A stretch of 64,000 nt of DNA from Paracoccus albicereus (lineage in GTDB: Bacteria > Pseudomonadota > Alphaproteobacteria > Rhodobacterales > Rhodobacteraceae), in NCBI RefSeq assembly GCF_024359525.1, contig NZ_JAKZEU010000002.1:310001-374000 (forward strand), given 5' to 3'. The translations under genes and the position numbers were made by a program. Below are positions 1 to 64,000 of this stretch, piece by piece; position 1 is the first letter of the stretch; every line of letters starts with the position of its first letter. The notes below the pieces were generated by a model, which saw nothing but the letters and a program-made list of their open reading frames with translations, had not been told where the DNA came from and did not search any database.

Positions 1-25
1 CCCGCCAACCGACCGGAAGTGAGCC

Positions 26-1213
26 ATGCTGCGCCGTCTATCCCCTGAACAGCCCGACCATTTCGAATTCACTGCCGCCAACCGCGAATGGGCCGAGGCG
101 CAGATGACCAAGTTCCCCGAGGGCCGTCAGGCCTCGGCCGTGATCCCACTGCTGTGGCGCGCTCAGGAACAGGAAGGCTGGCTCAGCCGCCCGGCGATCG
201 AGACAGTCGCCGAGATGCTGGGCATGGCCTATATCCGGGTGCTGGAAGTGGCGACATTCTACTTCATGTTCCAGCTGCATCCCGTTGGGCAGGTTGCGAA
301 TATTCAGGTTTGTGGAACGACGACGTGTATGATCTGCGGGTCGGGCGACCTGATCCGCGTCTGCCGGGAAAAGATCGCACCGACACCGCATACCGTGTCC
401 GCCGATGGCAAGTTCAGCTGGGAAGAGGTCGAGTGCTTGGGGGCGTGCACAAACGCGCCGATGGTCCAGATCGGCAAGGATTTCTACGAGGATCTGACGG
501 CCGAGAAGCTGTCGAGCCTGATCGACGCCATCGGTGCCGGGCAGGTTCCGGTTCCGGGGCCGCAGAACGGTCGCTTCTCGTCCGAGCCGGTCACCGGGCT
601 GACCGCCTTGACCGAGGTCCGCTCCGATGATGTCGAGTTGAACGCCAGTGCGGCACGTGCTGTCGAACTGCACGACACGGTCCGGCGGATCGACGGGATG
701 GAGGTTCCGATCCTGACCAAGTGGCAGCGCAGTCCAGATCAGGAAACGCCGCCGAACGAAAACGATCCGAAGGTTCAGGAAGAGGCTGAACGCGCATCCG
801 ACCGCGCGGGCGAGAAAGGGGCCGACGAGGCTGCCACCGCCGATGAGGATCGGATCAAGGGCGAGGGTGAGCGCGAGAACGAGCATTTCGGTTCGGGTCC
901 CGCTTTGACCACGGATTCCCAGCGTGCGCGTCGCCCTGAGAGCCTGGATAACCCGCGCGAAGATAGCCCGACCGATGACCTGAAGCGGATCAATGGCGTC
1001 GATGCCGAGGTCGAGAAAAAGCTGAACGGGATGGGAATCTGGCATTTCGACCAGATTGCCGGCTGGGGGCCGGAAGAACTCGCCTGGGTCGATCAGAACC
1101 TCGAAGGGTTCAGCGGGCGCGCCAGCAAAGATGATTGGGTCGGTCAGGCCGGAAAGCTTGGCGAGACCGAAATTTCACCATCCGATGCAAAGGATGATAA
1201 GACCAGCACATAG
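26..1213 (+). CDS. nuoE: NADH-quinone oxidoreductase subunit E (24 kDa) with C-terminal extension
   Basis: Peripheral-arm subunit of complex I that carries the [2Fe-2S] cluster N1a and lies beside NuoF. The four cluster ligands are visible as C96 and C101 (CGTTTC) and C137 and C141 (ECLGAC). The family core ends near residue 175-230, but this protein is 395 residues. After an acidic, low-complexity linker (about 235-315) comes a compact helix-hairpin-helix-like domain (about 317-378, DDLKRINGV ... WVGQAGKL). The same domain closes the next gene product. An SD-like GGAAGTGAG precedes the ATG. First gene in view of a nuo operon whose nuoA-D would lie upstream of the window. Confidence 0.97.
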
Positions 1214-1236
1214 CAGCGTCAGGCGGGGGACATCGC

Positions 1237-2091
1237 ATGCCGACCAATGAATGCACCAGGAATTGCTGGATCGCGGGAGCGGTCCTAGGTCTGTTCGTCT
1301 GGATCCTGACCTCTGGCGTCGGCACCATGCGTTGGTTTGAAGGTCTGTTTCTCGCGTTGATCGCGGGCGGCCTGATGGGGGCATTCCTGGTTTGGGCGCT
1401 GTGCAAGGGCCGTTCTGCAGGCGCCGATCACGGTGCCGATCGCAATCGCGCGCGCGCCTCGGCCGCAGGATCGGGCGGCGGTGCCGGGACGACGGTCTCT
1501 GGCGGCGGTTCGCCCGCGAAGGCAACGAGTGTAGCAGCGCCGGCGGTTGCGGCGGGTGTCGCGCCTGCAGCCAAGCCCGTTGCCGCGCCGGCCAGCACAA
1601 CGACGGAAACATCGGAAAAGCCCCCGCAGGAAAAGCAGGCGGACAAACCCTCAGGCCAAACCTCAAGTTCGGCCAGCGAGGCTGCGACGCAAAGCGCGCC
1701 CGAGACCGTCGACGCCGGAACGACGCCCGCCGCAGCGCCGGCGAGCACTGACAGCGAAGCTGGAAGCGGCGCAACCGCACCAGCGGGTGATGGTGACGCC
1801 ACTAAGCCAGCTGCCCGGGCCAGTCGCGCCAAGTTGGCTGACGGTTCCGACAACCTGAAGGAAATCAAAGGGGTCGGACCCAAGCTTGAGAAGATGCTTC
1901 ATGATGAGGGCGTCACCCGCTTCGACCAGATCGCGTCCTGGTCCGATGATGATATCGACCGCTTCGCCGCGAAGATCGGCAGCATGGGAAGCCGTATCCG
2001 CAGCGACGATTGGGTCGCGCAGGCAAAGACGCTCGCTTCTGGTGCAGAGACGGAGTTCTCGCAGCGGGTCGACAAGGGTGACGTGTATTGA
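1237..2091 (+). CDS. Membrane protein with NuoE-tail-like HHH domain
   Basis: 284-residue protein encoded between nuoE and nuoF, with no assigned function. Two hydrophobic segments lie in the first 60 residues (about 9-29 and 35-56). A long Ala/Ser/Pro/Glu-rich linker follows (about 60-200). Residues 205-266 (DNLKEIKGVGPKLEKML ... SDDWVAQAKTL) form a helix-hairpin-helix-like domain that aligns by eye with the NuoE C-terminus, sharing FDQIA and DDWV.QA.KL. Inference: a membrane-tethered protein related to complex I, possibly arising from domain sharing with NuoE. Its location matches one of the unidentified genes known within Paracoccus-type nuo clusters. Confidence 0.85.
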   Translation: MPTNECTRNCWIAGAVLGLFVWILTSGVGTMRWFEGLFLALIAGGLMGAFLVWALCKGRSAGADHGADRNRARASAAGSGGGAGTTVSGGGSPAKATSVAAPAVAAGVAPAAKPVAAPASTTTETSEKPPQEKQADKPSGQTSSSASEAATQSAPETVDAGTTPAAAPASTDSEAGSGATAPAGDGDATKPAARASRAKLADGSDNLKEIKGVGPKLEKMLHDEGVTRFDQIASWSDDDIDRFAAKIGSMGSRIRSDDWVAQAKTLASGAETEFSQRVDKGDVY

Positions 2092-2303
2092 TGGCCGAAC
2101 CTCCGTCGCAGGATGCCGCGCAGATGCGGCTGGTGGCGGTGGTCATCGCCGTCGCGATGGTGCTGTGGCTCGCGGTTCAGTGGGCCGGCGCGCAATATGG
2201 CTGGGCCGGACGCTGGGCCTACCTTGCCGATCTGGCCGCGATCGGCGCTTTTGTGTGGTCGCTGCTGGTGACCTGGCGTATTTGGCGGCGCAGGAACGGC
2301 TGA
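2091..2303 (+). CDS. Small two-helix membrane protein (DUF5337-like)
   Basis: 70-residue protein whose ATG overlaps the previous stop (TGATGG), so it is probably translationally coupled. Two hydrophobic stretches (about 12-33 and 43-62) are separated by a short loop and end in an Arg-rich tail (RIWRRRNG), which suggests a two-pass inner-membrane protein with a cytoplasmic C-terminus. The composition and location resemble the small DUF5337 proteins found in Rhodobacteraceae nuo operons. That name is from memory and not verified. Function unknown. Confidence 0.75.
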   Translation: MAEPPSQDAAQMRLVAVVIAVAMVLWLAVQWAGAQYGWAGRWAYLADLAAIGAFVWSLLVTWRIWRRRNG

Positions 2304-4125
<1,822 letters not shown>

Positions 4126-4129
<4 letters not shown>

Positions 4130-4470
4130 GACGCGCTGCGCTGACCGGCCTGCTGCTGCTGGCGATCGCTGGCTGCGACGAGGCGGCGATGTCCGCATCG
4201 AGTGATCGCGGCACCGTCGTCGAGGCGGGTGGAACCAAGCTCCGGATCACCAAGGGCGAGACGATCGATGCGCTGGCTGACGGCCCGCTGACCATGCTGC
4301 ATGTCGCCAGAGCCGACAGCAAGGCGATCGGTCCCGGCGATGAGGCCGCGGCGCGCGCGGCCTACGCCGCCTATTGCGCCGACAAGGGCGGACCGGGCGT
4401 CGGTGGCGAGGGCTATTTTTCGCAGTTCGGCGGGACGCCCGTCTGGAAATTCGGGGAGTGCGGCGCGTGA
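4126..4470 (+). CDS. Small predicted lipoprotein
   Basis: 114 residues from a GTG start overlapping the previous stop (GTGA). The N-terminus is a lipoprotein signal: RR, a hydrophobic Leu run, then the lipobox LAIAGC with Cys at residue 17. The mature part (about 98 residues) has no motif I recognise and carries three more Cys toward its end ([14 protein letters not shown]). The GTG start is preferred over an in-frame ATG 33 bp upstream because it gives a clean signal peptide and the overlap typical of this operon. Confidence 0.75.
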
Positions 4471-4589
4471 GCGGGCGTGGGCACGCGGCGTCGGCACAGC
4501 CGGTCACGGCGTGCTCACCCCTCCGTGTCGGGCCACGCCTGCCTGGTCGTGCTATGGTTTCCGGCCTTTCCAGACCGGAGAAGATGACG

Positions 4590-5003
4590 ATGAAGCCGAG
4601 CAGAATGCTTTCTACCGCCCTGATCGCAGCCACGTTGGCCGCTGCGACGCCCGCCCTCGCGCTTGAGCCGCTGAGTCAGGAGCGCTACATCAACGACCGG
4701 CTGATCGCGGCGCGCGTTGCCGACCGGATCCGCCGCGAATGTTCCAGCATCGACGCGCGGATGATCTTTGCATTCACCCAGGCGCGCGCGCTGAAACGCT
4801 ACGCACGGGACAAGGGCTACAGCGAAGACCAGATCGAAACCTTCCTCGACAGCAAGGAAGACAAGCAGCGCATCTATGGCATTGCCGAGGATTATCTGGC
4901 ACGGAAGGGTGCAACGGCTGGCAACGAGGACGGCTTCTGCAAGCTGGGGCGGGACGAGATCGCGGCGGGCAGCGTGATCGGCTCGCTGTTGTCGGCGAAA
5001 TGA
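4590..5003 (+). CDS. Secreted DUF5333-like protein
   Basis: 137-residue protein with an N-terminal signal peptide ([19 protein letters not shown], cleavage after ALA near residue 23). The mature part is helical and charged ([19 protein letters not shown] ... [21 protein letters not shown]), with two Cys that could form a disulfide. It resembles DUF5333 proteins of Rhodobacteraceae (recollection, not verified). GGAG at 4577-4580 lies 9 nt before this ATG; an ATG at 4584 is in frame but only 3 nt from GGAG. Confidence 0.8.
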
Positions 5004-5047
5004 CGGTCGCGCGGCCCGACCGGGCGACAAGGTAAGGACAAGAGACG

Positions 5048-7069
5048 ATGGCAGAGTTGCGCACGATCAAGATCGACGGTCAGGAAATCGAGGTCGATCC
5101 GAACATGACGCTGATCCAGGCCTGCGAACTGGCCGGGGTCGAGATTCCGCGCTTCTGTTACCACGAACGCCTGTCGATCGCCGGCAATTGCCGCATGTGC
5201 CTGGTCGAGGTCGTCGGCGGGCCGCCCAAGCCCGCCGCCTCCTGCGCGATGCAGGTCAAGGACCTGCGGCCTGGACCCGAAGGCGCGCCGTCCGAGATCC
5301 GTACGAACTCGCCCATGGTGAAGAAGGCGCGCGAGGGGGTGATGGAGTTCCTGCTCATCAACCATCCGCTGGACTGCCCGATCTGCGACCAAGGGGGCGA
5401 ATGCGACCTGCAGGATCAGGCGATGGCCTACGGGATCGACTTTTCGCGTTACCGCGAGCCCAAGCGCGCCAGCGACGATCTGGATCTGGGTCCGCTGGTC
5501 GAAACGCACATGACGCGCTGCATCTCCTGCACGCGCTGCGTGCGCTTCACCACCGAGGTCGCTGGCATCCATCAGATGGGCCAGACCGGGCGCGGCGAGG
5601 ACAGCGAGATCACCACCTATCTCTACGAGACGCTGAACTCGAACCTGCAGGGCAACATCATCGATCTGTGCCCGGTGGGCGCGCTGGTTTCCAAGCCCTA
5701 TGCCTTCACCGCTCGGCCGTGGGAACTAACCAAGACCGAGACGATCGACGTGATGGACGCGATGGGTTCCAACATCCGCGTCGATACCAAGGGTCGCGAC
5801 GTGATGCGGATCCTGCCGCGCAACCACGACGGCATCAACGAAGAGTGGATCAGCGACAAGACGCGTTTCGTCTGGGACGGGCTGCGCCGCCAGCGGCTGG
5901 ACAAGCCCTATATCCGCGAGAACGGCAAGCTGCGCGTGGCGACCTGGCCCGAGGCTCTGGCGGCCGCTGCGACGGCAATGAAGGGCAAGAAGGTCGCGGG
6001 CCTGATCGGCGATCTGGCCCCGGTCGAGGCGATCTTCAGCCTCAAGCGGATGATCGAGGGCCTGGGCGGCAACGTCGAGTGCCGGACGGACGGCGCCAAG
6101 CTGCCCGCCGGCAATCGCGCGGCCTATGCCGGCACCGCCCGGATCGAGGATATCGACAGCGCGGCGATGATCCAGCTTGTCGGGGTGAACCCGCGTCTGA
6201 CCGCGCCGGTGCTGAACGCGCGCATCCGCAAGGCGTGGATTCGCGGCGCACAGATCGGCCTCGTCGGCGATGCGGCGGATCTGACCTACGATTATCACCA
6301 TGTCGGGACTGATCGCGCCGCGCTGGCCAGCCTGTCGGACCTGAAGATCGGCGACGAAACGCGCGAGAAGCCGACGCTGGTCATCGTGGGATCGGACGCG
6401 CTGCGCGGGGATGATGGCGAGGCGGCACTGGCCCATGCGATGCGGCTGGCCGAGAACAGCCAATCCGGCCTGCTGATCCTGCACGATGCGGCCAGCCGTG
6501 TCGGCGCGATGGATGTCGGTGCCGTGACCGAAGGCGGTATCGACGCCGCGCTGGATGGGGCCGAGGTGGTCTACAACCTTGGCGCCGACGAGATCGACGT
6601 GCCGCAAGGCGCCTTCGTGATTTATCAGGGCAGTCACGGGGATCGCGGCGCACATCGCGCCGACATCATCCTGCCCGGCGCCTGCTACACCGAAGAAAAC
6701 GGCCTGTTCGTCAACACCGAAGGCCGCCCGCAGCTTGCCTTGCGGGCGAATTTCGCACCGGGTGAGGGCAAGGAGAACTGGGCGATCCTGCGTGCGCTGT
6801 CGGCCGAACTGGGCGCCGCGCTGCCGTGGGACAGCCTTGCGCAACTGCGTCGGGCCTTGGTCGAGGCCGTGCCACATCTGAGCCATGTCGGGCAGGTTCC
6901 GGAAAACGAATGGCGTGCGCTGGATCTTGGGACGCTGGGCGAGGGCGACTTCACCGTTCCCGAACGAGAGTTCTACCTGTCGAACCCGATCGCCCGTGCA
7001 TCGCCGCTGATGGCGGAACTCGCCACGCTCGCCTCCGAGCGCGCGGCAGAGCCGATGGCGGCCGAGTGA
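5048..7069 (+). CDS. nuoG: NADH-quinone oxidoreductase subunit G (75 kDa)
   Basis: Largest peripheral-arm subunit of complex I. It carries the N1b, N4 and N5 clusters that pass electrons from NuoF/E toward quinone. Ligands visible: [2Fe-2S] C37, C48, C51, C66; N5 H106, C110, C113, C119; and N4 in TRCISCTRC plus IDLCPVGAL near residue 205. The C-terminal two thirds are the molybdopterin-oxidoreductase-like fold, which has no cofactor in this family. 673 residues is the normal alphaproteobacterial length. Confidence 0.98.
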
Positions 7070-7070
7070 G

Positions 7071-7841
7071 ATGAGGGCGGGACCGTCCTTCCCACGGCCA
7101 GTCCTCGCGGCCAGCGTGCTGGTTTGCCTTGTCCTTGCGGCATGCGGAGATGAGAAACAGGGCGGCCCGTCCGATCGTCCCCCCAGCAAGCCCGATCAGC
7201 TGACCGCGCGCGTCGCGACACCCAATCCCGCCGCTGGCGAGGCGCCACTGACGCTGGCTCGCGTCTCGACCAAGTCGGGCGAGATCCTGATTCTGGAACC
7301 CGATGGTTCGGTGACCACGATGCAGCTCGATTCGCCGGCCGGTCGCGATGCGTTCCGGGTCAGTGAAACACAGATCGCCGCGCTGGAAGGAAAGGTCGAT
7401 CCCGCCATCTTCGCCAAGGGCTTTCCGATGGGGCCGTCCGCACAGGACAAGGCGCTGGAGGAATTCGCGGCCCGGACCCAGCCAGCGCTGCCTGAAATGC
7501 CCGAAGGTGTCGAAATCGACCCTGAGGATTTCCTGGGCAGCCGCGTCGCCCGGCTCAACCCGGATGGTGCCGGCGATCTGGTCGAAGTGACGGCCAATCT
7601 GCGTGAAGGGGTGGACGCGGAAATCGCGTTTTCGTATGCCACCTGCGCGCTGGCAGGTTGGGCGCAGGCACAGGGCGCGCCTTACGGACGCCACGTGCGC
7701 ACCCTGCAGCAGGAGGGTGGGGGCAAATTGCGGATCGGCGCTGCCTTCACGCTGTCACAGGGCAAGCCTCTTGGCTTGCGGGTGATGGAAACGGACGAGA
7801 CCTTGCGCGAATGCAAGGCACGCGGCATTCCGGTCGCGTAA
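7071..7841 (+). CDS. Predicted lipoprotein in nuo operon
   Basis: 256 residues starting 1 nt after the nuoG stop. The signal peptide ends in a lipobox (LVLAAC, Cys near residue 25), followed by a Gly/Asp/Pro spacer. The mature region has a repeated theme of short beta-like stretches (ILILEPDGSVTTMQLDSP) and three widely spaced Cys. I do not recognise a family. It lies between nuoG and nuoH and is presumably anchored on the periplasmic side of the inner membrane or in the outer membrane. Confidence 0.8.
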   Translation: MRAGPSFPRPVLAASVLVCLVLAACGDEKQGGPSDRPPSKPDQLTARVATPNPAAGEAPLTLARVSTKSGEILILEPDGSVTTMQLDSPAGRDAFRVSETQIAALEGKVDPAIFAKGFPMGPSAQDKALEEFAARTQPALPEMPEGVEIDPEDFLGSRVARLNPDGAGDLVEVTANLREGVDAEIAFSYATCALAGWAQAQGAPYGRHVRTLQQEGGGKLRIGAAFTLSQGKPLGLRVMETDETLRECKARGIPVA

Positions 7842-7859
7842 GGAAAGGGACAGGGCATC

Positions 7860-8927
7860 ATGGACGGATTCTGGGCATCGCCCTTGGGCTTTTCCATCAT
7901 CATGCTGGCTCAGGGCCTTGCGCTGATCGCCTTCGTGATGGGATCGCTGATCTTTCTCGTCTACGGCGACCGCAAGATCTGGGCGGCGGTCCAGATGCGC
8001 CGCGGTCCGAACGTCGTCGGTCCCTGGGGCCTGCTGCAGACCTTCGCGGACGCGCTGAAATTCGTGGTGAAGGAAATTGTCGTGCCCGCCGGGGCCGACA
8101 AGTTCGTCTTTTTCCTGGCCCCGTTCCTGTCGATGACGCTGGCGCTGTCGGCCTTCGTCGCGGTGCCCTTCGCGCCCGGCTGGGTGATGGCCAACCTGAA
8201 TGTCGGCATCCTGTTCATCTTCGCCGTGTCGTCGCTGGAGGTCTACGGCGTGATCATGGGCGGTTGGGCCTCGAACTCGAAATATCCGTTCCTCGGCTCG
8301 CTGCGCTCTGCTGCGCAGATGATCTCGTACGAGGTTTCGCTGGGCCTGATTATCATCGGCGTCATCATCTCGACCGGATCGATGAACCTGACCGCCATCG
8401 TCGAGGCGCAGCGGGGCGGACTTGGCCTTCTGAACTGGTACTGGTTGCCGCACCTTCCGATGGTCGCGCTGTTCTTCATCTCGTGCCTCGCTGAAACCAA
8501 CCGCCCGCCCTTCGACCTGCCGGAAGCGGAATCCGAACTGGTCGCGGGCTTCATGGTCGAATATTCGTCGACGCCCTATCTGCTGTTCATGGCTGGCGAA
8601 TACATCGCGATCTGGCTGATGTGCGCGCTGATTTCGCTGCTGTTCTTCGGCGGTTGGCTGTCGCCGATCCCCGGTATTCCGGACGGCGCGTTGTGGATGT
8701 TCCTGAAGATGGTGTTCTGGTTCTGGATGTTCGCCATGGTGAAGGCGATCGTCCCGCGCTATCGCTACGACCAGCTGATGCGGGTCGGCTGGAAAGTGTT
8801 CCTGCCGCTGTCGCTGGCCTGGGTCGTGATCGTGGCATTCCTGGCCCGCTTCCAGGTGCTGGACGGGGCCTGGGCCCGCTGGACCGACGCCGCCCGTGCC
8901 GGCACCGCCACCGTGATTGGAGGATAA
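7860..8927 (+). CDS. nuoH: NADH-quinone oxidoreductase subunit H
   Basis: Membrane subunit (ND1 homologue) that forms much of the quinone cavity at the junction of the two arms. Family signatures are present: [18 protein letters not shown] near residue 38, [11 protein letters not shown], the loop [21 protein letters not shown] near residue 205, and the C-terminal [19 protein letters not shown]. About eight hydrophobic segments. 355 residues, slightly longer than common 345-residue forms because of a Thr/Ala-rich tail. Confidence 0.98.
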
Positions 8928-8930
8928 GAC

Positions 8931-9101
8931 ATGTCCGAACAGACCATCGCCAGCGCGCTTCGTGCAGCCAGCGAAACCGACAAGGCAGAGTTCGCGCACT
9001 ATCTTGCGCAGCACGCCTTGCCAGGCGTTGGTGACGCCGAGATTCGCGCCATCGTCGCGGCTTTCGATCGGTTCGTCGCCGAGCGTCTGAGGGACAGCTG
9101 A
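8931..9101 (+). CDS. 56-residue small protein between nuoH and nuoI
   Basis: Short ORF with a strong SD (GGAGG, 7 nt before the ATG), filling the gap between nuoH and nuoI. It ends 3 nt before the nuoI ATG. The product begins MSEQTIASALRAASETDKAE and is Ala-rich, probably all helical and soluble. The context (operon gap filled, good SD, GC-rich third positions) supports a real gene. Function unknown. Confidence 0.7.
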   Translation: MSEQTIASALRAASETDKAEFAHYLAQHALPGVGDAEIRAIVAAFDRFVAERLRDS

Positions 9102-10005
<904 letters not shown>

Positions 10006-10009
<4 letters not shown>

Positions 10010-10608
10010 TCACATTCGCCTTCTATCTGTTCGCGATCAGCGTCAGCGTTGCCGGCTTCATGGTCGTCATCTCGCGCAACCCGGTCCATTCGGTGCTGTG
10101 GCTGATCCTGGCCTTTCTGTCCTCGGCGGGCCTCTTCGTGCTGCAAGGGGCCGAGTTTGTGGCGATGCTGCTTATCATCGTCTATGTCGGCGCCGTCGCG
10201 GTGCTGTTCCTGTTCGTCGTGATGATGCTCGACATCGACTTCGCCAAGCTACGCGGGGAATTCGCCCGATATCTGCCGCTGGGCGGTCTGATCGCGCTGG
10301 TCCTGCTGGCACAGCTGGCCATCGGCTTCGGTGCGTGGGAACAGTCCGAACAGGCGGAAAGCCTGCGCTCTGCCATCGCGCCGACAACCACGCACAACAC
10401 CAGCGCCATCGGCACGCTGCTTTACGATCAGTACCTGCTTCCCTTCCAGCTGTCCGGCCTCGTGCTGCTGGTCGCGATGATCGGCGCGATCGTCCTGACC
10501 CTGCGCCACCGTCGCGACATCAAGCGGCAAGACGTGTTGGAACAGATGTACCGCGATCCGGCCAAGGCGATGCAGCTGCGCGACGTGAAGCCGGGGCAGG
10601 GGCTTTAG
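10006..10608 (+). CDS. nuoJ: NADH-quinone oxidoreductase subunit J
   Basis: ND6 homologue in the membrane arm, with five hydrophobic segments. The conserved helix-3 region [20 protein letters not shown] (about 48-68) is intact, and this segment moves during complex I turnover. The N-terminal [13 protein letters not shown]-like block is seen as [15 protein letters not shown]. 200 residues, normal for the family. Starts inside the previous gene's stop (ATGA). Confidence 0.98.
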
Positions 10609-10646
10609 GCGCGCTTGCGGCGCGATACAGGGAAGGGCAAGGACCG

Positions 10647-10721
10647 ATGAGCAGAACCGTGATCGTGGCCGCCGTGGTGATCCTGTTGATCATCCTGTTC
10701 GGCCGCGGCTTCGTCGGCTGA
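10647..10721 (+). CDS. 24-residue hydrophobic micro-protein between nuoJ and nuoK
   Basis: Tiny ORF with a purine-rich SD (GGGAAGGGCAAGGA) just upstream of its ATG. The product begins MSRTVIVAAVVILLIILFGR: a single transmembrane helix with one N-terminal Arg and one Arg near the C-terminal end. It occupies part of an otherwise unexplained 194-bp gap inside a densely packed operon. It may be a small membrane subunit or assembly factor, or a chance ORF. The short length limits certainty. Confidence 0.5.
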   Translation: MSRTVIVAAVVILLIILFGRGFVG

Positions 10722-10742
10722 CGGGCCGAGGGGCAGAAATGA

Positions 10743-11108
<366 letters not shown>

Positions 11109-11112
11109 GACC

Positions 11113-13281
11113 ATGACCACGATCATCCTCTTCGCGCCCCTCATCGGCGCCTTGCTCGCAGGTTTCGGCTGGCGCGTGATGGGCGAGCAAGCGGCTCAGG
11201 TATTGACCACGGGGCTGCTGTTTCTCGCCTGCCTTCTGTCCTGGATCGTGTTTCTGACCTTCGACGGCGAGACGCGGCTGATCCCGCTTTTCGACTGGAT
11301 CGTCTCGGGTGATTTCGTCAGCGAATGGGCGATCCGGCTCGACCGGTTGACCGCCATCATGCTGATCGTGGTGACCACCGTCTCGGCGCTCGTCCACCTG
11401 TATTCGATGGGCTACATGGCCCATGACGACAACTGGACCCATCACGAACATTACAAGGCGCGCTTCTTCGCCTATCTGTCGTTCTTTACCTTCGCGATGT
11501 TGATGCTGGTGACGGCCGACAACCTGCTGCAGATGTTCTTCGGCTGGGAGGGCGTCGGCGTCGCGTCCTACTTGCTGATCGGCTTCTACTACCGCAAGCC
11601 GTCGGCGAATGCGGCCGCGATGAAGGCGTTCATCGTCAACCGCGTGGGCGACTTCGGCTTCCTTCTGGGCATCTTCGGTCTCTTCTGGATGACCGGTTCG
11701 ATCCAGTTCGACGCGATCTTCGACGAGGTTCCGGCGCTGGCACAGCAGCAGATGCACTTCCTCTGGACCGACTGGGGCGTGACCAACCTGCTGGCGGTCC
11801 TATTGTTCATCGGCGCGATGGGCAAATCGGCGCAGCTTGGCCTGCACACCTGGCTTCCGGATGCGATGGAGGGCCCGACCCCGGTCTCGGCCCTGATCCA
11901 CGCGGCGACGATGGTGACGGCGGGCGTGTTTCTCGTCTGCCGCATGTCGCCGCTGTTCGAATTTGCCCCCGACGCAAAGACCTTCGTCGTCATCGTCGGC
12001 GCGACCACCGCCTTCTTCGCCGCGACGGTCGGGCTGGTCCAGAACGACATCAAGCGCGTGATCGCCTATTCGACGTGCTCGCAGTTGGGCTACATGTTCG
12101 TCGCCGCGGGCGTCGGGGTGTATTCGGTCGCGATGTTCCACCTGTTCACGCACGCCTTCTTCAAGGCGATGCTGTTCCTCGGCGCCGGATCGGTCATCCA
12201 CGCGATGCACCACGAACAGGACATGCGCAATTACGGCGGCCTGCGGAAGAAGGTGCCGCTGACTTTCTACGCCATGCTGATCGGTACGCTGGCCATCACC
12301 GGCGTCGGTATTCCGCTGACCCATATCGGTTTTGCAGGCTTCCTGTCGAAGGACGCCGTGATCGAAAGCGCGTGGGCCGGCAATTCCTATGCCTTCGTGC
12401 TGCTGGTCATCGCCGCAGCCTTCACCAGCTTCTATTCCTGGCGGCTCATGTTCATGACCTTCTGGGGCAAGCCGCGCGGCGATCACCACGCCCACGATCA
12501 TGCCCATGAAAGTCCGCGGGTGATGACCGTGCCGCTGGGCGTTCTCGCCGCAGGTGCGATCTTCGCCGGGATGATCTGGTATCAGCCCTTCTTTGGCAGT
12601 CATGACCGCGTGAACCAGTTCTTTGGCATCCACCACGCCGAGGAACACGCGGCAGCCGAGGGTGAGCATGCGGAAGGCGAAGCCGTTGCCGAGGGCGAGG
12701 CTGCCGATGATGGCGAGGCCATCGTGCTTGACGCGCCTGTCGAAGGCGATGCGCCGCCGACCCCGGCAGAGGCCGAAGACCATGGTCCGGGCGATGGCCC
12801 CGTAACCGTGGCAGAGTCAGAGACGCCCGCCGCGATGGGTGGCGCGATATACATGGCGCCCTACAACCACACGCTTGACGAGGCGCATCACGCGCCCATC
12901 TGGGTCCGGGTCTCGCCCTTCTTCGCAATGCTGAGCGGTTTGGCGCTGGCCTGGCTGTTCTATATCCGCAATGTCGACCTGCCGCGCAGGCTGGCCGAAG
13001 CGCAGCCCGCCCTGTACCGCTTCCTGCTGAACAAGTGGTATTTCGACGAAATCTACGACGTGGTCTTCGTCCGTCCCGCGCGGTGGATCGGCCGCACGCT
13101 GTGGTCGGGTGGCGACGGCGCGATCATCGATGGCGCGATCAACGGCGTGGCGATGGGCCTGATCCCGCGGCTCACGCGCTTTGCCGGACGCCTGCAATCC
13201 GGGTTCCTGTTCCACTACGCGTTCGCGATGGTGCTGGGAATCGTGGGTCTGCTGGTCTGGGTGATGATGCGGGGAATGTGA
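11113..13281 (+). CDS. nuoL: NADH-quinone oxidoreductase subunit L with acidic insert
   Basis: Antiporter-like distal subunit (ND5 homologue) with the lateral helix at the C-terminus. Family motifs: [19 protein letters not shown] (about 137-156), [32 protein letters not shown] and STCSQLGYM. 722 residues is long. The extra length is a His-rich stretch ([12 protein letters not shown], about 456-467) and a highly acidic, Ala/Glu/Gly-rich loop (about 510-576) before the last transmembrane segments. Both are in frame and are expected to be solvent-exposed loops. Confidence 0.97.
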
Positions 13282-13285
13282 AGAA

Positions 13286-14848
13286 ATGACGAACCTGCTC
13301 TCCATCACGACTTTTCTGCCGATCGTTGCTGCGATCATCCTCGCGCTGTTCCTGCGCGGCGATGACGTGGCTTCGCAGAAGAACGCCAAGTGGCTCGCGC
13401 TGATCGCGACCTCGGCCACGTTCCTGATCTCTCTCTTCGTTCTTTCGGGTTTCGATCCCTCGAACACTGACTTCCAGTTCGTCGAGGACCGGCCCTGGAT
13501 CATGGGCCTGCGCTACAAGATGGGCGTGGACGGGATCTCGGTCCTGTTCGTGATGCTCACGACGTTCCTGATGCCGCTGACGATCCTGTCGACCTGGCAC
13601 GTGACCGAACGCGTCAAGGAGTACATGATCGCCTTCCTGGTGCTGGAAGGTCTGATGATCGGCGTCTTCACCGCGCTCGACCTGTTCCTGTTCTACCTGT
13701 TCTTCGAGGCCGGGCTGATCCCGATGTTCCTCATCATCGGCATCTGGGGCGGGGCGAACCGGATCTACGCCTCGTTCAAGTTCTTCCTCTACACCTTCCT
13801 CGGTTCGGTCCTGATGCTGGTCGCGATGATCGCGATGTTCCGCGCGGCGGGCACGACCGACATCCCGACCATGCTGACCTTCGACTTCTCGTCCGAACCG
13901 ATCGGCTTCCTCGGCTGGTCGATCCTGGGCGGGTTGCAGACGCTGTTGTTCCTGGCTTTCTTCGCATCCTTTGCGGTCAAGATGCCGATGTGGCCGGTCC
14001 ATACCTGGCTGCCCGACGCGCACGTGCAGGCGCCGACCGCCGGGTCTGTCGTGCTGGCCGCGATCCTTCTGAAGATGGGCGGCTACGGCTTCCTGCGCTT
14101 CTCGCTGCCGATGTTCCCGGTCGCTTCGGACATCTTCCAGCCGGTGGTGTTCTGGATGTCGGCGATCGCCGTCGTCTACACCTCGCTGGTGGCGCTGGCA
14201 CAGACCGACATGAAGAAGCTGATCGCCTATTCGTCGGTAGCCCATATGGGTTACGTCACGATGGGCATCTTCGCCGCCAATCAGGTCGGCGTCGATGGTG
14301 CGATCTTCCAGATGCTGTCGCACGGCTTCATCTCTGGCGCGCTGTTCCTGTGCGTCGGCGTGATCTACGACCGGATGCACACGCGCGAGATCGATGCCTA
14401 TGGCGGTCTGGTGAACCGGATGCCGGCCTATGCGCTGGTCTTCATGTTCTTCACCATGGCCAATGTGGGCCTTCCGGGCACGTCCGGCTTCGTGGGTGAA
14501 TTCCTGACGCTGATTGGCGTCTTCCGCGCCAACACCTGGGTCGCCTTCGTCGCGGCGTCGGGCGTGATCCTGTCGGCGGCCTATGCGCTCTGGCTGTATC
14601 GCCGAGTGACGCTGGGCTCGCTGATCAAGGAAAGCCTCAAGACCATCACCGACATGACCCCGCGCGAAAAGTGGATCTTCGCGCCGCTGATCGCGATGAC
14701 GCTGCTTCTGGGCGTCTATCCGCGGCTGGTGACGGACGTCACCGGACCGTCGGTCGCCGCACTTCTGCAGAATTACGACAACGCCGTTCCCGAGCGGAAC
14801 GATCTCGAGCCGCGCTTCGCCGAAGCCGCGGACGACGTCGAGCATTGA
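13286..14848 (+). CDS. nuoM: NADH-quinone oxidoreductase subunit M
   Basis: ND4 homologue, one of three antiporter-like proton-translocating subunits. Visible: [18 protein letters not shown] with the conserved helix-5 Glu (about 136-153), [20 protein letters not shown] with the helix-7 Lys region before it, [12 protein letters not shown], and [13 protein letters not shown]. 520 residues with about 14 hydrophobic segments, normal length. Starts 4 nt after nuoL. Confidence 0.98.
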
Positions 14849-14861
14849 AAGGCCCACTCTC

Positions 14862-16364
14862 ATGAATGCGCTGGATCTTCAGATCGTTCTGCCCGAGCTC
14901 GGCCTCGCCATCTATGCGATGATCGCGCTGCTCATCGGGGCGTACTTCGGCAAGGACGCCATCGCCCGGCCGATCCTGTGGCTGACGGTCGTCGTGCTGG
15001 TCCTGACCGCGCTGATGATCGGCAGCAACAGCGCCGAAAGCCGCAGCGCTTTTGCCACGATCTTCATCGACGACGCCTTCGCGCGGTTCGCGAAGATCAC
15101 GCTGCTGCTGTCCGCAGCCGCCGTCATGGCGATGAGCGCGGATTACATGAGCCGGCACGGGCTGATGCGGTTTGAATATCCGATCCTTGTGACGCTGGCC
15201 GCCGTCGGCATGTGCGTCATGGTGTCGGCCGGTGACCTGATCACGCTGTATCTGGGGCTGGAACTGCAATCGCTCGCGCTCTACGTCATCGCCGCGATGC
15301 GCCGCGAAAGCGCCAAATCCTCGGAAGCCGGGCTGAAATACTTCGTCCTCGGCTCGTTGTCCTCGGGTCTGCTGCTCTATGGTGCCTCGCTGGTCTACGG
15401 CTTCTCGGGGACCACGATCTTCGCGGGCATCATCACCGCCGTTCAGGGCGACGGGCTGTCGATCGGCCTTCTGTTCGGTCTGGTCTTCATGCTGGTGGGC
15501 CTTGCCTTCAAGGTGTCGGCCGTCCCGTTCCACATGTGGACCCCCGACGTCTACGAAGGCGCGCCGACGCCCGTCACCGCCTTCTTCGCCACCGCACCCA
15601 AGGTCGCGGCGATGGCACTGATCGCGCGGCTGGCCTTTGACGCGTTCGGCAACGTCGCCGCGGACTGGAGCCAGATCATCGCGGCGCTGGCGGTGATGTC
15701 GATGTTCCTTGGCTCGATCGCCGGGATCGGACAGACCAACATCAAGCGCCTGATGGCCTATTCGTCCATCGCCCATATGGGTTTTGCGCTGGTCGGCCTG
15801 GCCGCCGGAACCGAATACGGCGTGCAGGCGATGCTGCTCTACATGGCAATTTACGCCGTGATGAATGTCGGCACCTTCGCCTTCATCCTGTCGATGGAGC
15901 GTGACGGGCGTCCCGTCACCGACCTGCAAAGCCTCAACCGCCTCGCCTCGTCCGAACCACTGAAATCGCTCGCGCTGCTGCTGTTGATGTTCAGCCTTGC
16001 CGGTGTGCCGCCGCTTCTCGGCTTCTTCGCCAAGTTCGGCGTGCTGAAGGCCGCGGTCGATGCCGATATGGGCTGGCTGGCGGTTGCGGGCGTCGTCGCC
16101 TCGGTCATCGGCGCGTTCTACTATCTGCGCATCGTCTATTACCTGTATTTCGGGGCCGAGAATGAGGGCGTGCAGACCCGCATGGGTCTGGCGCAATCGC
16201 TGTCGCTGGTCGTGCCGGCCGCTATCGTGACGCTGGGTGCGCTTGGCATGTTCGGCGTGGACAGCGCGGCCGGCCGCGCGGCGCAATCGCTCGTCGATGG
16301 CCGCGCGATGGCCGGCGCGGCGGCTGGCCCGGTGGTGTCGCAAGGACAAGCGCAGAGTGACTGA
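14862..16364 (+). CDS. nuoN: NADH-quinone oxidoreductase subunit N
   Basis: ND2 homologue, third antiporter-like subunit and last core gene of the operon. Motifs: [13 protein letters not shown] (about 128-140), [37 protein letters not shown] (about 210-229), and [16 protein letters not shown]. 500 residues. Its last codons overlap the GTG start of birA by 8 nt, so the metabolic genes downstream are probably read from the same transcript. Confidence 0.98.
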
Positions 16365-17151
16365 GGCCGCGCTTTCCGGCGCGTTGCCGCTGGACTGGCC
16401 GGCGGAGACCGGGCGCATCGTTCTAGAGGAATGCGCCTCGACCAATGCGCAGGCGCTGGCGATGGCGTCCGACGCGACCCAACCGACATGGATCCTGACC
16501 CACCGCCAGACCGAGGGGCGCGGAAGGCGGGGCCGTGGATGGCTGATGCCAGAGGGCAATTTTGCCGCCACATTGCTACTGCCGCGCCCCGGTTCGGCAC
16601 TGATCGCGGCGCAATTGTCGTTTGTCGCAGCGTTGGCGGTGGATGACGCTCTGGCGCTGGTTCTTGGTCCGGCTGCTGCGCATCGCACGGCGATCAAATG
16701 GCCGAACGACAACCTTCTGGATGGCGGCAAGATCGGCGGCATCCTGCTGGAGACAAGCACGCGCGGCACCGGGATCGACGCTGTCGCCGTGGGGATCGGC
16801 GTGAACCTGGCCGCCGCGCCCGACAATGCGCAGCTTGAGGACGGCGCGATGCCCCCCGTTAGCCTCGCCGAGGCGACCGGCCTGACCGTGACACCCGAGG
16901 ATTTCCTCGACCTGCTCGCCCCGGCCTTCGATCGCTGGCTGCGCCTGCACCGGGCCGAGGGGTTCACGCGCATCCGCGACGCCTGGCTGCCGCGCGCGGC
17001 CCGTCTGGGGCAGGACATCACCGCCCGGACCGGACGCGACAGCTTGACCGGCCGCTTCGAGTCGATCGACGAGACCGGTGCGATGATCCTGATGACCGAT
17101 GCCGGGCGGCACGTGCTGCCGGCGGCCGACATCCATTTCGGGGCCGCCTGA
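16357..17151 (+). CDS. birA: Biotin--[acetyl-CoA-carboxylase] ligase, catalytic-domain-only
   Basis: Activates biotin to biotinyl-AMP and attaches it to biotin carboxyl carrier protein. Signatures: ECASTNAQA near the N-terminus, the adenylate-binding loop [26 protein letters not shown] and VGIGVNL. The 264-residue length and the absence of an N-terminal winged helix mean it is the group I type without repressor function. Start set at GTG 16357, overlapping nuoN. nuoN-birA-coaX-rnj order is common in this bacterial group. Confidence 0.94.
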
Positions 17152-17152
17152 C

Positions 17153-17932
17153 ATGCTGCTGTGCATCGATACCGGCAACACGAACAGCGTCTTTTCCATC
17201 TGGGACGGCGATAAGTTCCTGAGCCACTGGCGCATCAGCACCGATCACCGGCGCACGGCCGACGAATATTTCGTCTGGCTGCAGACGATGATCTCGCTAA
17301 CGCATTTCGATCTCGACATCGATTCCTGCATCATCTCGTCCACCGCGCCACGCGTCGTGTTCAATCTGCGCGTGCTGTGCAACCGCTATTTCGACACCCG
17401 TCCGCTGGTCGTCGGCAAGCCCGATTGCCTGCTGCCCGCCGCCCCGCGCGTCGATCAGGGCACCACGGTCGGACCCGACCGGCTGGTCAACACCTGGGCC
17501 GCGCATCATCGTCACGGGGGCGACCTGATCGTGGTCGATTTCGGCACCGCGACGACCTTCGACGTGGCCGCTGCCGACGGCGCCTATGTCGGTGGGGTGA
17601 TCGCGCCCGGCGTGAACCTGTCGCTGGAGGCGCTGCACATGGCTGCGGCCGCGCTGCCGCATGTCGATGTCACCATGCCGGCGCAGGTGGTCGGCACCAA
17701 CACCGTCGCCTGTATCCAGTCGGGAATCTTCTGGGGCTATATCGGTCTGGTCCAGGGCATCGTCGACAAGATCCGGGCCGAACGCGGGGTTCCGATGAAG
17801 GTGATCGCGACAGGGGGGCTTGCGCCGCTCTTCGATCAGGGTTTCGATCTGTTCGACGCGATCGAGGATGATCTGACCGTGCACGGTCTTCGACTGATTT
17901 ACGATTACAACAAGGAGGCGGGGAATGTCTGA
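17153..17932 (+). CDS. coaX: Type III pantothenate kinase
   Basis: Catalyses the first step of coenzyme A synthesis, pantothenate to 4-phosphopantothenate. ASKHA-fold motifs: CIDTGNTNSVFS at the N-terminus (phosphate 1), GPDRLVNTWAA (about 103-113), DFGTATTFDV (phosphate 2, about 126-135) and GGVIAPGVNLS. 259 residues, usual length. Begins 1 nt after the birA stop and overlaps rnj by 8 nt. Confidence 0.96.
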   Translation: MLLCIDTGNTNSVFSIWDGDKFLSHWRISTDHRRTADEYFVWLQTMISLTHFDLDIDSCIISSTAPRVVFNLRVLCNRYFDTRPLVVGKPDCLLPAAPRVDQGTTVGPDRLVNTWAAHHRHGGDLIVVDFGTATTFDVAAADGAYVGGVIAPGVNLSLEALHMAAAALPHVDVTMPAQVVGTNTVACIQSGIFWGYIGLVQGIVDKIRAERGVPMKVIATGGLAPLFDQGFDLFDAIEDDLTVHGLRLIYDYNKEAGNV

Positions 17933-19601
17933 ACGCCTGATCTATCTGCCGCTCGGCGGCGCGGGCGAAATCGGCATGAACGCCTATGTCTACGGCTACG
18001 GCCCGGCAGGGCGCGAACGGCTGATCCTCGTCGATCTGGGTGTGACCTTCGGCGACATGGACAGCGCGCCGGGGATCGACCTGATCATGCCCGATCTGCG
18101 CTGGCTGCGGCAGAACCGCGACCGGCTGGACGCGATCTTCCTGACCCATGGTCACGAAGATCACATCGGCGCCACGGGCCATCTGTGGGAACAGCTGGGC
18201 GTGCCGATCTACGCTCGCGCCTTCACCGGCGCGCTGACGCGGCTGAAACTGGAAGAGATGGGCCATCCCGCCGACACGGTGCGGATCGTCAAGCCGCGTC
18301 CCGATGTGACCGAGATCGGTCCCTTCAGCGTTCAGTTCGTCCCGATCAGCCACTCGATCCCCGAAAGCTCGGCGCTGATCATCGACACCCCCGCCGGTCG
18401 GATCGTCCATACCGGCGATTTCAAGCTGGACGGCACGCCCGTCGTGGGCGAGGGCTTCGATCCGATCATGTGGCATGAAATCGCGGGCGAGGGGGACGGC
18501 GTAAAGGTCCTGACCTGCGACTCGACGAACGTGTTTTCCACCCATCCCGGCCGGTCCGAGGCGCTGCTGGCCAATCCGCTTCTGGATTTCGTGATGGCGC
18601 AGAAGCAGATGGTCGTGGCCACCACCTTTGCCAGCAATGTCGCGCGGCTGAAGACACTGGCAGAGGCCGGGGTGGCCGCGGGCCGCGAGGTCTGCCTGCT
18701 GGGTCGCGCGATGCGGCGCATGGTCTCGGTCGCCGTCGAGACCGGGGTGCTGACCGACTTTCCCGCGACGATCGGGCCGGAACGGGCTGCCGATCTGCCG
18801 CGACACAAAGTCATGCTGATCGTGACTGGCAGCCAGGGCGAACGCCGCGCGGCCAGCGCGCAACTCTCGCGTGGCCGCTATCTGGGCCTGTCGCTGGGCG
18901 ACGGCGATTCCTTCCTGTTCAGTTCGCGCACCATTCCGGGCAACGAACGCCCGGTGATCCGCATCATGAACGCGCTGAGCGAGATCGGCGTCGATGTCTA
19001 TGACGCCGACGACGGCACCTACCACGTGTCGGGCCATGCCAACCGGCCGGATCTGGAAGCGGTCCACGATCTGCTGAAACCGAAGATCCTGATCCCGATG
19101 CATGGCGAGCACATGCATTTGCGCGAACATGCCGGCATTGCGCGGGGCAAGGGGATCGCGTCCGAGGTCGTGGTCAACGGTTCCATGCTGGATCTGTCGG
19201 GTGACGCACCGAGGATCGTCGATCAGGTCGAGACTGGACGGATCTATCTGGACGGCACGGTGCTGATTGGCGCGATGGACGGGATCGTCCGCGACCGTAT
19301 CCGCATGGCGCTGAACGGCCACGCGCTGGTCAGCGTGATCGTCGACGAAGAGGACAACGTCCTGCCCGACGCCTGGGTCGAGTTGATGGGTCTTCCAGAC
19401 CGCACCCGCGGCGGTGACGATCTGGCCCGCCATATCGAGGGCGAGCTGGCCGAATTCCTGGAAAGCGCCGACGATCGCACCGTCGCCGATGACGGCAAGA
19501 TGGACGAGGCTCTGCGCAAGATCACCCGTCAGGTCGCGATGGAAGAGATCGGCAAGAAACCCGAAGTCTCGGTCATCATCAGCCGGCTGATGGCCGACTA
19601 G
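17925..19601 (+). CDS. rnj: Ribonuclease J
   Basis: Metallo-beta-lactamase/beta-CASP ribonuclease with 5'-3' exo- and endonuclease activity in mRNA decay and rRNA processing. The metal site motif HGHEDHIGA lies near residue 73-81. IVHTGDFKLD and the beta-CASP DSTNVF segment follow, and MHGEHMHL is near residue 393-400. 558 residues with the C-terminal oligomerisation domain intact. Overlaps coaX, so translational coupling is likely. Confidence 0.95.
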   Translation: MSERLIYLPLGGAGEIGMNAYVYGYGPAGRERLILVDLGVTFGDMDSAPGIDLIMPDLRWLRQNRDRLDAIFLTHGHEDHIGATGHLWEQLGVPIYARAFTGALTRLKLEEMGHPADTVRIVKPRPDVTEIGPFSVQFVPISHSIPESSALIIDTPAGRIVHTGDFKLDGTPVVGEGFDPIMWHEIAGEGDGVKVLTCDSTNVFSTHPGRSEALLANPLLDFVMAQKQMVVATTFASNVARLKTLAEAGVAAGREVCLLGRAMRRMVSVAVETGVLTDFPATIGPERAADLPRHKVMLIVTGSQGERRAASAQLSRGRYLGLSLGDGDSFLFSSRTIPGNERPVIRIMNALSEIGVDVYDADDGTYHVSGHANRPDLEAVHDLLKPKILIPMHGEHMHLREHAGIARGKGIASEVVVNGSMLDLSGDAPRIVDQVETGRIYLDGTVLIGAMDGIVRDRIRMALNGHALVSVIVDEEDNVLPDAWVELMGLPDRTRGGDDLARHIEGELAEFLESADDRTVADDGKMDEALRKITRQVAMEEIGKKPEVSVIISRLMAD

Positions 19602-19617
19602 ACCGGGGGCGCGCGCG

Positions 19618-20418
19618 ATGGTGCTGTTCCTGTCGCTCTGCCTCTTTCTGGTGATGCTGGCACAGGGGGCGGCCTTCCGCCCCGCCGACTTTTCCGCCAC
19701 GCCGGAGGCGCGCCGAACCTGGCGCGCCCTGGCCGCGAAGCTGCTGGTCCTGCCGCTGGTGGCGTGGCTCTGCGGCTGGTCGTTCGGTCTGACATCCGCC
19801 GCGCAAAGCGGACTGATGCTGCTGGCACTCGCGCCGGCTGGCATGGGGTCCGTCGCCTTCGCCGCTGTCACCGGTGCCGATCTGCCCCGATTGAGGCGGC
19901 TGATCGCCTTGTCCACCGTCACGGCGATCGTCTGGCTGCCACTGGTCGCGAGCCCGACGCTGGATGTGGAGGGGGTGAGCGGCACGATCTCCGCAATGCT
20001 GCTTGTTGTTGCGCTGCCCTTCGCCTTGGGCATGGCGCTGCGCCCCTGGCTCGGCGCGGGCGCGCGCTGGCTTGCGCCCGGCGCATCGCTGTTGTCGGGC
20101 GCGATGATTCTGATCACGCTGTGGTACGGCTGGACTGCGAGCGGGTGGGAGGTGCTGCAGGCGGTGCTGGTGCTGGCGCTCGCCGCCGCACTCATGGGCA
20201 CCCTCGCCGCCCGCCGCGCCGGCCCGGAGGGTCGCGCCCACGCCACCGCCTTCGCGCTGGCGCTGCTGATCGTCGAGACGGCCGTTCCGATCGGTCTGGC
20301 CGCCCGACTGTGGGGCGCGGACTTCGCCGCCGTCGCGATGCCCGCCGCGCTTTACGCGATCCTGTCCTATGCGCTCGCGATCCTGCTGATCGTCACGCGG
20401 CTTGCGCGCAGGTCTTGA
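19618..20418 (+). CDS. Bile acid:sodium symporter (BASS)-like transporter
   Basis: 266-residue polytopic membrane protein with about eight to nine hydrophobic segments. The stretch LLALAPAGMGSVAFAAVTGAD (split here as LLALAPAGMG and SVAFAAVTGAD, about 68-88) matches the unwound-helix substrate motif of the BASS/arsenite permease fold. Substrate unknown. It lies 16 nt after rnj and may share its transcript. A generic membrane protein with no transport role cannot be excluded. Confidence 0.68.
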   Translation: MVLFLSLCLFLVMLAQGAAFRPADFSATPEARRTWRALAAKLLVLPLVAWLCGWSFGLTSAAQSGLMLLALAPAGMGSVAFAAVTGADLPRLRRLIALSTVTAIVWLPLVASPTLDVEGVSGTISAMLLVVALPFALGMALRPWLGAGARWLAPGASLLSGAMILITLWYGWTASGWEVLQAVLVLALAAALMGTLAARRAGPEGRAHATAFALALLIVETAVPIGLAARLWGADFAAVAMPAALYAILSYALAILLIVTRLARRS

Positions 20419-20451
20419 CCGGGCGCGCGCGACGCGGCACATCGCGCCCCC

Positions 20452-21162
20452 ATGACCGAGCCGACCAAACCCTTCGATCCGAATCCGCCGCGCCGCAACT
20501 TCTACGGCCGCCGCCACGGCAAGACCCTGCGCCAGAGCCAGAAGGGCTATCTGTCCGAGGATCTGGGCGATCTGCGCCCGCGCGGCATCACGGAAAGCGA
20601 AAACCCCGACCGCTCGCCCATCGATCCGACGGCGATCTTCGGCGATGACCGTCCGGTCTGGCTGGAGATTGGTTTCGGCGGGGGGGAGCACATGGTCCAC
20701 ATGGCCGCCACCTATCCCGAGATCGGGATCATCGGCTGCGAGCCCTTCATCAATGGCGTCGCCATGCTGCTGGGCAAGATCCGTGCGGCGGGCGTCAGCA
20801 ATGTCAGCGTGCATCCCGGCGATGCGCGCGACCTGATGGACGTGCTGCCCGACGGCGCGATAGACCGCGCCTTCCTGATGTATCCCGATCCGTGGCCCAA
20901 GGCGCGCCATCACAGGCGGCGCTTCGTCACGCCCGAGCATCTGATCCCGCTGGCGCGCGTGATGCGGCCCGGCGGCGAGTTCCGCATCGCCTCGGACATC
21001 CCCGATTATCTGCGCCAGTCGCGTGAAGAGGTCCCACCGGCGGGGTTTCAGATCATTGCGGATACCGACAAGCCCTGGGATGACTGGTTCAGCACCCGGT
21101 ACGAGCAGAAGGCCCTTCGTGAGGGCAGGGTGCCGCACTATCTGACGCTGCGGCGAAACTAG
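20452..21162 (+). CDS. trmB: tRNA (guanine-N7-)-methyltransferase
   Basis: Methylates G46 in the variable loop of tRNA using S-adenosylmethionine. Signatures: the basic N-terminal segment RRNFYGRRHGKTLR, the SAM-binding LEIGFGGGEHMVHMA (about 67-81), GCEPFINGV, and the catalytic-region FLMYPDPWPKARHHRRRF (about 141-158). 236 residues, family length. It converges on the AT-richer minus-strand gene; the two stop codons overlap. Confidence 0.96.
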   Translation: MTEPTKPFDPNPPRRNFYGRRHGKTLRQSQKGYLSEDLGDLRPRGITESENPDRSPIDPTAIFGDDRPVWLEIGFGGGEHMVHMAATYPEIGIIGCEPFINGVAMLLGKIRAAGVSNVSVHPGDARDLMDVLPDGAIDRAFLMYPDPWPKARHHRRRFVTPEHLIPLARVMRPGGEFRIASDIPDYLRQSREEVPPAGFQIIADTDKPWDDWFSTRYEQKALREGRVPHYLTLRRN

Positions 21163-21545
21163 CCGAGTGCGTTCTCCTGCTCAAAAACAATGTTGTCCCA
21201 ATCGTAGTCTAGGGTCTCCTTCCTGAACCGTAGTAGCGTTTCCTTTCTGATTGCGCGCTTAGCGAAACCTTCCAAGTCGAGAAGTTCGCCCAAGACTCCT
21301 TTTTTAGGCGTGACAAAAAGAGTCAGACCGAGGGGCAGTCCGGCCGTTTCCAGTGCCTCAAGTAGATACTCAAGGTCTCTTCCGACGCCAATCGGGATGC
21401 CTGTCGCACCTGTATCCTTCATCATTTCACTGTAAGTAAGATGCTGGCTGACCTTACGGCGTCCACCGGCTAGATCGCTGAGATGGCTGATTAGCCGATT
21501 GCCATACAGCGCCGCATTCGCGGTTCTAGTCCCTATTCGACGCAT
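21159..21545 (-). CDS. AT-richer orphan ORF truncating the sirtuin gene
   Basis: 128-residue product with visibly lower GC and different codon use from all neighbours. An SD-like AAAAGG lies about 7 nt before its ATG, and that signal lies inside the sirtuin remnant. The middle of the protein ([12 protein letters not shown] ... [16 protein letters not shown]) resembles a short helix-turn-helix-like domain seen in orphan and mobile-element proteins that read LTY.el ... glP.Lt.lVv. That similarity is by eye and weak. Its stop codon overlaps the trmB stop codon. Likely part of acquired DNA that replaced most of a cobB gene. Confidence 0.6.
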
Positions 21546-21655
21546 CGCATCACCTTTTCGACCCGATTACCCTCCCACAGCCCATCCGGGCCGCGAAACG
21601 TCGCAAGCCCGCTTTCGGCGGACACCCCCGCGCCGGTCAGCACCATGATCCGCAT
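21533..21655 (-). pseudogene. cobB: Remnant of NAD-dependent protein deacylase (sirtuin), 5' end only
   Basis: The translated start [20 protein letters not shown] followed by [15 protein letters not shown] is the unmistakable N-terminus of CobB/SIR2 class III sirtuins (NAD-binding [14 protein letters not shown]). Homology stops at about residue 36, where the frame runs into MRCVE and a stop. The catalytic His, the zinc Cys and the rest of the roughly 230-residue enzyme are absent from the window. The junction lies near 21545-21560, where the AT-richer ORF begins. Confidence 0.85.
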
Positions 21656-21662
21656 CAGCGGA

Positions 21663-21965
21663 TCAGCGGCAATAGGCCTCGGCCGTGGCGGTGAAACGCT
21701 TGTAGCGCGACCAGAAGGCGTTGTCCTGACCGGACTTCGACGTGCGCGCTTCCTGTGCCTTGTGCGGATCGCGGAAGAAGCTGGCCGCCCGGCGCTGATC
21801 GCCGCGCGACAGCGTCTGGTTCGCGACCTGCTGGATGCAGCCGCAAAGCGGCGCATTGGCGCGCGCCCGGTCCGAGCGCATGCAGGCGCTGTCGATCGGC
21901 CCGGCGACGGCCAGCGGCGTGGTCAGCGCGACGGCGGCCGCCGCGATGATGATGCGGTTGATCAT
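21663..21965 (-). CDS. Small secreted Cys-containing protein
   Basis: 100-residue protein with a signal peptide ([21 protein letters not shown], shown split: [12 protein letters not shown] and ALTTPLAVA) cleaved before GPIDSAC. Mature domain: CMRS ... [25 protein letters not shown] ... FWSRYKRF ... YC. The four Cys suggest two disulfides in the periplasm. I recall very similar proteins being widespread in Rhodobacterales and of unknown function. It ends just upstream of the sirtuin remnant and may once have been co-transcribed with it. Confidence 0.85.
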
Positions 21966-22122
21966 GACTGTCTCCTCGGTTCCTCGGATGCCGGTCGCAG
22001 GCTTTGCGCCTGTCTGGTCCGGTCGGTCATCCTGATATAGCAGGAACGACGTCGGGTCTCAATCACGCTGCCGTGACGGAGGGCGGCATCGCTGTCGCCG
22101 TCCGATCACCGGATCTGTCGGG

Positions 22123-22695
22123 TCAGCCAAGCCCGACCTTTCGCCGTAGGGCCGCGAACGCTCCCAGGCCGGACACCAGCAGCGCCCCGCTCGAAATCAG
22201 CGGCACCGGCGTCACCGGGGCAACGGGCGGCGCGACTTTTTCGGTCAGTGTCAGGGTGCCCGTCATCAACCTGACCGAATCCAGGTTGCTGCCCCCGAAG
22301 GTTATGTTGAGTTTTTCGCCCGCCTTCAGAATTGCGGTGAACGTCCCGGAATAGCGGAATGCGCCGGAAAGACCCGTCGCATCGACCAGCACCTTGGGCG
22401 TCGTGTTGTTGATCGCCCATTTCAGCGAACTGGTGACCGACTTCGTCCCGTGGTTGCCGTTCAGGCTCCAGTCGAAGACGAACTCTCCGCCTTCGGTCGC
22501 CACCGCGTTGGCGATGTACGTGACCGAATAGCTGGTGTTGCGATAGCCGAAGCTTGCGCCGTTGTCCTCGATCGCCGTCAGCACGATTTCGTTGCTGCGG
22601 GTCGATGACCACGGCCCCAGCGTCGCTGCCTGGACGGGCAGGGCCATCATCGCCGCGAACAGTGCCGGTGCCGCGATCCGGGAAAATACACTCAT
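22123..22695 (-). CDS. Secreted protein with C-terminal CTERM-like sorting signal
   Basis: 190 residues from an ATG with a good SD (GAGGAACGATC). Signal peptide ends at VQA near residue 23. The body is beta-rich (VLTAIEDNGASFGYRNTSY, GTFTAILKAGEKLNITFGG). The C-terminus is VPL-ISSGALLVSGLGAFAA then LRRK: a VPL motif, a hydrophobic helix and a basic tail, as in the VPLPA-CTERM/PEP-CTERM signals recognised by exosortases in this group. The exact VPLPA is changed to VPLIS. Probably a surface or extracellular matrix protein. Confidence 0.75.
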   Translation of the reverse strand: MSVFSRIAAPALFAAMMALPVQAATLGPWSSTRSNEIVLTAIEDNGASFGYRNTSYSVTYIANAVATEGGEFVFDWSLNGNHGTKSVTSSLKWAINNTTPKVLVDATGLSGAFRYSGTFTAILKAGEKLNITFGGSNLDSVRLMTGTLTLTEKVAPPVAPVTPVPLISSGALLVSGLGAFAALRRKVGLG

Positions 22696-22898
22696 GATCG
22701 TTCCTCTGAACGGCCGATTGCCCCGGCCCGGGCACCGAATGCTGACGGCGGATCTTGCGACCGCCATGCCCCCGACCGGGGGACCATGACCCGGAACCGG
22801 TTAAGAATGGGTTAAGCGCGACAACGCGCGACATCCGCGCGATGTGGAATGTCCTTGTGGCCCTTCCCGCGGCCCTGCGCCTCATGTAGGGCCAGCCC

Positions 22899-23831
22899 AT
22901 GAACACCTTCCGCGCCGCCCTTCTGATGGTCCTGTCGATGGGCTTCTTCGCGCTCGAGGACATGGTCCTGAAGCTGCTGGGCGGGCGCATGCCGGTGGGG
23001 CAGGTGCTGATGATGGCCGGGACGCTGGGTCTTGCGCTCTACTGGGCGCTGATGGCCGCGCGCGGGCGTCCGCTGTGGAGCCGCGATCTTCTGCATCCCG
23101 CCGTCATGCTTCGCAATCTGGGCGAGGGCTTGGCGGCGATCACCTTCGTCACGGCGCTGGTGACGGGCGATCTGTCCTCGGCCTCGGCGATCCTGCAGGC
23201 GCTGCCGCTGACGATCACGCTGGGTGCCGCGCTGTTTCTGGCCGAGCCCGTGGGCTGGCGGCGGTGGCTGTCGATCCTGGCGGGGTTCGCGGGCGTGTTG
23301 CTGATCGTGCGGCCGGGTGCTGCGGCGTTCCAGCCCGCCTCGCTGCTCGCGGTCGTGGCGGTGCTGGCATTGACCCTGCGCGATCTGGCGACGCGGCGCA
23401 TTCCGGACCGGGTTTCCTCCGACGCGCTGACTGCCAGCGCCTTCGGTGCGGTCGTGCCGGCGGGCCTGATCCTGTTCCTGATCCAGCGCCAGCCGGCGGT
23501 GATGCCGCAGCCCGCCGATCTGGCATGGCTTCTGGCCGGCTCGCTGGTCGGCTTGTCCGCGTATCTGGCGATGGTCGTCTCGATGCGGTTCGCGCCCATC
23601 GCCACCATCGCGCCGTTCCGGTATTCCCGGCTGGTCTTCGCCATGCTGGTCGGCATCGTGGTCTTTTCGGAACGCCCCGACGCGATCACCTGGCTCGGCG
23701 CAGCGGTCATCGTGGGGTCCGGCATCTACGCGATGTGGCGCGAGACGCGGCTGTCGCGCGCAGGCCGCGCGACGCAGACGCCCGCCAGCCACCGTGGCAG
23801 CGCCGGACCCGGCGGGGCCGGGCCGCGCTGA
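22899..23831 (+). CDS. EamA/DMT family transporter
   Basis: 310-residue protein with ten predicted transmembrane helices in two EamA repeats. Features: N-terminal ALLMVLSMGFFALEDMVLKL, the GWRRWLSILAGFAGVLLIVRPG end of repeat one, and FAPIATIAPFRYSRLVFAMLVGIVVFSERP near the end of repeat two. The C-terminal 35 residues are hydrophilic and basic. Probably exports or imports a small metabolite; the substrate cannot be told. It ends 60 bp before lepA. Confidence 0.88.
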   Translation: MNTFRAALLMVLSMGFFALEDMVLKLLGGRMPVGQVLMMAGTLGLALYWALMAARGRPLWSRDLLHPAVMLRNLGEGLAAITFVTALVTGDLSSASAILQALPLTITLGAALFLAEPVGWRRWLSILAGFAGVLLIVRPGAAAFQPASLLAVVAVLALTLRDLATRRIPDRVSSDALTASAFGAVVPAGLILFLIQRQPAVMPQPADLAWLLAGSLVGLSAYLAMVVSMRFAPIATIAPFRYSRLVFAMLVGIVVFSERPDAITWLGAAVIVGSGIYAMWRETRLSRAGRATQTPASHRGSAGPGGAGPR

Positions 23832-23891
23832 CACCCCGCGACACGCAAATCCCCTTCCCGCGCGCCCGGTGCGCCTGTATAGCCCGAACCC

Positions 23892-25691
23892 ATGACCGAC
23901 CTTGATCTCATCCGCAATTTCTCGATCGTGGCCCATATCGACCACGGCAAATCCACGCTCGCCGACCGGCTGATCCAGCTGACCGGCACCGTCGCCGAAC
24001 GCGACATGAAGGCGCAGCTTCTCGACGCGATGGATATCGAGCGGGAACGCGGCATCACCATCAAGGCGAACACCGTGCGCATCGCCTATCCGGCGAAGGA
24101 CGGGCGCACCTACGTGCTGAACCTCATCGACACGCCCGGCCACGTGGACTTCGCCTATGAGGTCAGCCGCTCCATGCGCGCGGTCGAGGGCAGCCTTCTG
24201 GTCGTCGACGCGACGCAGGGGGTCGAGGCGCAGACGCTCGCCAACGTCTATCAGGCGATCGACGCCAACCACGAGATCGTCCCTGTCCTGAACAAGATCG
24301 ACCTGCCCGCGGCCGAACCCGACCGCGTGAAGACCCAGATCGAGGACGTGATCGGCATCGACGCGTCCGAAGCCGTCCCGATCAGCGCCAAGACGGGCCT
24401 CGGCATCCCCGACGTGCTGGAGGCGATCGTCCACCGCCTGCCCGCGCCCAAGGGCGACGCGAACGCAGCACTCAAGGCGATGCTGGTCGATTCATGGTAT
24501 GACAGCTATCTGGGCGTCGTCGTGATGATCCGGGTCATGGACGGCGTCATCCGCAAGGGCGATCAGGTCCGCATGATGCAGACCGGCGCCACCTACAAGC
24601 TGGACAAGCTGGCGGTGCTGACCCCCGCGATGAAGGACATCGCCGAACTTGGCCCGGGCGAGATCGGCGTCTTCACCGCATCCATCAAGCAGGTCCGCGA
24701 CACCCGCGTCGGCGACACGATCACGCACGCGACCAAGCCCGCCGACCGCCCGCTGCCGGGCTTCAAGCCCGCTCAGCCCGTCGTCTTCTGCGGCCTCTTC
24801 CCCGTGGACGCCAACGACTTCGAGGCCCTGCGCGACGCGATCGAGAAGCTCGCCCTGAACGACGCCAGCTTCTCCTACGAGATGGAGACCTCGGCCGCGC
24901 TCGGTTTCGGCTTCCGCTGCGGCTTCCTTGGCCTTCTGCACCTGGAAGTGATCCGCGACCGGCTGGAACGCGAGTACGATCTGGACCTGATCACCACAGC
25001 GCCCTCGGTCGTCTTCCGCCTGCACATGCGCGATGGCGAGGTGAAGGAACTGCACAACCCCGCCGACATGCCCGACCTGACGCTGGTCGATCACATCGAA
25101 GAGCCGCGCATCAAGGCCACGATCATGGTCCCCGACGAATATCTGGGCGACGTGCTGAAACTCTGCCAGGACCGCCGCGGCATCCAGCTTGACCTGACCT
25201 ATGCCGGCCAGCGGGCGATGGTGGTCTATGACCTGCCGCTGGCAGAGGTCGTCTTCGACTTCTACGACCGGCTGAAATCGGTGACTAAGGGCTATGCCAG
25301 CTTCGACTACCAGATCAGCGAATATCGCGAGGATTTCCTGGTCAAGATGTCGATCCTGGTGAACGACGAGCCGGTGGACGCGCTGGCCCTGATGGTCCAC
25401 CGCGACCGGGCCGAGTCACGCGGCCGGGTGATGGTGGAAAAGCTGAAGGAGCTGATCCCCCGGCACATGTTCAAGATCCCGATCCAGGCCGCCATCGGCT
25501 CGCGCGTGATCGCGCGAGAGACGCTCAGCGCGATGCGCAAGGACGTGACCGCGAAGTGCTACGGCGGCGACGCCACGCGGAAGAAGAAGTTGCTGGAGAA
25601 GCAGAAGGCCGGCAAGAAAAAGATGCGTCAGTTCGGGAAGGTCGAGATCCCGCAGACGGCGTTCATTCAGGCGCTGAAGATGGATGGTTAG
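23892..25691 (+). CDS. lepA: Elongation factor 4 (back-translocating GTPase)
   Basis: Translational GTPase that binds stalled or post-translocation ribosomes. G1 [13 protein letters not shown] is at residues 16-28, switch region RERGITIKA follows, then G3 DTPGHVDF, G4 NKID, and the LepA-specific C-terminal domain ending [17 protein letters not shown]. 599 residues, family length, domains complete. Its TAG stop is directly followed, with no spacer, by the ATG of the AT-rich gene. Confidence 0.98.
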
Positions 25692-26090
25692 ATGATTGAT
25701 GGCGAAATAGTCAAGCGTGACGATGGCGATGACGATTACGCTGTGAGACTTCCCATCTCACGCGACGATTTCGGTGAGTTTCTTTCAGGCCTCATTTCTA
25801 CTAAACGTCAACTAGCTTTCAATATTCAAAATCCGGTAGTCGTAGATCAGAACTTAATTCTGGGAATAGATCGCGGTATCAAAGAGCGCGTTCTTGTTCA
25901 AAATCAATCCTCACTTATCCAAGCTACTGCCGAAGTCATATGTGCAAACGGTAATAAATATACAGAAAATTCTGTAGACGAATTACTAAAAATCGCGCCC
26001 TTGGGAAAGGTTGGAACCGAGGGCCTTCGCCTAGAGTACGTTTTCGCTATTTTTTTAAAGGTGCCGACACGCCTCAGAGACAGTCCATAG
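25692..26090 (+). CDS. AT-rich orphan gene, 5' part (frame interrupted)
   Basis: Codes for 132 residues starting MIDGEIVKRDDGDDDYAVRL, beginning immediately after the lepA stop. From about 25790 the DNA is strikingly AT-rich against a GC-rich background. At 26050-26056 a run of seven T (frame ATT TTT TTA AAG) is followed 30 nt later by a stop. The coding signal continues in the -1 frame as AIFFKGADTPQRQSIEIFFG and beyond. I take this as the N-terminal domain of one protein of about 350 residues split by a frameshift. No recognised family. Confidence 0.6.
   Translation: MIDGEIVKRDDGDDDYAVRLPISRDDFGEFLSGLISTKRQLAFNIQNPVVVDQNLILGIDRGIKERVLVQNQSSLIQATAEVICANGNKYTENSVDELLKIAPLGKVGTEGLRLEYVFAIFLKVPTRLRDSP
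26051..26057 (+). other. Candidate -1 frameshift heptamer (T TTT TTA)
   Basis: In the reading frame of the upstream ORF the sequence is ATT TTT TTA AAG, which contains the canonical X XXY YYZ form T TTT TTA. Slipping back one base joins it exactly to the downstream frame. The same result would come from loss of one T from an original eight-T tract (ATT TTT TTT AAA), by mutation or by a sequencing undercall. A possible stimulatory stem (GTCCA 26083-26087 with TGGAC 26101-26105) is weak. Confidence 0.5.
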
Positions 26091-26161
26091 AGATATTCTT
26101 TGGACGGAGCAGTCAGCGAATCAGAAGAATAGTAGGAGAACCTCAGTTCCATGAGCTGGGC

Positions 26162-26743
26162 TTGCGAGACCGGCAATCTTCCGGGGACGTTGTAATCTCG
26201 TATAGTGAGCGCAGTTGGGCGGAAGATATTTCAATACTATTGAAAAGGATATTTGATTCCGCTGATAGACCGGCAGATAAAGTATTATCGCTACCGGTAG
26301 CTTTTCGCTTTATTGGTGAAGAGTTCTTTCTAGTTCCGACTTCAGTCATCCTCGCCGCCTTTTACGCTTACATGACAGCTTCGCTATCAAACGCCTCTAT
26401 CCTGTCAAGAGCGTCTTATCTTTCGGAACTTAAGAATGATCCCGATGGATTGATTTTTATACTTGCAAAATCGCTCTCGCCGTTGGGACTGGTTACGCAG
26501 ACTGTGCTATTTTTGGCTATTGGCATTTTTTTAATAGTAGCTTTCTGCATGTTATGCTCAAAACTCGCCGGGTATACATACGTACCATATGTAATATTTG
26601 ATCTTTATGTTGAGGACTCACGCATATTAAGTTCGTTAAGCAAGCAAAGTCGCCGCTCCATATTTGTCAAATTAGGATCTTTTTGCGTTGCTGTTGTTGC
26701 TAGTATCGCTGCAGCGTATGCGTTTAGATTATTGGATGGATAA
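26162..26743 (+). CDS. AT-rich orphan gene, 3' part with three membrane helices
   Basis: Second half of the same AT-rich gene, in the -1 frame. Coding continuity starts at 26057, well before this nominal TTG start; in this frame 26057-26161 reads KGADTPQRQSIEIFFG ... FHELGL without a stop. Hydrophobic helices: FFLVPTSVILAAFYAYM, VTQTVLFLAIGIFLIVAFCM and FVKLGSFCVAVVASIAAAYA. The region before them is charged, so the full protein would be a soluble N-terminal domain anchored by three helices. Function unknown; composition suggests horizontal acquisition. Confidence 0.6.
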   Translation: MRDRQSSGDVVISYSERSWAEDISILLKRIFDSADRPADKVLSLPVAFRFIGEEFFLVPTSVILAAFYAYMTASLSNASILSRASYLSELKNDPDGLIFILAKSLSPLGLVTQTVLFLAIGIFLIVAFCMLCSKLAGYTYVPYVIFDLYVEDSRILSSLSKQSRRSIFVKLGSFCVAVVASIAAAYAFRLLDG

Positions 26744-26785
26744 TAGTCTTAACAGTAACCTCTTTTGTCTAAAGTAGTCCCACAC

Positions 26786-27316
26786 ATGCGCCTGACCCTC
26801 GCCCTCTGCCTCTTCCTCCCCACCGCCGTCCTCGCCGGCCCCGAGGATCCCTCCACCTTCGATCCCGTCCAGTACGGGCCGCAGAAGGTGCTCTACGACT
26901 GGAACTACGCCACGCCCGAGGATGGGTTGCGCGCGCTCGGCTTCATCCGCAACCACATCGCAGCGATGGAGGAGTTCGGCGATCTCGAAGGTTCGGACAT
27001 CGTCGTCGTGGCGCATGGCAACGACCTGCACGCCTTCGCGCGTCAGAACGCGGCGGCCTTCCCCGATGCCTATACCGCGCTGCAGGAACTGGCCGACAAG
27101 GGCGTGAAATTTCACGTCTGCCGCAACGCCGCCAAGGGTCGCGGCTATGAACCGGATGATTTCTACGACCTCATCACTGTCGTGCCCGCCGCCGTCATCG
27201 ACATCGCGAAATACGGCAACGAAGGCTACAGCTACATGTATCCGGCCCTGTTCCCGCGCATGACGACCCAGGACATCGCCGAAAAATATCCCGAAATCGG
27301 CATGGCGCAGGACTGA
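26786..27316 (+). CDS. Periplasmic DsrE/DsrF-like protein
   Basis: 176 residues, signal peptide MRLTLALCLFLPTAVLAG, then a conserved DsrE-like alpha/beta core: VLYDWNYATPEDGLRALGFIRNH, DIVVVAHGNDLHAF (about 73-86), LADKGVKFHVCRNAAKGRGY with a Cys at the sulfur-relay position, and VPAAVIDIAKYGNEGYSYMYP. Homologues occur near sulfur and cytochrome genes. Here it stands alone after the AT-rich gene. The exact function is not established. Confidence 0.82.
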   Translation: MRLTLALCLFLPTAVLAGPEDPSTFDPVQYGPQKVLYDWNYATPEDGLRALGFIRNHIAAMEEFGDLEGSDIVVVAHGNDLHAFARQNAAAFPDAYTALQELADKGVKFHVCRNAAKGRGYEPDDFYDLITVVPAAVIDIAKYGNEGYSYMYPALFPRMTTQDIAEKYPEIGMAQD

Positions 27317-27434
27317 CGCCCGCGCGGCTCGGGGTTTCCCGGTTCGCTCAAATGCACGGCACTTGGCGCTCACGCGCCGTGCCTTCCCCGTGGCATGGTC
27401 GGGCCCTGTTCAATTGCGTATCAGGGAATCTGCC

Positions 27435-27920
27435 ATGTCACATCATCCAGCCGCCGCGGCGACGCCCGCCTTCTTCCTCGACGCGCCCGATCGTTCGATG
27501 GTGGACAGCACGCTCGACGACGTTCGCGAAAGCCTGGGGATGGAGGTCGCGTATCTCTCGGAATTCCAGGGCAACCGCGCCGTCTTCCGCGCGGTCAGCG
27601 CGCCGGGCCTGGAAGCGATGATCAAGCCCAGCGACAGCATGGATCTGCGAGAGGTCTATTGTAAGCACATCATCGACGGGAACCTGCCGAACCTGATGTC
27701 CGATACCAGCCAGCATCAGATCGCGGTGGACCTGCCGATCACGCAGATGATCCCGATTGGCAGCCATCTCAGCGTGCCGGTCCGACGCGCCGATGGCAGC
27801 GTCTTCGGGATGTTCTGCTTTCTCAGCCGCACGGCCCGGCCCGATCTGGGCGCCGACGCGCTGGCGCTGGTCGAAGCCCGCGCCGCCGCCGTCTCGGCCC
27901 GCATCGCGCATCACGCCTGA
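27435..27920 (+). CDS. GAF domain-containing protein
   Basis: 161-residue single-domain GAF protein. Family pattern: LGMEVAYLSEFQGNRAVFRAV, YCKHIIDGNLPNLMSD, IPIGSHLSVPVRRADGSVFG (about 110-129) and MFCFLSRTARPDL. No enzymatic output domain is attached, so it may be a small-ligand or redox sensor acting through a partner. Start chosen at the ATG after the CAGGGAAT SD-like sequence; in-frame upstream codons are not conserved-looking. Confidence 0.85.
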   Translation: MSHHPAAAATPAFFLDAPDRSMVDSTLDDVRESLGMEVAYLSEFQGNRAVFRAVSAPGLEAMIKPSDSMDLREVYCKHIIDGNLPNLMSDTSQHQIAVDLPITQMIPIGSHLSVPVRRADGSVFGMFCFLSRTARPDLGADALALVEARAAAVSARIAHHA

Positions 27921-27936
27921 ATGCGGGCCGTGCCGG

Positions 27937-28335
27937 TCAGTCGGCGATGAAGGGCCAGATCTTGCGGCAATGATTGCCCGCCGCCGCGCTGACGCTGATC
28001 GACCCGTCCTTCGGACCCGAGCCGAAGCTCGACAGCCCCGCGCCCTCGGCCTTCTTAGCGGGATCGAGCGTGAAGGTGATCCCGACGCCCGCCTCGCGCG
28101 GCTTGGGCGAAGCGCGCCACATCCGCGTCGCGCCGTCCACCCGCATCACCCGGTCCGCAAAATCGCCGGCCGCGCACCAGTAATCCGTCTCGCGCCCCCG
28201 CGAATCGTGCGGCACCGCGATCTCGGTCGGGCTGATCTGGACCGCCACCATGCCGTTCTTCGCGGTGAAGGCGCTGGCCGGCAGGGGCGCCATCAGCGCC
28301 GCGATACCGGCCGCCAGGATGACCCCCCGGCTCAT
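27937..28335 (-). CDS. Small secreted protein of unknown function
   Basis: 132 residues with a signal peptide (MSRGVILAAGIAALMAPLPASA) and a beta-rich mature domain: MVAVQISPTEIAVPHDSRGRE, TDYWCAAGDFADRVM, TFTLDPAKKAEG, NHCRKIWPF. Two Cys could pair in the periplasm. Its ATG overlaps the stop of the phasin-like gene (ATGA), so the two are translated together. Confidence 0.8.
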   Translation of the reverse strand: MSRGVILAAGIAALMAPLPASAFTAKNGMVAVQISPTEIAVPHDSRGRETDYWCAAGDFADRVMRVDGATRMWRASPKPREAGVGITFTLDPAKKAEGAGLSSFGSGPKDGSISVSAAAGNHCRKIWPFIAD

Positions 28336-28544
28336 GACTTGCGCCGCCGGGTCGGGGCGCACAGGTTCGGCGCCATCCAAGCCTGCGGGCTCCACATCTT
28401 CAGCCACCCGTCGAACCAGGCGCGCTGCCAGTCCTGCATCATCTGGGTCTGTGCCTTCGACATCTCGGCCATCGCCTGACCCCGCGCCGCACCGGTGACG
28501 CTGTTCGCGGCGGAAAGCCACGCGCTCATCCATGGATTCTTCAT
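28332..28544 (-). CDS. Small phasin-like protein
   Basis: 70 residues (MKNPWMSAWLSAANSVTGAA ... MAEMSKAQTQMMQDWQRAWF), Trp-, Met- and Ala-rich and amphipathic helical, with a basic tail (PTRRRKS). Small proteins of this look are common in Rhodobacteraceae and recall polyhydroxyalkanoate granule phasins, but no phasin motif can be proven. SD CAGGAG lies before the ATG. An unusual upstream region (palindrome and five 11-bp repeats) suggests specific regulation. Confidence 0.75.
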   Translation of the reverse strand: MKNPWMSAWLSAANSVTGAARGQAMAEMSKAQTQMMQDWQRAWFDGWLKMWSPQAWMAPNLCAPTRRRKS

Positions 28545-28559
28545 CGCTCGCTCCTGAAA

Positions 28560-28576
28560 TTGGTCCTGCGGACCAA
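28560..28576. promoter_or_regulatory. Perfect palindrome TTGGTCC-TGC-GGACCAA
   Basis: Seven-base perfect inverted repeat with a 3-nt centre, ending 16 nt upstream of the phasin-like start codon and just upstream of its SD. It could be a repressor operator at the transcription start or an RNA hairpin in the leader. The protein that binds it is unknown. Confidence 0.5.
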
Positions 28577-28685
28577 ATGCGGCACTCGCGCCGGGGTTCC
28601 CGTGCGCGCGCAGATGTGACCGCGGCTAGGCCGCAACAAGCGTTAAGTTTTGATGAAGAAAGCCCTAACCGCACGCTCGCAGCCT

Positions 28686-28735
28686 GTGTACAGGTTGTGT
28701 ACATCCTGTGTACGCGCGGTGTACCGGCTGTGACA
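28686..28735. repeat. Five helically phased 11-bp repeats (GTGTAC cores)
   Basis: GTGTAC occurs at 28686, 28697, 28708 and 28719, and a degenerate copy GTGACA at 28730, each exactly 11 bp apart (consensus unit TGTGTACNNSC). The copies fall on one face of the helix, about 140-190 bp upstream of the phasin-like gene on the minus strand. This arrangement suggests cooperative binding of a regulator. The surrounding 28545-28918 interval holds no convincing gene. Confidence 0.6.
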
Positions 28736-28838
28736 CGTCAGACCCAGCAAATGCTGGCTGAAGTGAGGGTCCGCGTGTTGCGCTGTTGCGCACCACCGCA
28801 CGCTGGAGTTGCCGTTCAGATTGATGAAGAAAGCGGGC

Positions 28839-28880
28839 AAAAAACAGCCCCCCGCGGATCGCCTCTTACCCGCGGAGGGC
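28839..28880 (-). terminator. Intrinsic terminator of the 28919-29329 gene
   Basis: On the minus strand an 11-bp GC-rich stem (GCCCTCCGCGG and CCGCGGGGGGC, one G-T wobble, 12-nt loop) is followed by TGTTTTTT. It ends transcription of the secreted protein gene before the repeat region. Confidence 0.8.
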
Positions 28881-28918
28881 GTGACCGCGCCCGAAGGCGC
28901 AGACCTCGTCGGCGCAGA

Positions 28919-29329
28919 TTACTGCGCCGTGATGACCGTCATAACCAGTTGATCGTCCACGCGAATTGGACCGTCCTCGGTGGCGCCCAGCGTGTATTCG
29001 AAGACGCCGGTCTCGCTGCCGCCGTCCTCGCCGTGAACCATCAGCATCAGCATGTCGCCCGCCGCCACGTCCTCGGTCAGGATCGCGGCAACGTCCGTCG
29101 TCTCGCCCGCGCGGATCGGCGCATGACCGACCACCGGCCCGGGCTTCATCTCGCTATCCGTGCGATGCACCACCAACCAACCATTAGCCGGCGCCGTCAC
29201 CCGATCGGCGCTGACCACGCCATTGCTCACGGATTGGTCCATCGCTGCGACGGCGGGCGTCGCATCCTGGGCCAGTGAAGTGCCACCGGCGATCAGCGTG
29301 ATCAGGGTCGTCGTGGCAAGAAACTTCAT
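28919..29329 (-). CDS. Secreted DUF7282-like protein
   Basis: 136 residues, SD CGGAGGACGAC before the ATG. Signal peptide MKFLATTTLITLIAGGTSLA. The mature domain begins with Ala-rich DATPAVAAMDQSVSNGVV and continues VTAPANGWLVVHRTD, VVGHAPIRAGETTDVAAIL and GDMLMLMVHGEDG. This layout resembles the extracytoplasmic DUF7282 domain, whose function is not known. Monocistronic: own terminator downstream, divergent space upstream. Confidence 0.78.
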   Translation of the reverse strand: MKFLATTTLITLIAGGTSLAQDATPAVAAMDQSVSNGVVSADRVTAPANGWLVVHRTDSEMKPGPVVGHAPIRAGETTDVAAILTEDVAAGDMLMLMVHGEDGGSETGVFEYTLGATEDGPIRVDDQLVMTVITAQ

Positions 29330-29452
29330 GTCGTCCTCCGTCCGGGGCAAGGCCAGTCGGGCCAAGACTTCAGGGATAGACACGGATCGCATGGACTGAA
29401 GTTGCGCCCCTCACGTCGCCGTGAAGAGCTGATGCCAAGAAATTTTCAACAA

Positions 29453-30235
29453 TCAGCCGCGGCGCAGGAAATCGGCCACGGCAGCGGCCGTCTTGGCCGG
29501 CTGATCGGCGTGCAGCCAATGGCCGGCGCCTTTCACGCTTGCGAATTCTGCCTGCGGGAACAGCCGCTGAATCGCAGCCTTGCCATCGGCGGTCACATAG
29601 TCCGATGTCTCTCCGGTCAGGAACAGCGCCGGACCATCGAAACTGCCCGGCTGAAGATCGTCGCCGGGCCATCCGACCAGCCCTGCCATCCCGGCGTCGA
29701 GCGCGTCGAGGTTCAGCATCCACCGCGGCGGATCGGCCTTCAGGTCAAGCGATTGCAGCAGGAACGCGCGGATGCCCGGTTCGCCGACCGTTTCGGCAAG
29801 GCGCCGATCGGCATTCGAGCGACGTCCCTCCAGCCCGTTCAAATCCAGGTTCTTCATCGCGGACAGATATCCCGCCTGATCATGGGCATAAGCCACGGGC
29901 GCGATGTCCATCACCACCAGCCGATCGATCAGGGTCGGCTGCGTCAGCGCCAGCACCATCGCGGCCTTGCCGCCCATCGAATGCCCGACCACGTCCGCGC
30001 GTCCGCCGTTCGCCTCGATCACGCGGGCCAGATCACCCGCCATCGCGGCGTAGGAATGATCGTCGTTGTGGAAGGATTCGCCGTGGTTGCGCATGTCCAC
30101 GCTGAGCGCGCGGTGGCCCTGTTCGACCAGCGTCCGCGCGATCGGACCCAGATTGCGGCCCTGACCGAACAGCCCATGGGCCAGCAGAACCGGGTGGGCG
30201 GTTTCGTCGCCGATCATCGTCGTCTTCAACATCAT
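29453..30235 (-). CDS. Alpha/beta hydrolase (YbfF-like esterase)
   Basis: 260 residues. Features: HGLFGQGRNLGPIAR (oxyanion loop, about 20-34), VDMRNHGES, the nucleophile elbow GHSMGGK with Ser near residue 87, and GAGHWLHAD supplying the catalytic His near residue 240. The pattern fits the YbfF subgroup of acyl/thioesterases; the natural substrate is unknown. Starts MMLKTTMIGDETAHPVLLAH. Confidence 0.88.
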   Translation of the reverse strand: MMLKTTMIGDETAHPVLLAHGLFGQGRNLGPIARTLVEQGHRALSVDMRNHGESFHNDDHSYAAMAGDLARVIEANGGRADVVGHSMGGKAAMVLALTQPTLIDRLVVMDIAPVAYAHDQAGYLSAMKNLDLNGLEGRRSNADRRLAETVGEPGIRAFLLQSLDLKADPPRWMLNLDALDAGMAGLVGWPGDDLQPGSFDGPALFLTGETSDYVTADGKAAIQRLFPQAEFASVKGAGHWLHADQPAKTAAAVADFLRRG

Positions 30236-30289
30236 GGCGGCACCCTAGACCGGCTGGCGGGGTCGCGCCAGAGCCGCTATGGTCCGCCC

Positions 30290-30688
30290 ATGACGAGGAT
30301 CGCCCAAACCAGCGACGATATCCGCGACATGGCCGATGAGGTCGCGCGGCTGATGGCCGACCGCTTCGGCGGCGCGCGGCGGGGCAAGTTGCCCGGGCTC
30401 GAGGAGATGCTGCGCAGACGCGGCGGCGCCCTGCCGCGCAATCTGCGCGGGCAGGCGCGTGTGCTGGCCGAAGCCGAGATGCTGACGTCTCAGCCGCGTG
30501 TAGCAAGGCAGATGGACCTGGGCCGTCCCAGCCGGGCCTACAACGCGCTGATGGCGTATCTTCAGCCTTTGGGCAGCGTCAGTCGTTGGCAGAACCGGGC
30601 CGTGAATTTTGGCGCCTCGATCGCCTTCGGGCTTCTGGTTCTGGCGGCTCTTGTAATCTGGATGATGGTGCGGCGCGGGCATCTGTGA
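30290..30688 (+). CDS. C-terminally membrane-anchored protein of unknown function
   Basis: 132 residues, divergent from the hydrolase. Hydrophilic, Arg-rich N-terminal 100 residues (ADRFGGARRGKLPGLEEMLR, LRGQARVLAEAEMLTSQPR) and one hydrophobic helix (FGLLVLAALVIWMMV) close to the C-terminus, a tail-anchored layout. No family recognised. Converges on glyA. Confidence 0.75.
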   Translation: MTRIAQTSDDIRDMADEVARLMADRFGGARRGKLPGLEEMLRRRGGALPRNLRGQARVLAEAEMLTSQPRVARQMDLGRPSRAYNALMAYLQPLGSVSRWQNRAVNFGASIAFGLLVLAALVIWMMVRRGHL

Positions 30689-30710
30689 CGCCCGCGCGGC
30701 GTTCAACGGC

Positions 30711-32000
<1,290 letters not shown>

Positions 32001-32153
32001 CGTCTCGCTCCGGGCTGGTTTGCACTTGGCGCCCTTACTAACGATGCAGCGGCGCGGCATAAACACGAAATGCGACCCGGGCCATGGGTCCCGCGACGGG
32101 GCTTGCCTTTAGTGTTGGCAAACGGAAAGCTGCAGCCCGAAACCGGGGGAAAG

Positions 32154-32909
32154 ATGAGCGACAGGATCCATTTCGCGGCGAGCGAGACAAGGGTGGCGCG
32201 GGCCGCACAGGACCGGCTGACCCGCCGCTATGGTCAGGCGGATCTGGATGCGGCGGATGTCATCGTGGCGCTTGGTGGCGACGGGCTGATGCTTTCGACG
32301 CTGCATGGCCCCTCCGATCTGCCGGTCTACGGCATGAATCGCGGGACGATCGGCTTTCTGATGAACGACTACGCCGAAGAAAACCTGCCCCAACGCATCG
32401 CGGCGGCAGAGACGACGGTCATCAATCCGCTGGCGATGGTCGCGGGTTCGACCGATGGCGGCGAACACCGCGCGCTTGCGATCAACGAAGTCAGCCTGCT
32501 CCGCGCCGGACCCCAGGCCGCACGGCTGCGGATCAGCGTCGACGGTCGGTTGCGGCTGGACGATCTGGCCTGCGACGGGGCCTTGCTGTGTACGCCCGCC
32601 GGCTCGACCGCCTACAATTATTCGGCGCATGGTCCGATCCTGCCCCTGGGCTCGGACGTGCTGGCACTGACCCCGATCGCGGCCTTCCGCCCGCGTCGCT
32701 GGCGGGGTGCGATCCTGCCCAAGCGCGCGGTCGTCCGCTTTGATGTGCTGGACCCCGAAAAGCGCCCGGTCATGGCCGACGCGGATTCGCGCGGGGTCGA
32801 GCGTGTCCGCTGGGTCGAGATCCGGTCCGACCCGACCGTCCGCCACCGGCTGATGTTCGATCCCGGCCACGGGATGGAGGAACGCCTGATGCAAGAGCAG
32901 TTTCTCTAG
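32154..32909 (+). CDS. nadK: NAD kinase
   Basis: Phosphorylates NAD to NADP. The diacylglycerol-kinase-fold GGDG motif is in VALGGDGLMLSTLHG (about 39-53), followed by GMNRGTIGFLMND, INEVSLLR, and the glycine-rich CTPAGSTAYNYSAHGPILPL (about 146-165). 251 residues, short but complete for alphaproteobacterial forms. Start at the ATG after GGGGGAAAG. Confidence 0.95.
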   Translation: MSDRIHFAASETRVARAAQDRLTRRYGQADLDAADVIVALGGDGLMLSTLHGPSDLPVYGMNRGTIGFLMNDYAEENLPQRIAAAETTVINPLAMVAGSTDGGEHRALAINEVSLLRAGPQAARLRISVDGRLRLDDLACDGALLCTPAGSTAYNYSAHGPILPLGSDVLALTPIAAFRPRRWRGAILPKRAVVRFDVLDPEKRPVMADADSRGVERVRWVEIRSDPTVRHRLMFDPGHGMEERLMQEQFL

Positions 32910-32951
32910 CGGGCATTGCGCCGGAATGGGGCAGGGGCTACATCCCCGCGC

Positions 32952-34547
32952 ATGGACAATCGACCCGCCCTGCCGCCCGAAATCGCCCGCCGTCGGACCT
33001 TTGCGATCATCTCGCATCCCGACGCCGGCAAGACCACGCTGACCGAGAAATTTCTGCTGTTCGGCGGTGCGATCCAGATGGCGGGTCAGGTCCGCGCCAA
33101 GGGCGAGGCGCGCCGGACCCGATCCGACTTCATGAAGATGGAACAGGATCGCGGCATCTCGGTCTCGGCCTCGGCCATGTCGTTCGAATATGACGGACAT
33201 CGCTTCAATCTGGTGGACACGCCGGGCCACAGCGATTTTTCCGAAGACACCTACCGCACGCTGACCGCGGTGGACGCTGCGATCATGGTCATCGACGGCG
33301 CCAAGGGTGTCGAAAGCCAGACCCGCAAGCTGTTCGAGGTCTGCCGCCTGCGCGACCTGCCGATCCTGACCTTCTGCAACAAGATGGACCGCGAAAGCCG
33401 CGACACGTTCGAGATCATCGACGAGATCCAGGAAAACCTTGCAATCGATGTCGCCCCCGCAAGCTGGCCGATCGGGATGGGGCGCGAGTTCATCGGCGCA
33501 TACGATCTGCTGAACGACCGGCTGGAGATCATGGACCGCGCCGATCGCAACAAGGTGGCGGAATCGGTCAAGATCAGCGGTCTGGATGACCCGAAGCTGG
33601 CCGATCACATTCCGCCCGCGCAGTTGGAGAAACTGCGCGAAGAGGTCGAGATGGCGCGCGAACTGCTTCCGGCTTTCGACCGCAAGAGCTTCCTCGAAGG
33701 GCACCTGACACCGATCTGGTTCGGCTCGGCCATCAACAGCTTCGGCGTCCGCGAATTGATGAACGGCATCCGCGAATACGGCCCCGAACCACAGCCGCAG
33801 ATGGCCGAAGCACGCCAGATCGCGCCCGAGGAAGAGCCGGTCACCGGTTTCGTCTTCAAGGTGCAGGCCAACATGGATCCCAAGCACCGCGACCGGGTGG
33901 CCTTCGTCCGGCTCGCCTCGGGTCATTTCGAACGCGGGATGAAGCTGACCCATGTCCGCAGCAAGAAGCCGATGGCGGTCAGCAACCCCGTCCTGTTCCT
34001 GGCTGCCGACCGCGAACTTGCGGATGAGGCGTGGGCGGGCGACATCATCGGCATTCCCAACCACGGCCAGCTGCGCATCGGCGACGCGCTGACGGAAGGC
34101 GAGGGGCTGCGCTTCACCGGCATCCCCAGCTTCGCGCCGGAGCTGCTGCAAAGTGTGCGTTCGGGCGATCCGATGAAGGCCAAGCATCTGGAAAAGGCGC
34201 TGATGCAATTCGCCGAGGAAGGCGCCGCGAAGGTCTTCAAGCCGATGATTGGCTCGGGCTTCATCGTCGGCGTCGTGGGCGCCTTGCAGTTCGAGGTTCT
34301 GGCCAGCCGGATCGAGCTGGAATACGGCATCCCGGTCCGGTTCGAGGCGTCGCAATTCACCTCGGCCCGCTGGGTCCACGGCCCCCGGGACAAGGTCGAC
34401 GCATTCTCCAACGTGAACAAGCAGCATATGGCGAACGACCACGACGGCGATCTGGTCTACCTAACTCGCCTTCAATGGGACATCGACCGGGTGACGCGCG
34501 ACCATCCCGATTTGACGCTGTCTGCGACGAAAGAGATGATGGCTTGA
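32952..34547 (+). CDS. prfC: Peptide chain release factor 3
   Basis: Translational GTPase that recycles RF1/RF2 after termination. G1 SHPDAGKTTLTEKFLLFGGA (about 21-40), RF3-specific QDRGISVSASAMSF, G3 DTPGHSDFSEDTYR, G4 NKMDRES. 531 residues, full length. Start taken at ATG 32952 (MDNRPALPPEI); an in-frame ATG 36 bp upstream lacks similarity. Overlaps the next gene by TTGA. Confidence 0.97.
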   Translation: MDNRPALPPEIARRRTFAIISHPDAGKTTLTEKFLLFGGAIQMAGQVRAKGEARRTRSDFMKMEQDRGISVSASAMSFEYDGHRFNLVDTPGHSDFSEDTYRTLTAVDAAIMVIDGAKGVESQTRKLFEVCRLRDLPILTFCNKMDRESRDTFEIIDEIQENLAIDVAPASWPIGMGREFIGAYDLLNDRLEIMDRADRNKVAESVKISGLDDPKLADHIPPAQLEKLREEVEMARELLPAFDRKSFLEGHLTPIWFGSAINSFGVRELMNGIREYGPEPQPQMAEARQIAPEEEPVTGFVFKVQANMDPKHRDRVAFVRLASGHFERGMKLTHVRSKKPMAVSNPVLFLAADRELADEAWAGDIIGIPNHGQLRIGDALTEGEGLRFTGIPSFAPELLQSVRSGDPMKAKHLEKALMQFAEEGAAKVFKPMIGSGFIVGVVGALQFEVLASRIELEYGIPVRFEASQFTSARWVHGPRDKVDAFSNVNKQHMANDHDGDLVYLTRLQWDIDRVTRDHPDLTLSATKEMMA

Positions 34548-35455
34548 CCCTGCCGCTCCACGAGCTGGCGGCGCTCGGGGCGGCAGCCTGCTGGGCGCTG
34601 ACCGGCACGCTGGTCACGGGGGCGGTGCGCGAGGTCGGCCCGTTCCGTTTCAACCTTTTGCGGCACCTGCTGGTGATCCTGCTGCTCAGCGCGGTACTGT
34701 TCTTCCGCACACCCAGCGGGCTGCTGGACCATAACGCCGCGATCATCCTGATCCTGTCCGGCCTGGTCGGCATCTTCATCGGCGACACCGCGAACTTTGC
34801 CGCCGTCGGTCGGCTTGGCGCGCGCCGCGCCGGGGCGCTGTTCGCGCTGAACGCGCCGATGGCCGCGATCCTCGGCTGGACGGTGCTGGGCGAGACTCTA
34901 AGCGGACTTGCCATCATCGGCATCGTGGTGACGGTTGCCGGCGTCGCCGTCGCGATCATCGGTCGGCCGCCGGCCCATGCCCATCGTTTCGAACAGACCG
35001 AGGGTGTCATCCGCACCGGAATCCTCTTCGGATTGGGGGCGGCACTGGGCCAGGCGGTCGGCGCGCTGATCAGCCGTCCGGTGATGGAGGCGGGGATCGA
35101 CCCCTACGCGGCATCGCTGCTGCGCGTCGCTGCCTCTGGCCTGTGCATGGGCGTCGTCGGTGGTGCGATGATGGCCGGCGGTCGTGATCCGGGCCCGACA
35201 CGACCGATGACGACCGAGGTCATCGTCGCCGCGTTCGCGACTGCGGCGCTCGGTCTCGGGCTCGGCATGACGCTGCTGCTTTACGCGCTGTCGGGCGGCA
35301 AGGTCGGGATCGTCTCGACGCTATCGGCGACCTCGCCCGTCCTGATCCTGCCGATGTTGTGGCTGCGGACCGGACAACGGCCGACGGCTGCAAGCTGGAC
35401 GGGCGCAGCCATCGCCTGCATCGGCATGGCACTGATCTTTCTGCGCGAAGGCTGA
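34544..35455 (+). CDS. EamA/DMT family transporter
   Basis: 303 residues from a TTG overlapping the prfC stop (TTGA); nearby ATGs are out of frame. Ten hydrophobic helices in two EamA repeats: LAALGAAACWALTGTLVTGA at the start, GALFALNAPMAAILGWTVLGE, ILFGLGAALGQAVGALISR (second repeat start) and VGIVSTLSATSPVLILPMLW. A His/Gln/Arg-rich loop lies between the repeats. Substrate unknown. Confidence 0.87.
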   Translation: MTLPLHELAALGAAACWALTGTLVTGAVREVGPFRFNLLRHLLVILLLSAVLFFRTPSGLLDHNAAIILILSGLVGIFIGDTANFAAVGRLGARRAGALFALNAPMAAILGWTVLGETLSGLAIIGIVVTVAGVAVAIIGRPPAHAHRFEQTEGVIRTGILFGLGAALGQAVGALISRPVMEAGIDPYAASLLRVAASGLCMGVVGGAMMAGGRDPGPTRPMTTEVIVAAFATAALGLGLGMTLLLYALSGGKVGIVSTLSATSPVLILPMLWLRTGQRPTAASWTGAAIACIGMALIFLREG

Positions 35456-35456
35456 C

Positions 35457-38400
35457 TTATTCGGCCGGCGCCGGCGGCGCCCCGGCCGCGCTAACCTTGG
35501 GCTGAAGACGCTGATCCAGCCGCAAGCCGGTCATCCGCTTGACCGCTACATAAAGGACCGGCGACAGGAAGATCGCGATCACGGTCGAGGCCGCCATCCC
35601 GCCCAGAACCGCGATGCCGATGGCGTTCTGCGCCGCCGCACCGGCGCCGGTCGCAATCGCCATCGGAAGCACGCCCAGCATGAAGGTGAAGGTGGTCATC
35701 AGGATCGGACGCAGTCGCTGGCCGACGGCTTTCAACGTCGCCTCGCGCAGCGTGAGCCCGCTTTCCAGCAAGGTCTCGGCGAACTCGACGATGAGGATCG
35801 CGTTTCGCGCGGCAAGCCCGATCGTGGTCAGGATGCCCACCTTGAAATAGACGTCGTCCTGCTGCCCCGTCAGCCAAGCGGCCACCACCGCCCCCAGCAC
35901 GCCGACCGGGACCGACAGCATGACAGAGAACGGCACCGACCAGCTTTCGTACAGGGCGGCCAGCGCCAGGAACACGATCAGCATAGACAGCGCGTAAAGG
36001 ATCGGCGCCTGCGCCCCCGATTGACGCTCCTGATAGGAAATCTCTGTCCAGGCGACGCCGAAACCGCCCGGGATTTCCGCGACCATCTCTTCCATCGCGT
36101 CCATTGCCTGACCGGAGCTGATGCCCGGCGCGGGCGACCCCGACAGCGATAGCGCGGGGCTGCCCTGATAGCGCGACAATCGCGGTGCGGTCGGCTGCCA
36201 GGACGTGGTCACGAAGGCAGTGAAGGGCACCATCTCTCCCGACGCGTTGCGCGCATACCACTGGCTGATATCTTCGGGTTGCATCCGCCAGTCTGCCTCG
36301 GCCTGCACGATCACGGGCCGGAGACTGCCGGCGAGGATGAAATCGTTGACCTGCGTGCCCGAAAAGACCGTGGACAGCATCGAGTTGACCGATGACAGCG
36401 AGATGCCCAGAGATTCGGCCTTTTGCTGGTCAATGTCGATCCGAAGCGAGGGCTCGGCTTCGCTGTTGCCGGTATCGACACCCTCGACCCGGCCGTCCGC
36501 CTCCGCCAATTGATCGAGCCGGTCGGCCGCGTCGATCAGCCCGTCCACGCCCGATCCGGCGTAATCGACGAGATAGCCGGAAAAGCCGCCGCTGTTGCCA
36601 AGACGGCGAACGGTCGGTGGCTGCATGAACATGATCCGACCGGCGCGGTCATTGCGGAATGCGTCGTTTGCGCGACCGGCAATGGCTTCGGCCGACCGTT
36701 CCGCCGCCGTGCGTTCTTCGAAGGGTTTCAGCTTGATGAAGATCATCGCGGCGTTCTGCCCGCCGCCGCCGAACCCCCAGCCGAGCGCGACGAAGGCGGA
36801 TTCGACTGTGTCGGCCTCGTTTTCCTCCAGCCAGGCTTCGACCTTTTCAACGGCGGCCAGCGTCTGCTGGCTGGTGGAACCATCGGTGAGCGAAATCCGC
36901 GCCATCAGCGTGCCCTGATCCTCGGTCGGCAGGAACGATGATTCCAGCCGCTGATAGACCTCCCACGCGGCGAATGTCATCGCGCCCAGCAAAAGCAGGA
37001 TCATCAGCGGGGCGCGGATCAGCTTCCCGACGCTGGCGGTGTAAAAGCGGCGGAGCCCCGACAGGCCGCTGTTGAATGCCCGCGCCGGCGCGATCGGCTG
37101 CCGGTCCGAGCGGCGCAGCAACTGCGCGCACAATGCCGGCGTGAGCGTGATTGCGACTCCAAGCGACAACACCATCGCGCTGATGATCGTCAGCGAGAAC
37201 TGGCGATAGATGACGCCGGCCGCGCCGGGAAAGAACGCCATCGGCAGAAACACCGCTGATAGAACCACCACGATGCCGATGAGGGCGCCCGTTATCTCGC
37301 GCATCGATTGTCGTGTCGCCTCGCGCGGGTCGAGGCCCTCTTCCTCCATCAGTCGTTCGACGTTCTCGACCACCACGATCGCGTCGTCGACCAGAAGCCC
37401 GACGGACAGGACCAGAGCGAACAGAGTCAGCGTGTTGATCGAAAAGCCGGCGGCGTAAAGCACTGCGGTCGTGCCAAGCAGGACGACGGGCACCGCGATG
37501 ATCGGGATCAGGGTCGCGCGGAAGCTTTGCAGGAAGACCAGCAGCACGACGATGACAAGCACCGCAGCCTCGGCCAAGGTGTGATAGACCCTCTCGATCG
37601 AAAGCTCGACGAAGGGCGTGGTGTCGAAGGCGATGCGATACTCGACGCCTTCAGGCAACGCGCCGGACAGGTTTTCCAGCGTGGCCCGCACCGCCTCGGA
37701 CGTGGCCACCGCATTGGCGCCGTCTGCCAGGTTCACCCCGAATCCCGAGGCGGGAAGGCCGTAAAGGCGCGAGCCGCCGCGATAATCCTCTTGCCCGATC
37801 TCGATCCGCGCGATGTCGCCCAGTCGGACCACACCGCCATCGACGTCCGATTTCAGCAGGATCTGTCGAAAATCCTCGGTGCTGGTCAGCTGGCTCTGCG
37901 CGGTCACCGTCGCGGTGAATTGCTGTCCCGTCACGGTCGGCTGCTCGCCCAGCGAGCCGACCGAAACGGTGGTGTTTTGCGCCCGGACCGCGTCCAGCAC
38001 ATCCGAGGGTGTCAGCTGGAAGCGCACCAGCGACAACGGATCCAGCCAGATCCTCATCGCGTAGCTTGAGCCGAAGATGTTCAAACCGCCGACGCCAGCG
38101 GTTCTTTGGACCGGCCCCTGAACCGTCTGTGTCAAAATGTCGCCAAGCTGCGCCGTCGTATAGCGCCCGTCGGTCGAGATCAGCGCGCCCACCATCAGGA
38201 TCGAGGAGCTTGACCGGGTGACGCTGACGCCTTGCTGACGAACGGCGTCGGGCAGGTTGCGTTCGACCTGGGCGACCTGGCTTTGCACCGTGTCCTGTGC
38301 GGCCACCGGGTCGGTATCGGCGGTAAAGGTCAGCGTGATGCTGGCGCCGCCCTGGCGCGAGCTGGATTCCATGTAGACGACACCGTCGATCCCGGTCAGC

Positions 38401-38603
38401 CCGTCCTCGATCACCTGCGTGACCGAGCTTTCCACCGCCTCCGCCGTGGCACCCGGAGAGCTGGCGCTGATCCGGATCGTGGGTGGGGCGATGTCGGGAT
38501 ACTGGTTGACGGCCAACTGCGTCAGTGAGGCGATGCCCGCGAGCATGGTCAGGATCGACAGGACCCAGGCAAAGACCGGACGATCGACGAAGAAGCCGCC
38601 CAT
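35457..38603 (-). CDS. RND family efflux pump permease (HAE-1/AcrB type)
   Basis: 1048-residue inner-membrane proton-driven drug exporter. N-terminus FFVDRPVFAWVLSILTMLAG, then large periplasmic loops; proton-relay acidic pair in GLLVDDAIVVVENVERLMEE (D406-D407) and the C-terminal relay region GLAARNAILIVEFAETLLES. Twelve hydrophobic helices in two halves. Follows its adaptor gene by 4 nt. No outer-membrane TolC-like gene or dedicated regulator is adjacent. Confidence 0.95.
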   Translation of the reverse strand: MGGFFVDRPVFAWVLSILTMLAGIASLTQLAVNQYPDIAPPTIRISASSPGATAEAVESSVTQVIEDGLTGIDGVVYMESSSRQGGASITLTFTADTDPVAAQDTVQSQVAQVERNLPDAVRQQGVSVTRSSSSILMVGALISTDGRYTTAQLGDILTQTVQGPVQRTAGVGGLNIFGSSYAMRIWLDPLSLVRFQLTPSDVLDAVRAQNTTVSVGSLGEQPTVTGQQFTATVTAQSQLTSTEDFRQILLKSDVDGGVVRLGDIARIEIGQEDYRGGSRLYGLPASGFGVNLADGANAVATSEAVRATLENLSGALPEGVEYRIAFDTTPFVELSIERVYHTLAEAAVLVIVVLLVFLQSFRATLIPIIAVPVVLLGTTAVLYAAGFSINTLTLFALVLSVGLLVDDAIVVVENVERLMEEEGLDPREATRQSMREITGALIGIVVVLSAVFLPMAFFPGAAGVIYRQFSLTIISAMVLSLGVAITLTPALCAQLLRRSDRQPIAPARAFNSGLSGLRRFYTASVGKLIRAPLMILLLLGAMTFAAWEVYQRLESSFLPTEDQGTLMARISLTDGSTSQQTLAAVEKVEAWLEENEADTVESAFVALGWGFGGGGQNAAMIFIKLKPFEERTAAERSAEAIAGRANDAFRNDRAGRIMFMQPPTVRRLGNSGGFSGYLVDYAGSGVDGLIDAADRLDQLAEADGRVEGVDTGNSEAEPSLRIDIDQQKAESLGISLSSVNSMLSTVFSGTQVNDFILAGSLRPVIVQAEADWRMQPEDISQWYARNASGEMVPFTAFVTTSWQPTAPRLSRYQGSPALSLSGSPAPGISSGQAMDAMEEMVAEIPGGFGVAWTEISYQERQSGAQAPILYALSMLIVFLALAALYESWSVPFSVMLSVPVGVLGAVVAAWLTGQQDDVYFKVGILTTIGLAARNAILIVEFAETLLESGLTLREATLKAVGQRLRPILMTTFTFMLGVLPMAIATGAGAAAQNAIGIAVLGGMAASTVIAIFLSPVLYVAVKRMTGLRLDQRLQPKVSAAGAPPAPAE

Positions 38604-38607
38604 CCGA

Positions 38608-39915
38608 TCAGCCGCCGCTTGGCCGGGGTGACGCCGTGGTGCGTTCCTCGACAGCGGCTTCGGTCACGGCGGGTTGCGCGGCCGCGGCAGCGCCGGGCGC
38701 CTGCGATGCGTCGGCGTCGGTCGCTGACGATGTCTGGGTGGGGGCTTGGCCTTCGGCTGCATCCTCTGCCGCGTCCTCGATCACGCCTTCCTCGCTGATC
38801 GTAACCGGGACGGTGGTGATTTCGGCCCCGTCGCGGAGATTCTCAAGCCCGTCGACGATTACCTTGGCACCTTCTTCGATGCCCGCCGTCACCATCCACG
38901 CATTCTGGAACGTGCCGGCTTCCGTCAGGGTCGTGTCGACGGCCCGCCCGTCACGCGCAACGAAAGCGGTCAGCGTGCCATCGGCGGACCGGCTTGTGGC
39001 GCGCTGCGGGACGAGCAGTGCGCGCGTTGTGCCAAGCGTCAGCGCGACGCGCAGGAACTGTCCCGGAAGGATGCGGCGGTCGGAATTGTCGAAACGAAAG
39101 CGGATCTGCGTCGTCCCTGTTGTGGTCGAGACCGATAATCCCGGCGTCACCAGCGTTCCGGTGCCGGAATGGACGCTGCCATCTTCCAGCGTCAGCTCGG
39201 CCGCCAACTGTTCGCTGCGGGACAGCGCACCATCCTGAATCCGTGCGCGATTGCGCAGGATCGAGGCAGAGCTTTCCTGCACGTCGACATAGATCGGGTC
39301 CAGGCGCACGACGGTGGTCAGCAGGTCGGACTGGTTCGCGGTCACGATGTCACCGATCGTCACAAGGGGAAGGTCGGGGATGCCGTCGATCGGGCTTCGA
39401 ACGCGGGTCTGTTCAAGATCCAGCTGCGTGACCTGAAGATTTGCGCGCGCCGAGCTTAGCGTGGCCTGCGCATTGGCCAGCGTGACCTGCGCCGTCTCGA
39501 TGCTGGCCCGCGTGGTGCCGACACCTTCCAGCTGGTTGGCGCGTTCCAGCGCGGCCTCTGCGGCGCTCACGGCCGCTTCGGCCTCGGCCACGCCTGCCGA
39601 TGCGGAATCAAGCGAGGCTTCGAACGTGTCGTCCTCGATCGTGAACAACACGTCGCCAGCCTCGACCGCGCGGCCGGGCTCATAATCGATGCTTTCGATG
39701 ACGCCGCTGACACGCGGCCTGATCGACGCGCTTTGATAGGCAACCGCACGGCCGGGCAGGGTGACGACATAAGGGACATCGGCGGATTCGACCGTGATGG
39801 TACCGACCTCCGTCGGTCCCGCCGGCGCAAAGCCTCCGGGCCCGCCCTGCGCCGCGACCTCGCCCGCGATGAGCGTCGTCAAAAGGGCTGCCGCCCGTGC
39901 GATCCGTCCGTGCAT
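38608..39915 (-). CDS. RND efflux periplasmic adaptor subunit (MFP)
   Basis: 435-residue AcrA/MexA-type membrane fusion protein, with a signal peptide (MHGRIARAAALLTTLIAGEV then AAQG). Lipoyl-like half motif PRVSGVIESIDYEPGRAVEA, a long coiled-coil hairpin rich in Ala/Glu (about 100-165), LVTIGDIV and DFENS-like barrel segments. An unusually long acidic/Ala/Gln tail (about 370-435). First gene of the two-gene pump operon, so it sets the stoichiometry. Confidence 0.93.
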   Translation of the reverse strand: MHGRIARAAALLTTLIAGEVAAQGGPGGFAPAGPTEVGTITVESADVPYVVTLPGRAVAYQSASIRPRVSGVIESIDYEPGRAVEAGDVLFTIEDDTFEASLDSASAGVAEAEAAVSAAEAALERANQLEGVGTTRASIETAQVTLANAQATLSSARANLQVTQLDLEQTRVRSPIDGIPDLPLVTIGDIVTANQSDLLTTVVRLDPIYVDVQESSASILRNRARIQDGALSRSEQLAAELTLEDGSVHSGTGTLVTPGLSVSTTTGTTQIRFRFDNSDRRILPGQFLRVALTLGTTRALLVPQRATSRSADGTLTAFVARDGRAVDTTLTEAGTFQNAWMVTAGIEEGAKVIVDGLENLRDGAEITTVPVTISEEGVIEDAAEDAAEGQAPTQTSSATDADASQAPGAAAAAQPAVTEAAVEERTTASPRPSGG

Positions 39916-40070
39916 CCCGCCTGCTTTTCATCCGATTTTCAGAAACCCGGTTGCGCAGGATGGTAGCGGCGGCACTCGGACAAGCAAAGCGCAAACCCCC
40001 CGTTGCGGGCGGTCACTTTAACGCGACGGCGCAATAGCGCCTTCCGACGCTATCGATGAGGGATGATGTG

Positions 40071-40170
40071 GGTGAGAGGCTGGACAACGACCCAAGCGGG
40101 GCTCGTTACGGCTGCTTCCTTCCGGACCTGACCGGGTTGGCGAGGCGCCTGCCCGCGCCAACCTCTCACC
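40071..40170 (-). ncRNA. ffs: Signal recognition particle RNA (4.5S type)
   Basis: The minus strand contains the near-invariant SRP domain IV core GTCAGGTCCGGAAGGAAGCA, with the GGAA tetraloop and the asymmetric internal-loop bases. The ends pair (GGTGAGAGG at the 5' end with CCTCTCACC at the 3' end), giving a single long hairpin of about 100 nt, the compact Gram-negative form. Binds Ffh to target membrane proteins. Exact termini may differ by a few bases. Confidence 0.93.
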
Positions 40171-40213
40171 GCCCAGATAAGCGCCTGAGAATTGGGATGC
40201 AACCCCGCCGCAG

Positions 40214-42095
40214 TCAGAGAGCCAGACGAAACCGCGCGAAGCCTTCATCACTTATTCCGGCATAGTCCATCCGCGCCCGTTCTTCATGTCCCAGACGGGT
40301 CATGTGATCCCTGGCATCAGGGTGCGTTTCGAACATGGCCGTCGCGCCGAGATTGCGGAACTGCCAAGGCCTGCAGATCGGCAGGTCAACGATCCGACGT
40401 TGTCGAAGATAACGACGCAGGACGGCGCGGGTCGGCCTCTCATCGCGCAGGGCGATCCGGCCACGCGCGACCAGCGGCGCGAAAAGTCCGCAGGCGGCGA
40501 GGCGAAAGCTGTTCGTGGCAAGCAGGAAGCGGCTGTCATCCGCGATTGGGTCGCCGCGGTGGCGCACATTGGCGATGCGATGGCTGTCCGCGTCGATCAA
40601 CGCGCCAGAAGCGGCATGGCGGGGGCTGAGACAGGTCGATCTCCCATGTCAGGCCGTCGATCACGTCGAAATTGTAGCTTGGGAAGGCGTCGTCGATCAG
40701 CGGGGCATCCGTCTGGCCCGGAGTGATGCGTCGAAAGATGCTCGCCGATCGTTCCAGCCACGCAATCAGATCTGCGCCGCGCATCTCGACCGCGCAGATG
40801 CGGTTCGGAAACAGGTAGAGATCGGCAAGGTTGCGTTCGGTCAGCCTGCCTGCCGCGACGCAGGTGTAGTGATCGGGACCGCCGCGTCCCCCGGCTCGGA
40901 ACGGCGCAGAGGCGGACAGGATCGGCAGCTTCGCCCATTCGGTGTCTCGCAGGGCGCGACGGACGTGCCAACGCTGCGCCTTGGCGACCAGATGCAGTCC
41001 GGGATCGTCGCCGATCAGCGAGAAGAAGCTGGTCATTGCGGACCGCGACCGTGCGATGCGTCGCCGCAGGTGACGACGTGTCGCCGCGTGGTGACGCTTG
41101 GCCGCATCGCTGATCACCGCTGCGGCGGGAATATCGGGGCCAACCGGCTCGGCCCGCGATGAGAAACCCTCGATCGTCCAGCGCCCGAATGCATCACGCC
41201 GCAGATCGAGGTCAATGACGCCCAGATGCGAGCCGCCAAAGCCCGCCATCACCGCAGGCTTGCCAGCCAGCGCCCCACGGGTGGGATCGACACCCGGCGT
41301 CGCTGGGAAAAGCGGGTCTGGAAACACCTGATGGGTGTGGCCCGTGATAACGGCGTCGATTCCCGGCAACGCGGCCAGCGCGGTCGCCGCGTTTTCCATT
41401 CCGGGCGTGGCCTCCGCCTCGCCGATGCCGGTATGAGCCAGCGCCACGACCAGATCAGCGCCCGCAGCGCGGATCAGCGGAACCTCTGCCGCGGCTGCCT
41501 CGACAATGTCGGCGCAGGCCATGTCGCGATGCAACTGGCGGTCCCATTCCACCGTCTGCGGCGGGACGAGGCCGATCACCCCGATGCGGAGCGTCTGGCG
41601 GCTGCCGTCCAGCGCCTCTATCTCGCGATCCAGGATCAGCGACCTCGGCGGCGCGCGATGGCGTGACAGGCAGACATTGGCCAACGTGAAGGGGAAGCGC
41701 GCGCCTTCGATCGCACGCATCAGAAAGCCGACACCATAGCTGAAATCGTGATTGCCAAGGGTCGCTGCGTCATAGCCCATCGCGTTCATTGCGGCGATGG
41801 CTGGATGTGGTTTGCGCGGCCCAACGCCGTCGACATAGGCGACGAAATCGCCCAATGGACTGCCCTGCAGGAAATCCCCGTTGTCGAACAGCAGCGTGTT
41901 CGGGTGGTTTCTGCCCCGGCACGCGATCAGCGAGGCGGTCCGCGCAAGCCCTATCCCCGGATTGGGCCGGTCAGCCAGATAATCGAAGGGAAGTACGTGC
42001 ATGTGCAGGTCGGTCGTGGCGAGGATGCGAAGCGCGAAGCGGCTCGCAGCCTCCGCTTCATCCTGGTAGTCCAGCCCGCAATTGCCGTCCGCCAT
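40214..42095 (-). pseudogene. 2',3'-cyclic-nucleotide phosphodiesterase/5'-nucleotidase, frameshifted
   Basis: Calcineurin-like metallophosphatase plus 5'-nucleotidase C-terminal domain, CpdB-like. Metal motifs: ATTDLHMHVLPFDYL, LLFDNGDFLQGSPLGDF, LGNHDFSYGVGF, VITGHTHQVFP. The C-terminal domain shows YNFDVIDGLTWEIDLSQP. The frame is then lost at a five-C run (40621-40625 on the plus strand), and the matching C-terminus (LIDADSHRIANVRHRG ... FLLATNSFRL) continues in another frame to 40214. Removing one C restores SQPRHAASGALIDADS. No signal peptide is visible, odd for this periplasmic family. Mutation or sequencing error. Confidence 0.82.
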
Positions 42096-42312
42096 ACACG
42101 ATCGTCCTGATAAGGCCATTCCTCAGACGGCCCCGCACTCGTTCTCAACTACCAGTTGTAGAAAGGGAAAATGCGTCCGGCAAGGCAAATCGCTGAATAA
42201 AGAGCAATTTGTCTTCGTCTGCGGTTGATCCAAGCAGGGGCCATGACATAAACAGCGGTCCGGATGGCGGAACGCCAGCCCGAGAGAAATTGTCCGACGG
42301 CAGAGAGGAAGC

Positions 42313-42771
42313 ATGAAGTTTTCCACCCGCGTCGATACCGACCGCAGCGCGCCCGAGTTGTTTGCCGCGATCAGCGATTTTGACCGGATTGCGAAGATGC
42401 TGATTTCGCGTGGCGTTGCGGTCGAGCCGATCGCGCCAGATCAGGATCCAGGCACCGGCATGGCCTGGTTCGTCACGTTCGACTGGCGTGGACGCGAGCG
42501 TCGGCTGCGCATGGACGTCACGCGTTTCGACCGGCCCGAAAAGCTGACGATCGCCGGCTCGTCAGAGCCTTTCGATCTGATCATCGACATGACCGTGGTC
42601 GCTCTCAGCCGTGAGCGTGCGCGTCTGATTTTCGAGACCGACGTAAGGCCGCGAAACATCCGGGCGCGTCTGATGCTGCAGACGGCAAAACTGGGCAAGA
42701 CGCAACTGGATGAACGCTATCGCAAGCGGATCGATTCATTCGTTGAAAACCTGCTTGTGCCTGTCGCGTGA
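42313..42771 (+). CDS. SRPBCC (START-like) family protein
   Basis: 152 residues starting MKFSTRVDTDRSAPELFAAI, the classic first strand and helix of the SRPBCC/polyketide-cyclase fold, followed by FDRIAKMLISRG, WFVTFDWRGRERRLRMDV and a long C-terminal helix (LDERYRKRIDSFVENLL). The fold binds hydrophobic ligands; the actual ligand is unknown. SD GAGAGGAAGC. Converges directly on pheA with abutting stop codons. Confidence 0.85.
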   Translation: MKFSTRVDTDRSAPELFAAISDFDRIAKMLISRGVAVEPIAPDQDPGTGMAWFVTFDWRGRERRLRMDVTRFDRPEKLTIAGSSEPFDLIIDMTVVALSRERARLIFETDVRPRNIRARLMLQTAKLGKTQLDERYRKRIDSFVENLLVPVA

Positions 42772-43620
42772 CTAGGCCTGCGCCTGCGTGATCCGCAGTG
42801 GATCGGCCGGATAGACGCCCAGAATGTCCAGGCTCGATGTGAACCAGCCGAGTTCGTCCAGCGCAAGGCGCACATTCTCGTCCTCGGGGTGGCCCTCGAT
42901 GTCGGCATAGAACTGGGTCGCCGTGAAGACGCCATCGACCATGTAACTTTCCAGCTTGGTCATGTTGACGCCGTTGGTCGCGAACCCGCCCATCGCCTTG
43001 TAAAGCGCGGCGGGAATGTTGCGGACGCGGAAGACGAAGCTGGTCATCATCCGTTCGGAACGCCGGGTCAGGTCGGCCTCGCGCGACATGACAAGGAAGC
43101 GGGTCGTGTTGTTGTCGCGGTCCTCGATCTCGTCGGCCAGACGATCGAGCCCGTAGATTTCCCCAGCCAAAGGTGCGGCAAGCGCTGCAAGCGCGGGATT
43201 GCCCGTCTCGGCGACCTGCTTGGCCGAACCGGCCGTGTCGGCGCCCGTGATGCCGTGGATACCATGCTGACGCAGGAAGCCGCGGCACTGACCCAGAAGG
43301 ACGGTGTGGCTCATCGCTTCGCGGACGGTCTCAAGCGACGTGCCGGGCACCGCGAGAAGGCTGATGTGAACGCGCACAAAGGCCTCGTCCACGATCCGCA
43401 AACCGGATTCCGGTAACAGGTGATGGATGTCCGCCACGCGTCCGTAGGTCGAGTTTTCGACGGGAAGCATGGCCAGATCGGCGTCTCCCGCACGGACGGC
43501 CTCGATCACATCTTCGAAGGTGCGGCAGGGCAGGGCGTCCATGGCCGGGCGCGCCTGACGGCACGCCTGGTGACTGTAGGCGCCGGGTTCGCCTTGAAAA
43601 GCGATGCGATTGTTGGCCAT
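42772..43620 (-). CDS. pheA: Prephenate dehydratase
   Basis: Converts prephenate to phenylpyruvate in phenylalanine synthesis. Catalytic domain: RIAFQGEPGAYSHQACRQ, AMLPVENSTYGRVADIHHLL and the essential TRF motif in DNNTTRFLVMS. C-terminal ACT domain from about residue 200 (TSFVFRVRNIPAALYKAMGG, NMTKLESYMVDG), the phenylalanine feedback site. 282 residues, monofunctional (no chorismate mutase). No leader-peptide attenuator seen. Confidence 0.96.
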   Translation of the reverse strand: MANNRIAFQGEPGAYSHQACRQARPAMDALPCRTFEDVIEAVRAGDADLAMLPVENSTYGRVADIHHLLPESGLRIVDEAFVRVHISLLAVPGTSLETVREAMSHTVLLGQCRGFLRQHGIHGITGADTAGSAKQVAETGNPALAALAAPLAGEIYGLDRLADEIEDRDNNTTRFLVMSREADLTRRSERMMTSFVFRVRNIPAALYKAMGGFATNGVNMTKLESYMVDGVFTATQFYADIEGHPEDENVRLALDELGWFTSSLDILGVYPADPLRITQAQA

Positions 43621-43768
43621 CGGCAGGCTCCGTTCGGGACGCGCGCGGTCAGGACCGGCCGACGTCGTCAATCAGGATCGGCGGCTAAGTATACCTTGAT
43701 CCCGGAAAGCGAAAGCGGATAGATAGCCACGCACAAATCCAGCCACGCTATCCGACGGGACCGCCGCC

Positions 43769-44308
43769 ATGTTCGACACGATGACCATCACCAAGATCGC
43801 CGGAGCGCTGATCGGCGCACTGCTTTTCCTGATGCTGGCCAATTGGGCTGCTAGCGGCGTCTATCACGTCGGTGCACCGGGCGGCCACGGCGAAGAGGGC
43901 GAGGAGCACGCTCAGGCCTATACCATCCCGGTCCCCGAGAGCACGGGCGGTGGGGAAGCCGAAGCCGAGGAAGAGATCGACTTCGCGGCGCTGATGGAAC
44001 AAGCCGACGTCGCCGCAGGCGAAAAGGACTTTGGCAAGTGCAAGGCCTGCCACAAGCTTGACGGCACCGACGGCACCGGTCCGCACCTGAACGGCGTCGT
44101 CGGTCGCGCGGTCGCTTCAGTGGCCGGCTTCTCGTATTCCACCGCCATGGTTGATCACGTCGCCGACGCGCCCGAGTGGACGCCCGAGGCGCTGCAGGAA
44201 TTCCTAGCGAACCCGAAGGGCGTTGTGAGCGGCACCAAGATGTCGTTCGCCGGTCTGAAGGACCCGCAGGATCGCGCCGACCTGATCGCGTATCTGGCGA
44301 CCCAGTAA
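43769..44308 (+). CDS. cycM: Membrane-anchored cytochrome c552 (CycM-like)
   Basis: 179 residues: uncleaved N-terminal anchor ([20 protein letters not shown]), a Glu/His/Gly-rich linker (about 38-72), then a class I cytochrome c domain with CKACH (about 91-95), [10 protein letters not shown] and the axial Met in SGTKMSFAG near residue 156. This layout matches the cytochrome c552 that links the bc1 complex to aa3 oxidase in Paracoccus. A strong terminator follows. Confidence 0.92.
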
Positions 44309-44335
44309 GCGCCAGCCGGAATTTAGTATGACGAA

Positions 44336-44362
44336 GGGCGTGGCCATCGGCCGCGCCCTTTT
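44336..44362 (+). terminator. Intrinsic terminator of cycM
   Basis: GGGCGTGGCC and GGCCGCGCCC form a 10-bp stem (one G-T wobble) around a 3-nt loop and are followed by TTTT. It lies 28 nt after the cytochrome stop. Confidence 0.85.
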
Positions 44363-44445
44363 CCGTTTCGCGTTCACGAAATCGCTGCTTGATCCCTCGC
44401 CGCGCCACATCCTAGCGTGACCCGATATTTGCCGGAGGAACGACC

Positions 44446-46386
44446 TTGCGCCTGTCTCGACTTCTCGCGCCGCTGCTTGCAACCGCTGCCTTGACGATGC
44501 CCCTTGCCGCGCAGGAGACGCCGCCCGCCGAACCGTCGCCAGATGCCGCAAACGACGCTGCGGCTGACGCATCCAGCGGTGTCGACGAAAGCGTCGCGGG
44601 TGAGGAAAATCTGATCCGGTCACATGGCGTCTCGACCTTCGGGGATCTGGCTCTTCCGGCGGATTTCGAGCATCTTCCCTACGTCAATCCGGATGCGCCA
44701 AAAGGGGGCGAGATCGCGCAGTCGATCCCGAACAGTACCGGCTTTGACAATTACAACCCCTTCACGTTCCGCGGCCGCGGCGCTGCACTGTCCTCGATCA
44801 TGCTGGAATCCACCCTGACCGGCACCGCGGACGAGATCGGCGCAGCTTATTGCCTGCTGTGCTCGACGCTCGAATACCCGGAAAGCCGGGACTGGGTGAT
44901 CTTCAACCTGAGGCCCGAGGCCGCTTTTTCGGACGGTACGCCGCTGACCGCGCATGATGTTCTGTTCAGCTATGAACAGCTTCGCGACAAGGGCCTGTCA
45001 TCCTTCCGCGTGGTCATCGCGCAGCAGGTGATGAAGGCCGAGGTTCTGGATGATCACCGCATCAAGTTCTACTTCACGCCCGATTATCCGCGCCGCGACG
45101 TGATCCAGTCGGTCGGCAGTCTGCCGGTTTTCAGCCGCGACGATTTCTCGGACAACGAGCGCGATCTGGAACAGCCGATGCAAGAGCCGTTTATCGGTTC
45201 GGGACCCTATGTCTTCGACCGTGCGGACGTGAACAAGATGGTCAGCTACAAACGCAACCCGGACTATTGGGGTGCCGATCTGCCGATCAATCGCGGCCGG
45301 TTCAATTTCGACCGCATCCGTTACGAATACTTCGCCGATTATGATGCTGCGTTCGAGGCATTCAAGGCAGGCGAATACACCTTCCGGCATGAGGTCAGCA
45401 GCATCATCTGGGCGACGCGCTACGATTTCCCCGCGCTCGACCGGGGCTGGGCGGTCAAGGAAACCTTCCCTGATGGCACCATCGCCAGCGGACAGGCCTG
45501 GGTTCTGAACCTGCGCAGACCGGACTTTCAGGACATCCGCGTGCGCGAGGCGATCGGCCTGATGTTCAATTTCGAATGGTCCAATCAGGCGCTGTTCTAT
45601 GGTCTTTACAGCCGGGTCGACAGCTTCTGGGACAACAGCGAACTGGCCGCGACGGGCACGCCCAGCCCCGAGGAACTGGCGCTGCTGGAACCGGTGGCGG
45701 GGGATCTGCCCGATGGAATTCTGACCGACGAGGCGGTGACGTCCCCCGAAAGCGGCGAACGGCAGCTGGACCGACCGAACCTGCGTCGGGCAGCGGAACT
45801 GCTGAACGAAGCAGGCTGGACCACAGGCAACGACGGGATGCGCCGCAACAGCGAGGGCCGCGTCCTCAAGCTTGAAATCCTGAACGACAGCCAGACTTTC
45901 GACCGGGTGATCAACCCCTTCGTCGAAAACCTGCGCGCGCTTGGCATCGATGCCCGGAACACCCGTGTGGACAACGCCGAGTACGAAAACCGCGCGCGCA
46001 GCCACGACTTCGACATCATCAGTGATCATCTGGGTCAGGACCCGATCCCCGGCGCGGGACTGCAGCAGTACTTTGGCTCGGCCAATGTGGGCGATGTCTT
46101 CAACGTCATGGGCCTTGCCAACCCGGCCATCGACGCGCTGATCCGCAATGTCGAAGCGGCAGAGTCCAATGACGAGTTGACCTTCGCGACGCGCGCACTG
46201 GACCGGGCGCTGCGCAGCCTGCGCTTCTGGGTGCCGCAATGGTACAACGCCAATCGCCTTGTCGCCTATTACGACATGTACGAGCACCCCGAAACGCTGC
46301 CACCCTATGCATTAGGCGAGCTGGATTTCTGGTGGTTCAATCAGGAAAAGTACGACGCGCTGAAGGCCGAAGGCGCCCTTCGCTGA
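44446..46386 (+). CDS. Extracellular peptide-binding protein (YejA-like, SBP family 5)
   Basis: 646-residue periplasmic substrate-binding protein from a TTG start with a GGAGG SD 6-7 nt upstream. Signal peptide MRLSRLLAPLLATAALTMPL then AAQE. Family pattern: HGVSTFGDLALPADFEHLPY, VNPDAPKGGE, TGFDNYNPFTF, LKAHDVLF-like LTAHDVLFSYEQL and YKRNPDYWG. Closest in style to YejA, which serves the YejBEF peptide importer. No permease or ATPase gene is adjacent, so its partner is elsewhere. Confidence 0.92.
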   Translation: MRLSRLLAPLLATAALTMPLAAQETPPAEPSPDAANDAAADASSGVDESVAGEENLIRSHGVSTFGDLALPADFEHLPYVNPDAPKGGEIAQSIPNSTGFDNYNPFTFRGRGAALSSIMLESTLTGTADEIGAAYCLLCSTLEYPESRDWVIFNLRPEAAFSDGTPLTAHDVLFSYEQLRDKGLSSFRVVIAQQVMKAEVLDDHRIKFYFTPDYPRRDVIQSVGSLPVFSRDDFSDNERDLEQPMQEPFIGSGPYVFDRADVNKMVSYKRNPDYWGADLPINRGRFNFDRIRYEYFADYDAAFEAFKAGEYTFRHEVSSIIWATRYDFPALDRGWAVKETFPDGTIASGQAWVLNLRRPDFQDIRVREAIGLMFNFEWSNQALFYGLYSRVDSFWDNSELAATGTPSPEELALLEPVAGDLPDGILTDEAVTSPESGERQLDRPNLRRAAELLNEAGWTTGNDGMRRNSEGRVLKLEILNDSQTFDRVINPFVENLRALGIDARNTRVDNAEYENRARSHDFDIISDHLGQDPIPGAGLQQYFGSANVGDVFNVMGLANPAIDALIRNVEAAESNDELTFATRALDRALRSLRFWVPQWYNANRLVAYYDMYEHPETLPPYALGELDFWWFNQEKYDALKAEGALR

Positions 46387-46453
46387 GGGTTTGCGCTCGC
46401 ACCCGGCCGATGGCTGGTTTAGGGTTCGCGCGACATTTCCGAGGGAGAAAGCC

Positions 46454-47221
46454 ATGGCCGATCTGAACGATGCCGATCCGGCAAAGCTTGCCGCCGCCCG
46501 TGCGGCTGTCGCGCTGGTCGAGGACGGCATGAAGCTGGGGCTCGGCACCGGGTCGACCGCGTCGGTCATGGTCCAAGTCCTGGCCGAGCGTGTGAAGGCT
46601 GAAGGCCTGCGCCTGCGCTGCGCCGCGACCTCACAGGCGACGGCGGATCTGGCGACCTCGCTTGGTCTCTCGATCGAGACACTGGACCAGATCGGGCGGC
46701 TGGACATGACCATCGACGGCGCCGATGAAATCGATCCTGACCTGAACCTGATCAAGGGTGGCGGCGGCGCGCATCTGCGCGAGAAGATCGTGGCATCCAG
46801 CAGCGACCGGATGGTCGTCATCGCCGATGGTGGCAAGGTCGTCGAGCGGCTGGGCCTGTTCCATCTTCCGGTCGAGGTGCTGGAATTCGGGCTTCAAGGC
46901 ACGACCGCGCGCATCAAGGCGGCCCTGGACGAGATCGGGCTGGATGGCCGCCCGATCCTTCTGCGCAAACGCGATGACCAGCCCTTCATCACCGATGAGG
47001 GCAACCTGATCCTGGATCTTTCGCTCGAGGCGATCCCGGATGCCGCCCTCGTCAACCGCACGCTGAACGCGCTGCCGGGGGTGGTCGAGAACGGTCTGTT
47101 CATCGGACTCTGCGATCAGGCGTTCGTCGGACGCGACGATGGCACCGTCGTCGAACTGCACCACGACGATATCGAGGACGAGATAGAGCCGCTGTTCGGA
47201 TCGACGGGCGAGGCCAACTGA
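46454..47221 (+). CDS. rpiA: Ribose-5-phosphate isomerase A
   Basis: Interconverts ribose 5-phosphate and ribulose 5-phosphate. Motifs: KLGLGTGSTASVMVQVLAER (about 27-46), DGADEIDPDLNLIKGGGGAH (about 96-115) with catalytic Asp and Lys, LREKIVASSS and FITDEGNLILDL. 255 residues, slightly longer than E. coli RpiA owing to the C-terminal acidic tail. Start at the ATG after GAGGGAGAAAGCC. Stop overlaps the gor start (TGATG). Confidence 0.97.
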   Translation: MADLNDADPAKLAAARAAVALVEDGMKLGLGTGSTASVMVQVLAERVKAEGLRLRCAATSQATADLATSLGLSIETLDQIGRLDMTIDGADEIDPDLNLIKGGGGAHLREKIVASSSDRMVVIADGGKVVERLGLFHLPVEVLEFGLQGTTARIKAALDEIGLDGRPILLRKRDDQPFITDEGNLILDLSLEAIPDAALVNRTLNALPGVVENGLFIGLCDQAFVGRDDGTVVELHHDDIEDEIEPLFGSTGEAN

Positions 47222-48624
47222 TGGCCGAGCCGGAGTTCGACTGCGACCTTTTCGTGATCGGCGGCGGCTCGGGCGGGGTCCGTGCCGCGCGGATCGCGGC
47301 GACCCATGGCGCCCGGGTGATGCTGGCAGAGGAAAGCCGCATGGGCGGGACCTGCGTTATCCGCGGCTGCGTGCCCAAGAAGCTGATGGTTTTCGCCTCC
47401 GCCCATCCCCTCGCCGCGGCCGAGGCTCGCGCCTACGGTTGGTCTGCCGATCTTGGCCCCTTCGACTGGCCGCGATTTCACGGTACGCTGATGACGGAGC
47501 TCGACCGGCTTGAAGCTGCGTATACCCGCAATGCCGAAAACGCCGGCGTCACCATCCATCATCAGCGCGCGCGTATCGTCGATCATCATACCATTGCCCT
47601 GGCCGACGGCCGGCAATTCAGCACCAAGACCATCCTGATCGCGGTCGGCGGGCGTCCTTTCGTGCCGGATGTGGAGGGTGCCGAGCTTGCGATGATCTCG
47701 GACGATCTGTTCCTGATGGAGCAGCTGCCAAAATCGATCCTTCTGGTCGGCGCAGGCTTCATTGCCTGCGAATTCGCGACGATCCTTGCGGGGCTTGGGG
47801 TCGAAACCTCATTGGCCTACCGCCGGGACGAACCGCTTCTGCGCGGTTTCGATGGCGAGTTGCGAGAGATGGCAACCGAGCAGCTGCGCGCACTTGGCGT
47901 GAACGTGATGCTGGGAACCGAGCCGAAGTCCTTGGCAAAAGCGGATGACGGTATCGCCGTCGTGTTCAACGACGGTCACGAAAGGCGCTACGACGCGGTT
48001 CTCTACGCGACAGGTCGCGCGCCCTATACCGGCGATCTGGGTTTGGAGAAGACGGGCGTTCATCGCGACGGCAGGGGCGCGATTGTGGTCGACGAATGGT
48101 CGCAAAGTGCCGTCCCCTCGATCTTCGCGGTGGGCGACGTGACCGACAGGGTGAACTTGACGCCGGTCGCGATACGCGAAGCACATGCCTTCGCCGACAC
48201 GATGTTCGGGGGGCGGCCGCGCAAGGTCGATCACGATCTGGTGGCCAGCGCGGTCTATCTGCGCCCGTTCGAGGTCGCCACGATTGGCCTGACCGAGGAA
48301 GAGGCGCACGATCGCGGCCCCGTCGACGTCTACGCCGCGACCTTCCGGCCGATGCGTTCGGCCTTTGCCGGTTCCAATGTTCGGGCGCTGTTCAAGCTGC
48401 TGGTCGATCCGGAAACCGACCGTGTGCTGGGCTGTCATCTGTTCGCGCCCGATGCGGGCGAGCTGATCCAGCTCGTCGCGATCCCGATCACGATGGGCGC
48501 GACCAAGGCCGATTTCGACGCCACGATGGCGGTTCACCCGACCATTGCGGAAGAACTGGTGACGATGCGCGAACCCGCGCGGCGACACCGGCCCGACGCC
48601 GTGTCCGAACGGGCGACGGCTTGA
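47221..48624 (+). CDS. gor: Glutathione-disulfide reductase
   Basis: FAD/NADPH enzyme that keeps glutathione reduced. FAD motif GGGSGGVRAARIAA (about 14-27), redox disulfide C45/C50 in GGTCVIRGCVPKK, NADPH-binding GAGFIACEFATILAGLG, second FAD motif IFAVGDV, and the C-terminal AVHPTIAEELVTM with the catalytic His-Glu pair. 467 residues, usual for the plant/alphaproteobacterial type. Coupled to rpiA, an apt link to pentose-phosphate NADPH supply. Confidence 0.95.
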   Translation: MAEPEFDCDLFVIGGGSGGVRAARIAATHGARVMLAEESRMGGTCVIRGCVPKKLMVFASAHPLAAAEARAYGWSADLGPFDWPRFHGTLMTELDRLEAAYTRNAENAGVTIHHQRARIVDHHTIALADGRQFSTKTILIAVGGRPFVPDVEGAELAMISDDLFLMEQLPKSILLVGAGFIACEFATILAGLGVETSLAYRRDEPLLRGFDGELREMATEQLRALGVNVMLGTEPKSLAKADDGIAVVFNDGHERRYDAVLYATGRAPYTGDLGLEKTGVHRDGRGAIVVDEWSQSAVPSIFAVGDVTDRVNLTPVAIREAHAFADTMFGGRPRKVDHDLVASAVYLRPFEVATIGLTEEEAHDRGPVDVYAATFRPMRSAFAGSNVRALFKLLVDPETDRVLGCHLFAPDAGELIQLVAIPITMGATKADFDATMAVHPTIAEELVTMREPARRHRPDAVSERATA

Positions 48625-48629
48625 CATTC

Positions 48630-48649
48630 GGGGCCTCGGCCCCAGTTTT
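48630..48649 (+). terminator. Intrinsic terminator of rpiA-gor
   Basis: GGGGC-CTCG-GCCCC hairpin followed by AGTTTTC, 6 nt after the gor stop. It separates rpiA-gor from hflK. Confidence 0.65.
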
Positions 48650-48686
48650 CAGACAGGTAACAGGACAGGCAGCGAAGGGCGGATGT

Positions 48687-50003
48687 ATGGCTAATCAGGG
48701 CCCCTGGGGGGGTGGCGGTAACAGCGGCAACGGTGGCGGTGATGATGACAAGGGTGGCGACGGCCGCCCGCCGCAGCAACCCTGGGGAGGGCAGCGAAAC
48801 GAGCCGCCCAAGCGGCCGCGGCGCCCGCAGCAGGGCGATCAGCAGATGCCCGAGATCGAGGATCTGATGAAGAAGGGCCAGGAACGCCTGCGCGTCCTGA
48901 TGGGCGGCGGCGGTGGCAACCGCCCGCGCGGGCCCGGCGGCAGCGGTCCGAACCTCAGCATGAACCGTTCCACGCTTGGCATTGCCGGGCTCGTGCTGCT
49001 TGCGTTGTGGGCCTTTGCCAGCTTCTACACGGTGCGCCCTGAAGAGCGCAGCGTCGAGTTCCTGTTCGGTGACGCCGTCGGGATCGGCGAACCGGGCCTG
49101 AACTTCGCGCCCTGGCCCTTCGTTACCGCCGAGATCGTGCAGGTTACTGGCGAACGCGTGACCGAGATCGGCACCGGACGTGGCGGGGAACAGGACAGTG
49201 GCCTGATGCTGACCCGCGACCAGAACATCGTGGACATGGAATATCAGGTGGTCTGGAACATCAATGATCCGGCCAAATACCTGTTCAACCTGGCCGATCC
49301 GCCCGACACGATCCGCGCGGTGGCTGAATCCGCGATGCGTGACATCATCGCGCGCACGGAATTGGCGCCAATCCTTAACCGCGATCGGGGTGCCATTGCC
49401 GAGGATCTGAAGGATCTGGTGCAGCAGACGCTGGACGCCTACGAGTCCGGGATCAACGTCGTCCGGGTCAACCTTGACCGTGCAGACCCGCCGTCGGAGG
49501 TCATCGACGCCTTCCGCGAGGTTCAGGCTGCCCAGCAAGAGCGTGACCGGCTTGAGAAAGAGGCTGATGCCTACGCCAACCGCGTTCTGGCTGCCGCGCG
49601 CGGTGAAGCCGCCGCAACGCTGGAACAGGCCGAGGGTTATCGCGCGCAGTCCGTGAACCTCGCCCAGGGTGAGGCCGCACGCTTCAACTCGGTCTACGAC
49701 GAATACGTCAAGGCACCGGAAGTCACGCGCAGGCGGATGTATCTTGAGACGATGGAGAAGGTTCTGGGTGACGTGAACAAGGTGCTGATCGATCAGGGTG
49801 ACACCGGGCAGGGCGTCTTGCCTTATCTGCCGCTCGATCAGTTGCGTGGCAACACGGGCCAGCAGGGCGCAAGCCGGTCGCAATCGCAGGCCGGTAGCGC
49901 GTCCAATATGTCCGGTGCAACCAACACCAGCCTTGGCCAGCCGACGCGTCCGGTCCCGACCGGAACGTCCAACAACGCAACCTCGCAGGGAGGGACGAAC
50001 TGA
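48687..50003 (+). CDS. hflK: FtsH protease modulator HflK
   Basis: SPFH/band-7 membrane protein that with HflC cages FtsH and tunes degradation of membrane proteins. N-terminal 95 residues are Gly/Asn/Pro/Gln-rich (MANQGPWGGGGNSGNGGG), then one helix (STLGIAGLVLLALWAFASFY), the SPFH domain (VRPEERSVEFLFGDAV, GLNFAPWPF, QNIVDMEYQVVWNI) and a coiled coil (RLEKEADAYANRVLAAARGE). Gln/Ser/Asn-rich tail. 438 residues. Overlaps hflC by 1 nt (TGATG). Confidence 0.95.
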   Translation: MANQGPWGGGGNSGNGGGDDDKGGDGRPPQQPWGGQRNEPPKRPRRPQQGDQQMPEIEDLMKKGQERLRVLMGGGGGNRPRGPGGSGPNLSMNRSTLGIAGLVLLALWAFASFYTVRPEERSVEFLFGDAVGIGEPGLNFAPWPFVTAEIVQVTGERVTEIGTGRGGEQDSGLMLTRDQNIVDMEYQVVWNINDPAKYLFNLADPPDTIRAVAESAMRDIIARTELAPILNRDRGAIAEDLKDLVQQTLDAYESGINVVRVNLDRADPPSEVIDAFREVQAAQQERDRLEKEADAYANRVLAAARGEAAATLEQAEGYRAQSVNLAQGEAARFNSVYDEYVKAPEVTRRRMYLETMEKVLGDVNKVLIDQGDTGQGVLPYLPLDQLRGNTGQQGASRSQSQAGSASNMSGATNTSLGQPTRPVPTGTSNNATSQGGTN

Positions 50004-51379
50004 TGGCACGCAGCAGTTTTCGATCGGCCCTGCTGATCCCCGCCCTGATCGTCGTTGCGGTCGTCGCCATGTCGTCGGTCTATATCGTGGACGAGCGCGA
50101 GAAGGGTCTGGTCCTGCGCCTTGGTCGCGTCGTCGCGGTCAAGGAAGAACCCGGACTTGGCTTCAAGGTCCCGTTCCTCGACGATGTCGTGAAATACGAC
50201 GACCGGATCCTGGGCCTGCCCACCACGCCGCTGGAGGTCACGCCGCTCGACGACCGTCGTCTGGTCGTCGATGCCTTCGCCCGCTGGCGGATCGTCGATG
50301 TGGTCCGGTTCCGGCAGGCAGTCGGCACTGGCGGGTATGAGGCCGCGCTTGGCCGACTTGATCCCGTCGTTCGGACGGCCATCCGCGAAGTGCTGGGTTC
50401 GGTTCCCTCGACCACGGTTCTGTCTGATGACCGGACCGCGCTGATGAACCAGATCCGCGACGAGGCGCGCCGCAATTCTCAGGGTCTGGGCGTCGAGATC
50501 ATCGACGTGCGCCTGACGCGGACCGACCTTCCCGAGCAGAACCTGAACGCGACCTACGCCCGGATGCGCGCCGAACGTCAGCGTGAGGCTGCGGACGAAA
50601 TCGCCCGTGGTGGCGAAGCGGCGCAACGCGTTCGAGCGGCAGCCGACCGGACGGTGGTCGAGCTGACATCCGAAGCGACGAAGCGCGCGGACGTGATCCG
50701 AGGTGAGGCGGATGCAGAGCGTAACGCCATCTACGCCAGCGCCTTCGGCCGCGATCCGGAGTTCTTTGCCTTCACCCGGTCGATGACGAGCTATGAGCGT
50801 GCCCTGCGCGGCGACACGTCGAGCATCGTTCTGAAGCCCGAGGGCGAATTCTTCAGCTACCTGCAAAGCGATGGGTCGGAGAACGCGACACCCGCGCCTG
50901 CGCCCGCGTCGGAAGAAATTCCGGCGGAAACCTCGGACGCCAGTGGCGCCCCGGTTCCCACCGACCCCGAGGCGATCCTTGAGAACGAGCCGCTGGTCGA
51001 GCCGACGGTAACGGATCGCGAGGGTAACCGTCTGGGCGAGGCGGCCGGGGTCAAGCTGACGCCGATTCCGGAAAGCCTCGCAGCCCCGCCGGAGCAACCG
51101 TCCGCTGTGATGCCGCCCGCCGAAGGCGCGGAGGCCGCGCCGGCAGCCGTCGGGGCCGAAGACGCGACCGGTGCAGCGCAGAGCGATGAAACGGCTGTGC
51201 CCGCTGACGGCGATGCCAGCCAGTCCGCGGCGGAACCTGAAGCGTCGGCGTCGGACGCCTCCTCTGTCGAGGCTGCTCCGGCAGAGGGCGAAGCGGCAGC
51301 AGAGCCGACCGAACCCGCACCGGATGACGGTGCTGCCGAAACGGCAGAGCCGGAGACGGCCGAGCCCCCCGCGAACTGA
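50003..51379 (+). CDS. hflC: FtsH protease modulator HflC with long acidic tail
   Basis: Partner of HflK. N-terminal anchor (SALLIPALIVVAVVAMSSVYI), SPFH domain (VDEREKGLVLRLGRVVAVKE, PGLGFKVPFLDDV, LVVDAFARWRI), and coiled coil with RMRAERQREAADEIARGGEA. The conserved core ends near residue 285 (SIVLKPEGEFFSYL). Residues about 290-458 are a low-complexity Ala/Pro/Glu/Asp tail that most HflC proteins lack. Terminator follows. Confidence 0.95.
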   Translation: MARSSFRSALLIPALIVVAVVAMSSVYIVDEREKGLVLRLGRVVAVKEEPGLGFKVPFLDDVVKYDDRILGLPTTPLEVTPLDDRRLVVDAFARWRIVDVVRFRQAVGTGGYEAALGRLDPVVRTAIREVLGSVPSTTVLSDDRTALMNQIRDEARRNSQGLGVEIIDVRLTRTDLPEQNLNATYARMRAERQREAADEIARGGEAAQRVRAAADRTVVELTSEATKRADVIRGEADAERNAIYASAFGRDPEFFAFTRSMTSYERALRGDTSSIVLKPEGEFFSYLQSDGSENATPAPAPASEEIPAETSDASGAPVPTDPEAILENEPLVEPTVTDREGNRLGEAAGVKLTPIPESLAAPPEQPSAVMPPAEGAEAAPAAVGAEDATGAAQSDETAVPADGDASQSAAEPEASASDASSVEAAPAEGEAAAEPTEPAPDDGAAETAEPETAEPPAN

Positions 51380-51386
51380 ACTTCCG

Positions 51387-51413
51387 GCGGCGTCCCATTG
51401 GGGCGCCGCTTTT
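51387..51413 (+). terminator. Intrinsic terminator of hflK-hflC
   Basis: GCGGCGTCCC and GGGGCGCCGC pair over 10 bp (one G-T wobble) with a 3-nt loop, followed by TTTTCTTT. degP downstream therefore needs its own promoter within 51414-51544. Confidence 0.8.
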
Positions 51414-51544
51414 CTTTCGAAACAAAAGTCACGATCAGTTCATGGTCCGCGATCGTGGTTTATTTGCAACGTAGGCCCATATCCGGTTCACATCATCTCG
51501 CTTTCCGTCAGGCGGAATCCGAAGAACACAGGAGCATCTCCGAC

Positions 51545-53167
51545 ATGAAACCGATCTTCTCGCGCCAACTCGTGACGGCCTCGGCGCTCGCCATCGCGAT
51601 GGGCCTTGGCTACGCCGGCGCGCAGCAGAGCCCGACCCCCGCCGATCCGATGCCGCAGGGTCAGACGCAGGACCAGAGCCAGAACGCAGACGACAATCCG
51701 GGCGAACTGTCGCCCGAGGCGCAGCAAGAGGCGCGGCAGGCCGCGAACAACAACCAGCCGCTCAGCGCCGAGACGCCCGTTTCGCCGGGAATGCCTGACA
51801 GCTTCGCGACGCTGGTCGAAAAGGTCGCGCCTGCCGTCGTCAACATCACCACGACCTCGGTCGTCTCTCGGCCCGCATCGCAGGACGGCGGGCCCAGCTT
51901 CCCCGAAGGAAGTCCCTTCTCGGACCTGTTCCGGGATTTCGGATTTGGGCCGCAGGGACCGGAGGGGGGCCCCCGTGCCCCGATGGGTCCGCAGCGGTCT
52001 AACGCCCTCGGCTCGGGCTTCGTGATTTCGGCCGAAGGCTTCATCGTCACCAACAACCACGTCATCGACGGTGCTGACGAGATCGAGATCGAATTCTATT
52101 CGGGTGAACGCCTGCCGGCCGAGGTGATCGGGACCGATCCGAACACCGACATCGCCGTGCTCAAGGTCGACAGCCCCGATCCGCTGCCCTTCGTGGAATT
52201 CGGCGATTCCGACAGTGCCCGTGTGGGGGACTGGGTTCTCGCACTCGGCAACCCGCTGGGGCAGGGCTTCTCGGCCTCGACCGGCATCGTATCGGCCCGC
52301 AATCGCGAGCTTTCGGGCACCTATGATGATTATCTGCAGACCGATGCGGCGATCAACCGCGGCAACTCGGGCGGCCCGCTCTTCGACATGAATGGCCGCG
52401 TCGTCGGCGTGAACACCGCGATCCTGTCGCCCAGCGGCGGCAGCATCGGGATCGGCTTCTCGATGGCCTCGAACGTCGTCTCGAGCGTGGTCGATCAGTT
52501 GCGCGAATACGGTGAAACCCGGCGCGGCTGGCTGGGCGTCAAGATCCAGGACGTGACGCCGGACATGGCCGAAGCCATGGGCCTTGCCGCCGAGAACGGC
52601 GCGATGGTCACGGATGTGCCCGAAGGTCCCGCTCGGGATGCCGGGATGGAAGCCGGCGACGTGATCACCAGCTTCGATGGTGGTGAGGTCGAGGACACGC
52701 GCTCGCTGGTGCGCCGAGTGGCCGATGCCCCTGCGGGCGAAGCCGTCGAGGTCATCGTCCAGCGCAACGGCGAACCGATGACGCTGAGCGTGACGCTGGG
52801 TCGCCGCGAGTTGGCCGAGGGGAACGGCACTGCCAGCGTCGGCTCGTCGGAAGACCCAGAGACCCAGTCGAACGTGCTCGGGATGCAGCTTTCCCCGCTG
52901 AGCCCCGAACTGGCGGCGGAACTGGGCGTCAGTCGCGACATGCAGGGTCTGGTCGTCCAAGCTGTCGATCCCGAAGGTGACGCCGCCGAAAAGGGCATTG
53001 CCGCCGGTGACATCATCACCGAGGCCGGCCAGCAGCCGGTGACGTCGATGAGCGACATGGAAGACCGAATCTCTGAAGCCCGCGACGCAGGCCGCAAGTC
53101 GATCCTGGTGCTGATCCGCCGTGCCGGCGAACCGCGTTTCGTCGCCCTTCCGATCGCTGAAAGCTGA
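51545..53167 (+). CDS. degP: DegP/HtrA-family periplasmic serine protease
   Basis: 540-residue envelope quality-control protease. Signal peptide (MKPIFSRQLVTASALAIAMG then LGYAGA), a Gln/Pro/Asp-rich linker, then the trypsin-like domain with the triad His172 (VTNNHVIDG), Asp202 (NTDIAVLKV) and Ser275 (GNSGGPLFD). Two PDZ domains follow (RRGWLGVKIQDVTPDMAEAM; NVLGMQLSPLSPELAAELGV). Start chosen at the ATG giving a clean signal peptide. Adjacent to hflKC, a common pairing. Confidence 0.95.
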   Translation: MKPIFSRQLVTASALAIAMGLGYAGAQQSPTPADPMPQGQTQDQSQNADDNPGELSPEAQQEARQAANNNQPLSAETPVSPGMPDSFATLVEKVAPAVVNITTTSVVSRPASQDGGPSFPEGSPFSDLFRDFGFGPQGPEGGPRAPMGPQRSNALGSGFVISAEGFIVTNNHVIDGADEIEIEFYSGERLPAEVIGTDPNTDIAVLKVDSPDPLPFVEFGDSDSARVGDWVLALGNPLGQGFSASTGIVSARNRELSGTYDDYLQTDAAINRGNSGGPLFDMNGRVVGVNTAILSPSGGSIGIGFSMASNVVSSVVDQLREYGETRRGWLGVKIQDVTPDMAEAMGLAAENGAMVTDVPEGPARDAGMEAGDVITSFDGGEVEDTRSLVRRVADAPAGEAVEVIVQRNGEPMTLSVTLGRRELAEGNGTASVGSSEDPETQSNVLGMQLSPLSPELAAELGVSRDMQGLVVQAVDPEGDAAEKGIAAGDIITEAGQQPVTSMSDMEDRISEARDAGRKSILVLIRRAGEPRFVALPIAES

Positions 53168-53180
53168 TCCGACGCGGTAA

Positions 53181-53597
<417 letters not shown>

Positions 53598-53612
53598 CGT
53601 TCGGCCCCGGAC

Positions 53613-54248
53613 CTAGACGACCGGAATCGTTCCGTTCAAGGCCGCGGCAGACTGATCGCCGACCATGCGCGAGACGTAGTCGCGGAACGAACGCTTCGAC
53701 AGTTCGAGCGGCTCTTCGGTCGGAACCCATCCCTGCAGGTGATCGTCAGCGGCCATGCGCGCCAACCCATAGACAAAGGCGCGTGCGGCGAGCATCAGGA
53801 CGTCGATATCAGCGTCCCTGCTGATCCGGCCGCTGTCGCGCGCCCGTTCGATCAGTCCCAGAACCAGCCGCCGGATCGACTCGGCATAGCGGGACAGGCG
53901 GGGTTCGTTGTCGAGGTCTATATAGCGACGATCGTAGATGACCCTGAAGGCCGCCAGATCGTCGAACGCCCAGTCCAGATAAGCCTCACCCAAGGCGGTG
54001 ATCTGCGCGACCGGATCATCCACGGGGGCGCTGGTAATGCGACGGGTCGTCCAGTCGATCATCTTGATCAGCGCGACCTCGGCCACCGCGATCATCAATT
54101 CATGCTCGTCTTCGACGATGTCGCGCGCGATATCCAGTTCCAGCCCGGCTGAATCCGCGATCTGTGCCAGACTGGGCAGGCTCGCGCCATTGGCGCGCCC
54201 GTCGGTCAGGCGGACCAGAGCGGCGGTCAGCTTGTCGTGGTTCGGCAT
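53613..54248 (-). CDS. TetR family transcriptional regulator
   Basis: About 211 residues. N-terminal helix-turn-helix: LTAALVRLTDGRANGASLPSLAQIADSAGLELDIARDIVE, with AQIADSAGLELDIARD as the recognition part. The C-terminal ligand domain (ALGEAYLDWAFDDLAAFRVIYD ... AARAFVYGLARMAAD) resembles the WHG-type TetR C-terminus. ATG 54248 has a GAGGATGTG SD; ATG 54272 (eight residues more) is possible. An inverted repeat just upstream may be its own operator. Confidence 0.85.
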   Translation of the reverse strand: MPNHDKLTAALVRLTDGRANGASLPSLAQIADSAGLELDIARDIVEDEHELMIAVAEVALIKMIDWTTRRITSAPVDDPVAQITALGEAYLDWAFDDLAAFRVIYDRRYIDLDNEPRLSRYAESIRRLVLGLIERARDSGRISRDADIDVLMLAARAFVYGLARMAADDHLQGWVPTEEPLELSKRSFRDYVSRMVGDQSAAALNGTIPVV

Positions 54249-54295
54249 CACATCCTCGATGGTGCGCGACATTCAGGCTCGCACCGCCATTACCG

Positions 54296-54324
54296 AACGA
54301 AACGCGGCTTCGTTTTTCAAGCCG
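54296..54324. promoter_or_regulatory. Overlapping inverted repeats upstream of tetR
   Basis: AACGAA-N7-TTCGTT (54296-54314) and CGGCTT-N8-AAGCCG (54305-54324) overlap about 25-50 bp upstream of the tetR start. Nineteen-bp dyads of this kind are typical TetR operators, so autorepression is plausible. The second dyad followed by TTTTT could instead act as a hairpin on the plus strand, although no plus-strand gene ends here. Confidence 0.45.
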
Positions 54325-54418
54325 TTTTTACGGAAGGGCTGCGATAATATACCGGGTCTTGTAAATGTATGGCCGGCCGGACACAGCCTCTGACCGCGAA
54401 TGGGCCAGAGGCATCAGG

Positions 54419-56239
54419 TCAGGCTTCGGCGCGGGCCTGGCGCTTGCGCTCGTGCGGGTCCAGATGACGCTTGCGCAGGCGAATGCTGCGCGGTGTGACC
54501 TCGACCAGTTCATCGTCGTCGATATAGGCGATCGCGGCCTCCAGGCTCAGGCGAACCGGCGGGGTCAGGCGAACCGCTTCGTCCGTGCCCGAGGCGCGGA
54601 CGTTCGTCAGCTTCTTGCCCTTGAGCGGGTTCACCTCGAGGTCGTTATCGCGCGAATGTTCGCCGATGATCATGCCCTCGTAGACCTGTTCCTGCGCGCC
54701 GATGAACAGCTTGCCGCGCTCTTCCAGGTTCCAGAGCGCGTAGGCGACCGAGACGCCGTTCTCCATGCTGATCAGAACGCCCTGGCGGCGACCCTGGATC
54801 GCCCCCTTGTAGGGTGCCCAGTCGTGGAAGATGCGGTTCAGAACGCCGTTGCCGCGCGTGTCTGTCATGAATTCGCCCTGATAACCGATCAGGCCGCGCG
54901 ACGGGACATGGGCGACGATACGCGTCTTGCCCGCACCTGCAGGCCGCATTTCGACCAGATCGCCCCGGCGGTTGCCGGTCAGCTTGTCGATGACGGTGCC
55001 GGAATATTCATCGTCGACATCGACGATGACTTCTTCGATCGGCTCCATCCGCTCGCCGCCTTCCTCGCGGAAGATCACACGGGGGCGGGAGATCGACAGC
55101 TCGAACCCTTCGCGGCGCATGTTCTCGATCAGCACGCCCATCTGCAATTCGCCGCGGCCAGACACAACAAAGGCCTCACCGCCGGGGGTGTCCTCGATGC
55201 GGATGGCGACATTGGATTCCGCCTCGCGCATCAGGCGCTCACGGATGACGCGGGACTGGACCTTCGAACCATCACGGCCCGCCAGAGGGCTGTCGTTGAT
55301 CCCGAACGTGACCGAGATCGTCGGCGGATCGATCGGCTGGGCATCAAGCGCGGTGTCCACTTCCGGCGCGCAGATCGTGTCGGCCACAGTCGCCTTGGCC
55401 ATCCCCGACAGCGTGACGATGTCGCCCGCGACTGCTTCATCGATTGGTGTCTGGTTCAGGCCGCGGAATGCCAGCACCTTGGTGATGCGGAACTGTTCCA
55501 CCCGCTCGCCGGTACGCGACAATGCCTTGACCGTGTCACCGGCCTTGGCGCGCCCTGCCTCGACCCGGCCGGTCAGCAGCCGTCCCAGGAACGGGTCGGC
55601 GGTCAGCGTCGTGGCGAGCATCTGGAATGGCTGGTCATCGCGCGACACCTGGGCAGGCGGTGCCACATGCCGCAGGATCAGGTCGAACAGCGCCGACAGG
55701 TCCTTGCGCGGTCCGTCGAGCTCCTCGTCTGCCCATCCACCGATTCCCGAGGCATAGACATGCGGGAAGTCCAGTTGTTCATCGCTGGCACCGAGGTTGG
55801 CAAACAGGTCGAACACGTCGTTCAGCGCCTGATCCGGTTCAGCCGCCGGTTTATCGACCTTGTTCAGCACGACGATCGGCTTCAGGCCAAGTGCGAGCGC
55901 CTTCGATGTCACGAATTTCGTTTGCGGCATCGGGCCTTCGGCGGCATCGACCAGCAGGCACACGCCATCGACCATCGACAAGATCCGCTCGACCTCTCCG
56001 CCGAAATCGGCGTGTCCGGGCGTATCGACGATGTTGATGCGCGTGCCTTTCCACTCGACCGAGGTGGCCTTGGCAAGGATGGTGATCCCGCGCTCACGTT
56101 CGATGTCGTTGTTGTCCATCGCGCGCTCGGCGACGGCCTGATTTTCGCGGAACGAACCAGACTGCTTCAGCAGCTGGTCGACGAGCGTCGTCTTGCCATG
56201 GTCAACATGGGCGATGATGGCGATGTTGCGGATATCCAT
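54419..56239 (-). CDS. typA: Translational GTPase TypA/BipA
   Basis: 606-residue ribosome-binding GTPase involved in 50S assembly and stress or cold adaptation. G1 [19 protein letters not shown] (about 10-28), [17 protein letters not shown]3 [17 protein letters not shown]4 [10 protein letters not shown], and the BipA C-terminal region with [20 protein letters not shown] and the C-terminal signature ([18 protein letters not shown]). Full length. The leader carries two strong hairpins, one of which holds the SD in its loop. Confidence 0.97.
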
Positions 56240-56242
56240 GGC

Positions 56243-56273
56243 GGCAGCCGTCCTGTCCTTCGGGTCGGCTGCC
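56243..56273 (-). promoter_or_regulatory. Leader hairpin enclosing the typA ribosome binding site
   Basis: On the minus strand GGCAGCCG and CGGCTGCC form a perfect 8-bp stem ending 3 nt before the typA ATG. The 15-nt loop contains GAAGGACAGGA, the only SD-like sequence. The structure could modulate initiation with temperature, salt or a bound factor. Confidence 0.5.
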
Positions 56274-56286
56274 CCCTAACGCAGCA

Positions 56287-56318
56287 GGGCCGGGATTGCC
56301 AGCGGCGAATCCCGGCCC
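56287..56318 (-). promoter_or_regulatory. Perfect 11-bp hairpin between micro-protein genes and typA
   Basis: GGGCCGGGATT and AATCCCGGCCC are perfect complements around a 10-nt loop. No U-run follows on the minus strand, so it is not a standard intrinsic terminator. It may protect the upstream micro-protein mRNA 3' end or be part of the typA leader. Confidence 0.5.
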
Positions 56319-56349
56319 GGTGATGCGCAACGCTAAGTCGCTGTGTCTG

Positions 56350-56418
56350 TCAGAGCACGAAGCCCACGATCGCCAGCACGATGACGACAAGACCGACGAG
56401 GTAGATGATGCTGTTCAT
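56350..56418 (-). CDS. 22-residue membrane micro-protein (twin A)
   Basis: Single-helix protein beginning MNSIIYLVGLVVIVLAIVG, with SD AAGGA six nt before the ATG. Nearly identical in its first ten residues to the neighbouring micro-protein, showing tandem duplication and conservation at the protein level. Function unknown; such short MNSIIY peptides occur in other alphaproteobacteria by recollection. Confidence 0.72.
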   Translation of the reverse strand: MNSIIYLVGLVVIVLAIVGFVL

Positions 56419-56448
56419 GACATTTCCTTCCGTTGAAAGCGGCTCGCG

Positions 56449-56523
56449 TCAGCGAAGGCCAAGGATGGACAGAATGAACAGGACGACGACGATCAGGCCG
56501 ACGATATAGATAATGGAGTTCAT
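56449..56523 (-). CDS. 24-residue membrane micro-protein (twin B)
   Basis: Begins MNSIIYIVGLIVVVLFILS and ends GLR, one transmembrane helix with a single basic C-terminal residue. SD AAAGGA eight nt before the ATG. Paralogue of twin A, 30 bp away on the same strand. The differences between the twins are mostly conservative hydrophobic swaps, which argues for selection on the peptide. Confidence 0.75.
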   Translation of the reverse strand: MNSIIYIVGLIVVVLFILSILGLR

Positions 56524-56630
56524 GAGGCGATCCTTTCCCGGTTCCGCGGGCTGCTGATTTCTGTCCAACGACTGACCCGCCGCATGGTTCCATCGCGTTG
56601 TCCGCATTGCCTATTTTTCCAGTGGCCCGG

Positions 56631-57413
56631 TCAGGACGCAGCTTCCCCGGTGCCGTCGCGACGTTCTTCCGCCAACCAGCCCAGGCCGTCCGAAGTCATG
56701 CCGGTGGGATTGTACTCGGCGCTGATCCAGCCCCGATAGTCTGACGCACGCACTGCTTGAAAAAAGCCCGGAAAGTCGATCGGACCAGGTCCGGGTTCGG
56801 CGCGCGCCGGAAACGAACCGATCTGGATATGGCGGATCAAGGGACGGTGTGCAGCGAAGGTCGACAGAACGTCACCGGTGATAGCGTGGGCATGGAACGT
56901 GTCGAACTGCAACGACAGGTTTTGCGCCCCCACCTGATCGATGATGCCCGCGGCCTGGTCATAGTCACACAGAAAATAGCCCGGCATCGTGTCGCGGTTG
57001 ATCGGCTCGATCGTCAGGCTCGCATGCGGCGCGCGGGCTGTCGCCCAACGCAGATTCTCGATCATACAGTCGCGGGCCGCGTCGCCTTCGGCCCGCCCCG
57101 CCATGATGTGGATATGGCGAACGCGCAGTGCCTCGGCCACGCGCAGGCTGCGGTCGAAATCGCGGCGAAAGCGTTCGATCCGGTCGGGTTCTGCCGCAAA
57201 GCCCCGAGGTCCGCCGGCCCAGTTGGGCGGCGGGCAGTTGATCAGCACCACATCGGTCCCTGCGGTCAGCGCGGCCCGACTGATATCCTTGACCGTCAGA
57301 TCGTAGGGAAACAGAATTTCGACCCCGTCGAACCCGGCGCGCTTGGCGGCCGAGAAACGCTGCAACATCGGCATTTCCGTGAAGAGCAGCGTCACGTTCG
57401 CGCAGAACCGCAT
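56631..57413 (-). CDS. Hydroxypyruvate isomerase-like TIM-barrel protein
   Basis: 260 residues of the xylose-isomerase-like AP-endonuclease-2 fold, Hyi/OtnI group. Signatures: MRFCANVTLLFTEMPMLQRF, AGFDGVEILFPYD with catalytic Glu near residue 32, LTIEPINRDTMPGYFL with Glu near 135, LSLQFDTFHA, IRHIQIGSFPARAEPG and ISAEYNP. Likely interconverts hydroxypyruvate or a related keto-aldose. Abuts the DUF1285 gene upstream, so co-transcribed. Confidence 0.88.
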   Translation of the reverse strand: MRFCANVTLLFTEMPMLQRFSAAKRAGFDGVEILFPYDLTVKDISRAALTAGTDVVLINCPPPNWAGGPRGFAAEPDRIERFRRDFDRSLRVAEALRVRHIHIMAGRAEGDAARDCMIENLRWATARAPHASLTIEPINRDTMPGYFLCDYDQAAGIIDQVGAQNLSLQFDTFHAHAITGDVLSTFAAHRPLIRHIQIGSFPARAEPGPGPIDFPGFFQAVRASDYRGWISAEYNPTGMTSDGLGWLAEERRDGTGEAAS

Positions 57414-57968
57414 CTACGTCTCCAGCGCGAAGAAGCGCCCGCCGGAAACAACACCCATCCGTCCATCGGGGCCCGCCTCGGCACGTTCCGCCAATCGATA
57501 GAACGTCTTGCGGTCGATCAGCGCCTCCATCCCGCCGCGAACATGGACGTAGGGACGCGGCTCTCCGTCCTTGCCGGTGGCGACGCGGATCGCATGGTCG
57601 GGGCCGGCGATCACGGTGTCGCCGACATTGGTGCTGAAGGTGATCGCGTCATCGGCGAAATCAGCGTCGATGGCCAGAAACGGCGCATCCTCGACCCGGA
57701 TGCCGACCTTCTCCACCGGCGTGACCAGGTAATGCCGGTCGCCTTCACGCTTCAGGATGGTCGAGAACAGCCGGACCATCGCCGGGCGGCCGATCGGCGT
57801 GCCTTCATGCCACCAACTGCCATCGGCCCGGATCTCCAGATCCATCTCGCCGCAATAGGGAGGATTCCACTGATCGACCGGCGGCAATCCGCCCGCCTTG
57901 CGTCCAGCCTGTGCCGCCATTTCGGCCAGACCTGCCGCACTCACGCTATTGTCAGTCCCGTCTGCCAT
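57414..57968 (-). CDS. DUF1285 family protein
   Basis: 184 residues. Core PPVDQWNPPYCGEMDLEIRA, DGSWWHEGTPIGRPAMVRLF, STILKREGDRHYLVTPVEKV and GIRVEDAPFLAIDAD is the conserved DUF1285 pattern; the fold is soluble and beta-rich with no proven role. First gene of a two-gene minus-strand unit, divergent from moxR with a 63-bp shared promoter region. ATG preferred over an in-frame TTG 24 bp upstream. Confidence 0.9.
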   Translation of the reverse strand: MADGTDNSVSAAGLAEMAAQAGRKAGGLPPVDQWNPPYCGEMDLEIRADGSWWHEGTPIGRPAMVRLFSTILKREGDRHYLVTPVEKVGIRVEDAPFLAIDADFADDAITFSTNVGDTVIAGPDHAIRVATGKDGEPRPYVHVRGGMEALIDRKTFYRLAERAEAGPDGRMGVVSGGRFFALET

Positions 57969-58031
57969 TCGCTGTGGTCGCCCTGCCTGCAAGCCCCTAT
58001 GGTGACATCAGGGCAGATGAGAGGCAATGTC

Positions 58032-59035
<1,004 letters not shown>

Positions 59036-59039
<4 letters not shown>

Positions 59040-59920
59040 TGGCAAGCCCGGCCGACCTCCGCACCCGTGCCCAATCCGCGGCCGCGGCGCTGCCCGCGCT
59101 GGTCTTGTCAGCCGAACGCCTGGCAGCGATGATCGCGCCTGGCGCGCACGGCCTGCGTCGTGGTGGGGCTGGCGAGGATTTCTGGCAGTATCGCCCGGCC
59201 GGACAGGGTGATACGGCGCGGTCCATCGACTGGCGCCGCTCGGCCCGGTCGGACCAGCAGTTTGTCCGCGACCGCGAGGCGCAGACCGCGCAGGCGGTTC
59301 AGATCTGGGTCAGCGCCGGGCGCGGCATGGATTTCGCCGGATCGGGTAGCGGTCCGCGCGACGAACGTCCGACCAAGCGCGAACGGGCGCAGGTCCTCGG
59401 CCTCGCGCTCGCCATGCTTCTGCTTCGCGGGGGCGAAAAGGTGGCGCTGGCGGGGTCGCCGCCGCGCGCTGGACGGGTTCAGGGCGACCGGATCGCAGAG
59501 GCACTGGCCCTGCAGCCGCTGGTCGAGGATGACGACGATATCCCGCCCGCGCAGTCGCTGCGCCCCAACCAGCGGGTGATCCTGCTGGGCGATTTTCTGG
59601 GCGACGTCGACCCACTGACGGACTACATCGCCCAAGCCGCGGCCATGGGTGTTCGCGGCGCCGCGCTGCAGGTGCTTGACCCCGATGAAGAAGTATTCCC
59701 CTTCGCCGGGGCGGTTCTGTTTCAGTCGGCGACCGGCAGAATGCGGCACGACACCCGCGATGCCGGTGGTCTGCGTGACGCCTATCTGTCGCGTCTTGCT
59801 GAACGCCGCGCGCTGCTGACCGACACGGCCCGCGCCGCAGGTTGGCATTTCGGTACCCATGACACGGCCACACCGCCGGCCTCGGCGCTGATGTGGCTCT
59901 ACCGGATGCTGGAGGGCTAG
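59036..59920 (+). CDS. DUF58 domain-containing protein
   Basis: 294 residues, ATG inside the moxR stop (ATGA). The DUF58 signature RPAGQGDTARSIDWRRSARS (about 57-76) is followed by LFVRDREA-type QFVRDREAQTAQAVQIWVS and a VWA-like alpha/beta region (RVILLGDFLGDVDPLTDYI). Typical partner of MoxR, possibly a substrate adaptor at the membrane. No transmembrane helices are evident, unlike many DUF58 proteins. Confidence 0.92.
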
Positions 59921-59924
59921 GGCG

Positions 59925-62717
59925 ATGCTGATCCTCGGGCCCCTGGGTTTTGCCACGCCTTGGCTGCTGGCGGCGCTGGCCGCGCAGCCGGTCCTGTGGC
60001 TGATCCTGCGCGCGATGCCGCCTGCCCCGAAGCGCCTGGCATTTCCGGGCGTGCGCCTGCTGCAGGGTCTGCGCGATCGCAATCCAGTGGCGCAACGCAC
60101 GCCGTGGTGGCTGCTGCTGCTGCGGATCCTGGCCGTCGGCTTGCTGATCCTTGCCTTCGCGGGTCCGCTGTGGAAGCCCGTCGTGACCGCGCCTGCCAGC
60201 GGTCCGCTGCTGGTGATCGTCGATTCAGGATGGGCGGCGGCGCCCGACTGGTCCGCGCGGCAGGCCCGGGCCGAGCGGGCGCTGAACGATGCGGCTGCCG
60301 CCGGGCGGCCGACAGCGCTGTTGATGGCGGACGGGCAGGGCGCGGATGGGCCGCTTGCCTTCGAGGCCGCCGACCGGCTGATCGCGGGACTGAATGGCGC
60401 CGCACCACAGGCATGGACCTCACGTCTGCCCGACGATCCCGCTGGTGCCTTGGTCGATGTTCCCGAAGGTCCGCTTTCGACCTTGTGGGTCGCGGACGGG
60501 CTCGACGGTGAAAACCGCGCCGCATGGCTGTCGGCCCTCAGTGAGCGCGGTCCCGTGACTGTTGTTCCGCCCGGACGACCGATCACCGCGCTGAGCCTTG
60601 CCGAAGGTGACACGCCATCGCTGACGCTGCACGGCACCGACGCGTTGCCGCGCGCAATCCTGGCCATCGGGCCGGACCCTCAAGGGATCGAGCGTGAACT
60701 GGCCAAGCTGACCCCAGGCGATCCCGTGACCGAAGGCGGCATCACCCGCCATCCCGTCGCGATCGACCTGCCGCCGGAGTTACGCAACCGCATCACCCGC
60801 TTCCAGATCGAGGGCGAGGCACATGCCGGTGGCGTCGTGCTGGCCGATGATCGCGTACGGCGGCGCAAGGTCGGACTTGTCGGCGATCAGGACAGCGCGG
60901 CCGAAGGCCAGCAATTGCTGTCGCCGCTGCATTATCTGCGCCAGGCGCTGGAACCGACATCCGACGTGGTCGAAGGTGGTCTGGGCGACGTGCTGAACAC
61001 CGCACCCGACGTGATCGTGCTGGCGGATCAGATCGGGATGCCCGAAACCGACCAGCTTGCCGCCTGGGTCGAGGATGGCGGCATGCTGATCCGCTTCGCC
61101 GGACCGCGCATGGCGGCATCGGATCGGCTTGCCGATGATCCGCTACTGCCGGTCCGTCTGCGTCCCGGTGGGCGCGATATCGGTGGCGCGCTGAGCTGGG
61201 GCGATCCACGCGGGCTGGCCGAATTTTCGGGTGACGGCCTGTTCGCCGGTCTTGCAGCGCCCGAGGACGTGGCGATCCGCGCACAGCTGATGGCAGAACC
61301 TGCGCCCGACCTGTCGAGCCGGACCATCGCCTCGCTGACAGACAACACGCCGCTGATCACGCGGGCCGAGCGCGGGCAGGGTCAGGTGGTCCTTTTCCAC
61401 GTCACCGCCAATGCCGAATGGTCGAACCTCCCGATCTCGGGCCTTTTCGTCGAGATGCTGGACCGGCTCGTCGCCAGCGCTCGAGCCAGCGTTCCCGATG
61501 AGGCACAGGCAACCGATCGCGAGCAATCTTTCTGGACGCCCGAGTTGGTTCTGGATGGCTACGGTCGCACGCAAAATGCCGATGATCTGGCTCCCGTCTT
61601 GGGCGGCGATCTGGCGCTTGGCCCGGGGCCGGGCCAGCCTGCGGGCCTCTATCGCGCTGGCGAACGGCAGCAGGCGCTGAACGCTGGGGGCCCGCTGGTC
61701 CTGGCGACGTGGCCCGGTGCCGTGATCGAGGAGGCGGCTTCCGCACCCGGACGGGATCTCAAGCCGCCGCTGATCGTTATCGCGGTGCTGCTGCTGGCGC
61801 TTGATGCTTTGGCCTCTGCGTTGTTGGCGCGCGGAATGCGCGTACGGCGCGGTGCGACCGCCGCGATGGTGGTTGGTGCCCTGATCCTGATGATGCCTGC
61901 ACCGGGCGCACAGGCTCAAGCGACGCCGACCGAGATCGACGAGGAAACGATCCGGGCCGCCGATGAGGTCGCACTGGCCTACGTGCTGACCGGCGAGGAG
62001 GACGTAGACCTTCTTTCCGAACAGGGCCTGTCAGGACTTGCGCGGGTGATGTCGCTACGCACATCGGTCGAGCCGGGTGCGCCTGTCGCGATCGATCTCG
62101 ACACCGCCGATCTGTCGGTGCTGACCTTTCTCTACTGGCCGGTGACCGAAGGTCAGCCCACTCCTTCGCCGCAGGCCTATGTGCGGCTGAACCATTTCCT
62201 GCGCTCGGGCGGAATGATCCTCTTCGACACGCGCGATGGTGATCTTGCCGGTGTCGGCGGTCCAGATATGAGCGGTACCTTGCAGGCCTTGGCCGCACCG
62301 CTGGACGTCCCGCCGCTGGCGCCGATCCCCGACGATCACGTCCTGACCCGCAGCTTCTATCTGCTCGAGGATTTTCCCGGCCGCTGGCAGGGCAATCCCG
62401 TCTGGGCCGAAGCGCCGCCAGCAGGCGCCGAACGGTTGGAAGGGCAGCCCTTCCGCACGCTGAACGATGGCGTCAGTCCGGTCGTGATCGGGGCGAATTC
62501 CTGGGCCGCGGCCTGGGCGCTGGATGAAAGCGGCGTGCCTGTTCTACCCGTCGGTCGCGGGTTCGAGGGCGAGCGGCAACGCGAGATGGCGTTCCGCTTT
62601 GGCATCAACCTGATCATGTATGTGCTGACGGGTAACTACAAATCCGACCAGGTTCACGTGCCCGCGTTGCTTGATCGCCTGCGCGAGGAAAGCGGAGAGA
62701 TCGAGGTGATGCCATGA
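59925..62717 (+). CDS. BatA-type N-terminal domain plus DUF4159 protein
   Basis: 930-residue membrane protein. N-terminal BatA/aerotolerance region with two helices (LGFATPWLLAALAAQPVLWLI; WWLLLLRILAVGLLILAFAG) separated by PKRLAFPGVRLL. A long extracytoplasmic alpha/beta region follows, then helices near 610-665. The C-terminal DUF4159 domain begins at about 670 (ALAYVLTGEEDVD, LTFLYWPVTEGQPTPS, FLRSGGMILFDTRDGD). Overlaps the next gene by ATGA. Confidence 0.9.
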   Translation: MLILGPLGFATPWLLAALAAQPVLWLILRAMPPAPKRLAFPGVRLLQGLRDRNPVAQRTPWWLLLLRILAVGLLILAFAGPLWKPVVTAPASGPLLVIVDSGWAAAPDWSARQARAERALNDAAAAGRPTALLMADGQGADGPLAFEAADRLIAGLNGAAPQAWTSRLPDDPAGALVDVPEGPLSTLWVADGLDGENRAAWLSALSERGPVTVVPPGRPITALSLAEGDTPSLTLHGTDALPRAILAIGPDPQGIERELAKLTPGDPVTEGGITRHPVAIDLPPELRNRITRFQIEGEAHAGGVVLADDRVRRRKVGLVGDQDSAAEGQQLLSPLHYLRQALEPTSDVVEGGLGDVLNTAPDVIVLADQIGMPETDQLAAWVEDGGMLIRFAGPRMAASDRLADDPLLPVRLRPGGRDIGGALSWGDPRGLAEFSGDGLFAGLAAPEDVAIRAQLMAEPAPDLSSRTIASLTDNTPLITRAERGQGQVVLFHVTANAEWSNLPISGLFVEMLDRLVASARASVPDEAQATDREQSFWTPELVLDGYGRTQNADDLAPVLGGDLALGPGPGQPAGLYRAGERQQALNAGGPLVLATWPGAVIEEAASAPGRDLKPPLIVIAVLLLALDALASALLARGMRVRRGATAAMVVGALILMMPAPGAQAQATPTEIDEETIRAADEVALAYVLTGEEDVDLLSEQGLSGLARVMSLRTSVEPGAPVAIDLDTADLSVLTFLYWPVTEGQPTPSPQAYVRLNHFLRSGGMILFDTRDGDLAGVGGPDMSGTLQALAAPLDVPPLAPIPDDHVLTRSFYLLEDFPGRWQGNPVWAEAPPAGAERLEGQPFRTLNDGVSPVVIGANSWAAAWALDESGVPVLPVGRGFEGERQREMAFRFGINLIMYVLTGNYKSDQVHVPALLDRLREESGEIEVMP

Positions 62718-64000
62718 CCGGCAGCCTTCGCTTCGATCCGATGCTGCCGTGGTGGATGATCGGCGCGCTGACCGCGGTCGCGTTGCTGGTCGCGGGCTTC
62801 GCGCTTTGGCGTAAGCTCAAGGGCTGGGCATGGCGGGGGCTGGCCGGACTTGCCGCCGCGGCCGCTCTGGCCGGACCTGCGCTGGAACTGGCGACGCGCG
62901 CCGGTCTGTCCGACATCGTGATCCTGCTCGACGATCGCAGCGCTAGCCAGTCTTTGCCAGGTCGCTCCGATCAGACAGACGAGGCCATCGCTGCGCTGGA
63001 GCGTGAGATTGCTGCGCTGCCCAATACCGAATTGCGCCGCGTGACGGTCGGCGATGCCGAGGAAGGCACGCTTCTGGGCGACGCGCTGGAACGCGCGATT
63101 GCGGCTGAACCGGAAAATCGCGTCGCCGGCATCGTCGCCGTGACCGACGGCCAGGCGCACGATCCGGCCTTGATCCCGCAGGACGCCCCTGCGCCGGTCC
63201 ATACCCTGCTGACCGGACGGGCAGAGGATTGGGACCGGCGGTTAGCGATCGAAGAGGCGCCGGCCTTCGGTCTGATCGATCAGACCGTGATCCTGCGCGT
63301 TCGGATCGAGGATCAGGGTGCGGTCCCCGACGACGTTGCCGGGCGGCCGGCCAGCTTGCGCATCTCGGTCGATGGAGAGGACGAGCAGGTTCTCGCGGTG
63401 CCGCCCGGCGTGCCGCTGGACGTGCCGATCACCTTGACCCATGCGGGGCAGAACGTCGTGCAAATCGGCTTTGACGCCCCCGAAACGGACGGCGAGCCGG
63501 AATTGACCGACCGCAACAACGCCGCCGCCGTGACCATCACCGGGGTGCGCGACAGGCTGCGCGTGCTGCTGGTCTCGGGAGAGCCGCACGCGGGCGAGCG
63601 AACCTGGCGCAACCTGCTGAAATCGGACGCGGCGGTGGATTTGATTCACTTCACCATCCTGCGTCCGCCAGACAAGTCCGATGGCGTTCCGGTTACCGAA
63701 TTGTCGTTGATCGCCTTTCCGACCCGCGAATTGTTCATGGAGCGGATCGACGATTTCGACTTGATCATCTTCGACCGCTACCGCGTCCGGGGCATCCTGC
63801 CGCCGACGTATTTCGACAACATCGCCCGTTATGTCGAGGATGGCGGTGCGGTGCTGGTCGCGGCGGGTCCCGAGATGGCGAGCGTGGAAAGCCTGAACCT
63901 GTCGCCGCTGGGGCGGATCCTGCCGGCGCAGCCGACCGGTCGGGTGGTGGACGCGCCGTTCCTGCCCGAACTGACGGATCAAGGGCGGCGGCACCCTGTC
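62714..64000 (+). CDS. Membrane protein of the moxR operon (partial, runs off window)
   Basis: 429 codons are visible with no stop. Begins MTGSLRFDPMLPWWMIGALT, two hydrophobic helices in the first 65 residues, then a VWA-like start (IVILLDDRSASQSLPG) and later LRVLLVSGEPHAGERTWRNL and DLIIFDRYRVRGILPPTYFD, which resemble the glutamine-amidotransferase-like fold found in the last protein of such operons. ATGA overlap with the preceding gene. The C-terminus lies beyond the window. Confidence 0.85.
   Translation, partial: MTGSLRFDPMLPWWMIGALTAVALLVAGFALWRKLKGWAWRGLAGLAAAAALAGPALELATRAGLSDIVILLDDRSASQSLPGRSDQTDEAIAALEREIAALPNTELRRVTVGDAEEGTLLGDALERAIAAEPENRVAGIVAVTDGQAHDPALIPQDAPAPVHTLLTGRAEDWDRRLAIEEAPAFGLIDQTVILRVRIEDQGAVPDDVAGRPASLRISVDGEDEQVLAVPPGVPLDVPITLTHAGQNVVQIGFDAPETDGEPELTDRNNAAAVTITGVRDRLRVLLVSGEPHAGERTWRNLLKSDAAVDLIHFTILRPPDKSDGVPVTELSLIAFPTRELFMERIDDFDLIIFDRYRVRGILPPTYFDNIARYVEDGGAVLVAAGPEMASVESLNLSPLGRILPAQPTGRVVDAPFLPELTDQGRRHPV

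Follow-up and report, generated by a model that had tools for sequence, protein, structure and literature searches.

A small gene related to restriction-operon cargo occupies the place of most of the sirtuin gene cobB in Paracoccus albicereus

In Paracoccus albicereus most of the sirtuin gene cobB is missing, and its place beside trmB is taken by a short open reading frame, here called X, whose homologues lie in type I restriction operons. That a replacement event took place at cobB we hold with high confidence, and descent of X from a family of the slot between hsdS and hsdR is highly probable. The reading that we prefer, and consider likely, is that X was captured alone by illegitimate recombination into the trmB-cobB interval, deleting 190 cobB codons. 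Because its relatives reside inside operons for DNA restriction, X may be an anti-phage gene that strayed from such an operon by itself; judged from its gene neighbourhood, we rate a defence role at slightly below an even chance. The newcomer is more interesting than first thought and the loss of cobB less special.

Results

The trmB-cobB interval

The DNA analysed (hereafter the window) is the 64,000-nt stretch G000:C12:310001-374000. The names trmB, cobB and hsd follow from library matches, and rnj (RNase J), lepA, dmt, ispG and moaA are genes that we take, from their sequence, to be those named. The features of the interval are as follows.

20452..21162, plus strand: trmB, frame open, Pfam Methyltransf_4 at E 6e-38, aligned with G014, G019 and G029
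21156..21550, strand not applicable: foreign patch of 395 bp, with homology to three sister genomes ending on either side
21159..21545, minus strand: X, an open reading frame of 128 amino acids with homologues in type I restriction operons, aligned with five others
21533..21655, minus strand: cobB (Sir2 family) remnant of 40 codons, the first 35 homologous to intact cobB
21553..21556, minus strand: AAGG, Shine-Dalgarno-like site of X, inside the cobB remnant and 7 nt before the X ATG
21663..21965, minus strand: sp, small protein gene, ending 7 nt before the cobB start

The N-terminal motif GAGxSxxSGxxxFRG is that of Sir2/CobB deacylases. The remnant carries it and scores 25.5 bits (cut-off 24) against positions 1-30 of the SIR2 profile; the start of several NCBIfam sirtuin models was matched as well. 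A complete catalytic domain spans about 180 profile positions, of which the remnant covers 30 before its stop codon, 11 residues past WEG. The first-pass annotation had described a truncated cobB lacking roughly 200 codons, with an AT-richer frame starting inside the remnant behind a good Shine-Dalgarno site and running to the trmB stop. Each of these points was borne out: 190 of the 225 codons present in the sister genome G014 are gone, the GC content of X is 0.525 (GC3 0.550) vs 0.647 for the window, X overlaps the remnant end by 13 nt, and the letters CTAG are common to the stops of X and trmB. The further claim that the new frame reuses the translation signals of cobB holds in part. The Shine-Dalgarno-like site is built from cobB codons 33-35 (GAAGACGTG, GAGGATGTC and GAGGACGTG in relatives vs GAAAAGGTG in the window) and the remnant stop is overlapped, but the ribosome site of cobB itself is distinct and is not the one used.

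Sister genomes keep cobB in place

Among the matches listed, 27 genomes matched trmB as well as sp-cobB. In 24 of them the two matches are on separate contigs or 49 kb or more from each other; in G014, G019 and G029 they are neighbours. These three share the gene order rnj-trmB><cobB<sp - dmt>lepA>, as in the window, and alignment with them shows cobB intact at the same place (225 codons counted in G014 and G029). The sp product is 79-85% identical in relatives (tblastn), which also have the sp-cobB order in common. The window genome groups with G014, G019 and G029 at a FastTree support of 0.998 in a tree built on four proteins, RNase J, TrmB, LepA and the sp product, from 15 non-randomly chosen genomes (RNase J in 14 of 15, LepA in 9 and the small protein in 10), with two of the four genes flanking the site. 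The truncated cobB together with X is a real, derived state. An ancestral pair of short frames, which would have spoken against the replacement proposed earlier, is not what relatives have: the sisters keep cobB, and X recurs in one of 124 other genomes of the genus, at a different site.

Coming from trmB, homology to G014 stops at window position 21155, and coming from cobB it stops at 21551, so that the 395-bp patch occupies the place of 648 bp, comprising the 190 cobB codons, a 65-nt spacer and the trmB end. X fills 387 bp of the patch, whose edges lie 5 nt upstream of the X start and 3 nt past its stop; the final codon and stop of trmB (AAC TAG) derive from the patch. Inverted repeats were not reported within 21100-21620, and the search for a target-site duplication, suggested by the first-pass annotation, found none at the patch, as is expected of a replacement. 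Short direct repeats are present nearby (GCGAAAC at 21153 and 21593, plus imperfect copies of 11-15 nt); they do not flank the patch as a duplication would and may have taken part in the recombination.

Loss of the sirtuin gene

A search for another sirtuin gave no further SIR2 match in the window genome, which is 99.69% complete, the remnant being the sole one; the same search gave a match in 10 of 14 control genomes. On our preferred reading the replacement inactivated the only sirtuin gene of this genome, a loss that the sequence supports. The first-pass annotation had proposed that lysine deacylation by this enzyme was removed, but the loss is less special than it seemed. A SIR2 match is present in 31 of 36 other genomes of the genus and absent in five (G001, G005, G007, G016 and the 71% complete G017), and sp lacks an adjacent cobB in G001, G005, G007 and G016. 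In G018 (L135, about 823-1493) cobB consists of two overlapping matches in different frames, probably another sirtuin loss in the genus. With five genomes lacking cobB and a sixth carrying it split, the gene has been lost repeatedly in the genus and the loss in the window is not unusual. A lower lysine deacylation may follow, the search having covered deacylases of the SIR2 class.

X belongs to a small and rare protein family

Six X loci were found in all. Within the genus, X is present in 2 of 125 genomes, the window genome and G126, and among 72,556 plasmids in one, p_IV of P. aminovorans; the searches that gave the G126 and P. aminovorans homologues returned E values of 1e-15 and 4e-9. As a single-sequence query window X retrieved nothing from species genomes or viral contigs, so an alignment query was needed, and this found X in Rhodovulum euryhalinum, Tabrizicola soli and Pseudorhodobacter wandonensis among 84,980 species genomes. 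These scans of species genomes and viral contigs used short peptide patterns and are non-exhaustive. In the phage collection no record gave a match to X. Besides matches judged to be chance, even sampling of 385 genomes of the class, 390 of the order and 249 of the phylum brought in G766 alone, whose frames equal those of the Rhodovulum locus (L037) and which was not counted separately.

Several candidate members were rejected. The matches in G288 (E 0.001), G444 (E 0.007), G692 (E 0.008) and G997 (E 0.004) lie inside longer unrelated open frames and were taken as chance; a Vibrio phage match (E 0.3) and one from a Streptomyces plasmid (E 0.6) run antisense to annotated genes, and the remaining matches of these searches had E >1. 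With a Croceicoccus slot protein of 134 amino acids and six others, the X profile gave E 0.09 at best.

The six sequences align with 35 invariant columns. Window X, the most diverged copy, is 33-39% identical to the other five. Among the four closer copies dN/dS is 0.07-0.33, pairs involving the window and G126 copies being saturated or nearly so. Window X matches nothing in Pfam, NCBIfam, PHROGs or PADLOC. With E values up to 10 allowed, the six members share no family in these libraries between more than one of them (best E 0.057), and the best match of the alignment to PDB sequences (E 0.8) is at chance level. X represents a genuine protein family that the searched libraries lack; a word search, not a sequence search, of titles and abstract starts of open-licence papers found no literature on it. 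AlphaFold models from two runs of four sequences had a mean pLDDT of 45.5 (window X first) and 45.2 (Tabrizicola X first), so gene neighbourhood alone informs on function. The core LTYxxL...G...GxG..L suggested alkyltransferase-like winged-helix proteins, a resemblance that no tool supported and that was set aside.

Type I restriction operons are home to three relatives of X

In Rhodovulum, Tabrizicola and Pseudorhodobacter (L037, L038 and L039) X sits in the slot from hsdS to hsdR, with an ATG that overlaps the stop codon of hsdS. Pfam identifies HsdM and HsdS in all three operons and HsdR in Rhodovulum; in the other two, the DNA downstream shows a match to hsdR of Rhodovulum. Nothing extra follows X in Rhodovulum; a DUF6615 protein and a NYN protein follow it in Tabrizicola, and a 395-aa protein without a match in Pseudorhodobacter. 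Window X is 34-37% identical to these embedded copies.

We surveyed the slot in 35 loci with a related HsdR from viral contigs, in 21 of which it could be delimited. Both hsdS and hsdR are visible in 26 of the 35, and among these X occurs in one, R. euryhalinum itself. Twenty-six slot proteins, X included, were scanned and gave five Abi_C, three AAA_13, three Fic and two SIR2_2 matches. PADLOC names among the best 25 of 63 families include SoFic and PrrC with three members each, several names being possible on one protein. On p3 of Ketogulonicigenium vulgare (L180, 4930-5955) the slot is filled by a SIR2 family protein, and the HsdR of that operon shares 92.5% identity with the one of the X-bearing Rhodovulum operon. 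The Abi_C, Fic, PrrC-like and SIR2-like occupants show that the hsdS-hsdR slot holds exchangeable cargo. Much of this cargo belongs to toxin or abortive-infection types, X being a rare member.

X copies outside restriction operons

Three Paracoccus loci hold X without a restriction operon: the window, G126 and the p_IV megaplasmid of P. aminovorans. In G126, X follows ispG in the same orientation; its ATG is 33 nt past the ispG stop, and an alternative possible start (TTG) lies 30 nt upstream of that ATG. The close relative G012 (93-94% DNA identity) has an empty site of 75 bp, carrying a terminator-like sequence, vs 455 bp in G126. Also in G126 (L033, about 2988-3282, beside moaA) a repeat of about 295 bp has some 15 further near-identical copies in that genome and many similar ones in G064; it looks like an IS fragment or a small repeat family.

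A 478-bp stretch of p_IV that contains X matches the Tabrizicola locus at 92%, ending 26 codons into the DUF6615 gene, and the match to Pseudorhodobacter starts about 34 nt before X, in the hsdS end. These scraps of hsdS and the DUF6615 gene indicate that the P. aminovorans copy came out of a restriction-operon slot. X is preceded there by a stump, the initial 48 codons of a gene for an ATP-binding protein, which continues in frame to a stop that overlaps the start of X (ATGA):

4822-5001 (P. aminovorans p_IV, L034): gajA-like stump directly in front of X

A Hydrogenophaga relative of the stump gene has 575 codons and is followed by a UvrD helicase gene, which we take to be the Gabija arrangement. 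Further upstream of the stump lies a Beta_protein gene (PF14350).

All three copies outside operons stand in sense behind a host gene or stump, a coincidence that chance alone would give in one of eight such triplets. In the window, two AT-rich frames of 132 and 193 amino acids (25692-26743, plus strand; GC 0.44 and 0.42) follow lepA, the first starting directly at the lepA stop. They match nothing among the compared loci, and G014, G019 and G029 have other sequence in the 200 bp after lepA; this pair is possibly another capture behind a core gene.

Discussion

The preferred reading supposes that X left an hsdS-hsdR slot as a single gene and inserted between trmB and cobB codon 35, where the event would have removed 190 codons and killed the only sirtuin gene. 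The lack of reported inverted repeats and the replacement of host DNA make illegitimate recombination the most probable route. Placed as it is within restriction operons, X would be expected to do without its own promoter, and a patch bearing it would survive best at a site that provides transcription and translation. In the window X could be transcribed by read-through from sp and the cobB stump; it is third in a close-packed run after sp and the remnant, which makes the earlier proposal of expression from the cobB promoter plausible. The overlap of its start with the remnant stop, which resembles that with the hsdS stop in restriction operons, makes translational coupling possible, and we infer that both read-through and coupling would serve its expression. 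As to function, the weakest part of the reading, the genes around its relatives point to a putative accessory defence protein able to act on its own.

X could instead be a mere passenger, housekeeping or neutral in nature and kept because it is translated, with no part in defence. The want of any family or fold match and the divergence of the window copy are consistent with this, but X retains an open frame with start and stop, invariant columns are shared by all six sequences, dN/dS is low among the closer copies, and one genus holds three copies outside operons despite the rarity of the family. We regard the passenger account as unlikely.

The sequence of events could also have been different, with cobB lost or broken first and X landing later in the remnant, taking no part in the loss. 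The repeated absence of cobB elsewhere in the genus, in four cases behind a conserved sp, and its split state in G018 speak for two such steps, as does the G126 copy, which entered an intergenic site without breaking a gene. At the window, however, the 35 codons of the remnant are undamaged, their junction with X spans no more than 5 nt, and degraded cobB sequence is absent from it. The low identity of window X to all other copies counts against our preferred reading here, since it leaves the patch traceable to no donor and hence one event not separable from two. We regard the two-step history, too, as unlikely.

Carriage of X by a transposon, homing element or other mobile unit targeting such sites would explain its presence at three unrelated sites outside restriction operons. 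Against this, the window patch has no reported inverted repeats, X has no match among transposase or nuclease families, the three sites differ in how much non-X DNA they carry, and the replacement of 648 bp is at odds with a simple insertion with target duplication; we consider a mobile unit very improbable. An assembly error or chance frame can be dismissed almost entirely, for although the junction is carried by one genome and as an assembly only, the patch sits well within a 1.1-Mb contig and X is a full-length homologue of proteins in other genera.

Two further facts weigh against single-gene capture from a restriction slot as we prefer it: 25 of the 26 related operons with hsdS and hsdR visible lack X, and the window locus has no restriction operon, the type I system found in this genome being distant (HsdM 31-32% and HsdR 29% identical). 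A broader and more tentative idea, which we think doubtful as a whole, is that X serves defence or counter-restriction independently of its operon and has been picked up in Paracoccus on three or more occasions without a promoter. It would survive in sense right behind a host gene or stump (cobB, gajA, ispG) that lends it transcription and, in many cases, translation, here at the cost of the only sirtuin gene. What the locus offers is an apparent defence-slot gene that has moved free of its operon and of any recognisable mobile-element ends, three natural constructs with such a gene in sense behind a host gene, and a sirtuin loss in visible form. The small protein family, lying outside the searched libraries, is a candidate for phage and restriction tests. 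Were X to act alone, restriction operons would, through their cargo slots, supply single-gene defences missed by current catalogues.

Comparison with known systems

The remnant resembles the CobB/Sir2 deacylases in its 35 5' codons, its place next to sp and its intact sister orthologues, but about one sixth of the enzyme is left and profile positions 31-180 are gone. Homology-facilitated illegitimate recombination, as described, likewise lets a short heterologous patch replace host DNA without mobile-element ends; at the window, by contrast, no homologous anchor or donor is seen and the route is deduced. Gabija (GajA-GajB), as a putative assignment, is touched on where the P. aminovorans X follows the 48-codon stump of a gajA-like gene, although the stump alone is present and X is no part of that system.

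The closest parallels are systems embedded in type I restriction operons, and they fit the view of the hsdS-hsdR slot as a place for cargo. DarTG2, of the RptR island, is reported to lie between hsdS and hsdR, a site that may be a hotspot (PMC12255303); TgvAB is reported inside a type I operon (PMC11411939), and PrrC inside EcoprrI (PMC3874165, PMC12707154). The guardian nuclease PrrC differs in that X matches no PADLOC model, that of PrrC included, and no Pfam family, and so shows neither homology to PrrC nor an ATPase domain. Unlike all of these, window X stands alone without restriction genes. To DarTG2 and TgvAB the likeness is one of carriage inside a type I restriction operon, where the relatives of X lie, as DarTG2 does, between hsdS and hsdR.
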